Shown here: in pieces, positions 1 to 64,000 of the stretch
Position numbering within the stretch: the first letter of the stretch is position 1
How the letters are laid out: each line of letters opens with the position of its first letter
Source of the DNA: Gilliamella bombi
Lineage (GTDB): Bacteria; Pseudomonadota; Gammaproteobacteria; Enterobacterales; Orbaceae
NCBI RefSeq assembly: GCF_900103255.1
Contig: NZ_FMWS01000001.1
Coordinates: 1-64,000 of the forward strand
DNA: 64,000 nt
Direction of reading: 5' to 3'
Position numbers and translations under genes: made by a program
The notes under the pieces: model-generated
Told to the model about the DNA's origin: nothing
Database searches by the model: none
Seen by the model: the letters and a program-made list of their open reading frames with translations, nothing else

Positions 1-208
1 ATGTTTTATCAGTACTGGTAAAAGTAATCACATAACGCCAAGGCTGGTTTAACGACTCATCACCATCAATATGCAAAACCGAAATCGGCGCGCCCAGCCC
101 GTCAACCGTTAAGGTATAGCGATTATGGCTAACCCCACTCAAACCCGCCATTAAATCGCCAAAACCTTCACCGAGTTGCTCCAGAAGACGATTAAGTTCG
201 TTTGACAT
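1..208 (-). CDS. vgrG: T6SS spike protein VgrG (TssI), N-terminal fragment
   Basis: The minus-strand frame starts at an ATG at 208 behind an AGGAGAA-type ribosome site and stays open to the window edge, so only about 69 residues are visible. They read like the start of VgrG: a short leader, then SHNRYTLTVDGLGAPISVL and a segment with SLNQPWRYVITFTS, the usual first strands of the gp27-like base of the spike. VgrG trimers cap the Hcp tube and carry effectors. The gene lies 20 nt downstream of clpV in the same orientation, so it is probably in the same transcript. Its bases are visibly richer in G and C than clpV or hcp, which is common for exchanged vgrG genes. The C-terminus and any effector domain are outside the window. 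Confidence 0.85.
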   Translation of the reverse strand, partial: MSNELNRLLEQLGEGFGDLMAGLSGVSHNRYTLTVDGLGAPISVLHIDGDESLNQPWRYVITFTSTDKT

Positions 209-228
209 GTTGTTCTCCTATTTATTTT

Positions 229-3051
229 TTACTCTGTACGACTAGCTGTTTCTTTTTCTAATTGTTTTTTATTACTGTCTTTTTCCTCTATTTTTGATAC
301 TTTTGAGGATGCTTTTTTTACCGTTGTTGCCTTTTTAGCTTTTGTTGGCTTAGTTTTACTATTTTTCGTTACCCATTCAAGTACAATGCCATCTGTTTCG
401 CTAAAGTCGAGTTGTAACGTTAGTGATTGATTATTTTGGCTATTATCCTGCTGTAGTAACAAGTTAGAAACTACTGGTAAGATTTGTTGATTTAAAATAC
501 TATCGATATTACGAGCACCTGTATCTGGCAATAAGCAAGCTGAAACTAAAGTATCGTAAAGTTTTTGACCAACATTAAACTCAATTTTGTAATGTTTTTG
601 TAATCGAGAGGCGACTTTATTTAATTTCATTTCAACAATTTTGCGTAGTGCAACATCATCTAATGGTTTATAAATGACAGTTTGAAAACGCGCTAATAAT
701 GCTGGTTGAAAGTGTTCACGTATAATAGGGCGCAATAATTCTTGCTGTGTTGCAATATCAGCATTTGGCATTTCATCAAATAATGCCATTAATTCATCGC
801 TGCCTAGGTTAGAAGTCATTAATATTAAGGTATTACGGAAATCAATTTCACGCCCTTCACCATCTCGCATAAAACCACGATCGAATACTTGATAAAATAG
901 ATTCAATACATCACGATGCGCTTTTTCGACCTCATCCAATAATACAACGCTATATGGGCGTTTACGGACGGCTTCAGTCAATATTCCACCTTGACCATAA
1001 CCCACATATCCTGGTGGTGATCCTTTGAGTTGTGATACGGTATGAGCTTCTTGATACTCTGACATATTAATGGTGATCAAAGATTGTTCGCCACCGAAGA
1101 GTGTATCAGCTAAAGCTAAAGCTGTTTCGGTTTTACCTACACCAGATGGTCCGACTAATAAGAATACTCCCATCGGCGCATCTTCTGAGGTTAGCCCCGT
1201 TTTTGCGGCACGAATCCGTTTAGCGATGTCAAAAAGCGCGTTATCTTGACCAACAACACGTAAACGCAAATCATCTTCTAACATAAGCAAATGGCTTTGT
1301 TCATCTTTTAGTAGGCTTTCTAATGGCACTCCGGTCCAATCGGCAATAATTGAAGAGACAATTCGGCTATCAACATCAAGTGACAATAAAGGTAAATTTT
1401 TTTGTAGTTCACTTAATTTTTGCTGTGTTGCAATCAGTTGCTTTTGAATTTTTTTATCTTGTTTTAGTGTTAATTTTTGTCGTAACTCAATTAGTGTTTC
1501 AACAAGTTTTTTCTCTTTTTCAAATTGTATTTGTTGATTGGTTAATTTTTTTTGTAATTCGCCTAGTTGTAAATCGATTTCCCCCATACGATCTGTTGAT
1601 AGCTGTTCTCCTAATACTACATCAGCTTCTATTGCTTCTTGTTCTATTGTCAATGAGGCAATTTTGGCTTCAAGCAACGTGATTGATTCAGGTATTGTAT
1701 CTAGCCCCATGCGAACCCTTGCTGAAGCTGTGTCAAGCAGATCAACGGCTTTATCTGGCAGTTGACGACCACTGATATAACGTCGAGAAAGCGAAACCGC
1801 TGTTTTAACAGCTTCGTCCAGTATATGTACACCATGGTGTTTTGCGTATCGTGATTTTAAACCACGTAGCATAAGACAGGCTTTCTCGTCATCAGGCTCA
1901 TCAACTTTAACAATTTGAAAACGGCGCTCTAACGCAGCATCTTTTTCAAAATATTGTTTGTATTCAGACCATGTTGTAGCAGCAATTGTACGTAATTCAC
2001 CTCTAGCTAGTGCAGGTTTTAATAAATTTGCTGCATCAGCTCCACCAGCTGAATTGCCTGCACCAATAATGGTGTGCGCCTCATCAATAAACAGTAATAT
2101 TGGGGTCGGTGATTGTTGAACAGCCTCAATCACATTTTTTAATCTTTGTTCAAATTCACCTTTTACGCCAGCACCAGCTTGTAGCAAGCCAAGATCAAGC
2201 ATTAATATGCTAACCTTTTCAAGATTCTTAGGCACGTTGCCTTCTGCAATACGAAGCGCCAATCCTTCAACTAATGCCGTTTTACCTACGCCAGGTTCTC
2301 CCACTAAGATTGGGTTATTTTTGCGACGACGAGATAAAATATCGATCATTTGCCTTATTTCACTATCGCGACCAAATACAGGATCAATTTTACCTGTTTT
2401 CGCTTTTTCGGTAATATCTTCAGTAAATCGACTAAGCGCTGCTTGATAATGTCTTTGTTGCACAGCTTGTTGTTGGTTATTTTTAGTCTCAGCTGTTTGC
2501 GAATCCTGATTAGTATCAATTTTTTGTTGGGATGTACTATCGATATCATTATTTGAATGATAGCTGTATTGATTTACAGGGTTTTCATCTGATGTTTCAT
2601 TTAATTGAGTGCGCATTTTTTGTAATGACACAACCGATAAGCTAAGTAATTGCCATGCATCTTGTGCTTTTAAGCAATGAGGCATCTCTTGTAGCACTTG
2701 TAAAATATGTACTGAACGAATGACATCTTCTTGATCTTCAAGTGAAGCCTTTAACCATGCTGATTGTAATACTGCAATCAACGATGACGATAAACTAGGT
2801 TTTGTATTAATTGTGTGTGGTAAAATGTCTAAATAATTCAATAATCCTTGCCAGACTTTGTCCATATCTAGTTGGTAATGTCTTGCAATAAATGAAATAT
2901 CACCTGCACCTTGTTCTAATAATTTTAATAGCCAATGTTCAAGTGTAATTTCTGGATGTGCTCTCGTTTGACATAATTCTGCCGCAGCTTCAAGTGCTCT
3001 TGCACAATACGGATTGAGTCGCCTTAATAAAACAGAAGGATCGGCAATCAT
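229..3051 (-). CDS. clpV: T6SS sheath-recycling AAA+ ATPase ClpV (TssH)
   Basis: This 940-aa protein disassembles the contracted TssB/TssC sheath in the cytoplasm. An N-terminal Clp-N domain (LNPYCARALEAAAELCQTR) is followed by AAA domain 1 with Walker A GEPGVGKT near residue 250, a coiled middle region, AAA domain 2 with GPSGVGKT near residue 632, and a C-terminal small domain with LLPDTGARNIDSIL. The start chosen is ATG at 3051 (MIADPSVLLRR), with AAAGGA just upstream; an in-frame ATG 26 codons earlier would add an atypical extension. Between AAA domain 1 and the N-domain there is a Gln/Asn-rich linker. The last 45 or so residues form a Lys/Ser/Thr-rich tail that is not part of the ClpV core. 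It follows hcp by 77 nt. Confidence 0.95.
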   Translation of the reverse strand: MIADPSVLLRRLNPYCARALEAAAELCQTRAHPEITLEHWLLKLLEQGAGDISFIARHYQLDMDKVWQGLLNYLDILPHTINTKPSLSSSLIAVLQSAWLKASLEDQEDVIRSVHILQVLQEMPHCLKAQDAWQLLSLSVVSLQKMRTQLNETSDENPVNQYSYHSNNDIDSTSQQKIDTNQDSQTAETKNNQQQAVQQRHYQAALSRFTEDITEKAKTGKIDPVFGRDSEIRQMIDILSRRRKNNPILVGEPGVGKTALVEGLALRIAEGNVPKNLEKVSILMLDLGLLQAGAGVKGEFEQRLKNVIEAVQQSPTPILLFIDEAHTIIGAGNSAGGADAANLLKPALARGELRTIAATTWSEYKQYFEKDAALERRFQIVKVDEPDDEKACLMLRGLKSRYAKHHGVHILDEAVKTAVSLSRRYISGRQLPDKAVDLLDTASARVRMGLDTIPESITLLEAKIASLTIEQEAIEADVVLGEQLSTDRMGEIDLQLGELQKKLTNQQIQFEKEKKLVETLIELRQKLTLKQDKKIQKQLIATQQKLSELQKNLPLLSLDVDSRIVSSIIADWTGVPLESLLKDEQSHLLMLEDDLRLRVVGQDNALFDIAKRIRAAKTGLTSEDAPMGVFLLVGPSGVGKTETALALADTLFGGEQSLITINMSEYQEAHTVSQLKGSPPGYVGYGQGGILTEAVRKRPYSVVLLDEVEKAHRDVLNLFYQVFDRGFMRDGEGREIDFRNTLILMTSNLGSDELMALFDEMPNADIATQQELLRPIIREHFQPALLARFQTVIYKPLDDVALRKIVEMKLNKVASRLQKHYKIEFNVGQKLYDTLVSACLLPDTGARNIDSILNQQILPVVSNLLLQQDNSQNNQSLTLQLDFSETDGIVLEWVTKNSKTKPTKAKKATTVKKASSKVSKIEEKDSNKKQLEKETASRTE

Positions 3052-3128
3052 TACTATTCCTTTCGTTATGTTATTGTTTATAAAAAAATGTTGATTCTGC
3101 CGTAATGACAGAATCAACAAAAACCACA

Positions 3129-3617
3129 TTAGGCTCTACTTTCAACCCAGCTATCTGAGTGAATGATGTTGCCATCTTTATAAGTCCAAGTGATTTTTTC
3201 GTAACGTAATTCAATACGCTCTAAGTGATTGTATTGTTCTTTTGTTGGATCTTTAATGTTGTGCATTTCAGGTTTAATAGAAACAATTTTTACGTTATCC
3301 ATTAATGTGTTGAAATATTCAATTTCCTGACCTGCATCATTAATTTTGTACCATTTGATTTCAACAGACTTTAAGTTTTGGCCTGTAGTTACAGCTTTGT
3401 AAAGATAAGGTGATGAAGCATCAACTTCTTTAACAAATTCAAGTGCTTTATGAACGCGAGTTCCGGTTAATTTACCTGTATTACCATCGGTTGGAATGTA
3501 GACTTTGTGATCAAATTCAACCACTTCAACACTACCTTCACGTCCTACTACAGTTACAGAACCTTTAATTTCTGCACCACCATCGTCTTTTAAAAACATA
3601 TACGCTGGAACTGCCAT
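3129..3617 (-). CDS. hcp: T6SS inner-tube protein Hcp (TssD)
   Basis: The 162-aa protein has the Hcp beta-barrel pattern: MAVPAYMFLKDDGGAEIKGS at the start, VEFDHKVYIPTD, GTRVHKALEFVKEVDASSPYL, and KSVEIKWYKINDAGQEIEYF, ending with a strand containing ERIELRYEKITWTYKDG. Hcp hexamers stack into the tube that is pushed out by sheath contraction and also chaperone some effectors. Length is normal for the family. A clear AAAGGAG ribosome site precedes the ATG at 3617. It sits 36 nt after the OmpA-like gene and before clpV, as in many T6SS clusters. Confidence 0.95.
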   Translation of the reverse strand: MAVPAYMFLKDDGGAEIKGSVTVVGREGSVEVVEFDHKVYIPTDGNTGKLTGTRVHKALEFVKEVDASSPYLYKAVTTGQNLKSVEIKWYKINDAGQEIEYFNTLMDNVKIVSIKPEMHNIKDPTKEQYNHLERIELRYEKITWTYKDGNIIHSDSWVESRA

Positions 3618-3653
3618 TGTTTTTACTCCTTTTTTGATTATTATTAAACACTC

Positions 3654-5414
3654 TTAGTTTTCATTTGCCAAAATACAATTTGACATTTGAGGAACTAAGC
3701 TAATTTCTACTCGCCGGTTTTGTGCTCGACCTTCCAGAGTGTCGTTACTAACTAGCGGTTTTTTTGCTCCATACCCTTGTATTGCAAAACAGGTTTCAGG
3801 GATATCACTAGCTTTTATAATCCAGTTTCGTACTGCTGTTGCACGCTCAAATGATAATTGAATATTTTTATTTTCATCACCAGTGGAGTCAGTATGCCCT
3901 GCAACTAAAATAAGCCACCCTGTTCCGTGGTTAGCATTTATTTGTTTTTTCATTTCAACTAATGCATTGACTAATATTTTGGTTGAATCTGATTTTAAGC
4001 TTGATTGGCCACTTTCAAATAATGCTAAACTATCTAGGCGAATCACGGATGGTACTTCTTTCATGATAACTTTTTCTTCTTTAATAATAATTTTTTCTGG
4101 TTCTGGTGGTTTAGCAACATAATCACTCATAGAGACATTTAAAGGCTCAAGTAATTGTTGTCCATGATAAAGTCCCATACCTAAACGAACAGGTTCCCCT
4201 TGAGCTAAATATTGATTTAACATTGCTCTATCGTCTTTAAGTAACTCAAGTGCTTGTCGCTTTTCTTCATAACTGTCCATCGAAATTAAATGGTAATGTC
4301 GAATATCATTTTGTATTTGATCTGAAAGTTTAATATTGTTCCAAAAAGATGCGCCTAAGCATCCCATAATAAATATGGACGTGATTGTAATTAATCCACA
4401 GACCATCGTGGCAATAGGCGAAAATGGGTAAGCTATTGGCATAAATTTAATTAAGGAATCGGGCGGACTTACATTATCTTCAATTTTATGGTTATTTGGC
4501 AGTGGTAAAGTCGTGATACTTTCCCATTGTTTTTGCATAATATTGTTATTTACAATAGATTGATTTATAGGATAAATCGCTATCCCCGTTGGCTTACATT
4601 TTGCTATAGGCTGTTTTGGATCAATTAATGTTGATAATACGATTTGTTCAATCCAAGATTGTGTTTCGTTTAGCAATGGTCTTAATCGTAATCGTCTTTC
4701 TCGTTCGCTTGAAGGCGTTTTAATATCATTAACCCAATTGTTTAGAGGCGATAAATAACGATCAAGCAGAAATAATTTGTGATCGACTAATTGAAACCAG
4801 TAAACAGGTAATGGATTTTGTTCATCATAAATTAAATTATTTAGACCAATATGTGTCGATAAGTAAACAGGCAGTTGATATTTTGCAATGCGACATGTAT
4901 CTGCCCATGATTGACGAAATGCTTGTAATTTAGCAATGAATAACCCTTGTTTATCCTCAAGTTCAGGCGTTAAAGCAAGAAATATGCCTACTCGCCCTAT
5001 CATATCTGGCCATTTTGAAATTAATGAATCATAAACGATAGGTAAATGAGAATATTCTTCAACATAAATCCATACCGCTTCGGATGAAACAACAATATTC
5101 GATTCTGCTATGGATAGATCTTCTGGAAAAAAGTCTTTTGCTGCACTACCAGTTACCAATAAGATAGGTAATCGATAACGTTGCCTTGCTGGTAATAAAT
5201 CAAGCTTTTGGGTTAAAAAGTCAATATTTGTTGTTGATAAAGCAAGCAGCCGCCGATAGCGTTGCATTCGCCATAGCAACCCACCTGCAATAACTAAAAC
5301 TAAAATCGTACCAATAATTTTCCAACCGACTGTTATTGGTAAAAATACAAATAGTAACAATAAGCTTAATATAGCAGCATAAATGATTTGAATTCGTTTA
5401 GGGTAATCGCTCAT
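3654..5414 (-). CDS. T6SS-associated OmpA-family membrane protein
   Basis: The 586-aa protein has two adjacent hydrophobic segments at residues about 10-50, a long soluble middle part, another membrane segment near residue 340 (CGLITITSIFIMGCLG), and a C-terminal OmpA/MotB peptidoglycan-binding domain from about 460, with SLALFESGQSSLKSDS, LVAGHTDSTGD and the typical ending YGAKKPLVSND followed by GRAQNRRVEISL. Such proteins are encoded next to TssL in some T6SS clusters and probably anchor the membrane complex to the cell wall. The N-terminal part is reminiscent of TssM-type membrane proteins, but no TssM GTPase motifs are evident, so it is not called tssM. It is 10 nt downstream of tssL and 36 nt upstream of hcp. 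Confidence 0.8.
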   Translation of the reverse strand: MSDYPKRIQIIYAAILSLLLLFVFLPITVGWKIIGTILVLVIAGGLLWRMQRYRRLLALSTTNIDFLTQKLDLLPARQRYRLPILLVTGSAAKDFFPEDLSIAESNIVVSSEAVWIYVEEYSHLPIVYDSLISKWPDMIGRVGIFLALTPELEDKQGLFIAKLQAFRQSWADTCRIAKYQLPVYLSTHIGLNNLIYDEQNPLPVYWFQLVDHKLFLLDRYLSPLNNWVNDIKTPSSERERRLRLRPLLNETQSWIEQIVLSTLIDPKQPIAKCKPTGIAIYPINQSIVNNNIMQKQWESITTLPLPNNHKIEDNVSPPDSLIKFMPIAYPFSPIATMVCGLITITSIFIMGCLGASFWNNIKLSDQIQNDIRHYHLISMDSYEEKRQALELLKDDRAMLNQYLAQGEPVRLGMGLYHGQQLLEPLNVSMSDYVAKPPEPEKIIIKEEKVIMKEVPSVIRLDSLALFESGQSSLKSDSTKILVNALVEMKKQINANHGTGWLILVAGHTDSTGDENKNIQLSFERATAVRNWIIKASDIPETCFAIQGYGAKKPLVSNDTLEGRAQNRRVEISLVPQMSNCILANEN

Positions 5415-5424
5415 AAATTCCCCT

Positions 5425-6090
5425 TTAACCTACAATTTTTTTAATCAACGTATCAAGTCGATAATCTAATAAAAAGTAAAGAACAATAACCAACAAAACG
5501 GATAACGCAGTACAAGATAACAGCATCGTTTTGCGTCCTAAATAACGATAAGTTTTGGTTTGTTCAATAATAGGATGAGCTTGTTCTGGCTCGTACTCTC
5601 GTACAGCTTCACGCAGGGCTAAAACCAAGTGTTCCCTTTCCATTTGAGGTTTATCTAGATAGCACCCTTGAAAGCCAAGCCCAAGCACTCTGTCAAAGCA
5701 ACTTAATACTAATGGATCTTTTTTATCTGCTTTTAAGCGTCCGCGAATTTTTTCAAATAAATCATAACCAGCATTATGTGTATTAAAAAAGATGACTTGT
5801 AATGGTGCGCCTAACCACTCATCATAATCTTGTTTTTCGGGTTTATCACGATGGCGAAGTAATACTGTTTCATCTAATAATGCACATAGGGCATAACTTA
5901 TATCATCAATCACATCTTGACTATATTGTGCCTTATATAACGTATCACGAACGGTCGTCACTTGCTGTTTACAAAGTTCATATAATTTATGTCCTGATGG
6001 AATATCCGCTTTCGCTTTTAATTGGACAACAACTAATATTGAATCTCGTAATAATTCATCAATGACTATTGTTTGTGGTTCTATACTCAT
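5425..6090 (-). CDS. tssL: T6SS membrane complex protein TssL (DotU/IcmH family)
   Basis: The 221-aa protein matches the DotU/IcmH family: an all-helical cytoplasmic domain with LLRDSILVVVQLKAKADIPS, YALCALLDETVLLRHRDKP and HNAGYDLFEKIRG, the conserved FQGCYLDKP stretch, and a single C-terminal membrane segment (residues about 193-211, LLSCTALSVLLVIVLYFLL). TssL works with TssM and TssJ to dock the baseplate to the inner membrane. There is no fused peptidoglycan-binding domain; that function appears to be supplied by the OmpA-like protein encoded 10 nt downstream. tssK ends 10 nt upstream, which suggests one operon. Confidence 0.93.
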   Translation of the reverse strand: MSIEPQTIVIDELLRDSILVVVQLKAKADIPSGHKLYELCKQQVTTVRDTLYKAQYSQDVIDDISYALCALLDETVLLRHRDKPEKQDYDEWLGAPLQVIFFNTHNAGYDLFEKIRGRLKADKKDPLVLSCFDRVLGLGFQGCYLDKPQMEREHLVLALREAVREYEPEQAHPIIEQTKTYRYLGRKTMLLSCTALSVLLVIVLYFLLDYRLDTLIKKIVG

Positions 6091-6100
6091 AATCTTGACC

Positions 6101-7453
6101 CTATGATCGCAAAACTGCGAAAAGTTCTAGTGAAATATCTGGCATTGCTCTTGGCACATAAAACTCACAACAGCGAGTTTGCAACATATTTTTTGCTGCA
6201 ATATGCGATAGATCTAGTGCAAAATATTGATTTTCTAAACGCATAGGTATTGCCGCCGGAACATGGCTAAGCGCTTTTATTGGTATACCCGATAATGCTG
6301 AATGTATAATTTGCCTTACATCATCTGGTGCACCAGCTTTACATAATATTGGAAACTGAGACTGTAATTGATGTCCAGGCAGACTTGAACGTACAGAGAG
6401 ATAAAAATCAGCATCTTCAACAAGACGAGAATCGTTTAAGCGACCTGTCCATAATGTATCTTTATTATGGACTAAATCAATTTTAATCACTCGAGATGGT
6501 AAGCTTTCTTCTAATAAATTACGCACTAATCCAAATAATGGTGGGAAAACTTCATTAAGGTTGGTGTGTTGATAAGCTGGAATTTTATCAACATCATTTG
6601 CTAATGAAAACGTTAACAATGCACCTGTTAATGCCGTTAATGTTTGGTAAAGGTTTTCTGGGTGAATAGTTGGATTATCACGTAAAAATTTAAGTTGAGG
6701 CTCAAATGTGTTTAGTGCATTTAAAAGCCAAAACAGGGATACATCAGCTATTGCAAATTCAGCCATTTGTTCGTTACGTTCATGTCTCATGCCCATTAAA
6801 CGTTGACGTTTAGCCTGTATTTGGATACATAATAGTTCTAACTCTTTTATTAATGTTCCACTTTGAGTGAATAAATTAATTAGTGGAGGAAGATATTCAA
6901 AATCAAGTACAAAACGACCATTTAGATCTCGCTTAAGGCATGCAATTGGGCATGTTAAATAATCACTATGATCTTCAAAATCAAATAAAAAAGTTAACGC
7001 ATAACGCTCAACAGCGATTGTTTCAGCATTTTGTCCAAATAGATCTACCACTTCTACCCATTCTTGTCGATAGCGAAGTGGTCTTTCAAGTTGTTGATTG
7101 TCTTGTAGACAGTTACCCCCATTAGCTTGTAGCAATGGTATTCCAATAAATACAATGACTTCTTCACGCTCAGGTGGAACATCCGTATTTAGTGTTCTAG
7201 CTTCGGGTAATTTATCAGCAGCATCAGTATTAATCAGCACTCCATCACGAAAGCGAATACTAATAGATTCTGCCTGCAAGCGATCGATTGTCAGTGCTTG
7301 CGTATCTATGACTAATTTTTCAATACCCCATGGGTTAGCTACTGCCATAGCTGCTAACTTTTGAGAGGAAAACTGTTGCCATAACGCCTGTTGCTGAAAT
7401 TGTTGAGGTGTCAAAAAGACACCTTCATTCCATAAAGGACGAAAAATTTTCAT
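6101..7453 (-). CDS. tssK: T6SS baseplate protein TssK (ImpJ/VasE)
   Basis: The 450-aa protein starts MKIFRPLWNEGVFLTPQQFQ, the family's characteristic N-terminus, and contains YRQEWVEVVDLFGQN and the C-terminal receptor part DISLELFAVLRS. TssK trimers link the baseplate wedges to the TssM/TssL membrane complex. ATG at 7453 has AGGA only 3 nt away, with GGTGG further up. A GTG four codons upstream (7465) is an alternative start; the family N-terminus favours 7453. It lies between tssC (27 nt upstream) and tssL (10 nt downstream). Confidence 0.92.
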   Translation of the reverse strand: MKIFRPLWNEGVFLTPQQFQQQALWQQFSSQKLAAMAVANPWGIEKLVIDTQALTIDRLQAESISIRFRDGVLINTDAADKLPEARTLNTDVPPEREEVIVFIGIPLLQANGGNCLQDNQQLERPLRYRQEWVEVVDLFGQNAETIAVERYALTFLFDFEDHSDYLTCPIACLKRDLNGRFVLDFEYLPPLINLFTQSGTLIKELELLCIQIQAKRQRLMGMRHERNEQMAEFAIADVSLFWLLNALNTFEPQLKFLRDNPTIHPENLYQTLTALTGALLTFSLANDVDKIPAYQHTNLNEVFPPLFGLVRNLLEESLPSRVIKIDLVHNKDTLWTGRLNDSRLVEDADFYLSVRSSLPGHQLQSQFPILCKAGAPDDVRQIIHSALSGIPIKALSHVPAAIPMRLENQYFALDLSHIAAKNMLQTRCCEFYVPRAMPDISLELFAVLRS

Positions 7454-7480
7454 GAATCCTACCACCCAGATTGTTTGATA

Positions 7481-9013
7481 TTAAGCTTTAGCTTTTGGCA
7501 TTTGTGATACCATCGATAAATTAATATCCATTCCTTCAACTTGGAAATGTGGGATTAAAAATGTTTTAACACGGAAGAATCCTGGGTTATCCTCAATATC
7601 TTCAACAATAACTTTTGCTTCTCGTAATGGATGAGATGCTTGAACTTCGTCACTAGGATCGGTCATTTCAGTCACAAGGTTACTAATCCATTTATTTAAC
7701 TCAAGTTCAAGAACTCGACGATCTTTTGTTGTTCCAATATTTTCTCGCTGAATCACTTTTAAATAATGAGCAATACGTGATAATAAGAAAATATATGGTA
7801 AGCGTGCATTAATACGGCTATTTGCTGTTGCTTCTTTTGTATCATATAGCGCTGGTTTTTGTGCCGAATTTGCAGAGAAGAAACAAGCATAATCTCTATT
7901 TTTATAGAAAGAGAGCGGTATAAAACCTAAATTAGCAAATTCAAATTCACGTGTTTCTGGGATAAGAACTTCAGTTGGGATCTTAACTTGGTTTCCTGTA
8001 CCTAAATCGTAAAGATGGATAGGTAAATCTTCGACAAGTCCTCCAGCTTGTGGACCTCGAATTTGTACACACCAACCATTACGAATAAAACTTTGTACCA
8101 TGTTAGCAGCAAAAGCATACGAAGCGTTAGCCCATAAATAACGACTATGTTCAATGCCTTTAACATCTTCAATATAGTTAAAACTACGGACAGGTACTGT
8201 ATCAGGACCATAAGGTAAACGAGCTAATACTCTTGGTAATGTTAAGCCAACATAACGTGAATCATCCGTTTCGCGGAAACTGTTCCATTTTGTATATTCA
8301 GCTCGATCAAAATAATTTGCAATGTCTTTAATTGCAGCAACTTCTTCCATGGTTTCTTTACCAAAGAATTTTGGACCGACAGAACCAACAAATGGCATAT
8401 GTGCCGCAGCTGCAACTTTTGAAATATTACGTAATAAAGCAATATCTTGTGGACCTCGATCAAACTCATAATTCGAGATAGTTACACCTATAGGTTCTCC
8501 ACCTGGTGTATCATATTCTTGAATATAAGTATGACGATAAAACCCTGTTTGTATGATTTCTGGGGCATCTTCAAAATCTTGGCGAAGATCTTCTTTTGAA
8601 GCATCTAATAATTCAATTTTTACGTTGCGTCGGAAATCAGTACGATCCACTAAAAATTTTAAACCACGCCATGTCGCTTCAATTTCTTGGAACGTTTCGT
8701 TATGCATAATTGCATCTAATTGTCGGCTCAGTTTTTGGTCGATTTGGCTAATATGGTAATCTAATAAATGTTTGTCTAATTTTTCAACTTTTTGAGATGA
8801 GCCTTGAATCAATTTGAGTAAAATATCAACAGCCATCGTGACACGTTCATCTTGTGAGGACTCAAATAATACATCATTATCTTCGTATTTATCGATCTCA
8901 CCAGCTTTTTGGATTGGATTTAAATTTATTTTATTAAATAAAGATTGGTAAACACTACCATTATCTTCTAAAACGGATTGGTTAACACTTTTTTGTTCTG
9001 TTTTTTCGTTCAT
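7481..9013 (-). CDS. tssC: T6SS contractile sheath large subunit TssC (VipB)
   Basis: The 510-aa protein carries the TssC signatures: IEATWRGLKFLVDRTDFRRN, YEFDRGPQDIALLRNISKVA, GLTLPRVLARLPYGPDT, and near the end VKTFLIPHFQVEGMDINLSM. It forms the contractile sheath with TssB around the Hcp tube. The N-terminal 50 residues are variable, as usual. The gene is 74 nt downstream of tssB, a slightly longer gap than elsewhere in the cluster, and 27 nt before tssK. The length fits the family (about 490-510 aa). Confidence 0.96.
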   Translation of the reverse strand: MNEKTEQKSVNQSVLEDNGSVYQSLFNKINLNPIQKAGEIDKYEDNDVLFESSQDERVTMAVDILLKLIQGSSQKVEKLDKHLLDYHISQIDQKLSRQLDAIMHNETFQEIEATWRGLKFLVDRTDFRRNVKIELLDASKEDLRQDFEDAPEIIQTGFYRHTYIQEYDTPGGEPIGVTISNYEFDRGPQDIALLRNISKVAAAAHMPFVGSVGPKFFGKETMEEVAAIKDIANYFDRAEYTKWNSFRETDDSRYVGLTLPRVLARLPYGPDTVPVRSFNYIEDVKGIEHSRYLWANASYAFAANMVQSFIRNGWCVQIRGPQAGGLVEDLPIHLYDLGTGNQVKIPTEVLIPETREFEFANLGFIPLSFYKNRDYACFFSANSAQKPALYDTKEATANSRINARLPYIFLLSRIAHYLKVIQRENIGTTKDRRVLELELNKWISNLVTEMTDPSDEVQASHPLREAKVIVEDIEDNPGFFRVKTFLIPHFQVEGMDINLSMVSQMPKAKA

Positions 9014-9087
9014 TGCTTTTTTCCTTATTGTTCATCAATAACGATATAATTTATTTCGAAAGTAACTAGATAATTTATTAAAAACAT

Positions 9088-9588
9088 TTATTTTGTGTTT
9101 TTAGATACAATTGATTCTAATTCTGCACGAAGCTCATCAGATAATTGTTCATCTTTAACAATTTTCTCTAGTTCGTAACGAAATGTAGCGTTGTCTAGTA
9201 AGTTAGATTTCAAATCTCTTAATAAATTACGCATAGCAAGCAAAGAACGAAGCTGAGGAATGTTTCTTGCAACTTGTTCAGGTTTAAAATCATTCATTGA
9301 TTCAAAGGCAAGTTCTACACTAATATCGCTACCATCATCTGCAAGAGTATTTGGTACATTAATTTTGGCAGAAGGTCTAAATTCTTTTAATACTGCATCA
9401 AAATTATTTTTATTAATGGATACTTTTTCTTTTTCTGAAAGTGGACGTTTGTCTTTACCACGACCATAATCACCAATAGATAAAATTTTTAAAGGTAACT
9501 CAACTTTCTTTTGAGCCCCACCAGTATGAAGATCTAGTTGAATATTAACACGAGCAGGAGGTACTTCGTTTTGATAGCTATTTGACAT
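9088..9588 (-). CDS. tssB: T6SS contractile sheath small subunit TssB (VipA)
   Basis: The 166-aa protein contains PPARVNIQLDLHTGG, LPLKILSIGDYGRGKDKRPL and MNDFKPEQVARNIPQLRSLL, all typical of TssB. ATG at 9588 is taken as the start because AAGGAA lies 8 nt upstream and the family begins at this point; an ATG seven codons earlier is possible. It is the first gene of the minus-strand T6SS transcript, so the operon promoter should lie in the 600-bp AT-rich gap upstream. Confidence 0.95.
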   Translation of the reverse strand: MSNSYQNEVPPARVNIQLDLHTGGAQKKVELPLKILSIGDYGRGKDKRPLSEKEKVSINKNNFDAVLKEFRPSAKINVPNTLADDGSDISVELAFESMNDFKPEQVARNIPQLRSLLAMRNLLRDLKSNLLDNATFRYELEKIVKDEQLSDELRAELESIVSKNTK

Positions 9589-10194
9589 ATTTGATTCCTT
9601 ATGAAACACGAATAAATTAATAATTTCTTAAATAATATAAATAGATAATCTTTATGATATAATAAATTACTCTATTTTTCTACAATTTTTGATAAAATTC
9701 CAAATACTATTAATACTTTACCCATAAAAAACCTAGATATCTTTATCATTAAAATAGTGTAAAAAATTGATAAATAATGAACTATTTTTATTCAATGAAC
9801 ATATTTTTGAGGATATTCCTTAGTATAAAAACCAAGCAAATGACAAATATTTTTACTCTTTTTTTTATATTTTTTATTCGCATTATAAATATTGCCATAT
9901 ATCTTATTTTTGTACTTAACCAAAATTTTATTTATACTGATTATAAAATCTACAATTAGATATGGTATAAAATATTTTCCAAAAATGCCGTTCCAAGAGT
10001 AATGCATGTAATCGTTTGTACTCGATTTTTACCTGTCATTGTTGTTCATATAATTTGTAGGAATTACTGTTTATACAATAAACCAAGCATCTGATGTTTT
10101 TTTAGTTAACTATATCGCTTTCTATTCGCATTACACTCGGAATTATTGCATAATACAGAGGGTATAAACTATAAAAATTGAGTTAGGAATAATT
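9589..10194. other. AT-rich intergenic region between divergent T6SS operon and ubiU
   Basis: This 606-bp gap must hold the promoter for the leftward T6SS operon and the one for rightward ubiU. It is very AT-rich, so many -10-like hexamers occur and none can be singled out. No convincing sigma-54 element was seen. Two short hydrophobic open frames (around 9777-9959 plus strand and 9792-10007 minus strand) overlap on opposite strands, lack ribosome sites and resemble nothing; they are not called as genes. Confidence 0.6.
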
Positions 10195-11190
10195 ATGGAA
10201 CTTCTTTGTCCAGCGGGATCTTTACCATCATTAAAAGTGGCTATTGATAATGGCGCTGATGCTGTTTATATTGGTTTGAAAGACGATACCAATGCCCGTC
10301 ATTTTGCTGGTTTAAATTTTAATGAAAAGCGATTGATTGAAGCTTCAGATTATGTACACAAACACGGCAAAAAATTGCATATTGCTATTAATACTTTTGC
10401 CCATCCAGAAAATTTTCAGCGTTGGCAATATGCGGTTGATACTGCGGCTAATATTGGTGCTGATGCTTTAATTATTGCCGATCTTGCTATGCTTGATTAT
10501 GCGGCTGAAAAATACCCTAATCTTGAGCGTCATGTTTCTGTACAAGCGTCGTCGACCAATGAGGAGTCGATTAAGTTTTACTATAATAATTTTCAGGTAC
10601 ATCGCATTGTTTTGCCACGCGTACTTTCAATGCATCAAGTTAAACAGTTATCACAAGTGTCCCCCGTTCCACTCGAGGTGTTTGCTTTTGGTAGCTTGTG
10701 TATTATGGCCGAAGGTCGGTGCTATTTGTCATCTTATTTGACTGGCGAATCCCCTAATACCGTTGGCGCTTGTTCACCTGCCAAATTTGTTCGTTGGGAA
10801 GAGACCGAAAAAGGACTGGAATCAAGGCTGAATAATGTGTTAATTGATTGCCATAAAAAAGGCGAAAATGCAGGCTATCCAACGCTATGTAAAGGACGCT
10901 ATTTTGTTGGTCAGGAGCTCTATCATCCTATCGAGGAGCCAACAAGTTTAAATACCATTGAGCTATTGCCTGAACTGTTTGCCGCAAATATTGCATCAGT
11001 CAAAATAGAAGGCCGTCAGCGTAGCCCTGCTTATGTTGAGCAAGTCACTAAAGTGTGGCGACAAGCCATCGATCGCTATAAAGCCAATCCGCAATCATTC
11101 CAAGCCGAACAACGCTGGATCGATACGCTTGGTTCGGTGTCAGAAGGCACACAAACAACATTAGGCGCTTATCACCGTAAATGGCAATAA
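10195..11190 (+). CDS. ubiU: O2-independent ubiquinone hydroxylation protein UbiU (U32 peptidase family, YhbU)
   Basis: The 331-aa protein equals E. coli UbiU in length and starts MELLCPAGSLPSLKVAIDNG. The four cysteines that bind a [4Fe-4S] cluster in UbiU are present with the right spacing: LCIMAEGRC, then VGAC 17 residues later, then TLC 39 residues later (corresponding to C169, C176, C193, C232). UbiU works with UbiV to hydroxylate ubiquinone precursors without oxygen, which fits growth in low-oxygen habitats. An AGGA ribosome site precedes the ATG. The gene is followed by ubiV (85-nt gap), csdA and csdE in the same direction. Confidence 0.94.
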   Translation: MELLCPAGSLPSLKVAIDNGADAVYIGLKDDTNARHFAGLNFNEKRLIEASDYVHKHGKKLHIAINTFAHPENFQRWQYAVDTAANIGADALIIADLAMLDYAAEKYPNLERHVSVQASSTNEESIKFYYNNFQVHRIVLPRVLSMHQVKQLSQVSPVPLEVFAFGSLCIMAEGRCYLSSYLTGESPNTVGACSPAKFVRWEETEKGLESRLNNVLIDCHKKGENAGYPTLCKGRYFVGQELYHPIEEPTSLNTIELLPELFAANIASVKIEGRQRSPAYVEQVTKVWRQAIDRYKANPQSFQAEQRWIDTLGSVSEGTQTTLGAYHRKWQ

Positions 11191-11275
11191 GGTGTGAGTT
11201 AGCAATAGGTAATGTGCTAACAGTATCAACGTAAATCATTGAGAAAGATCTAACATAAATATAGTGAGCAAAACC

Positions 11276-12154
11276 ATGAAATACGCATTAGGACCAGTGC
11301 TTTATTATTGGCCTAAAACTGAAACAGAAGCGTTTTATTACGCCGCTAAAGAGAGTCAAGCGGATATTATTTATATGGGCGAAACGGTTTGTACCAAGCG
11401 CCGTGAAATGAAAGTACCAAACTGGATTGAATTAGCAAAAGAGATCGCTAAATCCGGTAAACAGGTAGTGCTTTCTACATTAGCTTTACTTGAAGCACCA
11501 TCAGAATTAAATGACTTACGGCAATTGGTTAATAATGGGGAGTTTTTAGTCGAAGCAAACGATTTAGCTGCCATTAATGTTGCGCATGAGCATAAATTAC
11601 CCTTTGTTGCAGGTCCGGCTATTAACTGTTATAACGCTTTAACTCTAAAATTATTACAAAAACAAGGTATGGTTCGCTGGTGTATGCCGGTTGAGCTTTC
11701 TCGTGATTGGTTGAGTAATGTGCTTAAACAGTTTGAGAGTTTAAATATTGCACGAAATTTTGAAGTTGAATTGTTTAGTTATGGTTATTTACCTTTAGCT
11801 TATTCAGCTCGCTGTTTTACCGCAAGATCGGAAGATAAGCCTAAAGATAAATGCGAAACTTGTTGTATTAAGTATCCTGTTGGACGTGAGGTGTTTTCAC
11901 AAGAACAACAGAAAGTATTTGTGTTAAACGGCATTCAGACTCAAAGCGGTTATTGTTACAATTTGGGAAATAATCTAAAAGAGATGAAAGGATTGGTTGA
12001 TATCGTTAGAATTTCACCACTTGGTATTGAAACACTTGATATTATTAAGCAGTTTAAAGCTAACGAAGATGGATTAAATCCACTGCAAATTGAACATAAC
12101 CGAGATTGTAATGGTTACTGGAATGGGATTGCCGGACTTGAACTTACCCAATAA
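11276..12154 (+). CDS. ubiV: O2-independent ubiquinone hydroxylation protein UbiV (U32 family, YhbV)
   Basis: The 292-aa protein (same length as E. coli UbiV) starts MKYALGPVLYYWP at ATG 11276; a GTG four codons earlier is less likely. Cluster-binding cysteines are conserved: C39 in GETVC and the later set in YSARCFTARSEDKPKDKCETCC. It forms a heterodimer with UbiU, with one [4Fe-4S] cluster in each subunit, for anaerobic ubiquinone synthesis. Its 3' end overlaps the start of csdA by about 30 nt, suggesting coupled translation. The usual third partner, ubiT, is not in this window. Confidence 0.94.
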   Translation: MKYALGPVLYYWPKTETEAFYYAAKESQADIIYMGETVCTKRREMKVPNWIELAKEIAKSGKQVVLSTLALLEAPSELNDLRQLVNNGEFLVEANDLAAINVAHEHKLPFVAGPAINCYNALTLKLLQKQGMVRWCMPVELSRDWLSNVLKQFESLNIARNFEVELFSYGYLPLAYSARCFTARSEDKPKDKCETCCIKYPVGREVFSQEQQKVFVLNGIQTQSGYCYNLGNNLKEMKGLVDIVRISPLGIETLDIIKQFKANEDGLNPLQIEHNRDCNGYWNGIAGLELTQ

Positions 12155-13334
12155 GCATTTTCTGCCTGAACAGTTTCGGGCAAGTTTTCCTGCACTTAAT
12201 AGTGAAAGCGTATATCTTGATTCGGCAGCAACAGCACTTAAACCGCTAGCAATGATTGATGCGACACTTGCGTATTATGCCCAGAATACTGCTACTGCAA
12301 AACGTAGTTTATACCAAGATGCTTTGCAAGTAACTGCAAAAATTGATAAGGCAAGACAAAATGTTGCCGATTTGGTTCACGCTAATAGTAGTGCTGAAAT
12401 TATCTGGACACGAGGTGCAACCGAGTCAATTAACTTAATTGCGCAAAGCTATGCTCGATCGTTGTTACAACCCAACGATGAAATTATTGTGAGTGAATTA
12501 GAGCATCATAGTAATTTGTTACCTTGGTTGATTGTGGCTAAGCAAACGGGGGCTAAAGTCGTTAAGTGGTCGTCGGATGTTAATGAGTTATCGTCGTTAA
12601 TGTCAGCTAAGACCAAGATTGTTGCAGTGACTCAAATGTCAAACGTCACTGGATTTTGCCCTGATTTAGCTACAATAAGCAACATTGTTCATCAATATGA
12701 TGCGGTTTTAGTGGTGGATGGTGCGCAAGGTGTTGTTCATCATGCAATTAATGTTAACCAGTTAGATATCGATTTTTATGCCTTTTCTACCCATAAATTG
12801 TATGGTCCAACGGGGCTTGGCGTTTTATATGGTAAAAAGGCATTACTTGAGCTAATGTCGGTTTGGCATGGTGGCGGTAAAATGCTAAAAAGCGCTTCGT
12901 TTGATGATTTTATTCAAGAAGATCTTCCTTATAAATTTGAAGCTGGTACGCCTAATATTGCAGGTATTGTTGGTTTTAATTCCGTACTTGAGTGGTTAAA
13001 AAGTTGGGATAATAAGCAAGCTGAAAACTACACAAAACAGCTAGCTTATTATGCAAAATCACAACTAAACCAATTTGCCGATATTCAATTTTATAGTGTG
13101 GATGATAGCCCGATAATCACTTTTAATATCAATAATATTCATCATAATGATATTGCTATTTTGTTAAGTGAACAAAATATTGCCATCCGTACTGGTGAGC
13201 TTTGTGCCCAGCCTTTGATGAATAAATTAGGATGCCACGGAGCGGTTCGTGTTTCATTGATGCCATATAATAATCAGCAAGATGTGGAAAAATTTATTTC
13301 AGTATTGCAAAATGTAATTGAAATATTAGTGTGA
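12123..13334 (+). CDS. csdA: cysteine desulfurase CsdA (class V aminotransferase fold)
   Basis: This PLP enzyme removes sulfur from cysteine to form a persulfide that is passed to CsdE. The fold markers are present: YLDSAATALKP at the start, WTRGATESINLIAQSYAR, ELEHHSNLLPWL, VDGAQGVVHH, the PLP lysine in FYAFSTHKLYGPTGLGVLYG, EAGTPNIAG, and the catalytic cysteine in RTGELCAQPLM. CsdA is favoured over SufS by similarity to the E. coli CsdA sequence and by the csdE gene downstream. The start is uncertain: ATG 12123 overlaps ubiV by 32 nt; ATG 12111 and downstream TTG codons are alternatives. The stop codon is directly followed by a copy of the 42-bp dispersed element. Confidence 0.88.
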   Translation: MGLPDLNLPNKHFLPEQFRASFPALNSESVYLDSAATALKPLAMIDATLAYYAQNTATAKRSLYQDALQVTAKIDKARQNVADLVHANSSAEIIWTRGATESINLIAQSYARSLLQPNDEIIVSELEHHSNLLPWLIVAKQTGAKVVKWSSDVNELSSLMSAKTKIVAVTQMSNVTGFCPDLATISNIVHQYDAVLVVDGAQGVVHHAINVNQLDIDFYAFSTHKLYGPTGLGVLYGKKALLELMSVWHGGGKMLKSASFDDFIQEDLPYKFEAGTPNIAGIVGFNSVLEWLKSWDNKQAENYTKQLAYYAKSQLNQFADIQFYSVDDSPIITFNINNIHHNDIAILLSEQNIAIRTGELCAQPLMNKLGCHGAVRVSLMPYNNQQDVEKFISVLQNVIEILV

Positions 13335-13376
13335 TTTTATACTGAAACGTATAGTTTCCTGAAACTTTTTTACAAA
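13335..13376 (+). repeat. 42-bp dispersed 3'-flanking element, copy A
   Basis: This is one of five copies in the window (also 23352, 40472, 43974 on the minus strand, 54726). The common pattern is TTTTATACT, then AAAC or AAAG, a central ATA, then an inverted repeat around CCTGA, then TTTTT and ACAAA. Here the dyad is AGTTTC-CT-GAAACT, and a preceding GAAAC can alternatively pair with the same GTTTC arm. The element starts at the first base after the csdA stop codon and lies between csdA and csdE. Confidence 0.85.
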
Positions 13377-13402
13377 CATTTAATCGTAAATAGGTCAATA
13401 TT

Positions 13403-13798
13403 ATGCTATCACAGCAAAGCTTAGCCGAATTATTCGCAAAGCAACATAATTGGCAAGATCGTTATCGACAGTTAGTGATGTTAGCAAAGCAATTGCCTGA
13501 TTTTCCTGAAGAGCAAAAGACAGCGCAAAATCAAGTCAATGGCTGCGAAAACCGAGTTTGGTTGACTTATCAAAAACAGACAGATGATACCTATGTTTTT
13601 AGTGGTGATAGTGAAGGTCGAATAGTGAAAGGATTATTGGCAATCTTAATTATTGTTGCTAATAATAAAACAGCGCAAGAAATTGCAACGCTCGATTTTC
13701 AATCCTTATTAAGCCAACTGAAAATTTCTGATGAGTTAAGCCAATCTCGTTTGCAAGGGGTTACTAAATTAATTGAGCGTATTAAATCAGTTGTATAA
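13403..13798 (+). CDS. csdE: sulfur acceptor protein CsdE (SufE family)
   Basis: The 131-aa SufE-fold protein accepts sulfur from CsdA on a conserved cysteine, seen here in NQVNGCENRVWL. Other family marks are WQDRYRQLVMLAKQLPDFPEE, FSGDSEGRIVKGLLAIL and the C-terminal LSQSRLQGVTKLIERIK. It is somewhat shorter than E. coli CsdE (147 aa), mainly at the N-terminus. It sits 68 nt after csdA, separated by the 42-bp element, and is followed at once by a strong terminator, so it closes the ubiU-ubiV-csdA-csdE unit. Confidence 0.92.
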   Translation: MLSQQSLAELFAKQHNWQDRYRQLVMLAKQLPDFPEEQKTAQNQVNGCENRVWLTYQKQTDDTYVFSGDSEGRIVKGLLAILIIVANNKTAQEIATLDFQSLLSQLKISDELSQSRLQGVTKLIERIKSVV

Positions 13799-13802
13799 AA
13801 AA

Positions 13803-13829
13803 GGGGGCTAATCGCCCCCCCTGTCTTTT
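13803..13829 (+). terminator. rho-independent terminator after csdE
   Basis: A GC-only stem GGGGGC / GCCCCC with a 5-nt loop is followed by extra C residues and a short T run. It begins 5 nt after the csdE stop and 14 nt before the dolP stop on the other strand, so it may serve both convergent genes. Confidence 0.85.
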
Positions 13830-13842
13830 GTATAGTCACTAT

Positions 13843-14421
13843 TTAATTTTCAGTATACGTATATAGTGTGATCACTTTTTTTACACCACGGACTTTACTT
13901 GCAATTTCGGCTGCTGCTTTACCTTCTTCTGATGTAACAATACCAATTAAGAAAACTTCGCCGTTTTCAGTTACTACTTTAATCTTGCGAGCTTTTGTTT
14001 TGGCATCTAAAACTAACTGAGATTTAACTTGAGTCGTTATCCAAGTATCATTGGTAATAGTCCCTGCGCCAACAGGCTCTCCAATACGAATTTGATTATA
14101 GACTTTTTTTACCCCTTCAACTTGGTAAGCAAGACTTTCAGCTTTTTCAACTTGTTCATTATTTGCTTGTCCAGTTAACAGAATATTACCACCATAAGCA
14201 CTAGTAACAATACGAGAACCAATAAAAAATGGTCCATTATTTTTTATTTTCATGCTCATGCGTGAACTAAGTGTTGTATCATCAACTTGAGTACCCGCAG
14301 TACGAGGATCGGTTGCAACTTTTGCCGTAGCCCCTGCACCAATTCCTATAAAGGCAGCAACGCAGCCTTGTAATGTTAATGCGCAAGAAATTAACATTAC
14401 TATTAAGCTAACTTTTTTCAC
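13843..14421 (-). CDS. dolP: outer-membrane lipoprotein DolP (YraP), two BON domains
   Basis: The 192-aa protein has a lipoprotein signal (MKKVSLIVMLISCALTLQGC, lipidated at Cys20) and two BON domains: the first around SSRMSMKIKNNGPFFIGSRI through GVKKVYNQIRIGEP, the second from TNDTWITTQVKSQLVLD to GVKKVITLYTYTE. DolP is an envelope-integrity protein found at division sites and interacting with the BAM complex and anionic phospholipids. Length matches E. coli DolP (191 aa). In E. coli the gene follows diaA near mtgA; here it stands alone, convergent with csdE and divergent from the DUF1266 gene. Confidence 0.93.
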   Translation of the reverse strand: MKKVSLIVMLISCALTLQGCVAAFIGIGAGATAKVATDPRTAGTQVDDTTLSSRMSMKIKNNGPFFIGSRIVTSAYGGNILLTGQANNEQVEKAESLAYQVEGVKKVYNQIRIGEPVGAGTITNDTWITTQVKSQLVLDAKTKARKIKVVTENGEVFLIGIVTSEEGKAAAEIASKVRGVKKVITLYTYTEN

Positions 14422-14661
14422 TATAACTCCTTATGATTTATTACTCTGTAATAATCAAATTTCAATAAATTGTTTGTATTATGCCTTGTAGATATTGATT
14501 TGCAAATAATTTTATGATTTATGCTAGCTTATAGCAGTATTTATATTTTATTAAACTTAACCACACCATAGATTTCTGTTTGAATTTCAATTGTTATTTT
14601 AGTGTAAAATCTGCTATCTTTTGATAATAAATAAAATAAATTAGATGATTGGAATACAAAT

Positions 14662-15360
14662 ATGAATCAAGATTGTGTCGATTGGCTATATGGTTTATCT
14701 GCACCAATGGTTGTAATAAACATAGAAAATGGAGCAAGTTATACTTCGCCATTTTTTTATCCAGATCGAGATTTTGTTGATATGAAAGAGAGTTGGGGGA
14801 TTGATTCCCGTGAAACTTTACTTAACTGTGTGTTCGACATGGTTGATGATGGGCACGCTTCAGCATTGTCTAAATATTATTTGATGTATTCTCGACTTTC
14901 CGAATTTGATTGGTGTGACCATTATCAAGAACAAGATGACTATCAAAAAGTTTTGCTTGATTTTGTCAAACAAACCTTTCCTGTGTGCGGTACTGCAGGT
15001 ATCCGTAGTTGGGATTATGCTCGAATGGGATATATCTTACGAAATGGTATCACTAATAAATATATCACCGAACAAGAGGCCTTATGGGTTTTTTCTCGAA
15101 TAGGACTCCGTTGTCAATATTATTATAGAAACTGGCACCATTACTTTTCAGGCTGGTTTGTTGGCTATCAATATTGGATATCACTCAATAGCAAAGAAGA
15201 CTTAGAAACATTACGTTGCGAATTGACTCGAGCATCACGCGCTCATACCATGGCAAATTTACATGAAGATAAAGATGCCCCACATAATCGTTTATCTTGG
15301 TATATAGATATTGAAGAACTAGAAAAACCTGAGTCACTAATGGAGTATGATTGGTCATGA
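14662..15360 (+). CDS. DUF1266 family protein (YbeR/YbeU-like)
   Basis: The 232-aa protein has the DUF1266 pattern: WGIDSRETLLNCVFDMVDDG, RSWDYARMGYILRNG, ITEQEALWVFSRIGLRCQ, then a Trp/Tyr-rich stretch with FSGWFVGYQYW. The family has no established biochemical role. In E. coli its members ybeR and ybeU lie beside J-domain genes djlB and djlC and the Hsp70 gene hscC. The same trio occurs here: the next gene, a J-domain protein, starts in an ATGA overlap with this stop codon, and hscC follows convergently. A role in the HscC chaperone circuit is therefore likely but unproven. Confidence 0.8.
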   Translation: MNQDCVDWLYGLSAPMVVINIENGASYTSPFFYPDRDFVDMKESWGIDSRETLLNCVFDMVDDGHASALSKYYLMYSRLSEFDWCDHYQEQDDYQKVLLDFVKQTFPVCGTAGIRSWDYARMGYILRNGITNKYITEQEALWVFSRIGLRCQYYYRNWHHYFSGWFVGYQYWISLNSKEDLETLRCELTRASRAHTMANLHEDKDAPHNRLSWYIDIEELEKPESLMEYDWS

Positions 15361-18065
15361 ATGAAAATATTTGGCAACTGTTAGGCATTGAAAAAACAAC
15401 CGATCAAGCGGCTATTCGTCAAGCATATCGAGCACAATTACCTTCATATCATCCTGAAACTGATCCCGATGGTTTTAAAGCATTACGCGAAGCCTATGAG
15501 TCAGCAATAAAATATGCACAATCGCCCGAAACAATGGCCGATGAACCTAAGTCTGAATCAGAACAACAACAAGAAGTATCAGTATCTTTAACAGAAAAAC
15601 AGCTTAAAGCCAATGAAATTTGTGAGGCTTATCAAACATTATTAGATGATCCTCGACGCTGTTTTAATGTTAACGAGTGGCAAAAATTTATTGGTTCATT
15701 TTATGACTACTCAATGGCAGTTATTGATTCTGTAAAATGGCGATTGTTAGAAATAAGTTATGAATCAAAAAATATATCAGAGTCATGTGTCAAACTATTA
15801 GCCGATAGTTTACGTTGGCGGCAACTGCTAATGATTCAATTTACCGATGATTTTGAAAAGTATGATAATTATTTAAATCATATTGATCGTGGTGATTTGT
15901 TCAATTACACCTATTTACCGACAACAAGTAAAACACTGCAAAATGTAACTATCGATTATATGTACTATACTAGGTGGTTATTTTGGGAGCGTAGATCTGA
16001 GGATATTTATGCATTCTTATCACAAGATACGGTCATTTATCTTCCTGATGATAAAAATTTGATGCTTAAATTTTCCTATTGGCATTGTATAGCTAATATA
16101 AAAAATCAAGCTATTTTGGATTACGCTTTAAAATGTATTTCCCAAAATGATCAAGATGAAAATATCATTATCGAATGGAAATATATTGCCGCTATTCAAT
16201 ATACGCTACTTGATAATAAGCAAGAGTCCTTACAATCTTGGCTAGATCTTTATAGTTCTGGTCATTATCAAGATAAAGCAGCCAGCTGGATAGCTGGTTG
16301 GTGTGAATATTATAATAAAGATTATTTCCCATTATTAATCATGGCCCTTAATAATTCTTACTGTATTGATATAGATAACACTGAAAATTATTTAAATGCA
16401 ATACCTCAGCTAACAGCAACAACTGTTTCACGATTGGCGGAACTTGAGGCTAGTGATTATTCCCCTGAAATAGCCAATTTTATTGATTGGGCGTTAAATG
16501 TAAATTGGAATTATAGACAAGTTTTATCCATGCTGTTACTTGATGACGGTACCAATCGATTGTATCGCTTATATCGCCATGCCATCATGCTTCGCCACGG
16601 TAATGAAAGATTATTGCAAGAAATCCTTGATGAACGCAGCGATGATCCATTTGAACAATTTATTTTGCAAAATTTACAAAGGCAAGCACGACAAAACCTA
16701 ACATGGTTATCAGAGCTACCGCCCGTACAAGAGTTTAAAGCTTGGCTATATGATAGTGATGAAAATGCGCCTATTCCAGCTAAATTTGATCCTAATTCTG
16801 AAGATAATCATTGTTTGTATTGTCGTTTATGGCTAGATAGGCTTGATTATTTGCCTTATGTTGCCATGTTTCATCTTTATAATAATTTAGAGTATTCATA
16901 TATGGAAATGTATGATTGGGTAGCTTTTCTTACAATACGAATACCTTACAAATTACCCGCTCCTCCAGATGCTTCTATCTGTTCAAGTAATAAAAATGCC
17001 TATTGGCAATGGTATCGTAATTGTTTATTAGTTATATCAATTGCCAGTCAACCCTTTGCAACGGCCAAATATCTTCAAACTGAAAATAATACATTCCAAC
17101 TACCGGATGATAATTTGCTATCCCCTCTTATTAATATTTTTAAACAAGGAAACTGGCAAAATGAAACAGAGTTATATAATCTGATTAACAATGACAGTAA
17201 GTTAATTGATTGCATTTTAATAAATTATCCAAATTCAATTGAATCGTATATTGATGATACACCTGATAGCATTGATTTTAAAGAAATTGAGCAAAAACTT
17301 GAACAAGTATGGCAAACTAAATTAGCGAAACAAAACCCTATCTACTTGATGATTTTATACACCATAGTATTTAATAAGCCCGATCAAAAAACAAAATTAA
17401 ATACAATGTTACAAGATATTACTGGCGATAATAAAGAGTTAATAAAAATATCAACAGTTCTACAAAAAAATTGGGAGTCATTATCATCTGATGATAAAAT
17501 AAAATACAATTACACCGAACTAGTTGATGAAATAGTGACCATTGCTAAACGTTTATCTAACTCTTACGGTATATGCGATGAAAGTGAACTTGAAAGGTTA
17601 TACAAGTTTAAAAACAACAGTGACAATGATTTAGTCTTACGGCTTTGTGCGTCATTACTTATAGCAAAAAATCATGAAAATCAACAAAAACTGGAATCAC
17701 AGCCATTACCTAAAAATAAATGGTGGCAGTTTTGGCGTTGGAAAGGGCGAACTAATATAAAAGGTTTTATTATACAATTATGTTGTAGCTTCATTGTGTT
17801 AGGATTGATGACCGTATTTAACAACAATTTTGAATTGAATAGTTCTACTTTTTCTATGATTTGTTATTCTATTGCTGTAACCAACACGGTTTTTGCATTA
17901 AAACGACGTTTTAATGATATCGATAAAGGTGAACCGCTCATCGGTTTTTTGGCCGAAATATTAGTTTTTTTCTTATTTTTTGCGCCATTTTGGGTTTCTG
18001 GTGTCAAATACACTAACCGTTTTGGATCACCCGTAGAAGAAACAAGCAAAGAAAAGGAAAAGTAA
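15357..18065 (+). CDS. large J-domain protein (DjlB/DjlC-like HscC co-chaperone)
   Basis: A J-domain occupies residues 1-55 (NIWQLLGIEKTTDQAAIRQA through GFKALREAYESAI). The canonical HPD is replaced by HPE, as in the DjlB/DjlC branch that works with HscC. A long Trp/Tyr/Asp-rich helical middle region of about 750 residues follows, then a C-terminal hydrophobic part with two or three membrane segments after a WWQFWRWKG stretch (about residue 785), so it is probably anchored in the inner membrane. At 902 aa it is much longer than E. coli DjlB (475). ATG 15357 overlaps the preceding stop as ATGA; a TTG two codons earlier is possible. Confidence 0.82.
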   Translation: MNENIWQLLGIEKTTDQAAIRQAYRAQLPSYHPETDPDGFKALREAYESAIKYAQSPETMADEPKSESEQQQEVSVSLTEKQLKANEICEAYQTLLDDPRRCFNVNEWQKFIGSFYDYSMAVIDSVKWRLLEISYESKNISESCVKLLADSLRWRQLLMIQFTDDFEKYDNYLNHIDRGDLFNYTYLPTTSKTLQNVTIDYMYYTRWLFWERRSEDIYAFLSQDTVIYLPDDKNLMLKFSYWHCIANIKNQAILDYALKCISQNDQDENIIIEWKYIAAIQYTLLDNKQESLQSWLDLYSSGHYQDKAASWIAGWCEYYNKDYFPLLIMALNNSYCIDIDNTENYLNAIPQLTATTVSRLAELEASDYSPEIANFIDWALNVNWNYRQVLSMLLLDDGTNRLYRLYRHAIMLRHGNERLLQEILDERSDDPFEQFILQNLQRQARQNLTWLSELPPVQEFKAWLYDSDENAPIPAKFDPNSEDNHCLYCRLWLDRLDYLPYVAMFHLYNNLEYSYMEMYDWVAFLTIRIPYKLPAPPDASICSSNKNAYWQWYRNCLLVISIASQPFATAKYLQTENNTFQLPDDNLLSPLINIFKQGNWQNETELYNLINNDSKLIDCILINYPNSIESYIDDTPDSIDFKEIEQKLEQVWQTKLAKQNPIYLMILYTIVFNKPDQKTKLNTMLQDITGDNKELIKISTVLQKNWESLSSDDKIKYNYTELVDEIVTIAKRLSNSYGICDESELERLYKFKNNSDNDLVLRLCASLLIAKNHENQQKLESQPLPKNKWWQFWRWKGRTNIKGFIIQLCCSFIVLGLMTVFNNNFELNSSTFSMICYSIAVTNTVFALKRRFNDIDKGEPLIGFLAEILVFFLFFAPFWVSGVKYTNRFGSPVEETSKEKEK

Positions 18066-18072
18066 ACAAATT

Positions 18073-18112
18073 AAAGTCCTCTTTTTTATGTCTAAAAAAG
18101 AGGACTTTTTAT
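18073..18112. terminator. bidirectional terminator between J-domain gene and hscC
   Basis: A 15-bp stem (AAAGTCCTCTTTTTT pairing with AAAAAAGAGGACTTT) around a short loop is flanked by A and T runs. It lies 8 nt after the J-domain gene and about 20 nt from the convergent hscC stop. Confidence 0.88.
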
Positions 18113-18131
18113 ATTTTTTAAATTTTATTGG

Positions 18132-19802
18132 TTATCGATTCAGATCTTGTAGATTAGATTCAATTTCACAACGAATTTCGTTAATTTCTTCAGAATTTTG
18201 TCTATTTAGTACTTCCATAAAAACTTCGATATATGATCCAATTAATAGTCGTTCATCACCCAATGATTGTGCCCATGCACGTTCTAGCCTTGCTAATAAA
18301 GTACGATTCGGCATTTCGTCGCGAGGGTGAATTTTAAGTGCTTTCAAGCGATCATGACTGTCTTGTTTTTGTTTGTCTGTTAATCCAATTGGACTATGAT
18401 CAATTACTTTGCCATGTTGCTTACCTGTTTCAAGCAAAACCACATCAACTTCTAATAAGCCATTTAGATCATAACTAAAGCGGACATCAATTCCTTGGGT
18501 TCTTTCCATTGGCGTTAGAGGCACTTCAAACTCATCAATTAAAACATTATTTTCAACGCGTGGATTTTCACCTTGATAAACCGAAATACATATCGCTTTT
18601 TGCTGAGGGTGCGTTGTGTAAAATGTTTTTACTTTCGAAGTTGGTACAATGGTATTACGTTCAATAATGGGTGAAAATAATCCACTAACATTATTTGAAC
18701 AACTTTCAATCCCTAGTGTATAAGGGCACACATCAGTAAGAATGACTTCTTCAACATCAGCATTTCGCAATCGACAAGCTGCTTGAACTGCGGCACCTTG
18801 TGCAACGATCGTTGTCGGATTTATGTGGCGATAGGGTAATTTACCAAATAATTTAGTAACCAGTTCTCGTACCACACCTAATTGAGATGAACCGCCGACT
18901 AATACGATATGTTCAAGTTGATTAGGTTTTAATCGGGCATCACTTAATGCTTGTTCTATTGGTGCTCTTAGTCGATTAAGTAGTGGTAACCATAGTGTTT
19001 TAGCTCGGCTTTCGTTTAAGGTAAATTGCCACTGCTTATCTTGCCAAAACCAAGTTAAAGTATGTGATTCTTCAACATTTAATTTACATTTTAGTTGTTC
19101 GGCTAAATCTAACAGGCGAGCATAATCATCGGTCGGAATATCTTGTTGTTTAAGATTCCATTCACTTAAGCAAACTTTAACAAGCTCTTGGGTAAAATCT
19201 TCACCACCTAAATAGTTATCACCAGCAGAAGCATGCACTTCAATAATGGGCATTGAATATTCAAGCACTGTTACATCAAACGTACCACCACCTAAATCAA
19301 ATACTAAAGTATTACCCGATTGATCTTCATGTAATCCGTATGCCATAGCGGCTGCTGTTGGTTCATTGATTAAGCGTACAGCATTTAACCCAGCTAACTC
19401 GGCAGCAAAGCGAGTTTGCTTGCGTTGTTCATCATTAAAATAAGCAGGAACAGAAATGACAACATCACGAACTTCTTGGTTTAAAAAAGCCTCTGCATCT
19501 GCTTTCAATGATTTTAAAATTATGGCTGAAAGTTCAGTTGGCGTAAATTTTTTGTCACCTAATTCGAAAACTTTATTTGAACCTAAAAAGCGTTTAAATG
19601 CTGCTGCACTGCGATTTGGATGAGTGGTTAAACGAGACAATGCCGCATGTCCGACTAAAATAGAATCGTCTTCATCAACACTAACTACAGATGGTGTAAC
19701 AACTTCACCAATTGAGTTAGGAATGAGGACAGTTTTACCATCTTGCCAAACACAAATTAAACTGTTTGTAGTGCCTAAATCAATACCGATTGGATAATGC
19801 AT
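18132..19802 (-). CDS. hscC: Hsp70-family chaperone HscC
   Basis: The 556-aa protein equals E. coli HscC in length, which is shorter than DnaK because of a reduced C-terminal lid. Hsp70 signatures are clear: IGIDLGTTNSLICVW, INEPTAAAMAYGL, LVFDLGGGTFDVTVLE, and IVLVGGSSQLGVVRELV. The substrate-binding part begins near residue 375 (TDVCPYTLGIES). HscC is a specialised Hsp70 that works with J-domain proteins of the DjlB/DjlC type, one of which is encoded convergently next door. The ATG at 19802 starts MHYPIGIDLG. Confidence 0.95.
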   Translation of the reverse strand: MHYPIGIDLGTTNSLICVWQDGKTVLIPNSIGEVVTPSVVSVDEDDSILVGHAALSRLTTHPNRSAAAFKRFLGSNKVFELGDKKFTPTELSAIILKSLKADAEAFLNQEVRDVVISVPAYFNDEQRKQTRFAAELAGLNAVRLINEPTAAAMAYGLHEDQSGNTLVFDLGGGTFDVTVLEYSMPIIEVHASAGDNYLGGEDFTQELVKVCLSEWNLKQQDIPTDDYARLLDLAEQLKCKLNVEESHTLTWFWQDKQWQFTLNESRAKTLWLPLLNRLRAPIEQALSDARLKPNQLEHIVLVGGSSQLGVVRELVTKLFGKLPYRHINPTTIVAQGAAVQAACRLRNADVEEVILTDVCPYTLGIESCSNNVSGLFSPIIERNTIVPTSKVKTFYTTHPQQKAICISVYQGENPRVENNVLIDEFEVPLTPMERTQGIDVRFSYDLNGLLEVDVVLLETGKQHGKVIDHSPIGLTDKQKQDSHDRLKALKIHPRDEMPNRTLLARLERAWAQSLGDERLLIGSYIEVFMEVLNRQNSEEINEIRCEIESNLQDLNR

Positions 19803-19927
19803 AAACTCTCTAAATAATATAATAATTTCCTATTGTTTAGATTATATACTAGCGATCACCAGAATTGCAAAAATGATACTAAAGATTAGTAAAATAGGTT
19901 TATCTATTATCTTTAAATATAATTATT

Positions 19928-21262
19928 TTATTCGTTAATTTTTGTTATTTGGCTAACAAGTTTACCTTTTTTCAGCTTTGTTACGATAATGTCACCCACC
20001 GTGACTTGTTCAGAGCGACGAACCACTGTGTTGTTTTGGTCGGTGGTAACTGAATAACCTCGTTCGAGAGTAGCTAGCGGACTAACGTTGTTAAGTTGAG
20101 AGGTTTGTAAAACAAATTGATGTTGTGATTTTATTAACTTTTGTTTAATTAAATTAATTAATTGTTGCTGTTTTTGCCAAGTAAGTTGCCCTAAATAGGT
20201 AATATTATTTTGTGGAGATACTCGTAATAGTCTTTTATCGAGTGAATTATGACGATTTGATAGTCTGAGAAAATATTGCTGAATATTTTCAGATAATGAA
20301 TGGCGATAAGCTAAAAGTTGATTTAATTGTTTTTCTAGCTTTGTTTGTGGATGTTGAGTCTGTAATTGGTGTCGCCATTTATTGAGTTTTTCTCGGCATT
20401 GCATTAAATAATAATCCATTGCCATGGTTAAATGCTGCTGTTGAACTTGCAAACGTTTTACTTGTTGTAAACTGTCTTGACTAACAAGCTCGGCTGCTGC
20501 AGATGGGGTTGCCGCTCTAACATCAGCCACAAAATCGGCAATCGTAAAATCAATCTCATGCCCAACCGCACTCACAATCGGTATTTGACTAGCAAAAATA
20601 GCTCTGGCTACCACTTCTTCATTAAATGACCATAAGTCTTCAAGCGAGCCACCACCTCGTCCAACAATTAATATATCACATTCTTGACGAATGTTGGCAA
20701 TGTGAATCATGTTAGCGATTTGCCCTGCCGCTTCATTGCCCTGAACTTGCGTTGGGTAAATAATTAAATGCAAACTTGGATCTCGGCGTTTTAATATCTG
20801 ACAAATATCATGCAATGCCGCACCCGTTGATGAAGTGATAATTCCAACTATGCGAATGTTTTCTGGTAATGGCTGTTTATTGGTAGAATCAAATAAACCT
20901 TCCTCAGACAGCTTTTGTTTTAGTTGCTCAAACTTTTGCTGTAATAATCCCGTACCTGCTGCTTGGATTTTATCAATAACCAGTTGGTATTCGCCACGTG
21001 CCTCATATAGTGTTACTGTGGCCCTAACTAAAACTTGTTGCCCATTTTGTGGGATAAAACCTGCACGAAAATTGCTGTTGCGAAACATAGCACAGCGTAC
21101 TTGTGCACTATCGTCTTTTAACGAAAAATACCAATGACCTGATGATGGACGTGAAAAGTTTGATATTTCACCTATTAACCAGATCTGGCCAATAGCATCA
21201 CAAAGCAATTCTTTAACCATTTGATTAAGATCTTTCACTGATAAAATTGAATTGTTTTGCAT
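19928..21262 (-). CDS. xseA: exodeoxyribonuclease VII large subunit XseA
   Basis: The 444-aa protein has the N-terminal OB-fold (VKELLCDAIGQIWLIGEISN, SGHWYFSLKDDSAQVRCAMF) and the catalytic domain with VGIITSSTGAALHDI, LIVGRGGGSLEDLWSFNEE and VSAVGHEIDFTIADFVADVR followed by ATPSAAAELVS. A long Gln-rich coiled coil (about 270-370) and the ending ATLERGYSVTTDQN are also typical. With XseB it degrades single-stranded DNA. Slightly shorter than E. coli XseA (456 aa). It lies 125 nt upstream of hscC and 40 nt downstream of xthA, same strand. Confidence 0.95.
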   Translation of the reverse strand: MQNNSILSVKDLNQMVKELLCDAIGQIWLIGEISNFSRPSSGHWYFSLKDDSAQVRCAMFRNSNFRAGFIPQNGQQVLVRATVTLYEARGEYQLVIDKIQAAGTGLLQQKFEQLKQKLSEEGLFDSTNKQPLPENIRIVGIITSSTGAALHDICQILKRRDPSLHLIIYPTQVQGNEAAGQIANMIHIANIRQECDILIVGRGGGSLEDLWSFNEEVVARAIFASQIPIVSAVGHEIDFTIADFVADVRAATPSAAAELVSQDSLQQVKRLQVQQQHLTMAMDYYLMQCREKLNKWRHQLQTQHPQTKLEKQLNQLLAYRHSLSENIQQYFLRLSNRHNSLDKRLLRVSPQNNITYLGQLTWQKQQQLINLIKQKLIKSQHQFVLQTSQLNNVSPLATLERGYSVTTDQNNTVVRRSEQVTVGDIIVTKLKKGKLVSQITKINE

Positions 21263-21302
21263 GCTATTATCCTTATTACAACTATATTATAACTATAAAG
21301 GT

Positions 21303-22109
21303 TTATACTAAATCAAATTGAGCCCAAATTGGTGCATGATCAGATGGTTTTATCATTGCACGAATATCATAATCAATACCCGTTTGTTTACAATAAGTCA
21401 TCATTTTTTGACTAGCTAATATTAAATCAATTCTTAACCCATTATGGGTTTCAAAACCTTTAGTACGATAATCAAACCAAGAATACTCAAGTTCAGTTGG
21501 GTGAGCATTGCGGTAAGTATCAATAAAACCGAGAGACATTAATTCGTTTATCCATTTTCGTTCTTCTGGTAAAAATGAACATTTTCCCGTACGAAGCCAT
21601 CGTTTACGGCTATCATCTGGAATGCCAATATCTAAATCGGTTGGGCAAATATTCATATCGCCCATAACTAAAGTTAGTTGATTATTTAATTGATGATCTT
21701 GTAAATACTGTATTAAGTCATTGTAAAATTTACGTTTGGCTAGATATTTAATTTCATGGTGTAAACTTTCTCCTTGAGGGAAATAACCATTAATTATTGT
21801 TAGATTACCTTGACTAGTAGGTAACTCAATTATGATCAAACGACATTGAGCATCATCACTATCGTTTGGAAAGCCACATTGCACAGACAAAGGTTGTTGC
21901 TTGGTTAACAACGCTACTCCATAATGCCCTTTTTGTCCGTGATAATGTAAGTGATAACCAAACTTTGCTAATTCATCAATGGGAAACTGATCGTTATGAA
22001 CTTTAGTTTCTTGTAAACCAATAATATCTGGTTGGTGTGTCTCAATAATTGCTGATAATTGATGAATTCGAGCGCGAAGGCTATTAATATTAAACGAGAT
22101 AACTTTCAT
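21303..22109 (-). CDS. xthA: exodeoxyribonuclease III XthA
   Basis: The 268-aa protein (E. coli length) is a class II AP endonuclease / 3'-5' exonuclease of the EEP fold. Catalytic motifs: [20 protein letters not shown] (metal-binding Glu), [24 protein letters not shown] (Asp/Asn), [16 protein letters not shown] and the terminal [11 protein letters not shown] (catalytic His). It acts in base-excision repair. Start ATG 22109 is standard. Divergent from tyrA across about 120 nt. Confidence 0.96.
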
Positions 22110-22229
22110 AATAAATTTATTATATTTAATTCCATGTTATAAACTAAATACGCATCGTAACAAAAATACGTTATACTGTTAAGCTATTACAATAAAAACC
22201 ACCATTTGTGATAAAGGGAATCACTAAAT

Positions 22230-23351
22230 ATGTCTACGGAATTACTTGCCTTGCGCGATAAAATCGATGAAGTCGATAAATCCATTTTATCTTTAATTAC
22301 AAAGCGATTAGCATTAGTTGCCGAAGTTGGCGAAGTAAAAAGCAAACATGGCATTCCGATTTATGATCCCAATCGTGAAGCGGATATGTTAGCTAAAAGG
22401 CGACATGAAGCTGAAAAAGTAGGTATATCCCCCAATTTAATAGAAGATATTTTACGTCGTTTAATGCGTGAGTCTTATATTAGCGAAAATGATAAAGGTT
22501 TTAAAAAAGTCTATAGTGGTCAAGGATCAATAGTGATTGTTGGTGGTAATGGGCAAATGGGACGATTGTTTGCTCGTTTATTTACCCTATCTGGCTATCA
22601 GGTTAAAACATTAGGCTCCAAAACTATGCATCAAGCAGCCGAAGTGGTTACTGATGCAGTGGCTGTTATCGTGACAGTACCTATTAACAAAACCTGTGAA
22701 GTCATTAAACAACTACCACCATTACCCAAAGATTGTATTTTAACGGATTTTACATCCATAAAAGCCAAGCCTCTCCAGGCAATGCTTGATAAACATCAAG
22801 GACCTGTAGTCGGTTTACACCCAATGTTTGGTCCAGATGTACCAAATTTAGCCAAACAAATTATTGTTTATTGTGAAGGACGATATCCAGATAAATACCA
22901 ATGGCTAATTGAACAAATGCGTATTTGGGGTGCCAATTTATGTGCGATTAATGCCAAGGAGCATGACAAATGCATGTCATTCATCCAAGCATTACGCCAT
23001 TTCACTTCGTTCTCATATGGTGTCAATTTGCAACGAGAACAGGCCGATTTAGAGCAATTGATCGCACTTTCTTCGCCAATTTATCGCCTTGAATTGATGA
23101 TGGTTGGGCGCTTATTTGCTCAAGATCCTGAGCTTTATGCCGATATCATCATGGCGTCAGATGATAATATTGAATTAATTAAACGCTACTATGAACGCTT
23201 TGGGCAAATGGTCAAACTAATTGAACAACGTGACAAAACTAAATTTATTAAAAGTTTTAACGAAGTAACTCAATGGTTTGGTAGTTATGCCGAACGTTTT
23301 ATTAAAGAGAGCCAAGGATTATTAAAATTTGCCAATGATAATCGAGAGTAG
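22230..23351 (+). CDS. tyrA: T-protein: chorismate mutase / prephenate dehydrogenase TyrA
   Basis: A bifunctional 373-aa enzyme of tyrosine synthesis, the same length as E. coli TyrA. Residues 1-90 are the AroQ chorismate mutase ([33 protein letters not shown]). A linker precedes the NAD-binding dehydrogenase domain ([18 protein letters not shown]), with [31 protein letters not shown] and [20 protein letters not shown]. No aroF-like DAHP synthase gene precedes it, unlike in E. coli. A TATACT-type -10 lies in the xthA-tyrA gap. Its stop codon is directly abutted by a copy of the 42-bp element. Confidence 0.96.
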
Positions 23352-23393
23352 TTTTATATTAAAAAGTATACTTTCCTGAAAGTTTTTCACAAA
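23352..23393 (+). repeat. 42-bp dispersed 3'-flanking element, copy B
   Basis: Starts at the base after the tyrA stop codon. The dyad here is ACTTTC-CT-GAAAGT, a G-C to C-G switch in both arms relative to copy A. The upstream arm has changed in step, so AAAGTATACTTT is also a perfect palindrome. It lies in the 107-nt gap before glmM. Confidence 0.85.
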
Positions 23394-23458
23394 TTAAAAT
23401 ATACTTTTTATCAAAAGATAGTTGTTAGAAATAATAAATGTTAGTGTGAGGGAATATC

Positions 23459-24790
23459 ATGTCTAATCGGAAATATTTTGGTACAGATGGGATTCGCGGT
23501 AAAGTTGGCCAGTATCCTATTACACCAGATTTTGCGCTTAAATTAGGCTGGGCTGCTGGGCGAGTGCTAGCCAAAGATGGCGTTAAAAAAGTATTAATCG
23601 GTAAAGATACCCGCATTTCAGGCTACATGCTTGAATCAGCACTAGAGGCGGGATTTGCTTCTGCTGGTGTTGCCGCTGCGTTTACAGGACCAATGCCAAC
23701 CCCGGCCATTGCCTATTTAACCCGCACTTTTCGTGCTGATGCTGGCGTTGTCATTTCTGCCTCGCACAATCCTTTTTATGATAATGGTATTAAATTCTTT
23801 TCAACCGAAGGGAAAAAACTTGATGATACAATCGAATTGGAAATTGAAGCCGAGCTTGAAAAAGAGATCGATTGCGTTGAATCCAAACAACTCGGGCGAG
23901 CTAGCCGTATTACCGACGCTGCAGGGCGTTATATTGAATTTTGTAAAAGCACATTTGACCATGATTTAAGTTTGTCTGGATTAAAAATTGTTGTTGATTG
24001 CGCTAATGGTGCCACCTATCACATAGCACCAAAAGTATTACGAGAACTAGGAGCACAAGTAATAAAAATTGGTTGTGAGCCAGATGGTGTTAACATCAAT
24101 GAAAACTGTGGCGCAACTGACATAAAAGCGCTTGCTAAACGAGTTATTGATGAAAAAGCCAATTTAGGTTTTGCCTTAGATGGCGATGGTGACCGCATAA
24201 TCATGGTTGATCATAAAGGTCGAAAAATTGATGGTGATTTAATTATCTATATCATTGCCCGTGAAGCATTAAGACAAGGTCAACTAAAAGGCGGCGTTGT
24301 CGGCACATTAATGAGCAATATGGGGCTTGAAATTGCACTTAAAAATCTCGGTATCCCATTTGCTCGTGCTAAAGTTGGTGATCGTTATGTACTTGAAAAA
24401 CTAATCGAAAAAAAATGGCGCTTAGGTGCCGAAAATTCGGGACATGTTTTATTGTTAGATAAAACCACCACTGGTGATGGTATTATTGCAGGTTTACAAG
24501 TATTAGCCGCAATGATTCGTAATGATATGTCATTAGCTGACTTGTGCAGTGGTATGACAATGTTACCACAAGTATTAATTAATGTTCGGTTTTCAGGTGA
24601 AAACGACCCCTTAAATAGTGATGAAGTAAAAGCGGCAATTAAACATGCAGAAAAACAGCTTGGTCATAATGGTCGAGTTTTGATCCGTAAATCAGGAACC
24701 GAACCGCTAATTCGTGTTATGGTAGAAGGAAGCAATGAAAACGAAGTGCAAAAGTTGGCAGAAACTATCGCTACAGCAGTTAAAGCCTAA
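23459..24790 (+). CDS. glmM: phosphoglucosamine mutase GlmM
   Basis: The 443-aa protein converts glucosamine-6-phosphate to glucosamine-1-phosphate for peptidoglycan and LPS precursors. Motifs: [20 protein letters not shown] at the start, the phosphoserine loop [19 protein letters not shown] near residue 100, the metal-binding loop [13 protein letters not shown] near 240, GAENSGHVL near 325, and the phosphate-binding ending [22 protein letters not shown] ribosome site precedes ATG 23459. Gene order here (tyrA-glmM-atp) differs from E. coli, where glmM follows folP. Confidence 0.96.
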
Positions 24791-24923
24791 AAATACCCCC
24801 AATCATGCCCATTAATTAAGCCATTAATTGAGCTATATTGAAGTTAGAATAGTAAAAGAAGTTGCGTGCATTTACGTAAAATTAGTAAAAAGTGTCTAAA
24901 ATTTTAATTTTGTTAATCAAAGG

Positions 24924-24954
24924 TTGACTTGTTATAGGCAATTAGGTTTAAAAT
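24924..24954 (+). promoter_or_regulatory. candidate promoter of the atp operon
   Basis: TTGACT at 24924-24929 is followed after 17 nt by TTTAAA (24947-24952), or after 19 nt by TAAAAT (24949-24954). It lies about 95-125 nt upstream of atpB in the 258-nt gap after glmM. The match is moderate and the AT-rich setting lowers its weight. Confidence 0.45.
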
Positions 24955-25039
24955 AGTAACTTCAGATTATTATAGCAATTGCTTATATCTTTCAACTGAA
25001 AACATGAGCAATATTTTTTATTTTTTAAAAATAGGTTAA

Positions 25040-25831
<792 letters not shown>

Positions 25832-25837
25832 TTTTAA

Positions 25838-26095
<258 letters not shown>

Positions 26096-26120
26096 TAAAA
26101 ATTTAAGGGGGAATCGTGTC

Positions 26121-26591
26121 ATGAATATGAACGCAACTCTCCTCGGCCAAGCAATTACATTTGTATTGTTTGTTTGGTTCTGTATGAAGTTTGTTTGGCC
26201 TCCTGTTATTGGCGCGATTGAAAAACGCCAAAAAGAGATAGCCGAAGGACTTGCTTCAGCAGAAACAGCAAAAAAAGATTTGGAATTAGCCAAAGCGAAT
26301 ACATCTGACATAATGCAACAGGCTAAGGTTGAGGCTAATGCAATTATTGAGCAAGCGAATAAACGCAAAGCAATCATTCTTGAAGAAGCAAAACAAGAAG
26401 CTTCTCGCGAAAAAGAACGAATTGTTGCTCAAGGACTTGCCGAAGTAGAAGCTGAACGCAAACGAGCAAGAGAAGAGCTTAAACAACAAGTCGCTACACT
26501 CGCTATTGCTGGTGCAGAAAAAATTATTGAACGTTCTGTTAATGAAGCCGCAAATAGCGACATCATTGATAAACTCGTAGCTGAACTATAA
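26121..26591 (+). CDS. atpF: ATP synthase F0 subunit b AtpF
   Basis: The 156-aa subunit (E. coli length) has one N-terminal membrane helix ([21 protein letters not shown]) and a long right-handed coiled coil with [20 protein letters not shown] and [20 protein letters not shown], ending IIDKLVAEL. It forms the peripheral stalk. ATG 26121 is chosen over an in-frame ATG at 26061 that would overlap atpE; AAGGGGGAA precedes the chosen start. Confidence 0.96.
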
Positions 26592-26604
26592 GGAGAATAG
26601 AGCA

Positions 26605-27138
26605 ATGGCTGACTTAATTACGATTGCTCGCCCTTATGCTAAAGCCGTTTTCGAATTTGCGGTAGAAAATAACAGCATCGAATCATGGCATAAAATGTTA
26701 GTGCTAACATCTGAAGTGAGTAAAGATACTCAAATAAGAAGTGTCTTAACATCTGATATGAAAACTGATTCGGTGGCTAATTTACTCATCAACATTTGTA
26801 AAGATGTGTTAGATGAGTTTGGTACTAATTTTATTAAGATTATGGCTGAAAACAAACGATTATCACTTCTTCCTGAAGTGTTAACCTTGTTTGAACAATA
26901 TTGTTTAGATAGAGAATCGCAAGCAGATGTTGATGTAATTTCTGCTAGTGAACTAACTAATGAGCAACTTAATAAAATTTCTGTCGCTGTCGAAAAACGT
27001 TTATCACGAAAAGTAAAACTAAAATGTCATATAGATAAATCGCTCATTTCTGGTTTTATTATTCGTACGGGCGATATGGTTATTGATAGTAGTATCAGAG
27101 GGCGTTTAAATCGTTTAAATAACGCTCTACAGTCTTAA
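26605..27138 (+). CDS. atpH: ATP synthase F1 subunit delta AtpH
   Basis: The 177-aa protein (E. coli length) begins [20 protein letters not shown] and contains [20 protein letters not shown] and the C-terminal [20 protein letters not shown], diagnostic of delta/OSCP. It joins the peripheral stalk to the top of the alpha/beta hexamer. AAGGAGAA precedes the ATG; 13 nt after atpF and 11 nt before atpA. Confidence 0.96.
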
Positions 27139-27149
27139 GGGGACTGATA

Positions 27150-28691
27150 ATGCAGCTAAATTCAACTGAAATAAGTGAACTAATTAAAGAGCGGATAGCT
27201 CAGTTCAATATTGTGAGTGATGCTCACAATGAAGGAACTATCATATCTGTAAGTGATGGTATCCTTCGAATCCACGGATTAACTGATGTAATGCAAGGCG
27301 AAATGATTGCATTACCAGGCGGCCGATATGCAATGGCATTAAACCTTGAAAGAGACGCCGTTGGTGCGGTAGTCATGGGACCATACGAAGACTTGTCTGA
27401 AGGTATGAAAGTACAATGTACTGGACGTATTTTACAAGTACCAGTTGGTGAAGGTTTATTAGGTCGCGTTATTAACACACTAGGTGAACCAATTGATGGT
27501 AAAGGCTCACTTCAACATGACGGTTTTTCACCAGTAGAAGTAGTTGCACCTGGTGTTATCGATCGTAAATCCGTTGACCAAGCATTACAAACTGGTTATA
27601 AAGCCGTTGACTCAATGATTCCAATTGGACGTGGTCAACGTGAACTTATCATCGGTGACCGTCAAACAGGTAAAACAGCACTTGCTGTCGATGCAATCAT
27701 CAACCAACGCGACTCAGGTGTAAAATGTATTTATGTTGCCATTGGTCAAAAACAATCAACTATTGCCAATGTTGTACGTAAACTTGAAGAGCATGGTGCA
27801 CTTAAAAACACAATTGTGGTTGTGGCATCAGCGTCTGAATCAGCTGCGTTACAATACTTAGCGCCATATGCTGGTTGTGCAATGGGAGAATACTTCCGCG
27901 ATCGTGGGCAAGATGCATTAATTGTTTATGATGATTTATCTAAACAAGCTGTTGCTTATCGTCAAATTTCGTTATTACTTCGTCGTCCGCCTGGACGTGA
28001 AGCTTATCCTGGTGATGTATTTTATCTTCATTCTCGCTTACTTGAACGCGCAGCGCGAGTCAACGAAGCCTATGTTGAAGAGTACACCAAAGGCGAAGTA
28101 AAAGGAAAAACAGGCTCATTAACAGCATTACCAATTATTGAAACTCAGGCTGGTGACGTTTCAGCATTCGTACCAACTAACGTAATTTCGATTACTGATG
28201 GACAGATTTTCCTTGAAACTAGCCTATTTAACTCAGGTATCCGCCCTGCGGTTAACCCTGGTATTTCGGTTTCACGTGTGGGTGGTGCTGCACAAACTAA
28301 GATAATGAAAAAATTATCAGGTGGTATTCGTACTGCGCTTGCACAGTATCGTGAATTAGCTGCGTTCTCTCAATTTGCATCAGACTTAGATGAAGCAACA
28401 AGAAACCAATTAAGTCACGGTGAAAAAGTAACAGAATTGTTAAAACAAAAGCAATACTCGCCAATGACTGTTGCTGAACAATCAATAGTACTTTACGCCG
28501 CTGAACGTGGTTATCTTGAAGATGTAGAATTAGCTAAAGTATTACCATTTGAAACAGCACTACTTGCTTATGCCCATAGTCAATATGCCGATTTTGTTAA
28601 ATCAATTGATGGAACAGGTAATTACAATGATGAGATTGAAGCTAAGCTAAAAGAATTACTTGAAAGCTTTAAATCAACTCAAACATGGTAA
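27150..28691 (+). CDS. atpA: ATP synthase F1 subunit alpha AtpA
   Basis: The 513-aa protein equals E. coli alpha in length. It has the beta-barrel N-terminus ([20 protein letters not shown]), the P-loop [13 protein letters not shown], the signature [17 protein letters not shown], and the alpha-type arginine finger in the same segment. It forms the non-catalytic nucleotide sites of the F1 head. Confidence 0.97.
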
Positions 28692-28705
28692 GGGTGAGGT
28701 AAAAA

Positions 28706-29575
28706 ATGGCTAATGCAAAAGAGATTAGAACAAAAATTGCCAGTATCCAAAGTACGCAAAAAATCACTAAAGCGATGGAAATGGTTGCCAATTCTAAAAT
28801 GCGTAAGACGCAAGATAGAATGGCTGCTAGTCGACCATATGCCGAAATGATTCGTGAAGTAATTGGACATTTAGCGTTAGCTCAGATAGGCGCCAAACAT
28901 CCTTATTTAGAAGAAAGAGATGTAAAGCGAGTTGGCTATCTTATCATTTCAACCGATCGTGGTTTATGTGGTGGTTTAAATATCAATCTTTTTAAAACTG
29001 TCATTGCTGATATGTCAGCATGGCAGGAAAAAGGTGTTGAAGCTGATGTTGCTTTAATTGGTTCGCGTGGTGTTTCGTTTTTCTCGTCAGTGAAAGCGAA
29101 CATCTTAACTCAAGCTACTAATTTGGGCGATGAACCAAATTTATCCGATTTAATTGGGCCGGTAAAAACAATGCTTGAGGCATATGACAACGGTAAAATT
29201 GATAGATTATATATTGTCACAAACAAATTTATTAATACGATGTCACAAAAGCCGACAATTCAGCAATTATTACCTTTACCACCATCAGAAGATAAAAAAC
29301 TCAAAGCTTCATCATGGGATTATATTTATGAGCCTGATGCTAAATCACTATTAGACGTGATTTTACGTCGCTATATTGAATCACAAGTTTATCAAGCAGT
29401 GGTTGATAATTTAGCGAGTGAACAAGCAGCAAGAATGGTGGCCATGAAAGCGGCAACGGATAACGGTGCAAACCTAATTAATGAATTACAAATTGTGTAT
29501 AACAAGGCACGTCAAGGTGCTATTACTAATGAATTAATTGATATTGTATCCGGTGCAGCCGCTGTTTCAGGTTAG
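28706..29575 (+). CDS. atpG: ATP synthase F1 subunit gamma AtpG
   Basis: The 289-aa central-shaft subunit starts with the long coiled-coil helix ([20 protein letters not shown]) and ends with its antiparallel partner ([20 protein letters not shown]). [11 protein letters not shown] is the conserved neck motif. It rotates inside the alpha/beta hexamer. Lies 14 nt after atpA. Confidence 0.97.
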
Positions 29576-29595
29576 TGCTAAATATTAGCTTATAG

Positions 29596-31005
<1,410 letters not shown>

Positions 31006-31046
31006 GAGATTCATTGAACGAAGATCGTATTAATGGAGATCGTATT

Positions 31047-31472
31047 ATGGCACTAACTTCCTATCAATTAGAAGTTGTTAGTGCTGAATCTCACCTGTTT
31101 TCGGGTGATGTTCAGCGAATCAGAGTCACAGGTAAGGAAGGTGAACTTGGGATTTATCCTGGCCATACCCCTTTACTCACAACCATAAAACCAGGCATGG
31201 TCGGCATTGTGAAAGCGGATGGTGAAGAAGAGTTTATCTATCTATCTGGTGGCATCTTAGAAGTACAACCTAACATCGTAACTATCTTGGCAGATACTGC
31301 AATTCGTGGTGAAGATTTAGATGAAGCAAGAGCACAAGAAGCAGTAAGACAAGCACAAGAACATATTAATCACCCAAGCGATGATATGTCATTTGCACAA
31401 GCATCTGCTGAATTATCAAAAGCTTTGGCAAAAATTCGCGTTATCGAATTGACTCGCCGCATGGGTCAATAG
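31047..31472 (+). CDS. atpC: ATP synthase F1 subunit epsilon AtpC
   Basis: The 141-aa protein starts [18 protein letters not shown] and has the beta-sandwich ([20 protein letters not shown]) and a C-terminal helical hairpin that can inhibit ATP hydrolysis. ATG 31047 is preferred because GGAGAT lies 8 nt upstream. Just before it, the stretch AGATCGTATTA occurs twice in tandem, so the ribosome-site region seems to be a small duplication; an ATG 11 codons earlier is probably not used. Confidence 0.95.
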
Positions 31473-31498
31473 TTTGCTTTTGATTTTTTATCATACAC

Positions 31499-31534
31499 AA
31501 AAGGCTATTTTGTATTACAAGTAGCCTTTTTTAA
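31499..31534 (+). terminator. rho-independent terminator of the atp operon
   Basis: AAAGGCTA pairs with TAGCCTTT, with an inner TTGTA/TACAA stem, followed by TTTTTT. It starts 27 nt after atpC. Confidence 0.88.
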
Positions 31535-31639
31535 CTTTCCGATAAGTTGATTGCTAAAGGACTTTCCAACATTTAACTTGTGAGTTGTACCCATTCTATA
31601 TCCAAATTAAAGCTAAAAAAGATTAGTTAATCAATCGAA

Positions 31640-32038
31640 TTATTTACTATCTACACTTAAATTATTTTTCGATACAAAATAAACGTCGCTCAATCCAGCT
31701 GAACAAAATTCAGTAATATCATTTTCGTTAACTTCTACTGCATCACCTTTTGTTATAACTTGATAGCTATTGCCATTATCATCATAAAAAACGAAGCGAT
31801 AAATTTGGGTATATACATATTTTTTCTTTATCATATTATTTGTATTTTTCTTTTTTTCTGATGCCAATAATGTTACTGTTGTTTTTGATGGATCTAAATC
31901 AGCCATCTCAACGATTCCTCCATCATATTGCATCCACCGAGCCGCATTATTCATGAAAGCATTTGCACAATTAGGTGTTTTAGCAAAAGAGATTATAGGC
32001 CACATTATTAGCCCAATAATTAAGAAATTTTTTTTCAT
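31640..32038 (-). CDS. small secreted protein of a tandem paralog family, member 1
   Basis: I do not recognise this family. The 132-aa product starts MKKNFLIIGLIMWPIISFAK, a signal peptide cleaved after FA or AK. The mature part begins TPNC and contains LASE, YTQIYRFVFYDDNGNSYQVI and a C-terminal FCSAG. Two cysteines, one near the start and one near the end, are shared with the two genes upstream, so a disulfide in the periplasm is plausible. It differs from its paralogs by an insertion of about 8 Lys/Asn residues after LASE and a different C-terminus. An ATG 12 codons upstream is possible but would precede the signal peptide. It may be a host-interaction or immunity protein; that is only a guess. 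Confidence 0.72.
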   Translation of the reverse strand: MKKNFLIIGLIMWPIISFAKTPNCANAFMNNAARWMQYDGGIVEMADLDPSKTTVTLLASEKKKNTNNMIKKKYVYTQIYRFVFYDDNGNSYQVITKGDAVEVNENDITEFCSAGLSDVYFVSKNNLSVDSK

Positions 32039-32146
32039 TTTACAACCTTTAATTTTTTGTCTTGCCGTATTCATTTAGCTAAATAATTGATAAAGCAATA
32101 ATATAGTTTGGTTAAACACGTCTGAAATCTTTAGTAATTTCACTAA

Positions 32147-32494
32147 TTAATCAAAATAATCAACCTGGCGTTTTGCTACTAAATAACTATCAACGTTACC
32201 TATTGAGCATTCTTTATCAGAATCTTCATTTTTTGTGATGACTTCGTAAGATTTATTTTGATTATCATACAAAACAAAGTGGTAAATTTGTGTATATAAA
32301 CCCTTACTTTTCTGTTCAGATGCTAAAAGTGTTATTCTCAATTTTGATTGATTCAAGTTTTCAATCTCCACTATATTACTACTTTTCAACCACTCTTTAG
32401 CCTTATTCAGAGCGTGATTATGGCAATCTGGCCCCTTAGCAAAGGATAGAATTGGACATAATATTAACAATATTAATAAAGAAAGCTTTTTCAT
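32147..32494 (-). CDS. small secreted protein of a tandem paralog family, member 2
   Basis: The 115-aa product has a signal peptide (MKKLSLLILLILCPILSFAK) and a mature chain starting GPDC, with LASEQKSKGLYTQIYHFVLY, SYEVITK, a second mature cysteine in KECSIGNVDSYLV and the ending KRQVDYFD. It shares this layout with the flanking genes 31640-32038 and 32592-32933, so it arose by tandem duplication. The function is unknown. AAGGT sits shortly before the ATG. About 108 nt separate it from member 1 and 97 nt from member 3. Confidence 0.74.
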   Translation of the reverse strand: MKKLSLLILLILCPILSFAKGPDCHNHALNKAKEWLKSSNIVEIENLNQSKLRITLLASEQKSKGLYTQIYHFVLYDNQNKSYEVITKNEDSDKECSIGNVDSYLVAKRQVDYFD

Positions 32495-32591
32495 ATAATT
32501 ACCTTAAATTATTCTTTTTTACCTATATTACTTATATCGTTGACTAAAAACAGTCTAAAATACCGAGTTTACTTACCTATTATTAGATAAC

Positions 32592-32933
32592 CTATTGATG
32601 AACTTGGCTTTTGGATATTAGATATTTATTCACATCACTCATTGAACATTCTTCGTATGATGCTTGGCTTTTTGTAATAACTTCGTAACTATTACCATTC
32701 TTATCATAAAAAACAAATTGATAAATTTGCGTATATAAATCTTTTTTTATTTTCTCTGAGGCCAATTGCATTATTTTGGTTTTTGATTCATCCAAGTCTT
32801 GGATATCTACTATCTTTTCATTTTTCATCCAAACCATGGTCATGTTCATAGGCCAAGTATAACAATTAGGTCCTTTGGCTAAAGATACTAGTGGCCATGA
32901 CATTAACAATATCAGTATAGTTAGTTTTTTCAT
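32592..32933 (-). CDS. small secreted protein of a tandem paralog family, member 3
   Basis: The 113-aa product has a signal peptide (MKKLTILILLMSWPLVSLAK) and a mature part starting GPNC, with MVWMKNEKIVDIQDLDESKT, LASE, YTQIYQFVFYDKNGNSYEVI and EECSMSDVNKYLISK. It is the most upstream of the three paralogs and the closest to the common pattern. ATG 32933 is chosen because the signal peptide begins there; an ATG 13 codons earlier is less likely. The upstream DNA is an IS remnant, which fits an accessory island. Function unknown. Confidence 0.74.
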   Translation of the reverse strand: MKKLTILILLMSWPLVSLAKGPNCYTWPMNMTMVWMKNEKIVDIQDLDESKTKIMQLASEKIKKDLYTQIYQFVFYDKNGNSYEVITKSQASYEECSMSDVNKYLISKSQVHQ

Positions 32934-33029
32934 ATTATTACCTAAATTGATTTCTTGTAGATGACGCCACAAAGTGTACCATGTAAAAATTAAGTTGTAA
33001 TTATAGACTGCTGATCTTTTGTGTTTATA

Positions 33030-33430
33030 TATTAATCAACAATACATTGGTAGCCACAAAAGTATAAATACCAGCGATAACATGCTGGCATAATTCCTAT
33101 TTGTTCTAAATGTTGAGTTATTGCACCTGAGCTATGTTGATGTGCTTGCACAATATAATCATCAAGTAAAACCCATTCGATATCAGCAATACTTAATAAT
33201 TATTTGATAATATACATTAATATGCTTTTTTCTAAATCATAAATTAAAACGTCTATAGACTGTATTACATTCACTAAATGTAGTCGGTAAATTTCGCCAA
33301 GAAATACCCGTTCTTATTTGGAACAGTATTTCCTCAAATGTCACTCTATATTCTGTTTTATTATAAACTCGACTCGTACTTTTCATTATTTTCAGTCGCG
33401 TTTTCCTTCCCACTGCTTATCTGTTAACCG
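33030..33430 (-). pseudogene. degenerate IS5-family transposase remnant
   Basis: Minus-strand translation gives pieces of an IS5-type transposase: LTDKQWE at about 33420, then FEEILFQIRTGISWRNLP and NTVYRRFN around 33260-33350, a frame break, then DIEWVLLDDYIVQAHQHSSG around 33120-33200. These match the order of the N-terminal insertion-domain helix and the first catalytic Asp region of the family. Several stops and shifts interrupt it, and the C-terminal half is gone. No clear terminal inverted repeats were found. Confidence 0.72.
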
Positions 33431-33495
33431 TTGTTAACGGTATAATGAATTAAGTTATGGTTATTTTTGGCAAAATTATTATAACGTTCACTATG

Positions 33496-33830
33496 TCATT
33501 TAAAAACTACCATCAAAGATAAATACATCCTAGATAAATTGTGATTTTTTAATCGTGTGATAACGTAATTTTTTATTTTACCACGTGAAACCCAACTAGT
33601 TAGTGGTGTATAAATTACTTTATTAGCCGTTTCAAAAATATATGGCTTACCATTTGTATTAAAAATAATTACCATATGAATGTATGGAGAGTTTGTTGCT
33701 TGTTTAATAGCCAGACTTTGTTGATTGTGTGGATGGAAAAATAAAATCACTATCTTGAGGTTTATAACTAGCAATACTAAAAAGCTAACTAGAGACAGAC
33801 AGCATAAATAATATAATAAAACGTATTAAA
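33496..33830 (-). pseudogene. broken YiiX/YebB-like permuted papain amidase gene
   Basis: Minus-strand translation shows a signal-like stretch (LIRFIILFMLSVSS), an in-frame TAG, YKPQDSDFIF, a frameshift, and then QQSLAIKQATNSPYIHMVII, FNTNGKPYIFET and YTPLTSWVSRGKIKNYVITR. This is the N-terminal half of YiiX-type NlpC/P60-like amidases, whose usual form reads DLIF, QSKAIQLAT, H-MGI, GKPYV-EA. The half containing the catalytic cysteine is missing; the frame ends near the IS5 remnant, which may have truncated it. No functional product is expected. Confidence 0.68.
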
Positions 33831-33866
33831 TTCCCCTTACCTGTAAATAATGTTATAAATTATAAA

Positions 33867-33902
33867 ATAGCTACTTATAAAATAGTATTTGTAAGTAGCT
33901 AT
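33867..33902 (-). terminator. terminator downstream of ndh
   Basis: An 11-bp inverted repeat (ATAGCTACTTA / TAAGTAGCTAT) with a 14-nt loop lies 13 nt after the ndh stop on the minus strand. It is followed on that strand by a T-rich stretch (TTTTATAATTT). Confidence 0.75.
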
Positions 33903-33914
33903 CTAAATGGGAAA

Positions 33915-35204
33915 CTAGTCTTGATGAGTAAAAATAGAAGCAAATTTATTTTTATACATCTCTTTACTAGCCTTAACAAATCGAATTGTTTTGAAAATAC
34001 CTAATAAGCTTGCTTGATGCATACGGTATAACAAACGATGAATAGTTAAAGCAAAAAAACCTTTAACATTCATTTCGCGTTTACCAGCAATTTTAACTAC
34101 ACCTTGTGCTGTATCATGGAGAGAAATAATCGTTCCATTATCAACATAATTAAATGATTTCATGGGTTTATTATTTAACATGTTAATGATATTTTCATAA
34201 CATATTTTTGCCATTTGATGTGCGGCTTGTGCAGTAGCTGGTGAGGCTCGCCCGCTGTTTTGCATAGCATAAGCACAATCACCAATAACAAAAATATTAT
34301 CATCGCGCGTTGTTTGTAATGTTGGTTTAACCACCAGTTGATTCGAACGGCTTGATTCTAAACCAGCAATATCTTTTAAATAGTCTGGTGCTTTTACACC
34401 TGCAGTCCAAATCATAATATCTGCGCTAATAATATCGCCTTCCTTTGGATAAAAGCCGTCACTTTCCGCCTTGGTTATCATGGTTTTTGTTAATACATGA
34501 ATACCACGTTTTTGAAGGGTATCGGTAATATTTAATGCCGTTTTTTCAGGTAAAGCAGGTAAAATACGGTCAGTTGCTTCAATAATAGATACATCAAGCA
34601 AATCAGAACACATTTTATTACGACCACAGTTGCCAAATGTTTCAACCATATGAGGTAACTCAGAAGCTAATTCAACACCTGTTGCGCCACCACCAACAAT
34701 AGCAATACGAATTTTATCTTCAGTCGTCGTTTCATGTTCATCAATAATTGAACAAAAACTAGCAAATTTTGTAATAAGTGTTTCACGTAGACGAATTGCA
34801 GCGTTTTGGTCATCTAAAAAGATACAATGTTCTTTAACTCCAGGTGTGCCAAAATCGTTTGAAGTACTTCCTATTGCCACAACTAATGTATCATATGGTA
34901 CAGAAATAGATTCACTATTTGAATTCTCAATAATAACATGCTTTTCTTCACGATTAAGATTAGTAAACGTGCCTTGAATAAATTGAAAATGGTGTTGTTG
35001 TCCTTGTTCAGCATAATCAATTTTATCAGCTTGCTCATTTAGAATACCAGTAGCAACTTCATGTAATAAAGGTTTCCAAATATGATAAGTATTTTTATCT
35101 ATTAGTGTAACCTCGGCTTGATTACTTTTCCCTAATTTATCGCCGAGATCAGTTGCTAATTCTAATCCTCCTGCGCCACCACCAATAATAATTATTTTAA
35201 CCAT
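33915..35204 (-). CDS. ndh: type II NADH:quinone dehydrogenase Ndh
   Basis: The 429-aa flavoprotein oxidises NADH and reduces quinone without pumping protons. FAD-binding GGGAGGLELATDLGD is at the start, DTLVVAIGS at about 108, the NADH-binding IVGGGATGVELASEL at about 165, and VFVIGDCA-type motif (NIFVIGDCAYAMQNSG) at about 300. The C-terminal amphipathic region (FFALTIHRLLYRMHQASLLG) anchors it to the membrane. It is a single-gene unit with a terminator downstream and an FNR-like site 66 nt upstream. Confidence 0.95.
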   Translation of the reverse strand: MVKIIIIGGGAGGLELATDLGDKLGKSNQAEVTLIDKNTYHIWKPLLHEVATGILNEQADKIDYAEQGQQHHFQFIQGTFTNLNREEKHVIIENSNSESISVPYDTLVVAIGSTSNDFGTPGVKEHCIFLDDQNAAIRLRETLITKFASFCSIIDEHETTTEDKIRIAIVGGGATGVELASELPHMVETFGNCGRNKMCSDLLDVSIIEATDRILPALPEKTALNITDTLQKRGIHVLTKTMITKAESDGFYPKEGDIISADIMIWTAGVKAPDYLKDIAGLESSRSNQLVVKPTLQTTRDDNIFVIGDCAYAMQNSGRASPATAQAAHQMAKICYENIINMLNNKPMKSFNYVDNGTIISLHDTAQGVVKIAGKREMNVKGFFALTIHRLLYRMHQASLLGIFKTIRFVKASKEMYKNKFASIFTHQD

Positions 35205-35541
35205 ATTAAATACCTTAAATTTTTATTTTTTAATAGTTTACTAAATAAGTAGGTTTTTATCTATTTTATTTGACTAATATCACTTATAAATAAAACCTAT
35301 TAAAGTATCATTTTATAATTAATAAAATTTATTTTAAGTAGATATAAAAAATCAGTTACCACTATAATAACTTAGTATTGATATTAATTCATTTTTAAAT
35401 TAAATTGATATGCTTTGTGTAAATAAAGCAATTTTCGTATAATGGGAGAGAGTAAATTTTACATATGCTTATTTTACAAAGTATATAATAATTTTAATTC
35501 TCTATTTCTTATCTCTTTAATACCACTCTATACAAAATTTT
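35205..35541. other. intergenic region between divergent ndh and exporter genes
   Basis: The 337-bp AT-rich gap must contain promoters for ndh (leftward) and the HlyD-type gene (rightward). The only distinct site seen is the FNR-like sequence at 35270-35283. No small gene or repeat was found. Confidence 0.6.
35270..35283. promoter_or_regulatory. FNR-like binding site upstream of ndh
   Basis: TTGAC-TAAT-ATCAC matches the FNR consensus TTGAT-N4-ATCAA with one change in each half. It lies 66 nt upstream of the ndh start. FNR represses ndh in E. coli, so oxygen-dependent control would fit. Confidence 0.4.
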
Positions 35542-36513
35542 ATGAACAAAAAAGTTTTTACTATTATTGCGTTAATCGTTATTTTAATATCAATGACGAT
35601 TTTAATTCGCTCACACAATAGTCAGTTTATCTTACAAGGAGAAGTTGATGCACCGAATGTTAGCGTTGCTTCTAAAGCCAAAGGTAGAGTGCAATTTATT
35701 CATGTTCATCGAGGTGATGACGTTAAACCTGGTGATATTCTTATTACTCTCGATAGCCCTGAGCTTTTAGCTCAAGTCAAAGCGGCTGAAGCAGCGCGAG
35801 ACCAAGCAAAAGCTCAATTAGCACTTTCGGAGCATGGAACTCGTGAAGAAAGCATTCGTTATTATGAAGCAATTCTTGAGCAAGCAAAGGTAACATATGA
35901 TAATGCTTCCAAAGAATATGAGCGTAACAAAGCTATTTCGGCCAAAGGTTATGTTTCTCAATCTATCTTAGATAGCGCATTAAAAACACGCGATTCAGCG
36001 TTTCAACAGGTTCAATCAGCACAAGCTAATTTAGACCAAGCTAAAAATGGAGATCGCATTGAGCAACGTGAAATTTATGCTGCCAAATTGGAAGAAGCCG
36101 GAGAGCAACTTAAACAGCTACAAATACAATATGATGATTTACAAGTTAAAGCGCAAGTAGCAGGTGAAATTGGTTCTATTCCTGCTGAAGTTGGCGAATT
36201 GTTTAATGCTAACAGCCCATTGTTAACAGTGATTCAATTACCTCAAGCTTATTTCGTATTTAACTTGCGTGAAGATATTATGTCTAATATTCGCAAAGGT
36301 GATCATATTATACTTGAAGTACCTGCACTCAATCACAAAGAAATTGAAGCCGAAATTCGTTATATAGCACCAATGGGCGATTATGCAACTAAACGTGCAA
36401 CAAGAGCAACAGGAGATTTTGATTTAAAAACCTTTGAAGTAAGACTCTATCCTATTGCACCTGTTGAAGGTTTACGTGCAGGTATGAGCACATTATGGAA
36501 GCTAGACAAATAA
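35542..36513 (+). CDS. HlyD-family periplasmic adaptor (membrane fusion protein)
   Basis: The 323-aa protein has one N-terminal membrane anchor (VFTIIALIVILISMTILI), a biotinyl-lipoyl half-motif (GRVQFIHVHRGDDVKPGDIL), a long coiled-coil hairpin (about 80-190, rich in Ala/Gln/Glu) and the returning barrel (VGELFNANSPLLTVIQLPQA). It resembles YhiI/EmrA-type adaptors that bridge an inner-membrane exporter to an outer-membrane channel. The next two genes are ABC-2 permeases, the first overlapping by a base, so these three form an export unit. Substrate unknown. Confidence 0.85.
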   Translation: MNKKVFTIIALIVILISMTILIRSHNSQFILQGEVDAPNVSVASKAKGRVQFIHVHRGDDVKPGDILITLDSPELLAQVKAAEAARDQAKAQLALSEHGTREESIRYYEAILEQAKVTYDNASKEYERNKAISAKGYVSQSILDSALKTRDSAFQQVQSAQANLDQAKNGDRIEQREIYAAKLEEAGEQLKQLQIQYDDLQVKAQVAGEIGSIPAEVGELFNANSPLLTVIQLPQAYFVFNLREDIMSNIRKGDHIILEVPALNHKEIEAEIRYIAPMGDYATKRATRATGDFDLKTFEVRLYPIAPVEGLRAGMSTLWKLDK

Positions 36514-37634
36514 TGTTAGATTTCTGGCATCGTTTTAAAGAGGCGTTTAACGCCGAAATACCACAAATTTTTAGGCGGTTTACCTTTCACTGGCTAATGT
36601 GGATTATGCCACTAATTATCTTTGTGTTAATTAGTAGTATTTTTTATCGAGGTGTATTATATGATTTACCAGTAGGTTATATTGATCAAGATAAGAGTAC
36701 TTTATCACGCGAACTCGTGCGTAATCTTAATGCTGCAGCACATGCAGATCTTATCAATTATGATAGCCAACTTTTTGATGCTGAGCGTGATCTGCAAAAA
36801 GCAAAAATTTATGCGCTACTTTATATTCCACCTAATTTTGAAGCGGATGTATTATCAGGTCGCCAACCTACACCAATGCTTTATTATAATGCGTTATATT
36901 ATAGTGCTGGATTATATTCGATCATGGATTATTCTGGGTTGATAGCAACAATCAATACCCAATATCGAACCACCATGGCTACTAGCATTGGCATGCCAGT
37001 TCCCCCATTGGCAAAAGTTAACTTTAATTATGATGGTTTATTTAATGCTAGTGGTAACTCAATGTACTTCCAACAATTTTCCGCAGTAGTGCATTTATTG
37101 CAGCTATTTGTTGTAACCACAACAATTCACATTTTAGCACAGTTGCCAAAGCGAACTCGTCCTAGCTACCCTTTTGTTTTAGGGAAATTAGCACCTTATA
37201 CAATTTGGTTTACTATGCTGCTTATTTTTGAAATTGCTATGCTGGTTTTGTTTTCTAATGCGCGTGTATCAGGTTCTCCTTTTGCCATGATGATAGTGGT
37301 ATTTTTCTATGTTATTGCAGCACAAAGCATTGGTATTTTGCTATACACTTTTACTAAAACTCCTATTGATGCCTATACTTATATAGGTATTTTAGTTGGA
37401 CTTGCATTAACTTATTCTGGTGTTGTTGTACCTGAACTATCCATGCCATGGATTGCTAGATTTATCTCTTCGCTTGAACCATTAACTTATGCACTAAATA
37501 AACTGTTCGATCTGTTTTTGCGTCACTCTAGTTATTTGTCGGTGTTAAAAACATGCGGAATTTTAATGATCTATCCAATTATTATTACCGTGTTAGTCAG
37601 AAAGCGTCTAGTAAGACGTTTACATTCACAGTAA
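36513..37634 (+). CDS. ABC-2 type transporter permease (YhhJ-like), first copy
   Basis: The 373-aa protein has the ABC-2 layout: one N-terminal membrane helix (LMWIMPLIIFVLISSIFYRG), a large extracytoplasmic domain of about 150 residues starting LPVGYIDQDKSTLSRELVRN, and five more helices (for example VHLLQLFVVTTTIHILAQLP). ATG 36513 overlaps the preceding stop as TAATG; an ATG at 36495 is an alternative. It is 15 nt upstream of a paralogous permease gene. No nucleotide-binding domain is present here or in the neighbouring genes, which is unusual. Confidence 0.83.
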   Translation: MLDFWHRFKEAFNAEIPQIFRRFTFHWLMWIMPLIIFVLISSIFYRGVLYDLPVGYIDQDKSTLSRELVRNLNAAAHADLINYDSQLFDAERDLQKAKIYALLYIPPNFEADVLSGRQPTPMLYYNALYYSAGLYSIMDYSGLIATINTQYRTTMATSIGMPVPPLAKVNFNYDGLFNASGNSMYFQQFSAVVHLLQLFVVTTTIHILAQLPKRTRPSYPFVLGKLAPYTIWFTMLLIFEIAMLVLFSNARVSGSPFAMMIVVFFYVIAAQSIGILLYTFTKTPIDAYTYIGILVGLALTYSGVVVPELSMPWIARFISSLEPLTYALNKLFDLFLRHSSYLSVLKTCGILMIYPIIITVLVRKRLVRRLHSQ

Positions 37635-37648
37635 GAGGATAAATTTAG

Positions 37649-38812
37649 ATGATTAAAATATTTTGGTCTTCATTTATAAAAATATTCTTTTATCTGTTAG
37701 GACGACCAATGTGGTTATTGTTACTATTGTCAGTATCATTAATGAGCCTTGTTTATATTAATGGAACTATCACTAATTTACCGATAGCAATTGTTGATCA
37801 AGATCATACTCCAACAAGCCGTGGTTTAATTCGCTCATTAGAAACAAGTTCAAAAATTGATACGATTATTTATGAAAGCTCTCTTCAAGCTTATGATGAT
37901 ATCAATAATCGTAAACTTTTTGCTGTGATCACAATTCCAAGAGATTTTGAAAAGCGTCTAATAAATGGTGAAGAAGTTACAATTCCTGCATATGGTGATG
38001 CTTCAAGTCGTTTAGCTAATGGTTTAATACAAGTTGATATAAAAGGGATATATCAGCAGATATTGACTGAATATAATACTAAAATAATGCGTAATAACGG
38101 ATTTTCAGATAAACAGATCAATATTATTTTATCACCTATAAAAGGTCAAACCGAACCACTTTATAATGCAGGCATCAGTTTTGCTGCCATTACCTTTCCA
38201 GGTTTGTTAGTCATGTTGTTACAACACTCTTTTTTAATTGCTTCAACTCGTACTAATATCACCCTAAATTCGCTACCCCAAGGCAAACCGCCTAAAATTG
38301 TTGTCTTTGGCAGTTTATGTGGGTTATTACCTATCTGGTTATTTTTATCTATTGTATTATTTGGTTTATGGCCTTGGATACTTGGTTATCGGCAATTGGC
38401 TAGCATTCCCGAAATATTAATCATGACATTTCCACTATTACTTGGGGCGCTAGGTTTGAGCAAATTACTAACAGAATGTTTACGCCGTACTGAGATGATA
38501 TATCTTACATTAGCATTTTTAACCACTCCTGTTTTCTATCTTTCAGGAACCATTTGGCCTATTGATGCAATGCCATTATGGGTACAATGTGTTTCTTATT
38601 CTCTACCTTCAACTTGGGCAACCAATATGATTGCAGGAGTGAATCAAATGGGGTTAAGCTTATCAGATAACTGGCTAAATATATTTATGATACTTTTACT
38701 AGGAGTAATATATAGCTCGTTAGGTATTTTCATATCAGCCTTACGAGAAGGAAAAGTTAGAAGTATATTTAGAAAAATGAAAACGTTTCGATATTCAAAA
38801 ATGCGTAGCTAA
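37649..38812 (+). CDS. ABC-2 type transporter permease, second copy
   Basis: The 387-aa protein shares the layout of the preceding gene: first helix (MWLLLLLSVSLMSLVYING), LPIAIVDQDHTPTSRGLIRS at the start of the outer domain, and a C-terminal block of five helices with FYLSGTIWPIDAMPLWVQ, a well-conserved ABC-2 motif. It probably pairs with the first permease as a heterodimer. In the related YhiI-RbbA-YhhJ system the ATPase is encoded between; here none is seen between the HlyD gene and menA. AAGAGGA precedes the ATG. Confidence 0.83.
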   Translation: MIKIFWSSFIKIFFYLLGRPMWLLLLLSVSLMSLVYINGTITNLPIAIVDQDHTPTSRGLIRSLETSSKIDTIIYESSLQAYDDINNRKLFAVITIPRDFEKRLINGEEVTIPAYGDASSRLANGLIQVDIKGIYQQILTEYNTKIMRNNGFSDKQINIILSPIKGQTEPLYNAGISFAAITFPGLLVMLLQHSFLIASTRTNITLNSLPQGKPPKIVVFGSLCGLLPIWLFLSIVLFGLWPWILGYRQLASIPEILIMTFPLLLGALGLSKLLTECLRRTEMIYLTLAFLTTPVFYLSGTIWPIDAMPLWVQCVSYSLPSTWATNMIAGVNQMGLSLSDNWLNIFMILLLGVIYSSLGIFISALREGKVRSIFRKMKTFRYSKMRS

Positions 38813-38953
38813 ATGATAAATATGGGTAAAGTGCATATACGGAAAATAATCTGAGTTTTACTGAAGGAGCTTTTTATTACTAACACAGTGAATTGATTCA
38901 GTATTCCTGTTATTATGATTTATAGTTTTCACTAAAAATAATACAGTTATTGA

Positions 38954-39856
38954 ATGTACAATAAATTTTACCCATGGATTATTAGTTTACGGTTAAAAAC
39001 CATACCTCTTTCTCTTTCTGCGATATTAGTAGGTAATGCACTAGCTTATTGGCAACATCAATTTAGTTTTTGGATACTACTGTTTTCATTAATTACAGCA
39101 TCATTGTTACAAATTCTTTCTAATCTAGCCAATGATTACGGAGATGAAATTAAAGGTAGCGATCAAAACAATCTTACTGCCCATAATCGAGGTATACAAT
39201 TAGGCTTAATTACACTTAAGCAGCTAAAAATAGCGCTATGGATTAATATTTTTTTATGTATTTTATTTGGGCTGATTTTGCTTATATTTGCTTGTAATAA
39301 TATTTATGAATTATTTATTTTTATATTATTAGGATTATTATCTATTGTTGCCGCAATAACTTATACCATAGGTAAAAAACCTTACGGCTATATTGGATTT
39401 GGCGATCTATCAGTACTTACTTTTTTTGGTTTGATTGGTGTCATGGGGAGTTTCTACTTGCAAACTAAGGTATTCTCTTTATCCATTATTTTACCTTCTT
39501 TAGGCTGTGGTTTGTTATCCGTTGCTGTGCTTAATATCAATAACCTTCGTGATATAGAACTAGATCGAAAAAGTAATAAGCGTACTTTAGTGGTAATGAT
39601 TGGTAAATGTATGGGGCGATATTATCATTTATTGCTATTACTCATAGCATTTTGTTTGCTAAGTTTATTTGCATACAATAAATTACAAACAATCTGGAGC
39701 GGTTTGTTTATATTAACATTACCGTTATTTATTAAGCATATTTATATGGTTTTTCAATTTAATACGCACAAAGAAGGGGTACCTTTATTATTACAGATGG
39801 TCAAACTTGCTTTATTGACTAATTTACTTTATTGTTTGGGGATTATTTTGAGCTAG
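38954..39856 (+). CDS. menA: 1,4-dihydroxy-2-naphthoate polyprenyltransferase MenA
   Basis: The 300-aa integral membrane prenyltransferase attaches the isoprenoid tail in menaquinone synthesis. The first Asp-rich motif is NLANDYGDEIKGSDQNN (about residue 55) and the second is NINNLRDIELDRKSNKRTL (about 195); hydrophobic helices fill the rest. rraA follows after 83 nt, as in E. coli (menA-rraA). The ribosome site before ATG 38954 is weak. Together with ubiUV this suggests both menaquinone and ubiquinone are made. Confidence 0.93.
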   Translation: MYNKFYPWIISLRLKTIPLSLSAILVGNALAYWQHQFSFWILLFSLITASLLQILSNLANDYGDEIKGSDQNNLTAHNRGIQLGLITLKQLKIALWINIFLCILFGLILLIFACNNIYELFIFILLGLLSIVAAITYTIGKKPYGYIGFGDLSVLTFFGLIGVMGSFYLQTKVFSLSIILPSLGCGLLSVAVLNINNLRDIELDRKSNKRTLVVMIGKCMGRYYHLLLLLIAFCLLSLFAYNKLQTIWSGLFILTLPLFIKHIYMVFQFNTHKEGVPLLLQMVKLALLTNLLYCLGIILS

Positions 39857-39945
39857 TTCACGTTTATTTAATTTTAATATCATTTTACTTGGTATTAGCG
39901 TTATACTAAATAAACTTATATATCACAGCAAAAGGAGACTTGATA

Positions 39946-40437
39946 ATGGAGTTTGATACTTCAATTCTTTGCGATTATTACCCAGAAGATGTTAACGTAG
40001 TTGAACCAATATTTAGTAATTTTGGTGGCGTAGCATCGTTTTCAGGTCAAGCTGTAACAGTTAAATGTTTTGAAGATAACGGCTTACTATACGAAATTTT
40101 GCAATCAGACGGCTCAGGAAAAATCCTTGTTATTGATGGGGGGGGCTCTGTTCGTCGAGCGCTAATTGATGCAGAGCTAGTAGATATTGCTGTTCAAAAT
40201 CAATGGGAAGGAATAATTATCTATGGTGCTGTTCGCCAAGTTGATTATCTAGCTGAAGCCGACATTGGCATTCAAGCTCTAGCAGCTATTCCTGTTGGTG
40301 CTGAAGATCAAGGCATTGGTGAAATTGATATTCGTGTTAATTTTGGTGGAGTGACTTTCTTCTCAGGTGATTTTGTCTATGCTGATAACACAGGTATCAT
40401 CTTATCTGAAATTGCTCTTGAAATTGAAGATAAATAA
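39946..40437 (+). CDS. rraA: ribonuclease E inhibitor RraA
   Basis: The 163-aa trimeric protein binds RNase E and restrains its activity. It starts [20 protein letters not shown] and has the family core [58 protein letters not shown] and [13 protein letters not shown] 39946 is preceded by AAAGGAG; a TTG two codons earlier is not needed. A terminator and a 42-bp element follow. Confidence 0.95.
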
Positions 40438-40448
40438 AAAATAGTGTG

Positions 40449-40476
40449 AACCGCCGGTACATATCGGTGGTTTTTA
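40449..40476 (+). terminator. terminator after rraA
   Basis: ACCGCCG pairs with CGGTGGT (one G-T pair) and is followed by TTTTT. The T run merges with the start of the 42-bp element copy C. Confidence 0.82.
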
Positions 40477-40513
40477 TACTTAAACGTATACTTACCTGAA
40501 ACTTTTTAACAAA
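40472..40513 (+). repeat. 42-bp dispersed 3'-flanking element, copy C
   Basis: Begins in the T run of the rraA terminator, 34 nt after the rraA stop. Its dyad is the least perfect (ACTTAC-CT-GAAACT). It lies between the convergent genes rraA and dprA, ending 12 nt from the dprA stop. Confidence 0.85.
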
Positions 40514-40525
40514 AAATCTTTAATT

Positions 40526-41632
40526 TTAAATCACTCGATTACGAATATAACCACCTGTTACCGTCTTTACTAAACCTTCTAGTTCCATATCTAATAATTT
40601 GACGCTCACTTCTGAAATCGACATATTTACTTGTTGAGCAATAATATCAATAGGGATAGGTTGATGATGAATCACAGCAAAAATTTCAGGATACAAAATA
40701 GAATTATTCTGTTCTTCTTTAAGCTGATTACACGAACTATTTACTGCTGATAAATAACTATAATAATGCTCTAAAATATCAACTGGTTTAGAAACTAAAT
40801 AAGCGCCTTGTTTAATTAAATAGTGAGTTCCACTACAGTTTTCATTGTTAATATCACCTGGTAAGGCAAATACATCTCGATTTTGTTCAAGTGCATAGCG
40901 CGCAGTAATTAACGAGCCGCTTTTTTCTGAAGCTTCAACCACGAAAGTTCCTAAACTTAACCCGCTAATAATTCGGTTCCGACGAGGAAAATAGACGGAT
41001 CTGGCTTTTTCAAATGGAAAAAATTCGGACACAATAGCTCCACCTTGCTCCAAAATATCATTGGCTAAGTTTAAATTTGATCTTGGTGCAATTTTTGCTA
41101 AACCGCTACCTAACACTGCGATGGTATGACCCGATACTTCAAGTGCGCCACGATGGCAAATAGCATCTAATCCAAGCGCTAAACCGCTGGTAATTGTTAA
41201 ACCATTAATAGCTAATTCACTAGCAAAATATCGTCCCCACTGTGCTCCATATTCACTAAATTCACGACTTCCAACCATGGCTAATTGAGGTGAATGTAAT
41301 AACTGTCGATTACCTAAAACAAACAACAATAAAGGCGGAGAACAAATTTGTTTAAGTAATAAAGGATAATCGTTATCACAATAAGCAATAAGGTGTTTTT
41401 GTGGGTGGGGTGATTCTAACCATTGAAGTATTGGTTCTAAATGAAGATATGATGTTTCATAAAAACGCACTATTTGAACATCCGACAATCCTAGTTTATT
41501 TAACAAACAAGGCACATTTTGTATGCTACTTGGTAAACCGTTAGCAAAAAACTGTCCAATTTTTTCAAAAATATTTTGTTTTCCATATCCAACCATTGAA
41601 ATTCTTAATAAGAATTCATATTTACTCATCAT
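40526..41632 (-). CDS. dprA: DNA processing protein DprA (Smf)
   Basis: The 368-aa protein has a helical N-terminal domain, the Rossmann-like core (PPLLLFVLGNRQLL, LAMVGSREFSEYGAQWGRYF, ITSGLALGLDAICHRGAL, TIAVLGSGL, VYFPRRNRIISGLSLGTFVV, GSLITARYALEQNRDVFALP) and a C-terminal winged-helix part (about 305-368). DprA loads RecA on incoming single-stranded DNA during natural transformation. ATG 41632 or the next codon may be used. Divergent from def. Confidence 0.95.
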   Translation of the reverse strand: MMSKYEFLLRISMVGYGKQNIFEKIGQFFANGLPSSIQNVPCLLNKLGLSDVQIVRFYETSYLHLEPILQWLESPHPQKHLIAYCDNDYPLLLKQICSPPLLLFVLGNRQLLHSPQLAMVGSREFSEYGAQWGRYFASELAINGLTITSGLALGLDAICHRGALEVSGHTIAVLGSGLAKIAPRSNLNLANDILEQGGAIVSEFFPFEKARSVYFPRRNRIISGLSLGTFVVEASEKSGSLITARYALEQNRDVFALPGDINNENCSGTHYLIKQGAYLVSKPVDILEHYYSYLSAVNSSCNQLKEEQNNSILYPEIFAVIHHQPIPIDIIAQQVNMSISEVSVKLLDMELEGLVKTVTGGYIRNRVI

Positions 41633-41788
41633 AATCTTTCCGCACTCGTTTTAAATGATTTAGATATCTTGAATTGATAAGATAAATACTACCAATAGCC
41701 AACAAGGGCTATTCATCAGTATGATAAATGTTTACAATGAGCAATAGTTTGAATAAACCCGAAATTTGAGGAGTAGATCGAAGAATTT

Positions 41789-42301
41789 ATGGCTATTTTA
41801 CCGGTATTACGTTTTCCTGATGAGCGACTTCGCAAAGTTGCTAAGCCTGTTACCAAGTTCACCCCTGAGCTACAAACGATCATTGATAACATGATCGAAA
41901 CCATGTATGACGAAAATGGTATTGGGCTTGCAGCAACCCAAGTTGATGTACATGAACAAATTATTGTTATTGATGTATCAGAAGATAAAAGCCAAGTTTA
42001 TGTGATCATCAATCCTGAAGTGATAAGCCAAGAAGGTGAAACGGGTATTGAGGAAGGGTGCTTATCGGTTCCTGATTGTCGTGGATTTGTGCCAAGAGCA
42101 GAAAAAATCAAAATTAAAGCTCTAGATCGCCATGGCAATCCTTACGAAATTGATGCCGATGAGTTACTTGCTATCTGTATCCAACACGAAATGGATCATT
42201 TAAAAGGTAAACTTTTTGTTGATTACCTTTCACCATTAAAACGTCAACGAATTGAACAAAAAATGAAGAAACTTGCTCGTGAGGAGCAACGGAATCAATA
42301 A
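41789..42301 (+). CDS. def: peptide deformylase Def
   Basis: The 170-aa metalloenzyme removes the formyl group from new proteins. All three motifs are present: [16 protein letters not shown] (metal-binding Cys) and QHEMDHL (HExxH). It starts [20 protein letters not shown]. fmt, its usual partner, does not follow; instead grpE is convergent. Confidence 0.97.
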
Positions 42302-42303
42302 AA

Positions 42304-42330
42304 TTAACCGCCACAGTGATTGGCGGTTAA
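42304..42330. terminator. bidirectional terminator between def and grpE
   Basis: A perfect 9-bp stem (TTAACCGCC / GGCGGTTAA) with a 9-nt loop lies 2 nt after def and 15 nt from the convergent grpE stop. Confidence 0.8.
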
Positions 42331-42345
42331 CCTATCTAAAGATAA

Positions 42346-42930
42346 CTATTTAGCAACAATTACCATCGCAGGACGAATTAACCGGCCATTTAAGGTATAG
42401 CCTTTTTGGATGGTATTTACTATTTGACCTGATTGATGTTCTGGTGATTCAACCATACTAATTGCTTGGTGCACATCAGGATTTAGTTGTGAATCTTCAG
42501 TATTAATCACTTCAATACCAAATTTTTTGACAGTATCTAGGAATGATTTTAATGTCAGCTCTAACCCTTCAACAGTAGCTTTATGCTCAGGGTTGGTTTT
42601 ATCTGTAGATTCTAAAGCTCGTTCTAAATTATCAATAACGGGTAATAATTCATTAGAAAATTTTTCTAGTGCAAATTTACGAGCTTTATCAACATCTTGT
42701 TCAACACGTTTACGAACATTATCAATTTCAGCTCGCGCACGAATCATGGCTTCGCTTTCATTTTTTTTAGCCAACTGTAATGCTTGTTCTAGCTCTGCAA
42801 TACGTGCATCTTTTGCGCTTAATTGCTCTTCTAGACTTGGTTGCGCTGGAGCTTCTTGCTCTGTTGTTTCTTCAGCTGGTGTGTCAATGTTAGTTTCATT
42901 TTCTGACATATTTTTATCTTGCTCTGTCAT
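42346..42930 (-). CDS. grpE: Hsp70 nucleotide exchange factor GrpE
   Basis: The 194-aa protein has an acidic, disordered N-terminus, a long coiled coil (about 40-110; KFALEKFSNELLPVIDNLER) and the C-terminal beta domain (LNPDVHQAISMVES, IQKGYTLNGRLIRPAMVIVA). It releases ADP from DnaK. ATG 42930 is chosen because GGAG lies 6 nt upstream; an ATG four codons earlier lacks a site. Confidence 0.96.
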   Translation of the reverse strand: MTEQDKNMSENETNIDTPAEETTEQEAPAQPSLEEQLSAKDARIAELEQALQLAKKNESEAMIRARAEIDNVRKRVEQDVDKARKFALEKFSNELLPVIDNLERALESTDKTNPEHKATVEGLELTLKSFLDTVKKFGIEVINTEDSQLNPDVHQAISMVESPEHQSGQIVNTIQKGYTLNGRLIRPAMVIVAK

Positions 42931-43088
42931 AAGGTACTCCAAATAATGTAGTCGAAAACTTAGTGAATTACGGTTATTATGGGGACAATTTTTATGATTA
43001 CAAGCTTATCAGTAAATTGATATGTAATTTTTTGACCTGTGACGAAAAAATACATATCGTTTATATAAAAGAATAACAAGGATATTTT

Positions 43089-43967
43089 ATGAATACACCT
43101 TTTAAATGCGTTGGTCTCATTGGGCTTCCTCGTAAATTAGAGGCAATCGAAACTCATCAAGTGCTTTATGATTGGCTTGTTAGTCTTGGTATTCATGTGC
43201 TAGTTGAAGATCGCTTAGCGGATCATATTCAATTTCCAGTTAGCCATTACGCTTCGTTAGAAGCAATTGGTGAACAAGCTGACCTAGCCATTGTTGTGGG
43301 TGGTGATGGAAATATGCTACGTTCAGCTAGGTACTTGTCACACTATAAAATCAAAGTGATTGGTGTTAATCGAGGTAATCTCGGTTTCTTAACGGATATC
43401 TCGCATGAACAAGTAATTGAACAATTAAGTCCTGTTATTGCCGGTGAATATGAGGATGATCCTCGTTTCTTATTAGAAGTTTCCATTTATGATAATAGTA
43501 ATTTGATTAATTCGAGTTTCGCCGTAAACGAAATTGTCGTCACTCCTAACACTGTAGCGCATATGATTGACTATGATGTTTACATTAATGAACGTAATGC
43601 GTTTTCACAGCGAGCTGATGGGTTAATTATTGCAACGCCAACAGGCTCTACCGCTTACTCGTTATCGGCTGGAGGCCCTATTTTAGCGCCTCATTTAGAT
43701 GCATTAATTATTACGCCAATGTTTCCGCATTCGTTAGCAGTTAGACCTTTGGTTATCAAAGGCAATAACCCAATTCATCTTAAATTTCCAACTACTGCGC
43801 TTGATTTAAATATTGCCTGTGATAGCCAAATTATTTTACCGGTCAAACCAACGCAAGATGTGATTATTCGCCGATCTTTATATGAATTTAATTTAATTCA
43901 TACCAAAGATTATGATTATTTTAATAATCTTTCGACTAAGTTAGGATGGTCGCAAAAGATGTTTTAA
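43089..43967 (+). CDS. nadK: NAD kinase NadK
   Basis: The 292-aa enzyme (E. coli length) phosphorylates NAD to NADP. It has the GGDGNMLRSAR motif near residue 72, GNLGFLTDI, and the conserved C-terminal glycine-rich segment RADGLIIATPTGSTAYSLSA. It is divergent from grpE, an arrangement also seen in E. coli. The minus-strand 42-bp element lies 6 nt after its stop. Confidence 0.97.
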   Translation: MNTPFKCVGLIGLPRKLEAIETHQVLYDWLVSLGIHVLVEDRLADHIQFPVSHYASLEAIGEQADLAIVVGGDGNMLRSARYLSHYKIKVIGVNRGNLGFLTDISHEQVIEQLSPVIAGEYEDDPRFLLEVSIYDNSNLINSSFAVNEIVVTPNTVAHMIDYDVYINERNAFSQRADGLIIATPTGSTAYSLSAGGPILAPHLDALIITPMFPHSLAVRPLVIKGNNPIHLKFPTTALDLNIACDSQIILPVKPTQDVIIRRSLYEFNLIHTKDYDYFNNLSTKLGWSQKMF

Positions 43968-43973
43968 TCTATT

Positions 43974-44015
43974 TTTGTAAAAAACTTTCAGGAAAGTATG
44001 TGTTTTAGTATAAGA
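43974..44015 (-). repeat. 42-bp dispersed 3'-flanking element, copy D (minus strand)
   Basis: The reverse-oriented copy begins 7 nt downstream of the pgpA stop codon, so again it follows a gene in its own orientation. The dyad is perfect (ACTTTC-CT-GAAAGT). It fills the gap between convergent nadK and pgpA. Confidence 0.85.
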
Positions 44016-44022
44016 TTACATC

Positions 44023-44520
44023 TTAAATAACCAATGTCATGATATAAACGGTGAATGATGAAAAGATAGCTGCAATCACATCATCCACCATAATACCAAA
44101 ACCGCCAGGTATACGTTTATCAAACCAACGAATTGGCCACGGTTTTGCCATGTCAAAAATCCTAAATGTTACAAAGGCTATCGCAATCCACATAACAGAA
44201 AGTTGTGGAATAAAAAATAGGGTGATCCACATGCCAACAAATTCATCCCATACTATATGCCCTGAATCGTGCGTATGGGTATCATCCGATGTTTTTTGGC
44301 AAATAAAACAACCAAAAATAAAAGTCACTAAAATAAATACCCAGTATAAAGCTGGTTGTAAACCATAAAATAATAGCCAAAGTGGAATCGCCATTAACGA
44401 TCCCATTGTTCCGGGCATAATTGGAGATAAACCACTACCTAGTCCTACAGCTAAAAAATGAATGGGATTGGTTAACTTTAGGAATTTTTTAAAATCTTTA
44501 TTTCGTTCTTGTTTTGTCAT
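44023..44520 (-). CDS. pgpA: phosphatidylglycerophosphatase A PgpA
   Basis: The 165-aa membrane enzyme makes phosphatidylglycerol. It has the family start NPIHFLAVGLGSGLSPIMPG followed by TMGSL, HIVWDEFVGMWITL, FRIFDMAKPWPIRWFDK and the acidic GGFGIMVDDVIAAI. Several membrane helices are evident. In E. coli it follows thiL; here it is alone, between nadK (convergent) and argF (95 nt upstream, same strand). Confidence 0.95.
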   Translation of the reverse strand: MTKQERNKDFKKFLKLTNPIHFLAVGLGSGLSPIMPGTMGSLMAIPLWLLFYGLQPALYWVFILVTFIFGCFICQKTSDDTHTHDSGHIVWDEFVGMWITLFFIPQLSVMWIAIAFVTFRIFDMAKPWPIRWFDKRIPGGFGIMVDDVIAAIFSSFTVYIMTLVI

Positions 44521-44615
44521 AATCCAATATTCTTTTAAATAAAACCGACATTAAGCCGGCAAAAAGAAAGTGCCTAATTTTTTAGCTAAGCATTTAAGTA
44601 TTGATTATGACAATA

Positions 44616-45626
44616 TTATTCATCTTTGGCTAATGTTGCAACCATTACCGCTTTAATGGTATGTAGCCTGTTTTCGGCTTCATCAAAAACAATACTATGT
44701 TCAGATTCAAACACATCATTAGTCACTTCAAGTCCATTGGTTAAACCATATTGAGCTGCCATCTGTTTACCGACGGTAGTGTTCATATCATGAAAAGCTG
44801 GTAAACAGTGCATGAATTTGACATTTGGATTATTGGTAAGTTTAATAACATTTTCATTCACTTGATAAGGTGTTAATAATTTAACACGCTCATCCCAAAC
44901 TTCCTTAGGCTCACCCATTGATACCCATACATCAGTATATAAAAAGTCGACGTCTTTAACTCCTTTGGCAACATCTTCGGTTAAGATAATTTTTGCACCC
45001 GTATTTTTTGCTATATCTTGGCACTTTTGTACGAGTTCGGCTTCGGGATGACAGGCCTTTGGTGCAACTAAACGAATTTCCATTCCCATTAAAGCCGCAC
45101 CTTCCATTAACGAATTTCCCATGTTATTACGGGCATCGCCTAAATAGGCAAATTTAATGCTACTTAATGGGCGATTGCCTATATGCTCTTTCATTGTCAT
45201 AAAATCGGCTAAAATTTGGGTTGGATGTGCTTCGGTCGTTAAGCCATTCCATACTGGTACACCAGCATATTGGGCTAATGTTTCAACGATCTCTTGACCA
45301 TAACCACGATACTCAATACCGTCATACATTCGACCCAGCACGCGTGCGGTATCCGCAATTGATTCTTTATGACCGATTTGACTACCACTTGGCCCTAAAT
45401 AAGTGACATTTGCACCTTGATCAAATGCACCAACCTCAAAAGCACAACGCGTACGGGTGGAGTCTTTCTCAAAAATTAATGCAATATTTTTACCAATCAA
45501 ATGTTGTTGTTCTTGCCCTTGTTGTTTGGCTTGTTTTAATTCGATAGCAAGATTAATTAATTGATTGATTTCGGTAGGGGTAAAATCAAGTAATCGTAAA
45601 AAATGACGCTGATAAAAACCGTGCAT
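44616..45626 (-). CDS. argF: ornithine carbamoyltransferase ArgF
   Basis: The 336-aa enzyme joins carbamoyl phosphate and ornithine. It has the carbamoyl-phosphate site [44 protein letters not shown], and the ornithine site [13 protein letters not shown] 45626 ([15 protein letters not shown]) has AGGAG upstream and fits the family; an ATG 25 codons earlier would translate the operator region. An ArgR-like box lies 41 nt upstream. carAB, which supplies carbamoyl phosphate, is divergent. Confidence 0.95.
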
Positions 45627-45666
45627 GATATAGCTCCTAATAACCGTAATGATGTAAATGATTCTA

Positions 45667-45684
45667 TTTGAATAATTATGCAAA
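45667..45684. promoter_or_regulatory. ArgR box upstream of argF
   Basis: The 18-mer TTTGAATAATTATGCAAA fits the ARG-box consensus (TGAAT-W4-ATTCA core) at all positions but one. It is 41 nt upstream of the argF start codon, a position suited to repression. Confidence 0.6.
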
Positions 45685-45844
45685 TTCAAGTTAAACATCA
45701 TAATAACTCTAACATTTTACCTTTATGCTGAGGTAAGTCTCAAAAATTAGACTTAATTATTAAAATAATTTTTATAATATTGCTTTTTTTGTACAAAAAA
45801 GTGTAATAAAATGACCAAATATTGTATCTTTGTAGCTAGGTAAA

Positions 45845-45862
45845 ATTGAATTTTTATTCAAA
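45845..45862. promoter_or_regulatory. ArgR box upstream of carA
   Basis: ATTGAATTTTTATTCAAA matches the full 18-bp ARG-box consensus. It lies 35 nt upstream of the carA start. In E. coli the downstream carAB promoter is repressed by ArgR, so the same logic is likely. Confidence 0.68.
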
Positions 45863-45896
45863 ATTCATGATAATTCATTCAAAGGATCTTTTAGTC

Positions 45897-47057
45897 ATGC
45901 AAACTTATGCCCTCCTTATGTTACAAGATGGTTCGCAATTTATTGGGAAATCAATTGGTGCTGATGGTCAAACAGTTGGGGAAGTGGTATTTAACACCTC
46001 AATGACAGGTTACCAAGAAATTCTTACCGATCCGTCTTACTGTGAGCAATTGGTTACATTAACCTACCCGCACATTGGTAATGTAGGAACGAATGATACC
46101 GACGCCGAATCGAACCAAGTTTATGCAAAAGGCTTGATTATTCGTGATTTGCCATTATTAGCTAGCAACTATCGAAGCGAACTCAGCCTTTCTAGCTATT
46201 TAAAAAAACATAATGTTATTGCCATTGCGGATATTGATACGCGGCGCTTAACCCGTATTTTGCGTGAAAAAGGTGCACAGCATGGCGTCATCATAACAGC
46301 AACGGACAAAACGACCTTACTTGAAAAAGCCGAAATAGCTAAACAGCAGGCAATCGATTTTAAAGGATTAAGTGGGCTTGATTTAGCCAAAGAAGTGACT
46401 TGTTTGACAAGTTATATTTGGTCACAAGGCATATGGACAAGGCAACAGCAACAGCCTGCTCCAAAACCAGAAAGCCAATTACCATATCATGTTGTTGCTT
46501 ACGACTTTGGTGTAAAACATAATATTTTGCGAATGTTAGTTGAGCGTGGTTGTAAATTAACTGTTGTACCAGCAAAAACGACAGCAAAACAAGTCCTTGC
46601 TTTAAAGCCCGATGGGATATTTTTATCTAATGGTCCAGGAGATCCTGCACCTTGCAGTTATGCGATTGATGCCATTAAGCAGTTTTTAAACACAGATATT
46701 CCTATTTTTGGCATTTGTTTAGGTCATCAACTTCTTGCGCTTGCTTGTGGTGCTAAAACTATCAAAATGAAGTTTGGTCATCATGGTGGTAATCATCCTG
46801 TTAAAGATCTAGAAAATAATAAGGTAATGATCACTGCACAAAATCACGGCTTCGCTGTAGATGAAGCAAGCTTACCAGCTCATTTACGAGCGACGCATAA
46901 ATCACTGTTCGATGGTTCATTACAAGGCATTCATCACAATCAAAAACCGGCTTTTAGTTTTCAAGGTCATCCCGAAGCCAGTCCTGGGCCTCATGATGCA
47001 GCATCACTTTTTGACCACTTTATTGAGTTAATTAAAATTTATAAGCAGGAGCAATAA
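45897..47057 (+). CDS. carA: carbamoyl-phosphate synthase small subunit CarA
   Basis: The 386-aa glutaminase subunit has the N-terminal domain ([30 protein letters not shown]) and a class I amidotransferase domain with the nucleophile in [14 protein letters not shown] and the His/Glu pair in [16 protein letters not shown] 45897 ([12 protein letters not shown]) matches the family start; in-frame ATGs 10 and 17 codons upstream would begin inside or beside the ArgR box. AAAGGA is upstream. carB follows after 2 nt. Confidence 0.95.
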
Positions 47058-47059
47058 TC

Positions 47060-50000
47060 ATGGCTAAGCGAACAGATATAAAAAGTATACTAATTATTGG
47101 TGCTGGCCCAATTGTTATTGGTCAAGCATGTGAATTTGATTATTCTGGTGCTCAAGCCTGTAAAGCGCTGCGTGAAGAAGGTTATCGGGTTATTTTAGTT
47201 AACTCTAATCCAGCCACTATCATGACAGATCCTGAAATGGCTGATGCCACTTATATTGAACCCATTCATTGGACAAGCGTTCGTAAGATTATTGAACAAG
47301 AAAGGCCAGACGCCATTTTACCAACCATGGGCGGTCAAACAGCATTAAACTGTGCATTAGAGCTTGAAAAACAAGGTGTATTGAAAGAATTTAATGTTGA
47401 AATGATAGGTGCAACAGCCGATGCTATCGATAAAGCCGAAGATCGAAAACGCTTTGATGAGGCGATGAAAAAAATTGGTCTTGATACCGCTCGCTCAGGG
47501 ATTGCTCATTCGCTTAAAGAAGCTTACGCCGTTCTTGATCAAGTCGGTTTTCCTTGCATTATTCGTCCATCATTTACCATGGGGGGCACCGGTGGCGGTA
47601 TTGCTTATAATACCGAAGAGTTTGACGAAATTTGTACTCGAGGACTTGATCTTTCGCCAACCAATGAACTACTTATTGATGAATCATTAATTGGTTGGAA
47701 AGAATATGAAATGGAAGTAGTTCGAGACAAAAATGATAACTGCATTATTGTTTGTTCAATTGAAAACTTTGATCCAATGGGTATTCATACAGGTGATTCA
47801 ATTACGGTGGCTCCAGCACAAACCTTGACTGATAAAGAATACCAAATCATGCGTAACGCTTCGATCGCGGTACTGCGTGAAATTGGTGTTGAAACTGGTG
47901 GCTCCAATGTACAATTTTCGGTTGATCCAAAGACAGGACGATTAATTGTTATTGAGATGAATCCACGGGTGTCGCGATCATCTGCCTTAGCTTCGAAAGC
48001 AACGGGCTTTCCTATCGCGAAAATCGCCGCTAAACTGGCTGTCGGTTATACGCTTGATGAATTATCTAATGATATAACAGGCGGAAAAACCCCCGCTTCA
48101 TTTGAACCGTCAATTGATTATGTTGTCACCAAAATTCCACGCTTTAATTTTGAAAAATTTGCTGGTTGTAATGATCGTTTAACCACACAAATGAAATCAG
48201 TTGGTGAAGTGATGGCCATTGGGCGTACCTTCCAAGAATCAATACAAAAAGCGTTGCGAGGGCTTGAAGTTGGCGCTTCAGGATTTGATCCTAAAATTGA
48301 TAATTATGCTGATGAAAAAAATATCACCAAAATTCGTTATGAGCTCCAAGAAGCGGGCGCTGATCGGATTTGGTATATTGCTGATGCTTTTAGGGCAGGA
48401 TTCAACTTAGAAGATATCTTTTTACTAACCAATATTGATCGTTGGTTTTTAGTACAAATTGAAGAGTTGGTTAACCTTGAAAACAAGCTAAAGGAACAAT
48501 CACTTGCACAGCTTGATCAAGAAACATTGTGGCAATTAAAACGTAAAGGTTTTTCAGATTTACGCATCGCCAAACTGCTTAATACCACAGAACAAGCTGT
48601 TCGCGATTTACGTCATCAATATCAAATTCACCCTGTTTATAAACGTGTTGATACCTGTGCGGCTGAATTTGCAACAGATACCGCTTATCTTTATTCAACC
48701 TATGAGCAAGAGTGTGAAGCTAATCCTCAATTTAGTCGTAAAAAAATTATGATCCTTGGTGGTGGTCCTAATCGGATCGGACAAGGTATTGAGTTTGATT
48801 ATTGCTGTGTACATGCGGCATTAGCACTGCGTGAGGATGGTTATGAGACAATTATGGTTAACTGTAATCCCGAAACGGTTTCAACCGATTATGATACTTC
48901 TGACCGTCTCTATTTTGAGCCCGTTACGCTTGAAGATGTGCTTGAAATTGCACATGTTGAAAAGCCAAATGGTGTTATTGTGCAATACGGTGGGCAAACA
49001 CCGCTAAAACTTGCTCGTGCGCTTGAAGCAGCAGGGCTACCAATTATTGGTACCTCACCTGATGCTATAGATAAAGCCGAAGATCGTAAACGCTTTCAAG
49101 AAGTCGTCGATAAACTGAAATTAAAACAACCTGTCAACGCCACAGTGACCGATATTAATGAGGCTGTCATTGAAGCAGAAAAAATAGGTTATCCATTAGT
49201 GGTTAGACCTTCTTATGTATTAGGAGGTCGCGCAATGGAAATTGTTTATAATGAACAAGATTTACGCCGTTATTTTAAAACAGCCGTAAGCGAATCGAAT
49301 AATGCGCCTGTTTTACTCGATCACTTTTTAGATGATGCAATTGAAGTTGATATTGATGTAATTGCTGATGGTGAGCAAATCCTGATTGGTGGCATTATGG
49401 AACATATTGAACAAGCAGGCATTCACTCTGGTGATTCTGCTTGCTCACTGCCAACCCACACCTTAACTGCAGATATTTTAGACAAACTACGACAACAAGC
49501 CAAACAATTAGCACTTGAACTCAATGTAAAAGGTTTAATGAATGGGCAATTTGCGGTGAAAGATAATCAAATTTATTTGATCGAAATCAATCCTCGTGCA
49601 GCTCGCACTGTACCTTTTGTCTCAAAAGCAACAGGTTTACCATTGGCGAAAATAGCGGCTCGCGTTATGACGGGACAATCACTTGCCAAGCAAAATGTGA
49701 CTAAAGAGGTGATTCCTCCTTATTATTCGGTAAAAGAAGTGGTATTACCGTTTAATAAATTCAGTGGCGTCGACCCAATCTTAGGTCCTGAAATGCGCTC
49801 AACTGGTGAAGTAATGGGAATCGGTAAAACCTTTGCTGAAGCCTTTGCTAAAGCTCAGTTAGGTAGTTTATCCAATATGAAAAAATCAGGGAAAGCATTA
49901 TTATCGGTTCGCGATCAGGATAAAACAAGGCTGTTAGAGGTAGCTAAACGGTTAATTACTCATGGGTTTAGTATTGATGCAACTATTGGCACGGCAAAGG

Positions 50001-50275
50001 TATTACAACAAGCAAATATACCATGCCAAGTCGTAAAAAAAGAAAACGAAGGGCGACCAAATATCCATGACCATATAAAAAATGGCGAATATAGCTATAT
50101 TCTTAATACCACCTCTGGACGAGCAGCTATTGAAGCCTCAAAAGTATTACGTCGAAGTGCCATTCAATATAAGGTACATTACGATACCACGATGAATGCT
50201 GCTTATGCTACAACTGCAGCGCTAGATTACGATCCGGCACAAACTGTAACGCCATTACAGCAACTTTATTGCTAA
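47060..50275 (+). CDS. carB: carbamoyl-phosphate synthase large subunit CarB
   Basis: The 1071-aa subunit (E. coli 1073) has two homologous ATP-grasp halves. [20 protein letters not shown] opens the first and [20 protein letters not shown] the second; [16 protein letters not shown] and [16 protein letters not shown] are the matching nucleotide sites. The MGS-like allosteric domain follows from about 940. It makes carbamoyl phosphate for arginine and pyrimidine synthesis. Confidence 0.97.
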
Positions 50276-50285
50276 TCACAAAGAT

Positions 50286-50308
50286 AAAGACGAGTATCAC
50301 TCGTCTTT
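50286..50308 (+). terminator. terminator-like hairpin after carB
   Basis: A 9-bp stem (AAAGACGAG / CTCGTCTTT) with a 5-nt loop lies 10 nt after carB. The following T run is weak (TAAAAATT), so it may be an imperfect terminator. Confidence 0.6.
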
Positions 50309-50440
50309 AAAAATTCCATCCACAATATAATAACTTAGAAGTCATGCAATTGTTCTTAATAAACAATAAAATGCTCGTTTTTGATACAGAATAATGTTAA
50401 TTTATTTGCTATATTTCAATCAATTTAATTAGTTATTATC

Positions 50441-51394
50441 ATGGATATGATTCATTCTTCTGATCTAAAAACGATCATGCATTCCAAGCGTGCCAATATT
50501 TATTATTTAGAGCATTGCCGTGTTTTGGTTAATGGCGGGCGAGTTGAGTATGTTACTGAGCAAGGTCAACAATCGTTATATTGGAATATTCCAATAGCTA
50601 ATACTACCTGTATTTTATTAGGCACGGGAACATCATTAACGCAAGCGGCAGTGCGAGAGCTTTCACGGGCAGGTGTCATGATTGGCTTTTGTGGTGGAGG
50701 CGGAACGCCTCTATTTTCATCAACCGAATCTGAATTCGCTTGTCAATTTTTTTCGCCACAAAGTGAATATCGCTCGACAGAATATCTACAAAGCTGGTGT
50801 CAATTTTGGTTTGATGATGAACGTCGATTACAAGCAGCTAAATTATTGCAACAAACACGGCTTAATATTATTAGTGAGTGTTGGCCGCAATTTGATTGGG
50901 ATATTGATAAAACGCAGTTAGCGCATATTCTTACTGATGCAACACAACAATTTACCGATGTTGATAATAGCCAAGCACTTTTAGCCGCAGAAGGGCGAAT
51001 TAGCAAACGTCTTTATAGCATGGCAAATCAATTAACCTTACAAGATGACAAATTTAAACGGGAACAAGGCACACGAGGCAAGAGTCATGATCCCGCTAAT
51101 CAATTTTTAGACCATGGTAACTATTTAGCTTATGGACTCGGCGCAACGGCTTGTTGGGTGTTAGGTCTCCCTCATGGACTTGCTATTTTACACGGAAAAA
51201 CTCGCCGGGGTGGATTAGTTTTTGATGCGGCAGATATTATTAAAGATGGCATTGTATTACCTCAGGCCTTTTTATCAGCCAAACAAGGCGATAGTGAAAA
51301 AGAATTTCGTATGGCATGTATTGCGCAATTTGCTCAATTAGGTGCACTTGATAGGATTATTGATACTTTAAAACAGATAGCAGATCAAATATGA
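50441..51394 (+). CDS. cas1: type I-F CRISPR integrase Cas1
   Basis: The 317-aa protein is Cas1 of the I-F type. The N-terminal beta domain includes RANIYYLEHCRVLVNGGRVE and LLGTGTSLTQAAVRELSRAG. The catalytic residues appear in AAEGRISKRLYSMANQ (Glu), LPHGLAILHGKTRRGGLVFD (His) and the nearby DAADIIKDG (Asp). It works with the Cas2 part of the next protein to insert spacers. The start of cas3 overlaps its end by 4 nt (ATGA). There are 165 nt between carB and cas1, with no CRISPR repeats visible there. Confidence 0.96.
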   Translation: MDMIHSSDLKTIMHSKRANIYYLEHCRVLVNGGRVEYVTEQGQQSLYWNIPIANTTCILLGTGTSLTQAAVRELSRAGVMIGFCGGGGTPLFSSTESEFACQFFSPQSEYRSTEYLQSWCQFWFDDERRLQAAKLLQQTRLNIISECWPQFDWDIDKTQLAHILTDATQQFTDVDNSQALLAAEGRISKRLYSMANQLTLQDDKFKREQGTRGKSHDPANQFLDHGNYLAYGLGATACWVLGLPHGLAILHGKTRRGGLVFDAADIIKDGIVLPQAFLSAKQGDSEKEFRMACIAQFAQLGALDRIIDTLKQIADQI

Positions 51395-54300
51395 ATATTT
51401 TACTTGTTAGTCAATGCAAAAAAAATGCCTTAACCGAAACAAGGCGGATTATCGATCAGTTCGCTGAGCGCTGCGGTGAACGAACATGGCAAAGCCCAAT
51501 GACCGAAGCAGGGTTACAAACGCTCTATAAATTATTACGCAAAACTGCACGAAAAAATACTGCTGTTGCATGTTATTGGACACATGGTAAAAATTTAACT
51601 GATCTTTTGTGGATTGTGGGCGATCGCAGTCAGTTTAATCAAGAGGGACGAGTCCCAACTAATCGTACTAAACGTAATATTTTACGCAGTGACAGCGAAA
51701 ATTGTTGGCAATATGCAACCACCATTCAATTAATTACAACCATAGCGGCACTACTTCATGATTTAGGTAAAGCAACGATTGGTTTTCAATCTAAATTACG
51801 AGCAGAAACGGCTGTGGCGGCTGATCCTTACCGACATGAGTGGATTTCGTTACAATTATTTTTATTAATGATTCAAGGCTGCACCACGAACGAAGCCTTA
51901 TTTGATCGATTAGCGCATTTTGATCAATATCGACAACAGAATCCTAATTGGTACCAGCAACTAACCAAAGTCGACAAAAATGATCTCACGCAGTTACCGT
52001 TATTGGCACAATGGATTGCGTGGCTCATTGTGTCGCATCATCGAATGCCGTTTTTACCGGATTCATTAACGGGGGATATTAAAAATTTACAGAAAATAGA
52101 TTTTGATATATCTGGTTTAACTATCCGAAGTTTTTATAAAACATTTAAGGCAATTGATAAATGGGTTAAAAATAGTCATAGTCAACACGCTTCACCCAAC
52201 GATTTTTGGCTGCTTAAAAGCGATATAACCTTAAGTCAGCCTTGGCTGAAAAAACTAAGCCGTTATGCAGCCAAAGCCCTAAATCATGTGCCTTTAATGC
52301 AATTGTCTAATATTGACGAGTTTTTATTGCATATTTCACGTTTAAGCTTAATGGTGGCTGATCATAACTACTCAAGTTTATCTTTAGCATGTGAAGAGGC
52401 AAAAGAAAATGAAGCAATATTGATTGCTAACACGAATTACCTAAAAAAAGCGAAGCAACGTTTAGATGATCATTTAATCGGTGTTGCTAATTTTTCAGCC
52501 CGTTTTGCTCGTTTATTACCTAAAATAACCACGGAATTACCCGCAATCAATCAACATAAACCTTTTACCAAACGAACAACTATAAAACGATTCCAGTGGC
52601 AAAATCATGCTTTTGATTTAGCAAAAAGTTATCAACAACTATCTGATGAATGTGGCTTTTTTGGTGTTAATATGGCATCGACTGGCTGTGGTAAAACCTT
52701 AGCCAATGGGCGGATTATGTTTGCGCTTTCAAATCCAAAACGGGGCGTGCGTTTTACCATTGCATTGGGATTACGTGTTTTAACGTTGCAAACAGGTAAA
52801 GCATTAAGAGAAAGATTACACTTAAGTGATGAACATCTGGCGATTTTAGTGGGTGGGCGAGCCACAAAAACCTTGTTTGAACTGAGTAGTGAAGACATTG
52901 AACAAAACGATTCTCCAACAAATTCAGAAAACCAAGGTAGTGAATCTATCGAATCGTTACTTGATGAATATATTGATGTAGCAGAAAGTGGTATTGCTGA
53001 TTGTGAATTAGGTACTATTATTGAAGACAGTAAAGCACGGCAATTACTTTATGCACCTATTGTGACATGTACAATTGACCATATTATTCAAGCTAGCGAA
53101 TGTACCCGAGGCGGTAAATATATTGCACCCACGTTAAGATTGTTAACCTCAGATTTGATTTTAGATGAGCCGGATGATTTTGATCAACATGACTTACCTG
53201 CACTGGCTCGCTTGGTGCATTTAGCTGGGTTATTTGGTAGCAAAGTGCTACTCTCATCAGCAACCTTAACGCCAGATTTAATTGCCGGATTATTTGATGC
53301 TTACCAAGCAGGACGAAAAATTTGGAATCAAAATAACCAATATGCCGATAATACCATTGTATGTGGTTGGTTTGATGAATATGAACAGTCGATATCACAA
53401 ATTGCTGATACTAAAACGTTTCGAGATCACCATCAACAATTTGTAGCAATGCGCATTCATCAATTAGCACAAAGCGCAATCCGCCGTAAAGGGCATATTT
53501 TAGATCTACTAAATTACCAAGAAAATAAAACAGAAAACCAAAAAATAAATTATGGTGTGCTAGCTAAACAATTATTGGATCAAGCTTATCAATTTCACCA
53601 AGATCATCATCAAATTGATAAAAAATCACAAAAAAAGGTAAGTATCGGTTTAATGCGTTTTGCCCATACAGAAGATGTTATTTCACTTACAGAACAAATT
53701 TACGCACAAAAGAAGTTACCTAGTGATACTGCTTTTCATATCGTGGTTTATCATGCTCGACAACTGCTGTTATTGCGTAGCCAATTAGAAGAAAAACTTG
53801 ATAGAATTTTAAATCGCAGTGATGAACAGGCTCTATTTAGCCAACCCGAAATTCTCCAATCTATAAAAGGTAGCAAGAAAGAAAATCATATCTTTATTGT
53901 GATTGGCACACCTGTCACCGAAGTCGGGCGCGATCACGATTATGATTGGGCGATTGTCGAACCATCATCCATGCGCTCTATTATTCAGTTAGTAGGGCGA
54001 GTATGGCGTCACCGACCACAAAAAATTGCACAAAAGGCCAATGTGGCCATATTAGGCTCGAATTTAAAAGCAATTGAATCTAAGTATCGTACGGATAAAG
54101 CCTGTTTTACTAAACCAGGATTTGAAGAAAAACCATTATTTTTGCTGAAAACCCATAAAACAAATGAATTAATTCCTGCTCATCAGTTAGTGAATATAGA
54201 TGCGGTTCCTCGTATTAAGTCTTGCCCTGAAGATGGGCTAACGCTAGCTGAATTAGAACATAAGGTCATGGCAGATCTCTTTGCGATTAATGCCCGTAAA

Positions 54301-54714
54301 AGTAATTATGTCACCAGCTATTGGCAACAAGGCTTAGCCCATCACCATTGTGTGCATTTACAGGCGATTTCGCCATTTAGAGAGAATGATAAGACACAAG
54401 ATGAATATATTTGCCAACTTGACGACGATGGCGATTATCAATTTAGCTATGCAGATGTAGCATGGCAGACTCCAGATGAATCTTGTCCAAGCAAACAAAA
54501 TAGCCAAATTGAATACAAACGTTGGTTATTTGAAAATCCGCAAGTTAAACCGTGGTTAGAAAATAGTGTCGAGCAAGCCATAGCAAAAATAACCGAATAT
54601 TTCCCAAATAAAACGCCATATCGATTAGCGAATGAATTTTGTAGCGTAAGCTTATATCGTAATAGCAGTTGGTATTTTCATCCTTATTTAGGATTTTATG
54701 AAAAGAAAGGATAA
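51391..54714 (+). CDS. cas3: type I-F Cas2-Cas3 fusion nuclease-helicase
   Basis: The 1107-aa protein fuses Cas2 (residues 1-95, MNILLVSQCKKNALTETRRI) to Cas3, the hallmark of type I-F. The HD nuclease site is LLHDLGKATIGF near residue 120 and HH in IVSHHRMPFLPD near 215. The SF2 helicase has Walker A ASTGCGKTLANGR near 428, DEPDDFD (Walker B) near 590, SSATLTPDLI near 625 and motif VI LVGRVWRHRP near 867. It serves both spacer capture and target degradation. It ends 12 nt before a 42-bp element and a 761-nt non-coding region. Confidence 0.96.
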   Translation: MNILLVSQCKKNALTETRRIIDQFAERCGERTWQSPMTEAGLQTLYKLLRKTARKNTAVACYWTHGKNLTDLLWIVGDRSQFNQEGRVPTNRTKRNILRSDSENCWQYATTIQLITTIAALLHDLGKATIGFQSKLRAETAVAADPYRHEWISLQLFLLMIQGCTTNEALFDRLAHFDQYRQQNPNWYQQLTKVDKNDLTQLPLLAQWIAWLIVSHHRMPFLPDSLTGDIKNLQKIDFDISGLTIRSFYKTFKAIDKWVKNSHSQHASPNDFWLLKSDITLSQPWLKKLSRYAAKALNHVPLMQLSNIDEFLLHISRLSLMVADHNYSSLSLACEEAKENEAILIANTNYLKKAKQRLDDHLIGVANFSARFARLLPKITTELPAINQHKPFTKRTTIKRFQWQNHAFDLAKSYQQLSDECGFFGVNMASTGCGKTLANGRIMFALSNPKRGVRFTIALGLRVLTLQTGKALRERLHLSDEHLAILVGGRATKTLFELSSEDIEQNDSPTNSENQGSESIESLLDEYIDVAESGIADCELGTIIEDSKARQLLYAPIVTCTIDHIIQASECTRGGKYIAPTLRLLTSDLILDEPDDFDQHDLPALARLVHLAGLFGSKVLLSSATLTPDLIAGLFDAYQAGRKIWNQNNQYADNTIVCGWFDEYEQSISQIADTKTFRDHHQQFVAMRIHQLAQSAIRRKGHILDLLNYQENKTENQKINYGVLAKQLLDQAYQFHQDHHQIDKKSQKKVSIGLMRFAHTEDVISLTEQIYAQKKLPSDTAFHIVVYHARQLLLLRSQLEEKLDRILNRSDEQALFSQPEILQSIKGSKKENHIFIVIGTPVTEVGRDHDYDWAIVEPSSMRSIIQLVGRVWRHRPQKIAQKANVAILGSNLKAIESKYRTDKACFTKPGFEEKPLFLLKTHKTNELIPAHQLVNIDAVPRIKSCPEDGLTLAELEHKVMADLFAINARKSNYVTSYWQQGLAHHHCVHLQAISPFRENDKTQDEYICQLDDDGDYQFSYADVAWQTPDESCPSKQNSQIEYKRWLFENPQVKPWLENSVEQAIAKITEYFPNKTPYRLANEFCSVSLYRNSSWYFHPYLGFYEKKG

Positions 54715-54725
54715 AAGAATATTGT

Positions 54726-54767
54726 TTTTATACTGAAACACATAGTTACCTGAAACTTTTTGACAAA
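54726..54767 (+). repeat. 42-bp dispersed 3'-flanking element, copy E
   Basis: Begins 11 nt after the cas3 stop codon. The dyad (AGTTAC-CT-GAAACT) has one mismatch. Its presence after a cas gene shows the element is not tied to housekeeping operons. Confidence 0.85.
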
Positions 54768-54824
54768 ATATCGTCAGGTGAATAATGGTTGCTAGTAAAA
54801 GGTAGGGAATTCTTTTATACTTGA

Positions 54825-54918
54825 TGACACTGCTGTATAAGCAGTTTAGAAATATTAAATTCTTTTCAAATATTGATTTATACATTCTACATTCACCGCC
54901 GAATAGGCGGTTTTCATT
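54825..54918 (+). ncRNA. crRNA-like guide gene (pseudo-repeat, pseudo-spacer, pseudo-repeat)
   Basis: The first unit (54825-54852) is a degenerate I-F repeat. It keeps the handle TTTAGAAA and a 5-bp stem CTGCT-GTATA-AGCAG, in which a C-G pair has become T-A on both sides. The pseudo-spacer is 38 nt (54853-54890), 6 nt longer than those of the array. The second unit (54891-54918) keeps the hairpin CCGCC-GAATA-GGCGG and runs into TTTTC, so it may also terminate transcription. A TATACT at 54816 could be its -10. The pseudo-spacer begins with TATTAAATTCTTTT, which recurs exactly next to CC at 54959. This is the layout of crRNA-like regulators (CreA/CreR). Transcription is inferred. Confidence 0.72.
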
Positions 54919-54958
54919 CTTAGTTATTAATTTATGTTTTTTTAAATTTAATTAACCC

Positions 54959-54990
54959 TATTAAATTCTTTTAAAATTATAAATGTATTG
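54959..54990 (+). promoter_or_regulatory. putative Csy-complex target 1, CC PAM, overlapping a -35 box
   Basis: The 32-nt window is preceded by CCC (54956-54958), giving the 5'-CC PAM of type I-F. Its first 14 nt equal the first 14 nt of the pseudo-spacer at 54853; 21 of 32 positions match in all, with the mismatches at the PAM-distal end. It ends within the -35 box at 54988. Confidence 0.65.
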
Positions 54991-55065
54991 ATTTGGCTTT
55001 TTCATATAGATATATTACAAAAATGTAATTTTATTTTTTGTAACAGCGCATTACAAAATCGAAGT
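54988..55065 (+). promoter_or_regulatory. promoter with two palindromes, copy 1
   Basis: TTGATT (54988) and TATATT (55011) are separated by 17 nt. The inverted repeat ATTACA-N4-TGTAAT (55014-55029) overlaps the -10. A second site, centred 36 bp downstream (55050-55065), keeps ATTACA but has an eroded right arm (CGAAGT). No gene follows this copy, so it is probably a relic. Confidence 0.6.
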
Positions 55066-55159
55066 ATTAAATATAGAGAAAATTCAGATATTCACGCATC
55101 TGAAGTATAAACTTTAACAGCGATAAATAACAAAAAGTTATGTAATTATTTATAGTTAG

Positions 55160-55225
55160 TTATGATTTTGTATAAGCAGTTTAGAAATATTAAATTATTT
55201 TTGAACACTAATTTATATAATTCAC
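55160..55225 (+). pseudogene. eroded second crRNA-like unit
   Basis: The last 18 nt of the pseudo-repeat (55170-55187, GTATAAGCAGTTTAGAAA) are identical to copy 1, but the left arm of the stem has become TTTT, so the hairpin is lost. A 38-nt pseudo-spacer-like stretch follows, again starting TATTAAATT. The downstream hairpin of copy 1 is replaced by AT-rich sequence. Confidence 0.6.
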
Positions 55226-55288
55226 CTTATAATATATATTCTATTATTAATCAATAAATTATTTATGTTTTGTTGGTTTTACTACCCC

Positions 55289-55320
55289 TATTATAATCTA
55301 TTCAAAATTAAATTTGTTGA
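55289..55320 (+). promoter_or_regulatory. putative Csy-complex target 2, CC PAM, overlapping the active -35 box
   Basis: The window is preceded by CCCC (55285-55288) and its last bases are the TTGA of the -35 box. It matches the copy 1 pseudo-spacer (54853-54884) at 22 of 32 positions, with mismatches at positions 6, 8, 12, 19, 20, 22, 23, 28, 30 and 31. Positions 6, 12 and 30 are ones that are flipped out in type I complexes. The copy 2 pseudo-spacer matches less well (19 of 32). Confidence 0.6.
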
Positions 55321-55394
55321 CTTGTCTTTTTTATATAGTTATATTACATAAATGTAATGTTAAGTTACATAACAACGTACTACAAAATTGTAGT
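55317..55394 (+). promoter_or_regulatory. promoter with paired palindromic operators upstream of the 104-aa gene
   Basis: TTGACT (55317-55322) and TATATT (55340-55345) with a 17-nt spacer form a near-consensus sigma-70 promoter. ATTACA-TAAA-TGTAAT (55343-55358) overlaps the -10, and ACTACA-AAAT-TGTAGT (55379-55394) lies 36 bp further on. Both fit AyTACA-N4-TGTArT, so a dimeric repressor could bind both. The start of transcription would be near 55352. Confidence 0.7.
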
Positions 55395-55407
55395 ATTAAA
55401 TACAAAA

Positions 55408-55437
55408 AAACCCCAGATGTTCCAGCATCTGAGGTTT
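55408..55437 (+). promoter_or_regulatory. conserved hairpin in the leader of the 104-aa gene
   Basis: AAACC and CAGATG pair with CATCTG and GGTTT around a C/A mismatch, with loop TTCCAG. Copy 1 has a smaller version (TTCAGAT / ATCTGAA, 55083-55104). The outer bases differ between the copies on both sides, so pairing is kept. It could be an attenuator or a stability element. Confidence 0.6.
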
Positions 55438-55475
55438 AGAATTTTATCAACCGTGCATAATAGGAAGACAAAACT

Positions 55476-55790
55476 ATGTCTAAGAATAAATTTTTAAAAA
55501 TTCAATGTCAAATTTTAATTGAAAATATTAAGTTAAAAAAATTCGATATTAATACTTCAGCAGCTAATGATGAAGTAAATATCGAATTTTCTCATCAAAT
55601 TAATGATTATTCAATTCGAGATCTAATGAAAATTCTAAATATTTCGACGATTAAAGAAGTCAAATATTTAATTAAAAATTTAGAACTAGAACAATCTAAG
55701 TATCGCTCTTTAAATTCTCATAAAAAATGGGTTTATAACAACAATGCATTAAATATATTGAAGTTATATTTAAAATATAAAGCAGCATAG
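55476..55790 (+). CDS. unknown 104-aa Lys-rich protein, possible helix-turn-helix, within the cas locus
   Basis: I do not recognise this protein. It starts MSKNKFLKIQCQILIENIKL and is basic (many Lys) with few acidic residues. Residues about 45-70 (YSIRDLMKILNIS, then EVKYLIKNLEL) look like a helix-turn-helix, and the end (WVYNNNALNILKLYLKY) could be a wing and helix. That would fit an autoregulator of the two palindromes upstream, but a small toxin guarded by the crRNA-like RNA is an alternative. It has its own promoter and a hairpin terminator (55800-55831) before csy1. AGGAAGA lies 8-14 nt before the ATG. It is not a known core I-F cas gene. Confidence 0.72.
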   Translation: MSKNKFLKIQCQILIENIKLKKFDINTSAANDEVNIEFSHQINDYSIRDLMKILNISTIKEVKYLIKNLELEQSKYRSLNSHKKWVYNNNALNILKLYLKYKAA

Positions 55791-55799
55791 CATTAAATC

Positions 55800-55838
55800 A
55801 AAAGGTTTATAGATGATGATATAAGCCTTTTTGATTTT
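55800..55838 (+). terminator. terminator or attenuator between the 104-aa gene and csy1
   Basis: A 12-bp stem (AAAAGGTTTATA / TATAAGCCTTTT, one G-T pair) with loop GATGATGA is followed by TGATTTTG. Only about 28 nt separate it from the csy1 start, too little for another promoter plus the ribosome site. csy1 expression may therefore depend on read-through. Confidence 0.7.
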
Positions 55839-55865
55839 GAATTTGCAAAAATATAAGGAGGGTCA

Positions 55866-57242
55866 ATGAATAACATATCTTGGCAAGATATAAGAAAAGT
55901 AATTTTAGATTTTCTGCAACAACGGCTTGCCAATAATAGTAATTATAAAAGTGAAACCGCTAAGCTAGAAAAAGCAAAAGAGTTAGGCGATCAGGTCGCA
56001 GTTAATGAAGCTCAGCAAAAGTTAGCTGAACTTGCTAAAAGGTTTGATTTTGAAACGTGGATGGAAGATGCGGCAACTAGAAGAATTTCGTGGATAACAA
56101 TAGGAACTCATTTAAGCAAAGGTATCCATTCATCTAGCTCTGGAGATAACGTTAACATTGCGACCCAATCTAAACTGAGCCATCAAACAGTTATATCTTC
56201 TGCAACACCATCCTTGTTAGAACTTGATAGCTCTGGTAATGCCGCTTCATTAGATATATTTTCTCTTTTTAATCAATATGTTGGTGAAAATAAAATTTTG
56301 CAGTTAATTATAGAAAATCATCCAGCTGTTTTACCTGCACTTTCCGATGATAAGCAAAAAGCATCACTCTATTTAACTAATTTTAAAAAAGCAATCTTTA
56401 ATGATTTCGATAACCCCAAAGCCTCGGAATTGAATAAGCAATTATATTGGCCGAATGATGAAGAACCGTATTTGTCAAAGCAAGATAATAATTATCGATT
56501 GTTAATTCCATTACATCCTAGCTCATTGTGTAATTACTTATACGAGAAGGTGCAAACACGATTTTCAGAAGAAAATAAATATGCACGAGAATTACGTAAA
56601 AAAAAGGATGTTGAGCATCAACCTTATTTTTCTTTCCATGACTTAGCCGTAGTTAAACTGGGAGGAAGTAATCCTCAAGGTGTCAGTCAATTAACTAGTA
56701 GTCAGGGAGGACGTAATTTTTTATTACCCTCTATGCCTCCTATATTTCAAAAATCTCAATTCCCATCGATTTCTAAACAACAAGAAACAATTTTCAATAA
56801 TGCACTGCAATATTTTTGTCGATTTGGTTTTAAATTACTGTTTGATATGGTTGAAGCGCCAAAAAATATTGTAGAAGAACGAGATGATCGTAAAGATGCG
56901 TTTGCGGTGATTTTATCTTTACTACTTAAGTTTGCTCGCTATATTCAAACTACTCAACCAGCTGGTTGGAGTCGTGATTATTCACTCAATTTTGATGAAA
57001 AACTTTGGCTTGATCCACAGCGAGTCCAATTAGAGAATGAAGAGGATTTTAAAAAGCAGTATGAACAAGGTGATTGGCAACAAAGTCTAGAAAAGCTTTT
57101 TGCAACTTGGGTTCAAAATGCTTTAAAAGAAAAATTTAAAAATTTTAAACAGCAATTTGCTGATCCTGAATTTAGCGAATGGCGCCGTGAATTTAATGCA
57201 GCGGTAAAAGCAAGTCAACGTAAAAGGGAGGGGATCTTTTAA
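55866..57242 (+). CDS. csy1: type I-F Csy complex large subunit Csy1 (Cas8f)
   Basis: The 458-aa protein is Csy1, which with Csy2 forms the tail of the surveillance complex and reads the CC PAM. It begins with helical DIRKVILDFLQQRLANNSNY and contains LYWPNDEEPYLSKQDNNYRL, SLCNYLYEKVQTRFSEENKY and the characteristic LGGSNPQGVSQLTSSQGGRN with FLLPSMPP. It is slightly longer than the Pseudomonas protein (434 aa). A strong AAGGAGGG ribosome site lies 5 nt before the ATG. csy2 starts in an overlap with its stop (TTTTAATG). Confidence 0.93.
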   Translation: MNNISWQDIRKVILDFLQQRLANNSNYKSETAKLEKAKELGDQVAVNEAQQKLAELAKRFDFETWMEDAATRRISWITIGTHLSKGIHSSSSGDNVNIATQSKLSHQTVISSATPSLLELDSSGNAASLDIFSLFNQYVGENKILQLIIENHPAVLPALSDDKQKASLYLTNFKKAIFNDFDNPKASELNKQLYWPNDEEPYLSKQDNNYRLLIPLHPSSLCNYLYEKVQTRFSEENKYARELRKKKDVEHQPYFSFHDLAVVKLGGSNPQGVSQLTSSQGGRNFLLPSMPPIFQKSQFPSISKQQETIFNNALQYFCRFGFKLLFDMVEAPKNIVEERDDRKDAFAVILSLLLKFARYIQTTQPAGWSRDYSLNFDEKLWLDPQRVQLENEEDFKKQYEQGDWQQSLEKLFATWVQNALKEKFKNFKQQFADPEFSEWRREFNAAVKASQRKREGIF

Positions 57243-58165
57243 TGGCATCATTACGTTATTATTTATTATTTGATCATGTCAAAGTTCATAATGCTAATGC
57301 AATTTCTAGCCCATTAACGTATGGCTTTCCGGCTATTTCGGGGTTTTTGGGTGCTATTCATGCTTTAAGTCGTAAAATTGAATCAGAAAATCCTATTTAC
57401 TTAGATGGTGTGTTAATTGCATGTCATGAATGTGATGTACAAGTTTATCGACCAAACAACTATGCCGATTATACGTTTCGATTAACACGCAATCCATTAG
57501 CTAAAAATGGTAGTACTCGTTCAATTATTGAAGAAGGGCGAGTTCATCTAGATGTTTCATTGCTTGTTGAGGTAAAAATTGAAGATCGTGAAACATTAGA
57601 TGATGCAGATGAACAGCAAGCATTTATCCAACAGATGAAACAAAAACTTTACCAGCAGCGTGTTGCTGGTGGGCAGGTTGTTGATATTGAATCAGTCGCA
57701 CTATATTCTGCATCAGAATCAAATAAAAACTTAATCAATGCACTATTACCCGCATTTGTTTTAGTTGAAGCACCACAAGATTTACAAGATATCACTACTG
57801 AATTACAGCAACAAGATCCTAATGCTACAGCGCTTGATGCCCTGATTGAAACAGCGATGTTGCATCATTATCCACAAGAAAAAGATCACTGGCAAACCAC
57901 ATCGGTTAAACAAGGTCGTGGTTGGCTTGTCCCTTTACATTTGGGCTATCAAGCTATTTCACCGTTATTTTCAGCAGGTAAGGTTGAACATGCGCGCAGT
58001 AATGAGCATGCCACACAATTTGTGGAGTGTATTTATGGGCTGGGTAAATGGGTCTTTCCTTTACGCTTGGAAGAGAATTTATCACAGGCTTTTTGGCGTT
58101 ATAAATGCAGTGAATTGCAATCTAATGATGCAGAAATTTATATTATCAATCAAGAAACTAATTAA
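57242..58165 (+). CDS. csy2: type I-F Csy complex subunit Csy2 (Cas5f)
   Basis: The 307-aa Cas5-type protein caps the 5' handle of the crRNA. Family marks are YYLLFDHVKVHNANAISSPL, TYGFPAISGFLGAIHALSRK near residue 30, RPNNYADYTFRLTRNPLAKN and, near the end, WLVPLHLGYQAISPLFSAGK followed by HATQFVECIYGLGKW. It overlaps csy1 by one base and precedes csy3 by 35 nt. Confidence 0.93.
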   Translation: MASLRYYLLFDHVKVHNANAISSPLTYGFPAISGFLGAIHALSRKIESENPIYLDGVLIACHECDVQVYRPNNYADYTFRLTRNPLAKNGSTRSIIEEGRVHLDVSLLVEVKIEDRETLDDADEQQAFIQQMKQKLYQQRVAGGQVVDIESVALYSASESNKNLINALLPAFVLVEAPQDLQDITTELQQQDPNATALDALIETAMLHHYPQEKDHWQTTSVKQGRGWLVPLHLGYQAISPLFSAGKVEHARSNEHATQFVECIYGLGKWVFPLRLEENLSQAFWRYKCSELQSNDAEIYIINQETN

Positions 58166-58200
58166 GTAAATTTAGAAAATTATAGATTAAGGAATACATT

Positions 58201-59211
58201 ATGAGTAAAGATAAAATGACAACGGCAAGCGTACTTGCTTTTGAACGTAGTTTTGATATTTCAGATGCAATTTTTGCACAGCAAAGTAGTACGGATACCA
58301 ATAAATTATCCCCTGTTGTAGTTACTGAAAAATCAGTTCGAGGCACTATTTCAAATCGTCTTAAAAATGCAGTGGCAAACGATCCAACCAAATTAGATGC
58401 TGAAATACAAAAACCAAATTTACAAACGGTAGATGTCGCTTCGTTAGATGCCGATAAAGATACTTTGGTAGTTACATGGAGCTGTAAAGTGTTGCCATTT
58501 TTAGGTAAACCATCAGTATGTAATGATATCGAATATCAAAAAGAACTAGAAAAAACAACGCAGGGTTATATTCAAACGCAAGGATTGACAGCACTAGCTA
58601 AGCGTTATGCTATTAATATCTTAAGTGGCCGTTGGTTATGGCGTAACCGTATGGCAGCAGAGCAAATTAGCCTTTCGATTACTCGAAAAGATGAAAAAAA
58701 ACCAATGATTGAAGTCAGTGATGTTAAACAATATCAACTAAACTCATTTGATTATGATGATAAATCGGTGAATGATCTTGCTACACTGATTGAAACAGGA
58801 TTATGTGGTAAAGAGTTTGTGATTTTTAACGTTGAAGCCAAATTGAAAATGGGCTTAGGTCAAGAAGTCTACCCGTCACAAGAATTAATTCTAGATACTG
58901 GCAAAACTAAAAGTAAAGTATTGTATGAGAAGAACAAACAAGCGGCCATGCATTCACAAAAAATCAGCAATGCAATTCGAACTATCGATACTTGGTATCA
59001 AGATAATGCACAATTTCCAATAGCGATAGAACCGTATGGCTCGGTGACATCAATGGGGCATGCTTTCCGACAACCAAAACAGAAATTAGACTTTTATACC
59101 TTATTTGATAATTGGGTATTAAAAGGTGAAAAACCATTGCTTGAGCAACAACATTATGTGATTGCGGTATTAATTCGTGGTGGTGTTTTTGGTGCTAGTG
59201 GCAAGGAGTAA
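58201..59211 (+). CDS. csy3: type I-F Csy complex backbone Csy3 (Cas7f)
   Basis: The 336-aa protein forms the six-copy backbone along the spacer. It starts with TASVLAFERSFDISDAIFAQ and has WSCKVLPFLGKPSVCND, AKRYAINILSGRWLWRNRMA, FVIFNVEAKLKMGLGQEVYP and HAFRQPKQKLDFYTLFDNWV, all characteristic of Csy3. AAGGAATA precedes the ATG. Length fits the family (342 aa in Pseudomonas). Confidence 0.95.
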   Translation: MSKDKMTTASVLAFERSFDISDAIFAQQSSTDTNKLSPVVVTEKSVRGTISNRLKNAVANDPTKLDAEIQKPNLQTVDVASLDADKDTLVVTWSCKVLPFLGKPSVCNDIEYQKELEKTTQGYIQTQGLTALAKRYAINILSGRWLWRNRMAAEQISLSITRKDEKKPMIEVSDVKQYQLNSFDYDDKSVNDLATLIETGLCGKEFVIFNVEAKLKMGLGQEVYPSQELILDTGKTKSKVLYEKNKQAAMHSQKISNAIRTIDTWYQDNAQFPIAIEPYGSVTSMGHAFRQPKQKLDFYTLFDNWVLKGEKPLLEQQHYVIAVLIRGGVFGASGKE

Positions 59212-59216
59212 ATTAT

Positions 59217-59786
59217 ATGCACTCACACTATTTAGAGCTGCGAGCTATTTCGCAAATTGAGATAACCGAGGTGGACGTGATTAATCAAGTCATGCAGTCA
59301 CTGCACCAAATCTTGGTTAATCAACAAGGAAATATCGCAATTAGTTTTCCTTGTTACAATGTACACCGAACATTAGGCGGAGTGATTCGCCTATTTGGTA
59401 CCGAGCAGGAATTGCAAAAACTTAAAGCAGATATACAGCAAAAATCATCGATAAGTGATTATGCTTTATTGATGCCTATCACAACAGTACCGGCAACGAT
59501 AAAAGGCTATTTGCATTTGAGCCGTGTTAATCCTAAAGGTCAGAGTGCGTTAAGACGTGCCGAAAAAAGATTAACTGCACAAGGTAAATGGACACCTGAA
59601 GTGAAAAATAAAATGGTTGAAAAGTGGGGAAGCGTTCATTTGCAATACCCACATCTTCATTTGAATAGTAAAAGTACAGGTCAAAGATTTATTTTGTGGT
59701 TAAAACAAGAAAAATGCCCAGAGCCAGTGCAAGGCACATTTAATAGCTATGGATTAAGCCAAACAGCCACTGTTCCTGATTTTTAA
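59217..59786 (+). CDS. csy4: type I-F crRNA endonuclease Csy4 (Cas6f)
   Basis: The 189-aa enzyme cuts repeat RNA at the base of its hairpin and stays bound as the head of the complex. The catalytic His is H30 (QSLHQIL), and the Ser/Phe region is near the C-terminus (LNSKSTGQRFILWL). The Arg-rich RNA-binding helix is RRAEKRLTAQGKW around residues 113-125. It lies 5 nt after csy3 and 137 nt before the array. It should process both the array and the crRNA-like unit at 54825. Confidence 0.94.
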   Translation: MHSHYLELRAISQIEITEVDVINQVMQSLHQILVNQQGNIAISFPCYNVHRTLGGVIRLFGTEQELQKLKADIQQKSSISDYALLMPITTVPATIKGYLHLSRVNPKGQSALRRAEKRLTAQGKWTPEVKNKMVEKWGSVHLQYPHLHLNSKSTGQRFILWLKQEKCPEPVQGTFNSYGLSQTATVPDF

Positions 59787-59923
59787 ATCATTAACCCTTT
59801 TTTTGTGGATAATTTTAACATATTGATTATTATTGATATTAAAATAGACTCAAAAAAAGGGTAAAAATTGGGAAAAGTGCAGTATGCTCTTTTACAATAA
59901 GGTCCTATTGAGATAAAATTCTA
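59787..59923 (+). promoter_or_regulatory. CRISPR leader with IHF site and long inverted repeat
   Basis: The 137-nt leader lies between csy4 and the first repeat. A 12-bp inverted repeat, ACCCTTTTTTTG (59794-59805) and CAAAAAAAGGGT (59851-59862), flanks an AT-rich centre. That centre contains TAA-CATA-TTGATT (59816-59828), an exact match to the IHF consensus. TACAAT (59893-59898) with TTGGGA 19 nt upstream is a possible promoter for the precursor RNA. Confidence 0.6.
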
Positions 59924-60431
59924 CTTCAATGCCGTATAGGCAGTTTAGAAAAGGCAAAGAATTTTTTGATTCAAATGATAAATCTTCAATGCCGTATAGG
60001 CAGTTTAGAAATACAAAAATCCCACAAACAGACCGCGGCCAGCCTTCAATGCCGTATAGGCAGTTTAGAAATTGAGCCACCACCCAATCATGAGCCTCAA
60101 CTACTTCAATGCCGTATAGGCAGTTTAGAAAGAAATAACTTTAAATCTCATACCGTGATGATGCTTCAATGCCGTATAGGCAGTTTAGAAAGAGCGGTGA
60201 AAAGTCTGTAAATAACTGTAATTCTTCAATGCCGTATAGGCAGTTTAGAAAAACCAGTTAAGCCATTTGCTCCCAGTTCATCTCTTCAATGCCGTATAGG
60301 CAGTTTAGAAACATTATTGCATTTAATCCCCTCTCTACAGAAGCTTCAATGCCGTATAGGCAGTTTAGAAAATGTAAAGTTAAACGTGCATCAATAGTAG
60401 ACACTTCAATGTCGAGTAGGTGGTCTTTTGT
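59924..60431 (+). CRISPR. type I-F CRISPR array, 8 intact repeats, 1 degenerate repeat, 8 spacers
   Basis: Eight identical 28-bp repeats start at 59924 and then every 60 nt to 60344, separated by 32-nt spacers. They begin CTTCAA, contain the stem TGCC-GTATA-GGCA and end GTTTAGAAA. The ninth repeat at 60404 is degenerate (GTCGAGTAGG, then diverged), marking the leader-distal end, so transcription runs left to right. Repeat position 6 is A, where the usual I-F repeat has C pairing with G20 at the cleavage site. Spacers show no obvious matches elsewhere in this window. Confidence 0.98.
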
Positions 60432-60953
60432 ATAAAAGTAGAAATTTCTGTATAACTGGTTGATTTTAATTAAAATAAAAAATTAAATAAAATCAATGTC
60501 CTACCTGAGCGATTTTATGGGCGTAATACATCTTATAACATGGTAAGGATTATATGTTCATTGGTTGTTAGGTAATTCACTAATTCCTTGGTTTAGAAAT
60601 TATCACCAATATTCATTATTTCCACAAAAGTTAAGACTTACAAAACCTAACACCGTATTCTAATTAAAAAATTGCATAAAAAGCTAGCCAAGTTTTTTTA
60701 AAATGGCTATACTTTAACCTCCTTAAAGTAATAGTTTATTAAACAATCAAATAAACATAAAAATTAAAATAAATCATTAATTTACTTGACATGTGAACCG
60801 TAATGCATTATCATTTTAAACACCAAACACCAAACCTATGTCTTAAATTTATCAGATAAACACACTAGTTGGATTTTTAACCCCGCCACGTTTATATCTT
60901 CAAAGTTATTTTTCAAATTATTATCAAAATTATTCCGAAAAGTTCCGTTAGTA
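60432..60953. other. non-coding region after the array
   Basis: The 522-bp AT-rich stretch has no gene call. A weak repeat-like end (GGTTTAGAAA) occurs at 60590-60599, out of phase with the array. Around 60480-60660 the plus strand translates to short protein-like pieces (GNSLIPWFRNYHQYSLFPQK) broken by a stop, possibly a gene remnant I cannot name. TTGACA occurs at 60785 (acttgacatg) and could be part of a promoter for the next gene. Confidence 0.5.
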
Positions 60954-61886
60954 TTGATATTGTTATTATTGTCTTCTTTATGGAATGTACAGGCGAATGG
61001 CAAAAAGGTTCGAACGGGTAATCGTAGTGATGCAATAATAATACCGTCGGCAGTTATCCATTATGCAAGGCCGAATCTATATTTTAGCGAAGGTAGATAC
61101 GCAGGTCCTGCTGACATATGGAATCCTAAGAAGGGCTTCTTAGTTCAATCAATCGATCCTGAATCATACAACCTCAATTTTCCAACTACAGGAGCGAATT
61201 TTTTATTTTTTGATTTAGTCATATCGGGAGATTTCGCTGAATTGACATGGGAACCAGTTACGCATGAGGGAATTACCGCAAGAATGAAACTTATGCCAGG
61301 TATTCACAGTTGGGTTCATGATTCTAGTTTTGTAATTCGTGTTATGCTAACAGGTCCAGATGCAAGAAATCAATGGGACAATCCTCATCCTAATCCAATT
61401 GCTAAGCCAAAGTTACCGCAGACGTTTGAGTTAGTGGGTAGAGATAGATATGGCATTGAGGTAGTAAAATATGGATTTGTGTTGAAGCAGTGGTTCGTCG
61501 TGCGGGATGGTCATCTTCCTGTTCGAAGGAGAACCTATAGTGACCATTTAGCATGGTGTAATAATATAGGCTACCAGATGCCAAGGGTCAGGGATTTAAC
61601 CAATGCGGTTACAAAATTTGGTCCATCAGTAGGCGCTAATCCATCTTCACCAGGTAATCATTACATGCGTCATATTGATGCAGGTCTTTCTTCCGAGTGG
61701 GGCGACTTGTTCATTTACATCATTGGTGGTATTGGTGATGATGCTGGCTTTCTTCACACCTACTATTGGACGAGCGATGTGGCGGGGCACGAGCAGTTCA
61801 TTGTGGACTTGAGTGATGGCAGCATCGGTAGCCGCCACCCGAAAACCGAAGCAGGTGTTGCTTGCGTCTCAAACCTTAAACCTTAG
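60954..61886 (+). CDS. secreted or surface protein with an invasin-type C-terminal lectin-like domain
   Basis: The frame has no ATG: TTG 60954 is the first usable start and gives 310 aa, but the hydrophobic signal (ILLLLSSLWNVQAN) continues upstream in frame as basic residues (KLLSKLFRKVPLV), so the true start may be further up, non-standard, or lost. The C-terminal half (about 175-310) has FVLKQWFVVRDG, WCNNIGYQMPRVRDLTN, PSSPGNHYMRHIDAGLSSEW, YYWTSD and GVACVS. This pattern closes many invasin/intimin-like adhesins of enteric bacteria. The usual barrel and Ig repeats are absent. It lies between the array and relic repeats and looks richer in G and C than its surroundings. Confidence 0.65.
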   Translation: MILLLLSSLWNVQANGKKVRTGNRSDAIIIPSAVIHYARPNLYFSEGRYAGPADIWNPKKGFLVQSIDPESYNLNFPTTGANFLFFDLVISGDFAELTWEPVTHEGITARMKLMPGIHSWVHDSSFVIRVMLTGPDARNQWDNPHPNPIAKPKLPQTFELVGRDRYGIEVVKYGFVLKQWFVVRDGHLPVRRRTYSDHLAWCNNIGYQMPRVRDLTNAVTKFGPSVGANPSSPGNHYMRHIDAGLSSEWGDLFIYIIGGIGDDAGFLHTYYWTSDVAGHEQFIVDLSDGSIGSRHPKTEAGVACVSNLKP

Positions 61887-61903
61887 TTCTTATTTCTTAG
61901 TCA

Positions 61904-62052
61904 TTAGGTCGCCGAGGCCAATATTTAGAAACACCTATTTTGATACTTTAACTATCATAAAATTGTTTACCGCCGTGTAGGCGGTTTAGAAATATGACGT
62001 AAAAACAATAAAAGGGATCGCAGACTTCAATGCCGTGTAGGTAATTTAGAAA
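61904..62052 (+). CRISPR. relic I-F CRISPR repeats downstream of the adhesin-like gene
   Basis: Two clear repeat-like units lie at 61965-61992 (stem CCGCC-GTGTA-GGCGG, ending GTTTAGAAA) and 62025-62052 (begins CTTCAATGCCGTGTAGG, ends TTTAGAAA), with an exact 32-nt spacer between. A third, much weaker unit ends at 61931 (TTTAGAAA), 61 nt before the next. They have the same orientation as the main array and probably are its former distal part, or a small second array. Confidence 0.72.
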
Positions 62053-62108
62053 TGAGTGTTTCTAGTTTTTATTAACTGAAACACTTCATTATTAGTATTA
62101 TAAAGTAA

Positions 62109-64000
62109 CTATTCTGTGCCAATTTGCGTGCTCATTTTTATCTCTCGATTATCGGTGATTTCTAAATTCGATAGCACCACTAATTGAGGAAAGTTTGGTC
62201 TTAGAAATTGTGAAAGCATAGGTCTTAATGAATGGTTCACTAATAACACTGGTGGTGCACCGATAGCTTCTTGTTGATGAATGGCTTGTTTAATTTGCTC
62301 GACAATGTGTTCGGCTAGCCCTGGTTCAACATTGCTGGTATTTTGGAGTGCTTGTAATAACAAACGTTCTAAATTGATATTTAATCCTATTACATTGATT
62401 GGCTCAGATCCAGGAAACCATTGTTGTGTGATGACTCTTCCTAAAGCAATTCTTACCATACTTAGTAGCTGATAAGCATCATTTTGGGTTGGTGCGTACT
62501 CACAGATGGTTTCAATAATGGTACGCATATCACGGATTGACACTTTTTCAGCGATCAAGTTTTGCAATATTTTATGAAATGTGGTTAGTGTAACAACACC
62601 AGGAATAAAGTCCTCCACTAATTTCGGCATATCTTGTTTTATTCTGTCGAGCAGTTCTTGAGTTTCTAAACGTCCTAATAAGTCGCTAGCAAATTGCTGT
62701 AATAAATGATTAAAATGAGTAGCAATCATGGTACTTGTATCAACAACGGTATACCCCAATATTTGTGCATTTTCTTTATTACTTTCATCTATCCATATCG
62801 CTGGTAATCCAAAGGCAGGTTCGGTTGTTGGAATGCCCTCAATGGTTTCAGTTACATTACCGGGATTGATCGCTAACCATTTATTATTAACAATTTCACC
62901 TTTGCCAATTTCACCACCTTTTATAAATATCTTATATTGATAAGGTGCTAATGAAAGATTGTCTCTTATATGAACTTGAGGTGGTAAAAAACCCAGTGTT
63001 TGAGCAAATTTTTTGCGTAAACTACGAATTCGCCCTAACAACTCACCATTTTGAGTTTGATCTACCATGGGAATTAATCCATAACCAACTTCCATTGCCA
63101 ATATATCTTCAATATTAACATCTGACCATGTTGCTTCTATATTAGCTGGCGTGGTTGCTTGTACATTAGCTTGTTTGGGTGCTACTTTTTGTTCAGTCTT
63201 TTTCTGTTTAGTTAACCACCAAGATATGATTAATAAAATAGCAGTAAAGAGTAGAAAAACTAAATTTGGCATACCTGGAATTAGTCCAAGTAAACCAATG
63301 ACGACAGCTGTTAAAATCAATACTTGTGGATTATTAAAAAGCTGTGTAATCATTTGATCACTGATGTTATCTTGTGATGTGACTCGAGTAACAATAACGC
63401 CAGCTGCGGTTGAAATAATGAGTGATGGTATTTGTGCTACCAAACCATCACCAATAGTTAGTAAAACGTAGGTTTCGCTAGCATCAGAAAAAGCCATACC
63501 GTGTTGAACAACTCCAACTAATAACCCCCCAATAATGGTTATACCCATTATTAATAATCCCGCAATCGCATCACCACGTACAAATTTACTGGCACCATCC
63601 ATTGACCCATAAAAATCGGCTTCTTGAGAAACTTCGGCTCGGCGGGCTTTAGCTTCATCTTCACCAATTAAACCCGCATTCAGATCAGCATCAATAGCCA
63701 TTTGTTTTCCGGGCATGCCATCTAACGCAAAGCGTGCGCCCACTTCAGCTATTCTACCTGCTCCTTTGGTGATGACCATAAAGTTGATAATGACTAAAAT
63801 AATAAATACCACAATACCAATAGCAAAATTACCACCAACCAAAAAGTGTCCAAAAGCCTCAATAACCCGCCCAGCAGCAGCACTACCAGTGTGACCTTTT
63901 AATAAAACGACCCGCGTAGAAGCAACGTTTAACGATAATCTTAATAAAGTTGCAAATAATAAAACGGTCGGGAATGCTGCAAAATCAAGCACTCTTTTAG
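62109..64000 (-). CDS. flhA: flagellar export gate protein FlhA, C-terminal part of gene in window
   Basis: About 630 residues are visible; the N-terminus lies beyond the window. They include LDFAAFPTVLLFATLLRLSL, the FHIPEP-family core GHFLVGGNFAIGIVVFIILV and AEVGARFALDGMPGKQMAID, further membrane helices to about residue 275 of the visible part, and the cytoplasmic ring domain (ATWSDVNIEDILAMEVGYGL, LGRIRSLRKKFAQTLGFLPP, VEDFIPGVVTLTTFHKILQN, APPVLLVNHSLRPMLSQFLR). Sequence is closer to flagellar FlhA than to virulence SctV. It implies a flagellar gene cluster to the right. Confidence 0.93.
   Translation of the reverse strand, partial: KRVLDFAAFPTVLLFATLLRLSLNVASTRVVLLKGHTGSAAAGRVIEAFGHFLVGGNFAIGIVVFIILVIINFMVITKGAGRIAEVGARFALDGMPGKQMAIDADLNAGLIGEDEAKARRAEVSQEADFYGSMDGASKFVRGDAIAGLLIMGITIIGGLLVGVVQHGMAFSDASETYVLLTIGDGLVAQIPSLIISTAAGVIVTRVTSQDNISDQMITQLFNNPQVLILTAVVIGLLGLIPGMPNLVFLLFTAILLIISWWLTKQKKTEQKVAPKQANVQATTPANIEATWSDVNIEDILAMEVGYGLIPMVDQTQNGELLGRIRSLRKKFAQTLGFLPPQVHIRDNLSLAPYQYKIFIKGGEIGKGEIVNNKWLAINPGNVTETIEGIPTTEPAFGLPAIWIDESNKENAQILGYTVVDTSTMIATHFNHLLQQFASDLLGRLETQELLDRIKQDMPKLVEDFIPGVVTLTTFHKILQNLIAEKVSIRDMRTIIETICEYAPTQNDAYQLLSMVRIALGRVITQQWFPGSEPINVIGLNINLERLLLQALQNTSNVEPGLAEHIVEQIKQAIHQQEAIGAPPVLLVNHSLRPMLSQFLRPNFPQLVVLSNLEITDNREIKMSTQIGTE

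What the first reader, a model, noticed from the sequence alone, without database searches (positions are those of the whole stretch)
54853..54990. Pseudo-spacer seed matches a nearby site with a CC PAM at a -35 box
Seen: the first 14 nt of the pseudo-spacer (TATTAAATTCTTTT) recur exactly at 54959, directly preceded by CC, the type I-F PAM on the correct side; the match then fades at the PAM-distal end (21 of 32). The window ends in a -35 box. Partial seed matching is what regulatory guides use to bind without cutting. In AT-rich DNA a 14-nt match within 106 nt is not negligible by chance, but the coincidence of seed, PAM, strand and promoter position is hard to explain otherwise.
Basis: partly seen in the sequence, partly recalled or inferred. 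Interest (0 to 1): 0.9.

Follow-up and report, generated by a model that had tools for sequence, protein, structure and literature searches.

The report
CRISPR guide that targets cas promoter
In bee-gut bacteria a tiny degenerate CRISPR unit next to the CRISPR genes appears to make a guide RNA that aims the CRISPR complex at a promoter in front of those same genes, so the immune system probably senses and limits itself.

Summary
A degenerate mini-array (54825-54918) lies between cas2-3 and csy1 of a type I-F locus in a Gilliamella-type genome (Orbaceae). Its guide matches a CC-flanked site at 54959 (14 nt exact, 21 of 32) ending in a -35 box.

Relatives decide it. Of 23 csy1-bearing family genomes, 19 carry the unit. 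Guides differ between species and targets change with them: own pairs match 15.0 of 18, crossed pairs 8.5; 0 of 100,000 permutations reach the observed sum. Mismatches concentrate at guide positions 6, 12 and 18, which the Csy complex does not read (28 of 45 against 19 of 225). Chance does not explain this.

Best reading: a CreR-like guide lets the Csy complex repress its own operon's promoter; the operon here usually begins with an undescribed gene for a MerR-like winged-helix protein. CRISPR-regulated toxin control (CreTA, CrePA) is the main rival. CreTA (including type I-F) and CreR are published, so this is a new variant of a known kind.

The parts
50441..51394 (+). cas1
   Evidence: Pfam Cas_Cas1 E 1.1e-15
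51391..54714 (+). cas2-3 of type I-F
   Evidence: Pfam Cas3_I-F_Cas2 E 5e-40 and Cas3-like_C_2
54816..54821 (+). TATACT, -10-like box of the guide gene
   Evidence: TATACT or TATAAT just upstream of psiR1 in 18 of 19 units; promoter function inferred
54825..54852 (+). psiR1, degenerate CRISPR repeat with hairpin
   Evidence: Rfam CRISPR-DR4 54828-54852, 28.2 bits, E 0.0011, below gathering score; paired changes in the stem among 19 units
54853..54890 (+). pseudo-spacer (guide), about 38 nt; about the first 18-20 nt conserved as pairing
54891..54918 (+). psiR2, degenerate repeat; its GC-rich hairpin with T-rich tail also scores as terminator-like
   Evidence: Rfam CRISPR-DR4 24.7 bits, E 0.012; terminator-like 54895-54911
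   Evidence: 18 of 20, 0 of 1000 shuffles
54988..55016 (+). promoter-like 1, TTGATT-17-TATATT
   Evidence: no more such matches than in shuffles; similar position relative to target in relatives
55014..55029 (+). inverted repeat ATTACA-N4-TGTAAT over the -10 box (possible operator)
   Evidence: read from sequence; function inferred
55160..55220 (+). decayed second copy of the mini-array: psiR1 stem broken, psiR2 lost
   Evidence: direct repeats at 329-335 nt; no Rfam hit here; alignment
55287..55320 (+). target 2 with CC PAM (55287-55288)
   Evidence: 15 of first 18, mismatches 6, 8, 12; one of the two best places in the genome pattern search
55317..55345 (+). promoter-like 2, TTGACT-17-TATATT
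55343..55358 (+). second ATTACA-N4-TGTAAT inverted repeat
   Evidence: read from sequence
55408..55437 (+). hairpin in the leader of the small ORF
   Evidence: -14.4 kcal/mol, z -5.1
55476..55790 (+). 104-aa protein with MerR-like winged-helix C-terminal domain (residues 42-104)
   Evidence: AlphaFold2 confident only in this part; RacA and pSK1 Par at Z 8.0; no family over a curated cut-off
55795..55837 (+). hairpin between the small ORF and csy1, terminator-like by eye
   Evidence: -15.1 kcal/mol, z -3.5; a hairpin at this place in the 13 of 15 ORF-bearing loci that were folded; not listed by the terminator scan
55866..57242 (+). csy1 (cas8f)
   Evidence: Pfam Cas_Csy1 E 1.4e-95
57242..58165 (+). 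csy2 (cas5f)
   Evidence: Pfam E 9e-92
58201..59211 (+). csy3 (cas7f)
   Evidence: Pfam E 2.2e-136
59217..59786 (+). csy4 (cas6f)
   Evidence: Pfam E 1.7e-44
59924..60431 (+). ordinary CRISPR array with 28-nt repeats
   Evidence: read from sequence

Best explanation
The mini-array is a CreR-like gene. It is transcribed from its own promoter and cut by Csy4 at its two degenerate repeats. The resulting crRNA-like guide loads into the Csy complex. Only about 18-20 PAM-proximal positions pair with the two CC-flanked targets, enough to bind but not to form the full R-loop that recruits Cas2-3. The bound complex sits on the -35 boxes of two tandem promoters and represses transcription towards the winged-helix gene and csy1-csy2-csy3-csy4. 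When Csy complex is scarce, swamped by ordinary crRNAs or blocked by an anti-CRISPR, repression lifts and more complex is made. The winged-helix protein is probably a second regulator of the same promoter. Shown: the parts, the pairing, the co-variation and the six-step mismatch pattern. Inferred: transcription, processing, binding without cutting, repression, and that csy1 depends on this promoter by read-through of the hairpin at 55795.
For: Targets co-vary with guides: own 15.0 of 18, crossed 8.5, 0 of 100,000 permutations. Mismatches sit at 6, 12, 18: 28 of 45 against 19 of 225 elsewhere in positions 1-18 (p 2e-14), the other five registers holding 1 to 7; with automatic CC-only choice of site 24 of 42 against 22 of 210. 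Every sixth base of a Csy guide does not contribute to target pairing (PMC6868142, passage). By a simple pattern without a control, a -35-like hexamer starts 16 to 32 nt into the target in 14 of 19 genomes. Five relatives have guide and target but no small ORF, so csy1 is the next gene; in one of them (L020) what looks like the ORF's tail remains while guide and target stay paired with mismatches 6, 12, 19 in the first 20. In the window only 75 nt, mostly hairpin, separate ORF stop and csy1, leaving little room for another promoter there. In an unrelated gammaproteobacterium (L070) the target lies about 65-90 nt before the likely csy1 ATG with no plus-strand ORF of 20 codons starting between.
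Against: No transcript or reporter data. A hairpin is kept between ORF and csy1 in the 13 ORF-bearing loci folded, so the ORF may be a unit of its own. In the ORF-less L006, L009 and L016 no -35-like pattern lies within 32 nt of the target start, and in L008 it is weak; L012 and L039 have none either. L007 has no CC-flanked match above chance (108 of 500 shuffles) and L013 pairs only at a CT-flanked site. L015, L018 and L044 keep csy1 without the unit, so it is dispensable. A weak PADLOC match to AbiEii (E 0.0018) leaves a toxin reading of the ORF open. Choosing sites by their match inflates the own-pair score somewhat, and relatives are not independent of one another.
Confidence: 0.6

Rival explanations
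1. CRISPR-regulated toxin: the guide represses a toxin, either the 104-aa protein (CrePA-like) or an RNA with the leader hairpin (CreTA-like), so that loss or inhibition of Csy harms or kills the cell.
For: A type I-F CreTA sits in the same cas3-csy1 gap in Acinetobacter, with two degenerate repeats, a partial CC-flanked target and mismatches at 6, 11, 18 (PMC10097628). The small ORF occurs only in csy1-bearing genomes: 15 of 44 family genomes, none of the other 368 class genomes sampled, no match in the phage and plasmid collections. It is followed by a kept hairpin and preceded by a leader hairpin. PADLOC gives a weak match to AbiEii (E 0.0018, residues 31-87), a name that I recall as a toxin.
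Against: The protein's confident part is a winged helix; Pfam and NCBIfam show no toxin or KilA-N family. Five relatives keep guide and target without the ORF. In Acinetobacter the guide gene diverges from the toxin; here they are co-directed. An RNA toxin or mini-ORF was not searched for systematically, so that form is not excluded.
Confidence: 0.27
2. Site 54959 is only a relic of the local duplication; the working operator is 55289 alone.
For: 55289 shows the mismatch pattern usual in relatives (6, 8, 12, 19) and is nearest to the ORF; the second mini-array copy has decayed.
Against: 54959 keeps the better match, the PAM and a -35-like box; L003 preserves both sites. L005 and L019 also carry two CC-flanked sites.
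Confidence: 0.1
3. The match is chance in AT-rich DNA, or a short duplication with no guide function.
For: The region is very AT-rich, and the guide's first 17 nt also occur once inside a coding gene without a PAM.
Against: Shuffles, genome-wide rank, co-variation and the six-step pattern.
Confidence: 0.02

Closest known systems
CreTA of type I-F in Acinetobacter WCHA45 (PMC10097628; outline and sections 6, 9, 10, 11, 15, 29 read, other passages by word search)
   Same: cas3-csy1 gap, two degenerate repeats, partial guide, CC-flanked target, mismatches at positions 6 and 18, repression through the Csy complex
   Different: There creA diverges from a 33-bp mini-ORF RNA toxin; here guide, target, a winged-helix gene and csy1 all point the same way, and promoter and target are duplicated. 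Toxicity unknown here
CreR, cas-regulating RNA (types I-B, I-E, V-A according to PMC13131331, one passage; PMC12737573 section 3.2 read)
   Same: crRNA-like RNA with partial complementarity to the promoter of its own cas operon; autorepression
   Different: Type I-F is not among the types named in that passage; here a gene for a small winged-helix protein usually lies between promoter and csy1. The primary CreR paper was not read
CrePA (PMC12737573 section 3.3, passages)
   Same: CRISPR-guided repression of a protein gene
   Different: CreP is described as typically KilA-N and acting on FtsZ; this protein has a MerR-like winged helix and no KilA-N match in Pfam

Membership tests
CreR (cas autorepression guide) | degenerate CRISPR repeats flanking a guide near cas genes | tested here: met
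   Rfam CRISPR-DR4 hits below gathering score; 19 of 23 csy1-bearing family genomes
CreR (cas autorepression guide) | partial complementarity to a PAM-flanked site in a promoter before cas genes | tested here: met
   promoters are predicted only, and in 14 of 19 units another gene lies between target and csy1
CreR (cas autorepression guide) | guide lowers cas transcription through the effector complex | not testable with these tools
   needs reporters or RNA-seq
CreTA | crRNA-like antitoxin guide with target in a neighbouring promoter | tested here: met
   antitoxin function not shown
CreTA | toxic small RNA under that promoter | not testable with these tools
   a leader hairpin exists; toxicity unknown
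CreTA | Acinetobacter-type arrangement with creT divergent from creA | tested here: not met
   guide, target and downstream genes are co-directed; specific to that published module, not to all CreTA
CrePA | KilA-N-type protein toxin | tested here: inconclusive
   no Pfam KilA-N or NCBIfam match; winged helix instead; toxicity untested
Ordinary CRISPR array | several near-identical repeats with regular 32-nt spacers | tested here: not met
   two diverged repeats; guide-to-hairpin distance 24-42 nt across 19 units

The most novel reading that the evidence does not exclude
A double-control circuit that I know of in no type I-F system: one guide RNA occupies two tandem promoters through the Csy complex, and the first gene of the operon is a winged-helix regulator (or toxin), found here only in Orbaceae, that reads the same promoter, so that Csy level and a DNA-binding protein jointly set cas expression.
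Probability: 0.3. Interest if true: 0.75.

Novelty: new variant of a known kind. Interest (0 to 1): 0.58.

Why it matters
It gives a natural series of about 15 distinct guide-target pairs that record which guide positions the Csy complex needs in living cells, and it would extend CRISPR self-regulation to type I-F in bee-gut symbionts. Gilliamella-type genomes with and without the small gene, and some without the whole unit, make the choice between autoregulation and toxin control directly testable.

Tried and rejected
Chance and local duplication as full explanations: rejected by shuffles, genome-wide rank, co-variation and mismatch register.

The 104-aa ORF as a phage or plasmid gene: no match at E 0.1 in 50,697 phage and 72,556 plasmid records. 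As a known family: Pfam, one hit below cut-off (AraA_central, E 0.044); PHROGs, four hits from E 0.018; NCBIfam, none; PADLOC AbiEii at E 0.0018 over residues 31-87. Solved structures by sequence: three hits, best E 0.067. Foldseek had no match at E 0.001 or below. The MerR-like reading rests on Foldseek's top rows, VIA-align Z up to 8.0 and the secondary structure; the tool warns that Z under 8 may mean only a common arrangement. It is a fold statement, not a function.

Other gammaproteobacteria: of 32 csy1-bearing genomes a first scan took 28 loci (the window, the contig-end locus L079 and two genomes without a fetched locus were left out). The follow-up took 31 loci, adding three. Its stem pattern is strict and can miss units. 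It gave 36 guide candidates in 11 loci. Three candidates had a CC-flanked match with mismatch 6 plus 12 and/or 18 (L058, L061, L070), reached in 0, 0 and 6 of 500 dinucleotide shuffles; L070 is therefore weak given 36 tests. A further candidate, in L082 (5 of 200 mononucleotide shuffles), lacked the mismatch pattern.

A Csn2 family search at the start was uninformative. In one search the L039 guide was out of register by one base; it was corrected and re-tested. In one search near-duplicates L003, L004, L008 and L016 were left out, and 55289 (not 54959) stood for the window in the one-site count; one search repeats the count with 54959.

Prior reports: Gilliamella with CRISPR and type I-F gave 0 papers. 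Gilliamella, CRISPR and bee gut gave 34, 10 listed, none read. Searches on CreTA, CreR, CrePA and cas autoregulation are. Whether Supplementary Data 2 of PMC10097628, or the NAR 2023 survey of CRISPR-derived regulatory elements (seen only as a reference), lists these loci could not be checked; one search tried that survey under an identifier from memory, which is not held. No claim is made that these loci are absent from print.

Full report
Setting. The window holds a type I-F system: cas1 (50441), cas2-3 (51391-54714), csy1-csy2-csy3-csy4 (55866-59786) and an array from 59924. The gap between cas2-3 and csy1 is 1151 nt and contains one ORF of 80 aa or more, 55476-55790. Relatives that share the small ORF are Gilliamella records and one Frischella japonica record. 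Gilliamella belongs to Orbaceae; Frischella's placement and the bee-gut ecology are recalled.

The observation. The stated facts hold: seed, PAM, strand, 21 of 32, -35-like box. Rfam's CRISPR-DR4 model finds both repeats, below its curated cut-off. The region is a tandem duplication with a spacing of 329-335 nt. The second copy of the mini-array has lost psiR2 and the psiR1 stem, but its promoter and target survive: at 55289 the first guide matches 15 of 18 positions with mismatches 6, 8 and 12. Genome-wide, a pattern of PAM and 15 readable positions with up to two mismatches finds five places, one of them the guide itself, against three for the reversed control; only the two sites here have a single mismatch.

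Relatives. Csy1 was found in 23 of 44 family genomes: 21 of the 35 of the genus and none in one other, and 2 of 8 others. Of these 23, 19 carry the mini-array with a guide and a candidate site. L015 has only a 114-nt gap without it, L018 has a full array before csy1, L044 has a different neighbourhood, and L017 is cut by the contig end. In 16 of 18 units scored in register, the best CC-flanked match was reached in at most 14 of 1000 dinucleotide shuffles; L007 (241 of 1000) and L013 (1000 of 1000) failed. The nineteenth, L039, scored 16 of 20 with 0 of 500. L013 pairs at a CT-flanked site (17 of 20, 0 of 500 with any flank). L007's CT-flanked site is weak: 212 of 500 on 20 positions, 19 of 500 on the 17 readable ones.

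Co-variation. Among 15 distinct units, guides matched their own targets at 15.0 of 18 on average and others at 8.5. Own was the row maximum in 14 (13 without ties), and 0 of 100,000 permutations reached the observed sum. Targets were picked for their match to their own guide, which favours own pairs; the shuffles show how little such picking yields by chance (means about 9 to 12 of 20).

Mismatch register. One site per unit: mismatches at positions 6, 12 and 18 make 28 of 45, and elsewhere in positions 1-18 19 of 225; the five other registers have 1 to 7 each. In that set 55289 stands for the window and a CT-flanked site for L007 and L013. With an automatic CC-only choice in 14 units (54959 for the window, L013 left out) it is 24 of 42 against 22 of 210. 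Selection of sites by total match does not favour any register. Type I-F Csy complexes pair in steps of five, and every sixth base does not contribute (PMC6868142, passage; PMC12774636, passage on a type I-F3 effector). In the Acinetobacter CreA, positions 6, 11 and 18 are unpaired, and point changes at 2-5, 7-9 and 13-17 abolish function (PMC10097628 section 9). I take this as the fingerprint of selection for Csy-guided binding.

The guide gene. In a stem register that I fixed (6 pairs, loop of 5), psiR1 hairpins show paired changes among 19 units: pair 3 is TA or AT, pair 4 GC, AT or GT, pair 6 CG or TA; pair 1 is unpaired in 7 of 19. The window and L003, nearly identical here, differ by a double change at pair 4. 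A TATACT or TATAAT box precedes psiR1 in 18 of 19 units; the psiR2 hairpin is followed by TTT at once in 12 of 19. Of nine relatives' stretches fetched for their real arrays, seven showed repeated 28-mers when I looked for those ending in AGAAA; these seven end in TTTAGAAA while the psiR1 sequences are diverged. In two none was found.

What is controlled. By a simple pattern without a control, a -35-like hexamer starts 16 to 32 nt into the target in 14 of 19 genomes; there is none in L006, L012, L016 and L039, and it lies at 50 nt in L009. In 14 of the 19 units the small ORF follows; in five (L006, L008, L009, L016, L020) csy1 comes next. In L020 what looks like the ORF's last codons remains (by eye), so the ORF was probably lost while the guide-target pair persisted. 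This favours control of csy1 itself. Against it, a hairpin follows the ORF in each of the 13 loci folded of 15 with the ORF, with different sequence but similar shape in L012 and L039; the terminator scan did not list the window's one. Read-through or attenuation into csy1 is an assumption.

The small protein. It occurs in 15 of 44 family genomes, all csy1-bearing, and in 1 of 369 class genomes sampled, the window's own. AlphaFold2 on 12 sequences is confident only for about residues 42-104, a winged helix like RacA, pSK1 Par and MerR regulators (Z 8.0 downwards). Such a fold suggests DNA binding. The ATTACA-N4-TGTAAT repeats over both -10 boxes are candidate operators (inference). A weak PADLOC match to AbiEii keeps a toxin reading open.

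Wider. Of 31 csy1 loci outside the genus examined, three carry minus-strand mini-arrays with CC-flanked targets and mismatches at 6 plus 12 and/or 18 (L058, L061, L070; shuffles). In L070, the weakest of the three, the target lies shortly upstream of the likely csy1 start with no plus-strand ORF of 20 codons starting between. Such units therefore seem not confined to Orbaceae.

Known systems. Type I-F CreTA is published, with the same gap and logic but a divergent RNA toxin (PMC10097628, sections 6, 9, 10, 11, 15, 29). CreR is reported for I-B, I-E and V-A (PMC13131331, one passage). The present unit works like CreR or CreTA. Membership in either cannot be settled without expression or toxicity data. 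I rate it a new variant: co-directed, type I-F, duplicated target, with an undescribed winged-helix gene.

Noticed in passing
window 23786-23804: The guide's first 17 nt occur exactly inside an ORF (23459-24790) that looks like glmM (by recall of the sequence), flanked by GG and not CC; taken as chance.
   Followed up: partly
window 55014-55029 and 55343-55358: ATTACA-N4-TGTAAT inverted repeats straddle both -10 boxes; by eye several relatives have similar ones (L007, L013, L014, L021) and others a GTGA-N5-TCAC at the same place (L005, L019).
   Followed up: no
window 55408-55437: Stable hairpin in the leader of the small ORF, by eye present in most ORF-bearing relatives; on the minus strand it scores as a terminator.
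   Followed up: partly
L013: Mini-array with two spacers and a repeat that reaches Rfam's cut-off for CRISPR-DR4, perhaps an intermediate between an ordinary array and the guide gene.
   Followed up: no
L002 and L003: L002 has the Csy1 closest to the window (91%) but a different guide family, while L003 (86%) has a nearly identical gap: guide, target and promoter seem to be exchanged as a cassette.
   Followed up: no
L021 and L027 (G006): The csy1 match is split into two overlapping pieces although guide and target are still paired.
   Followed up: no
L058, L061, L070: Mini-arrays with PAM-flanked targets beside csy1 in three other gammaproteobacterial genera, in the opposite orientation.
   Followed up: partly
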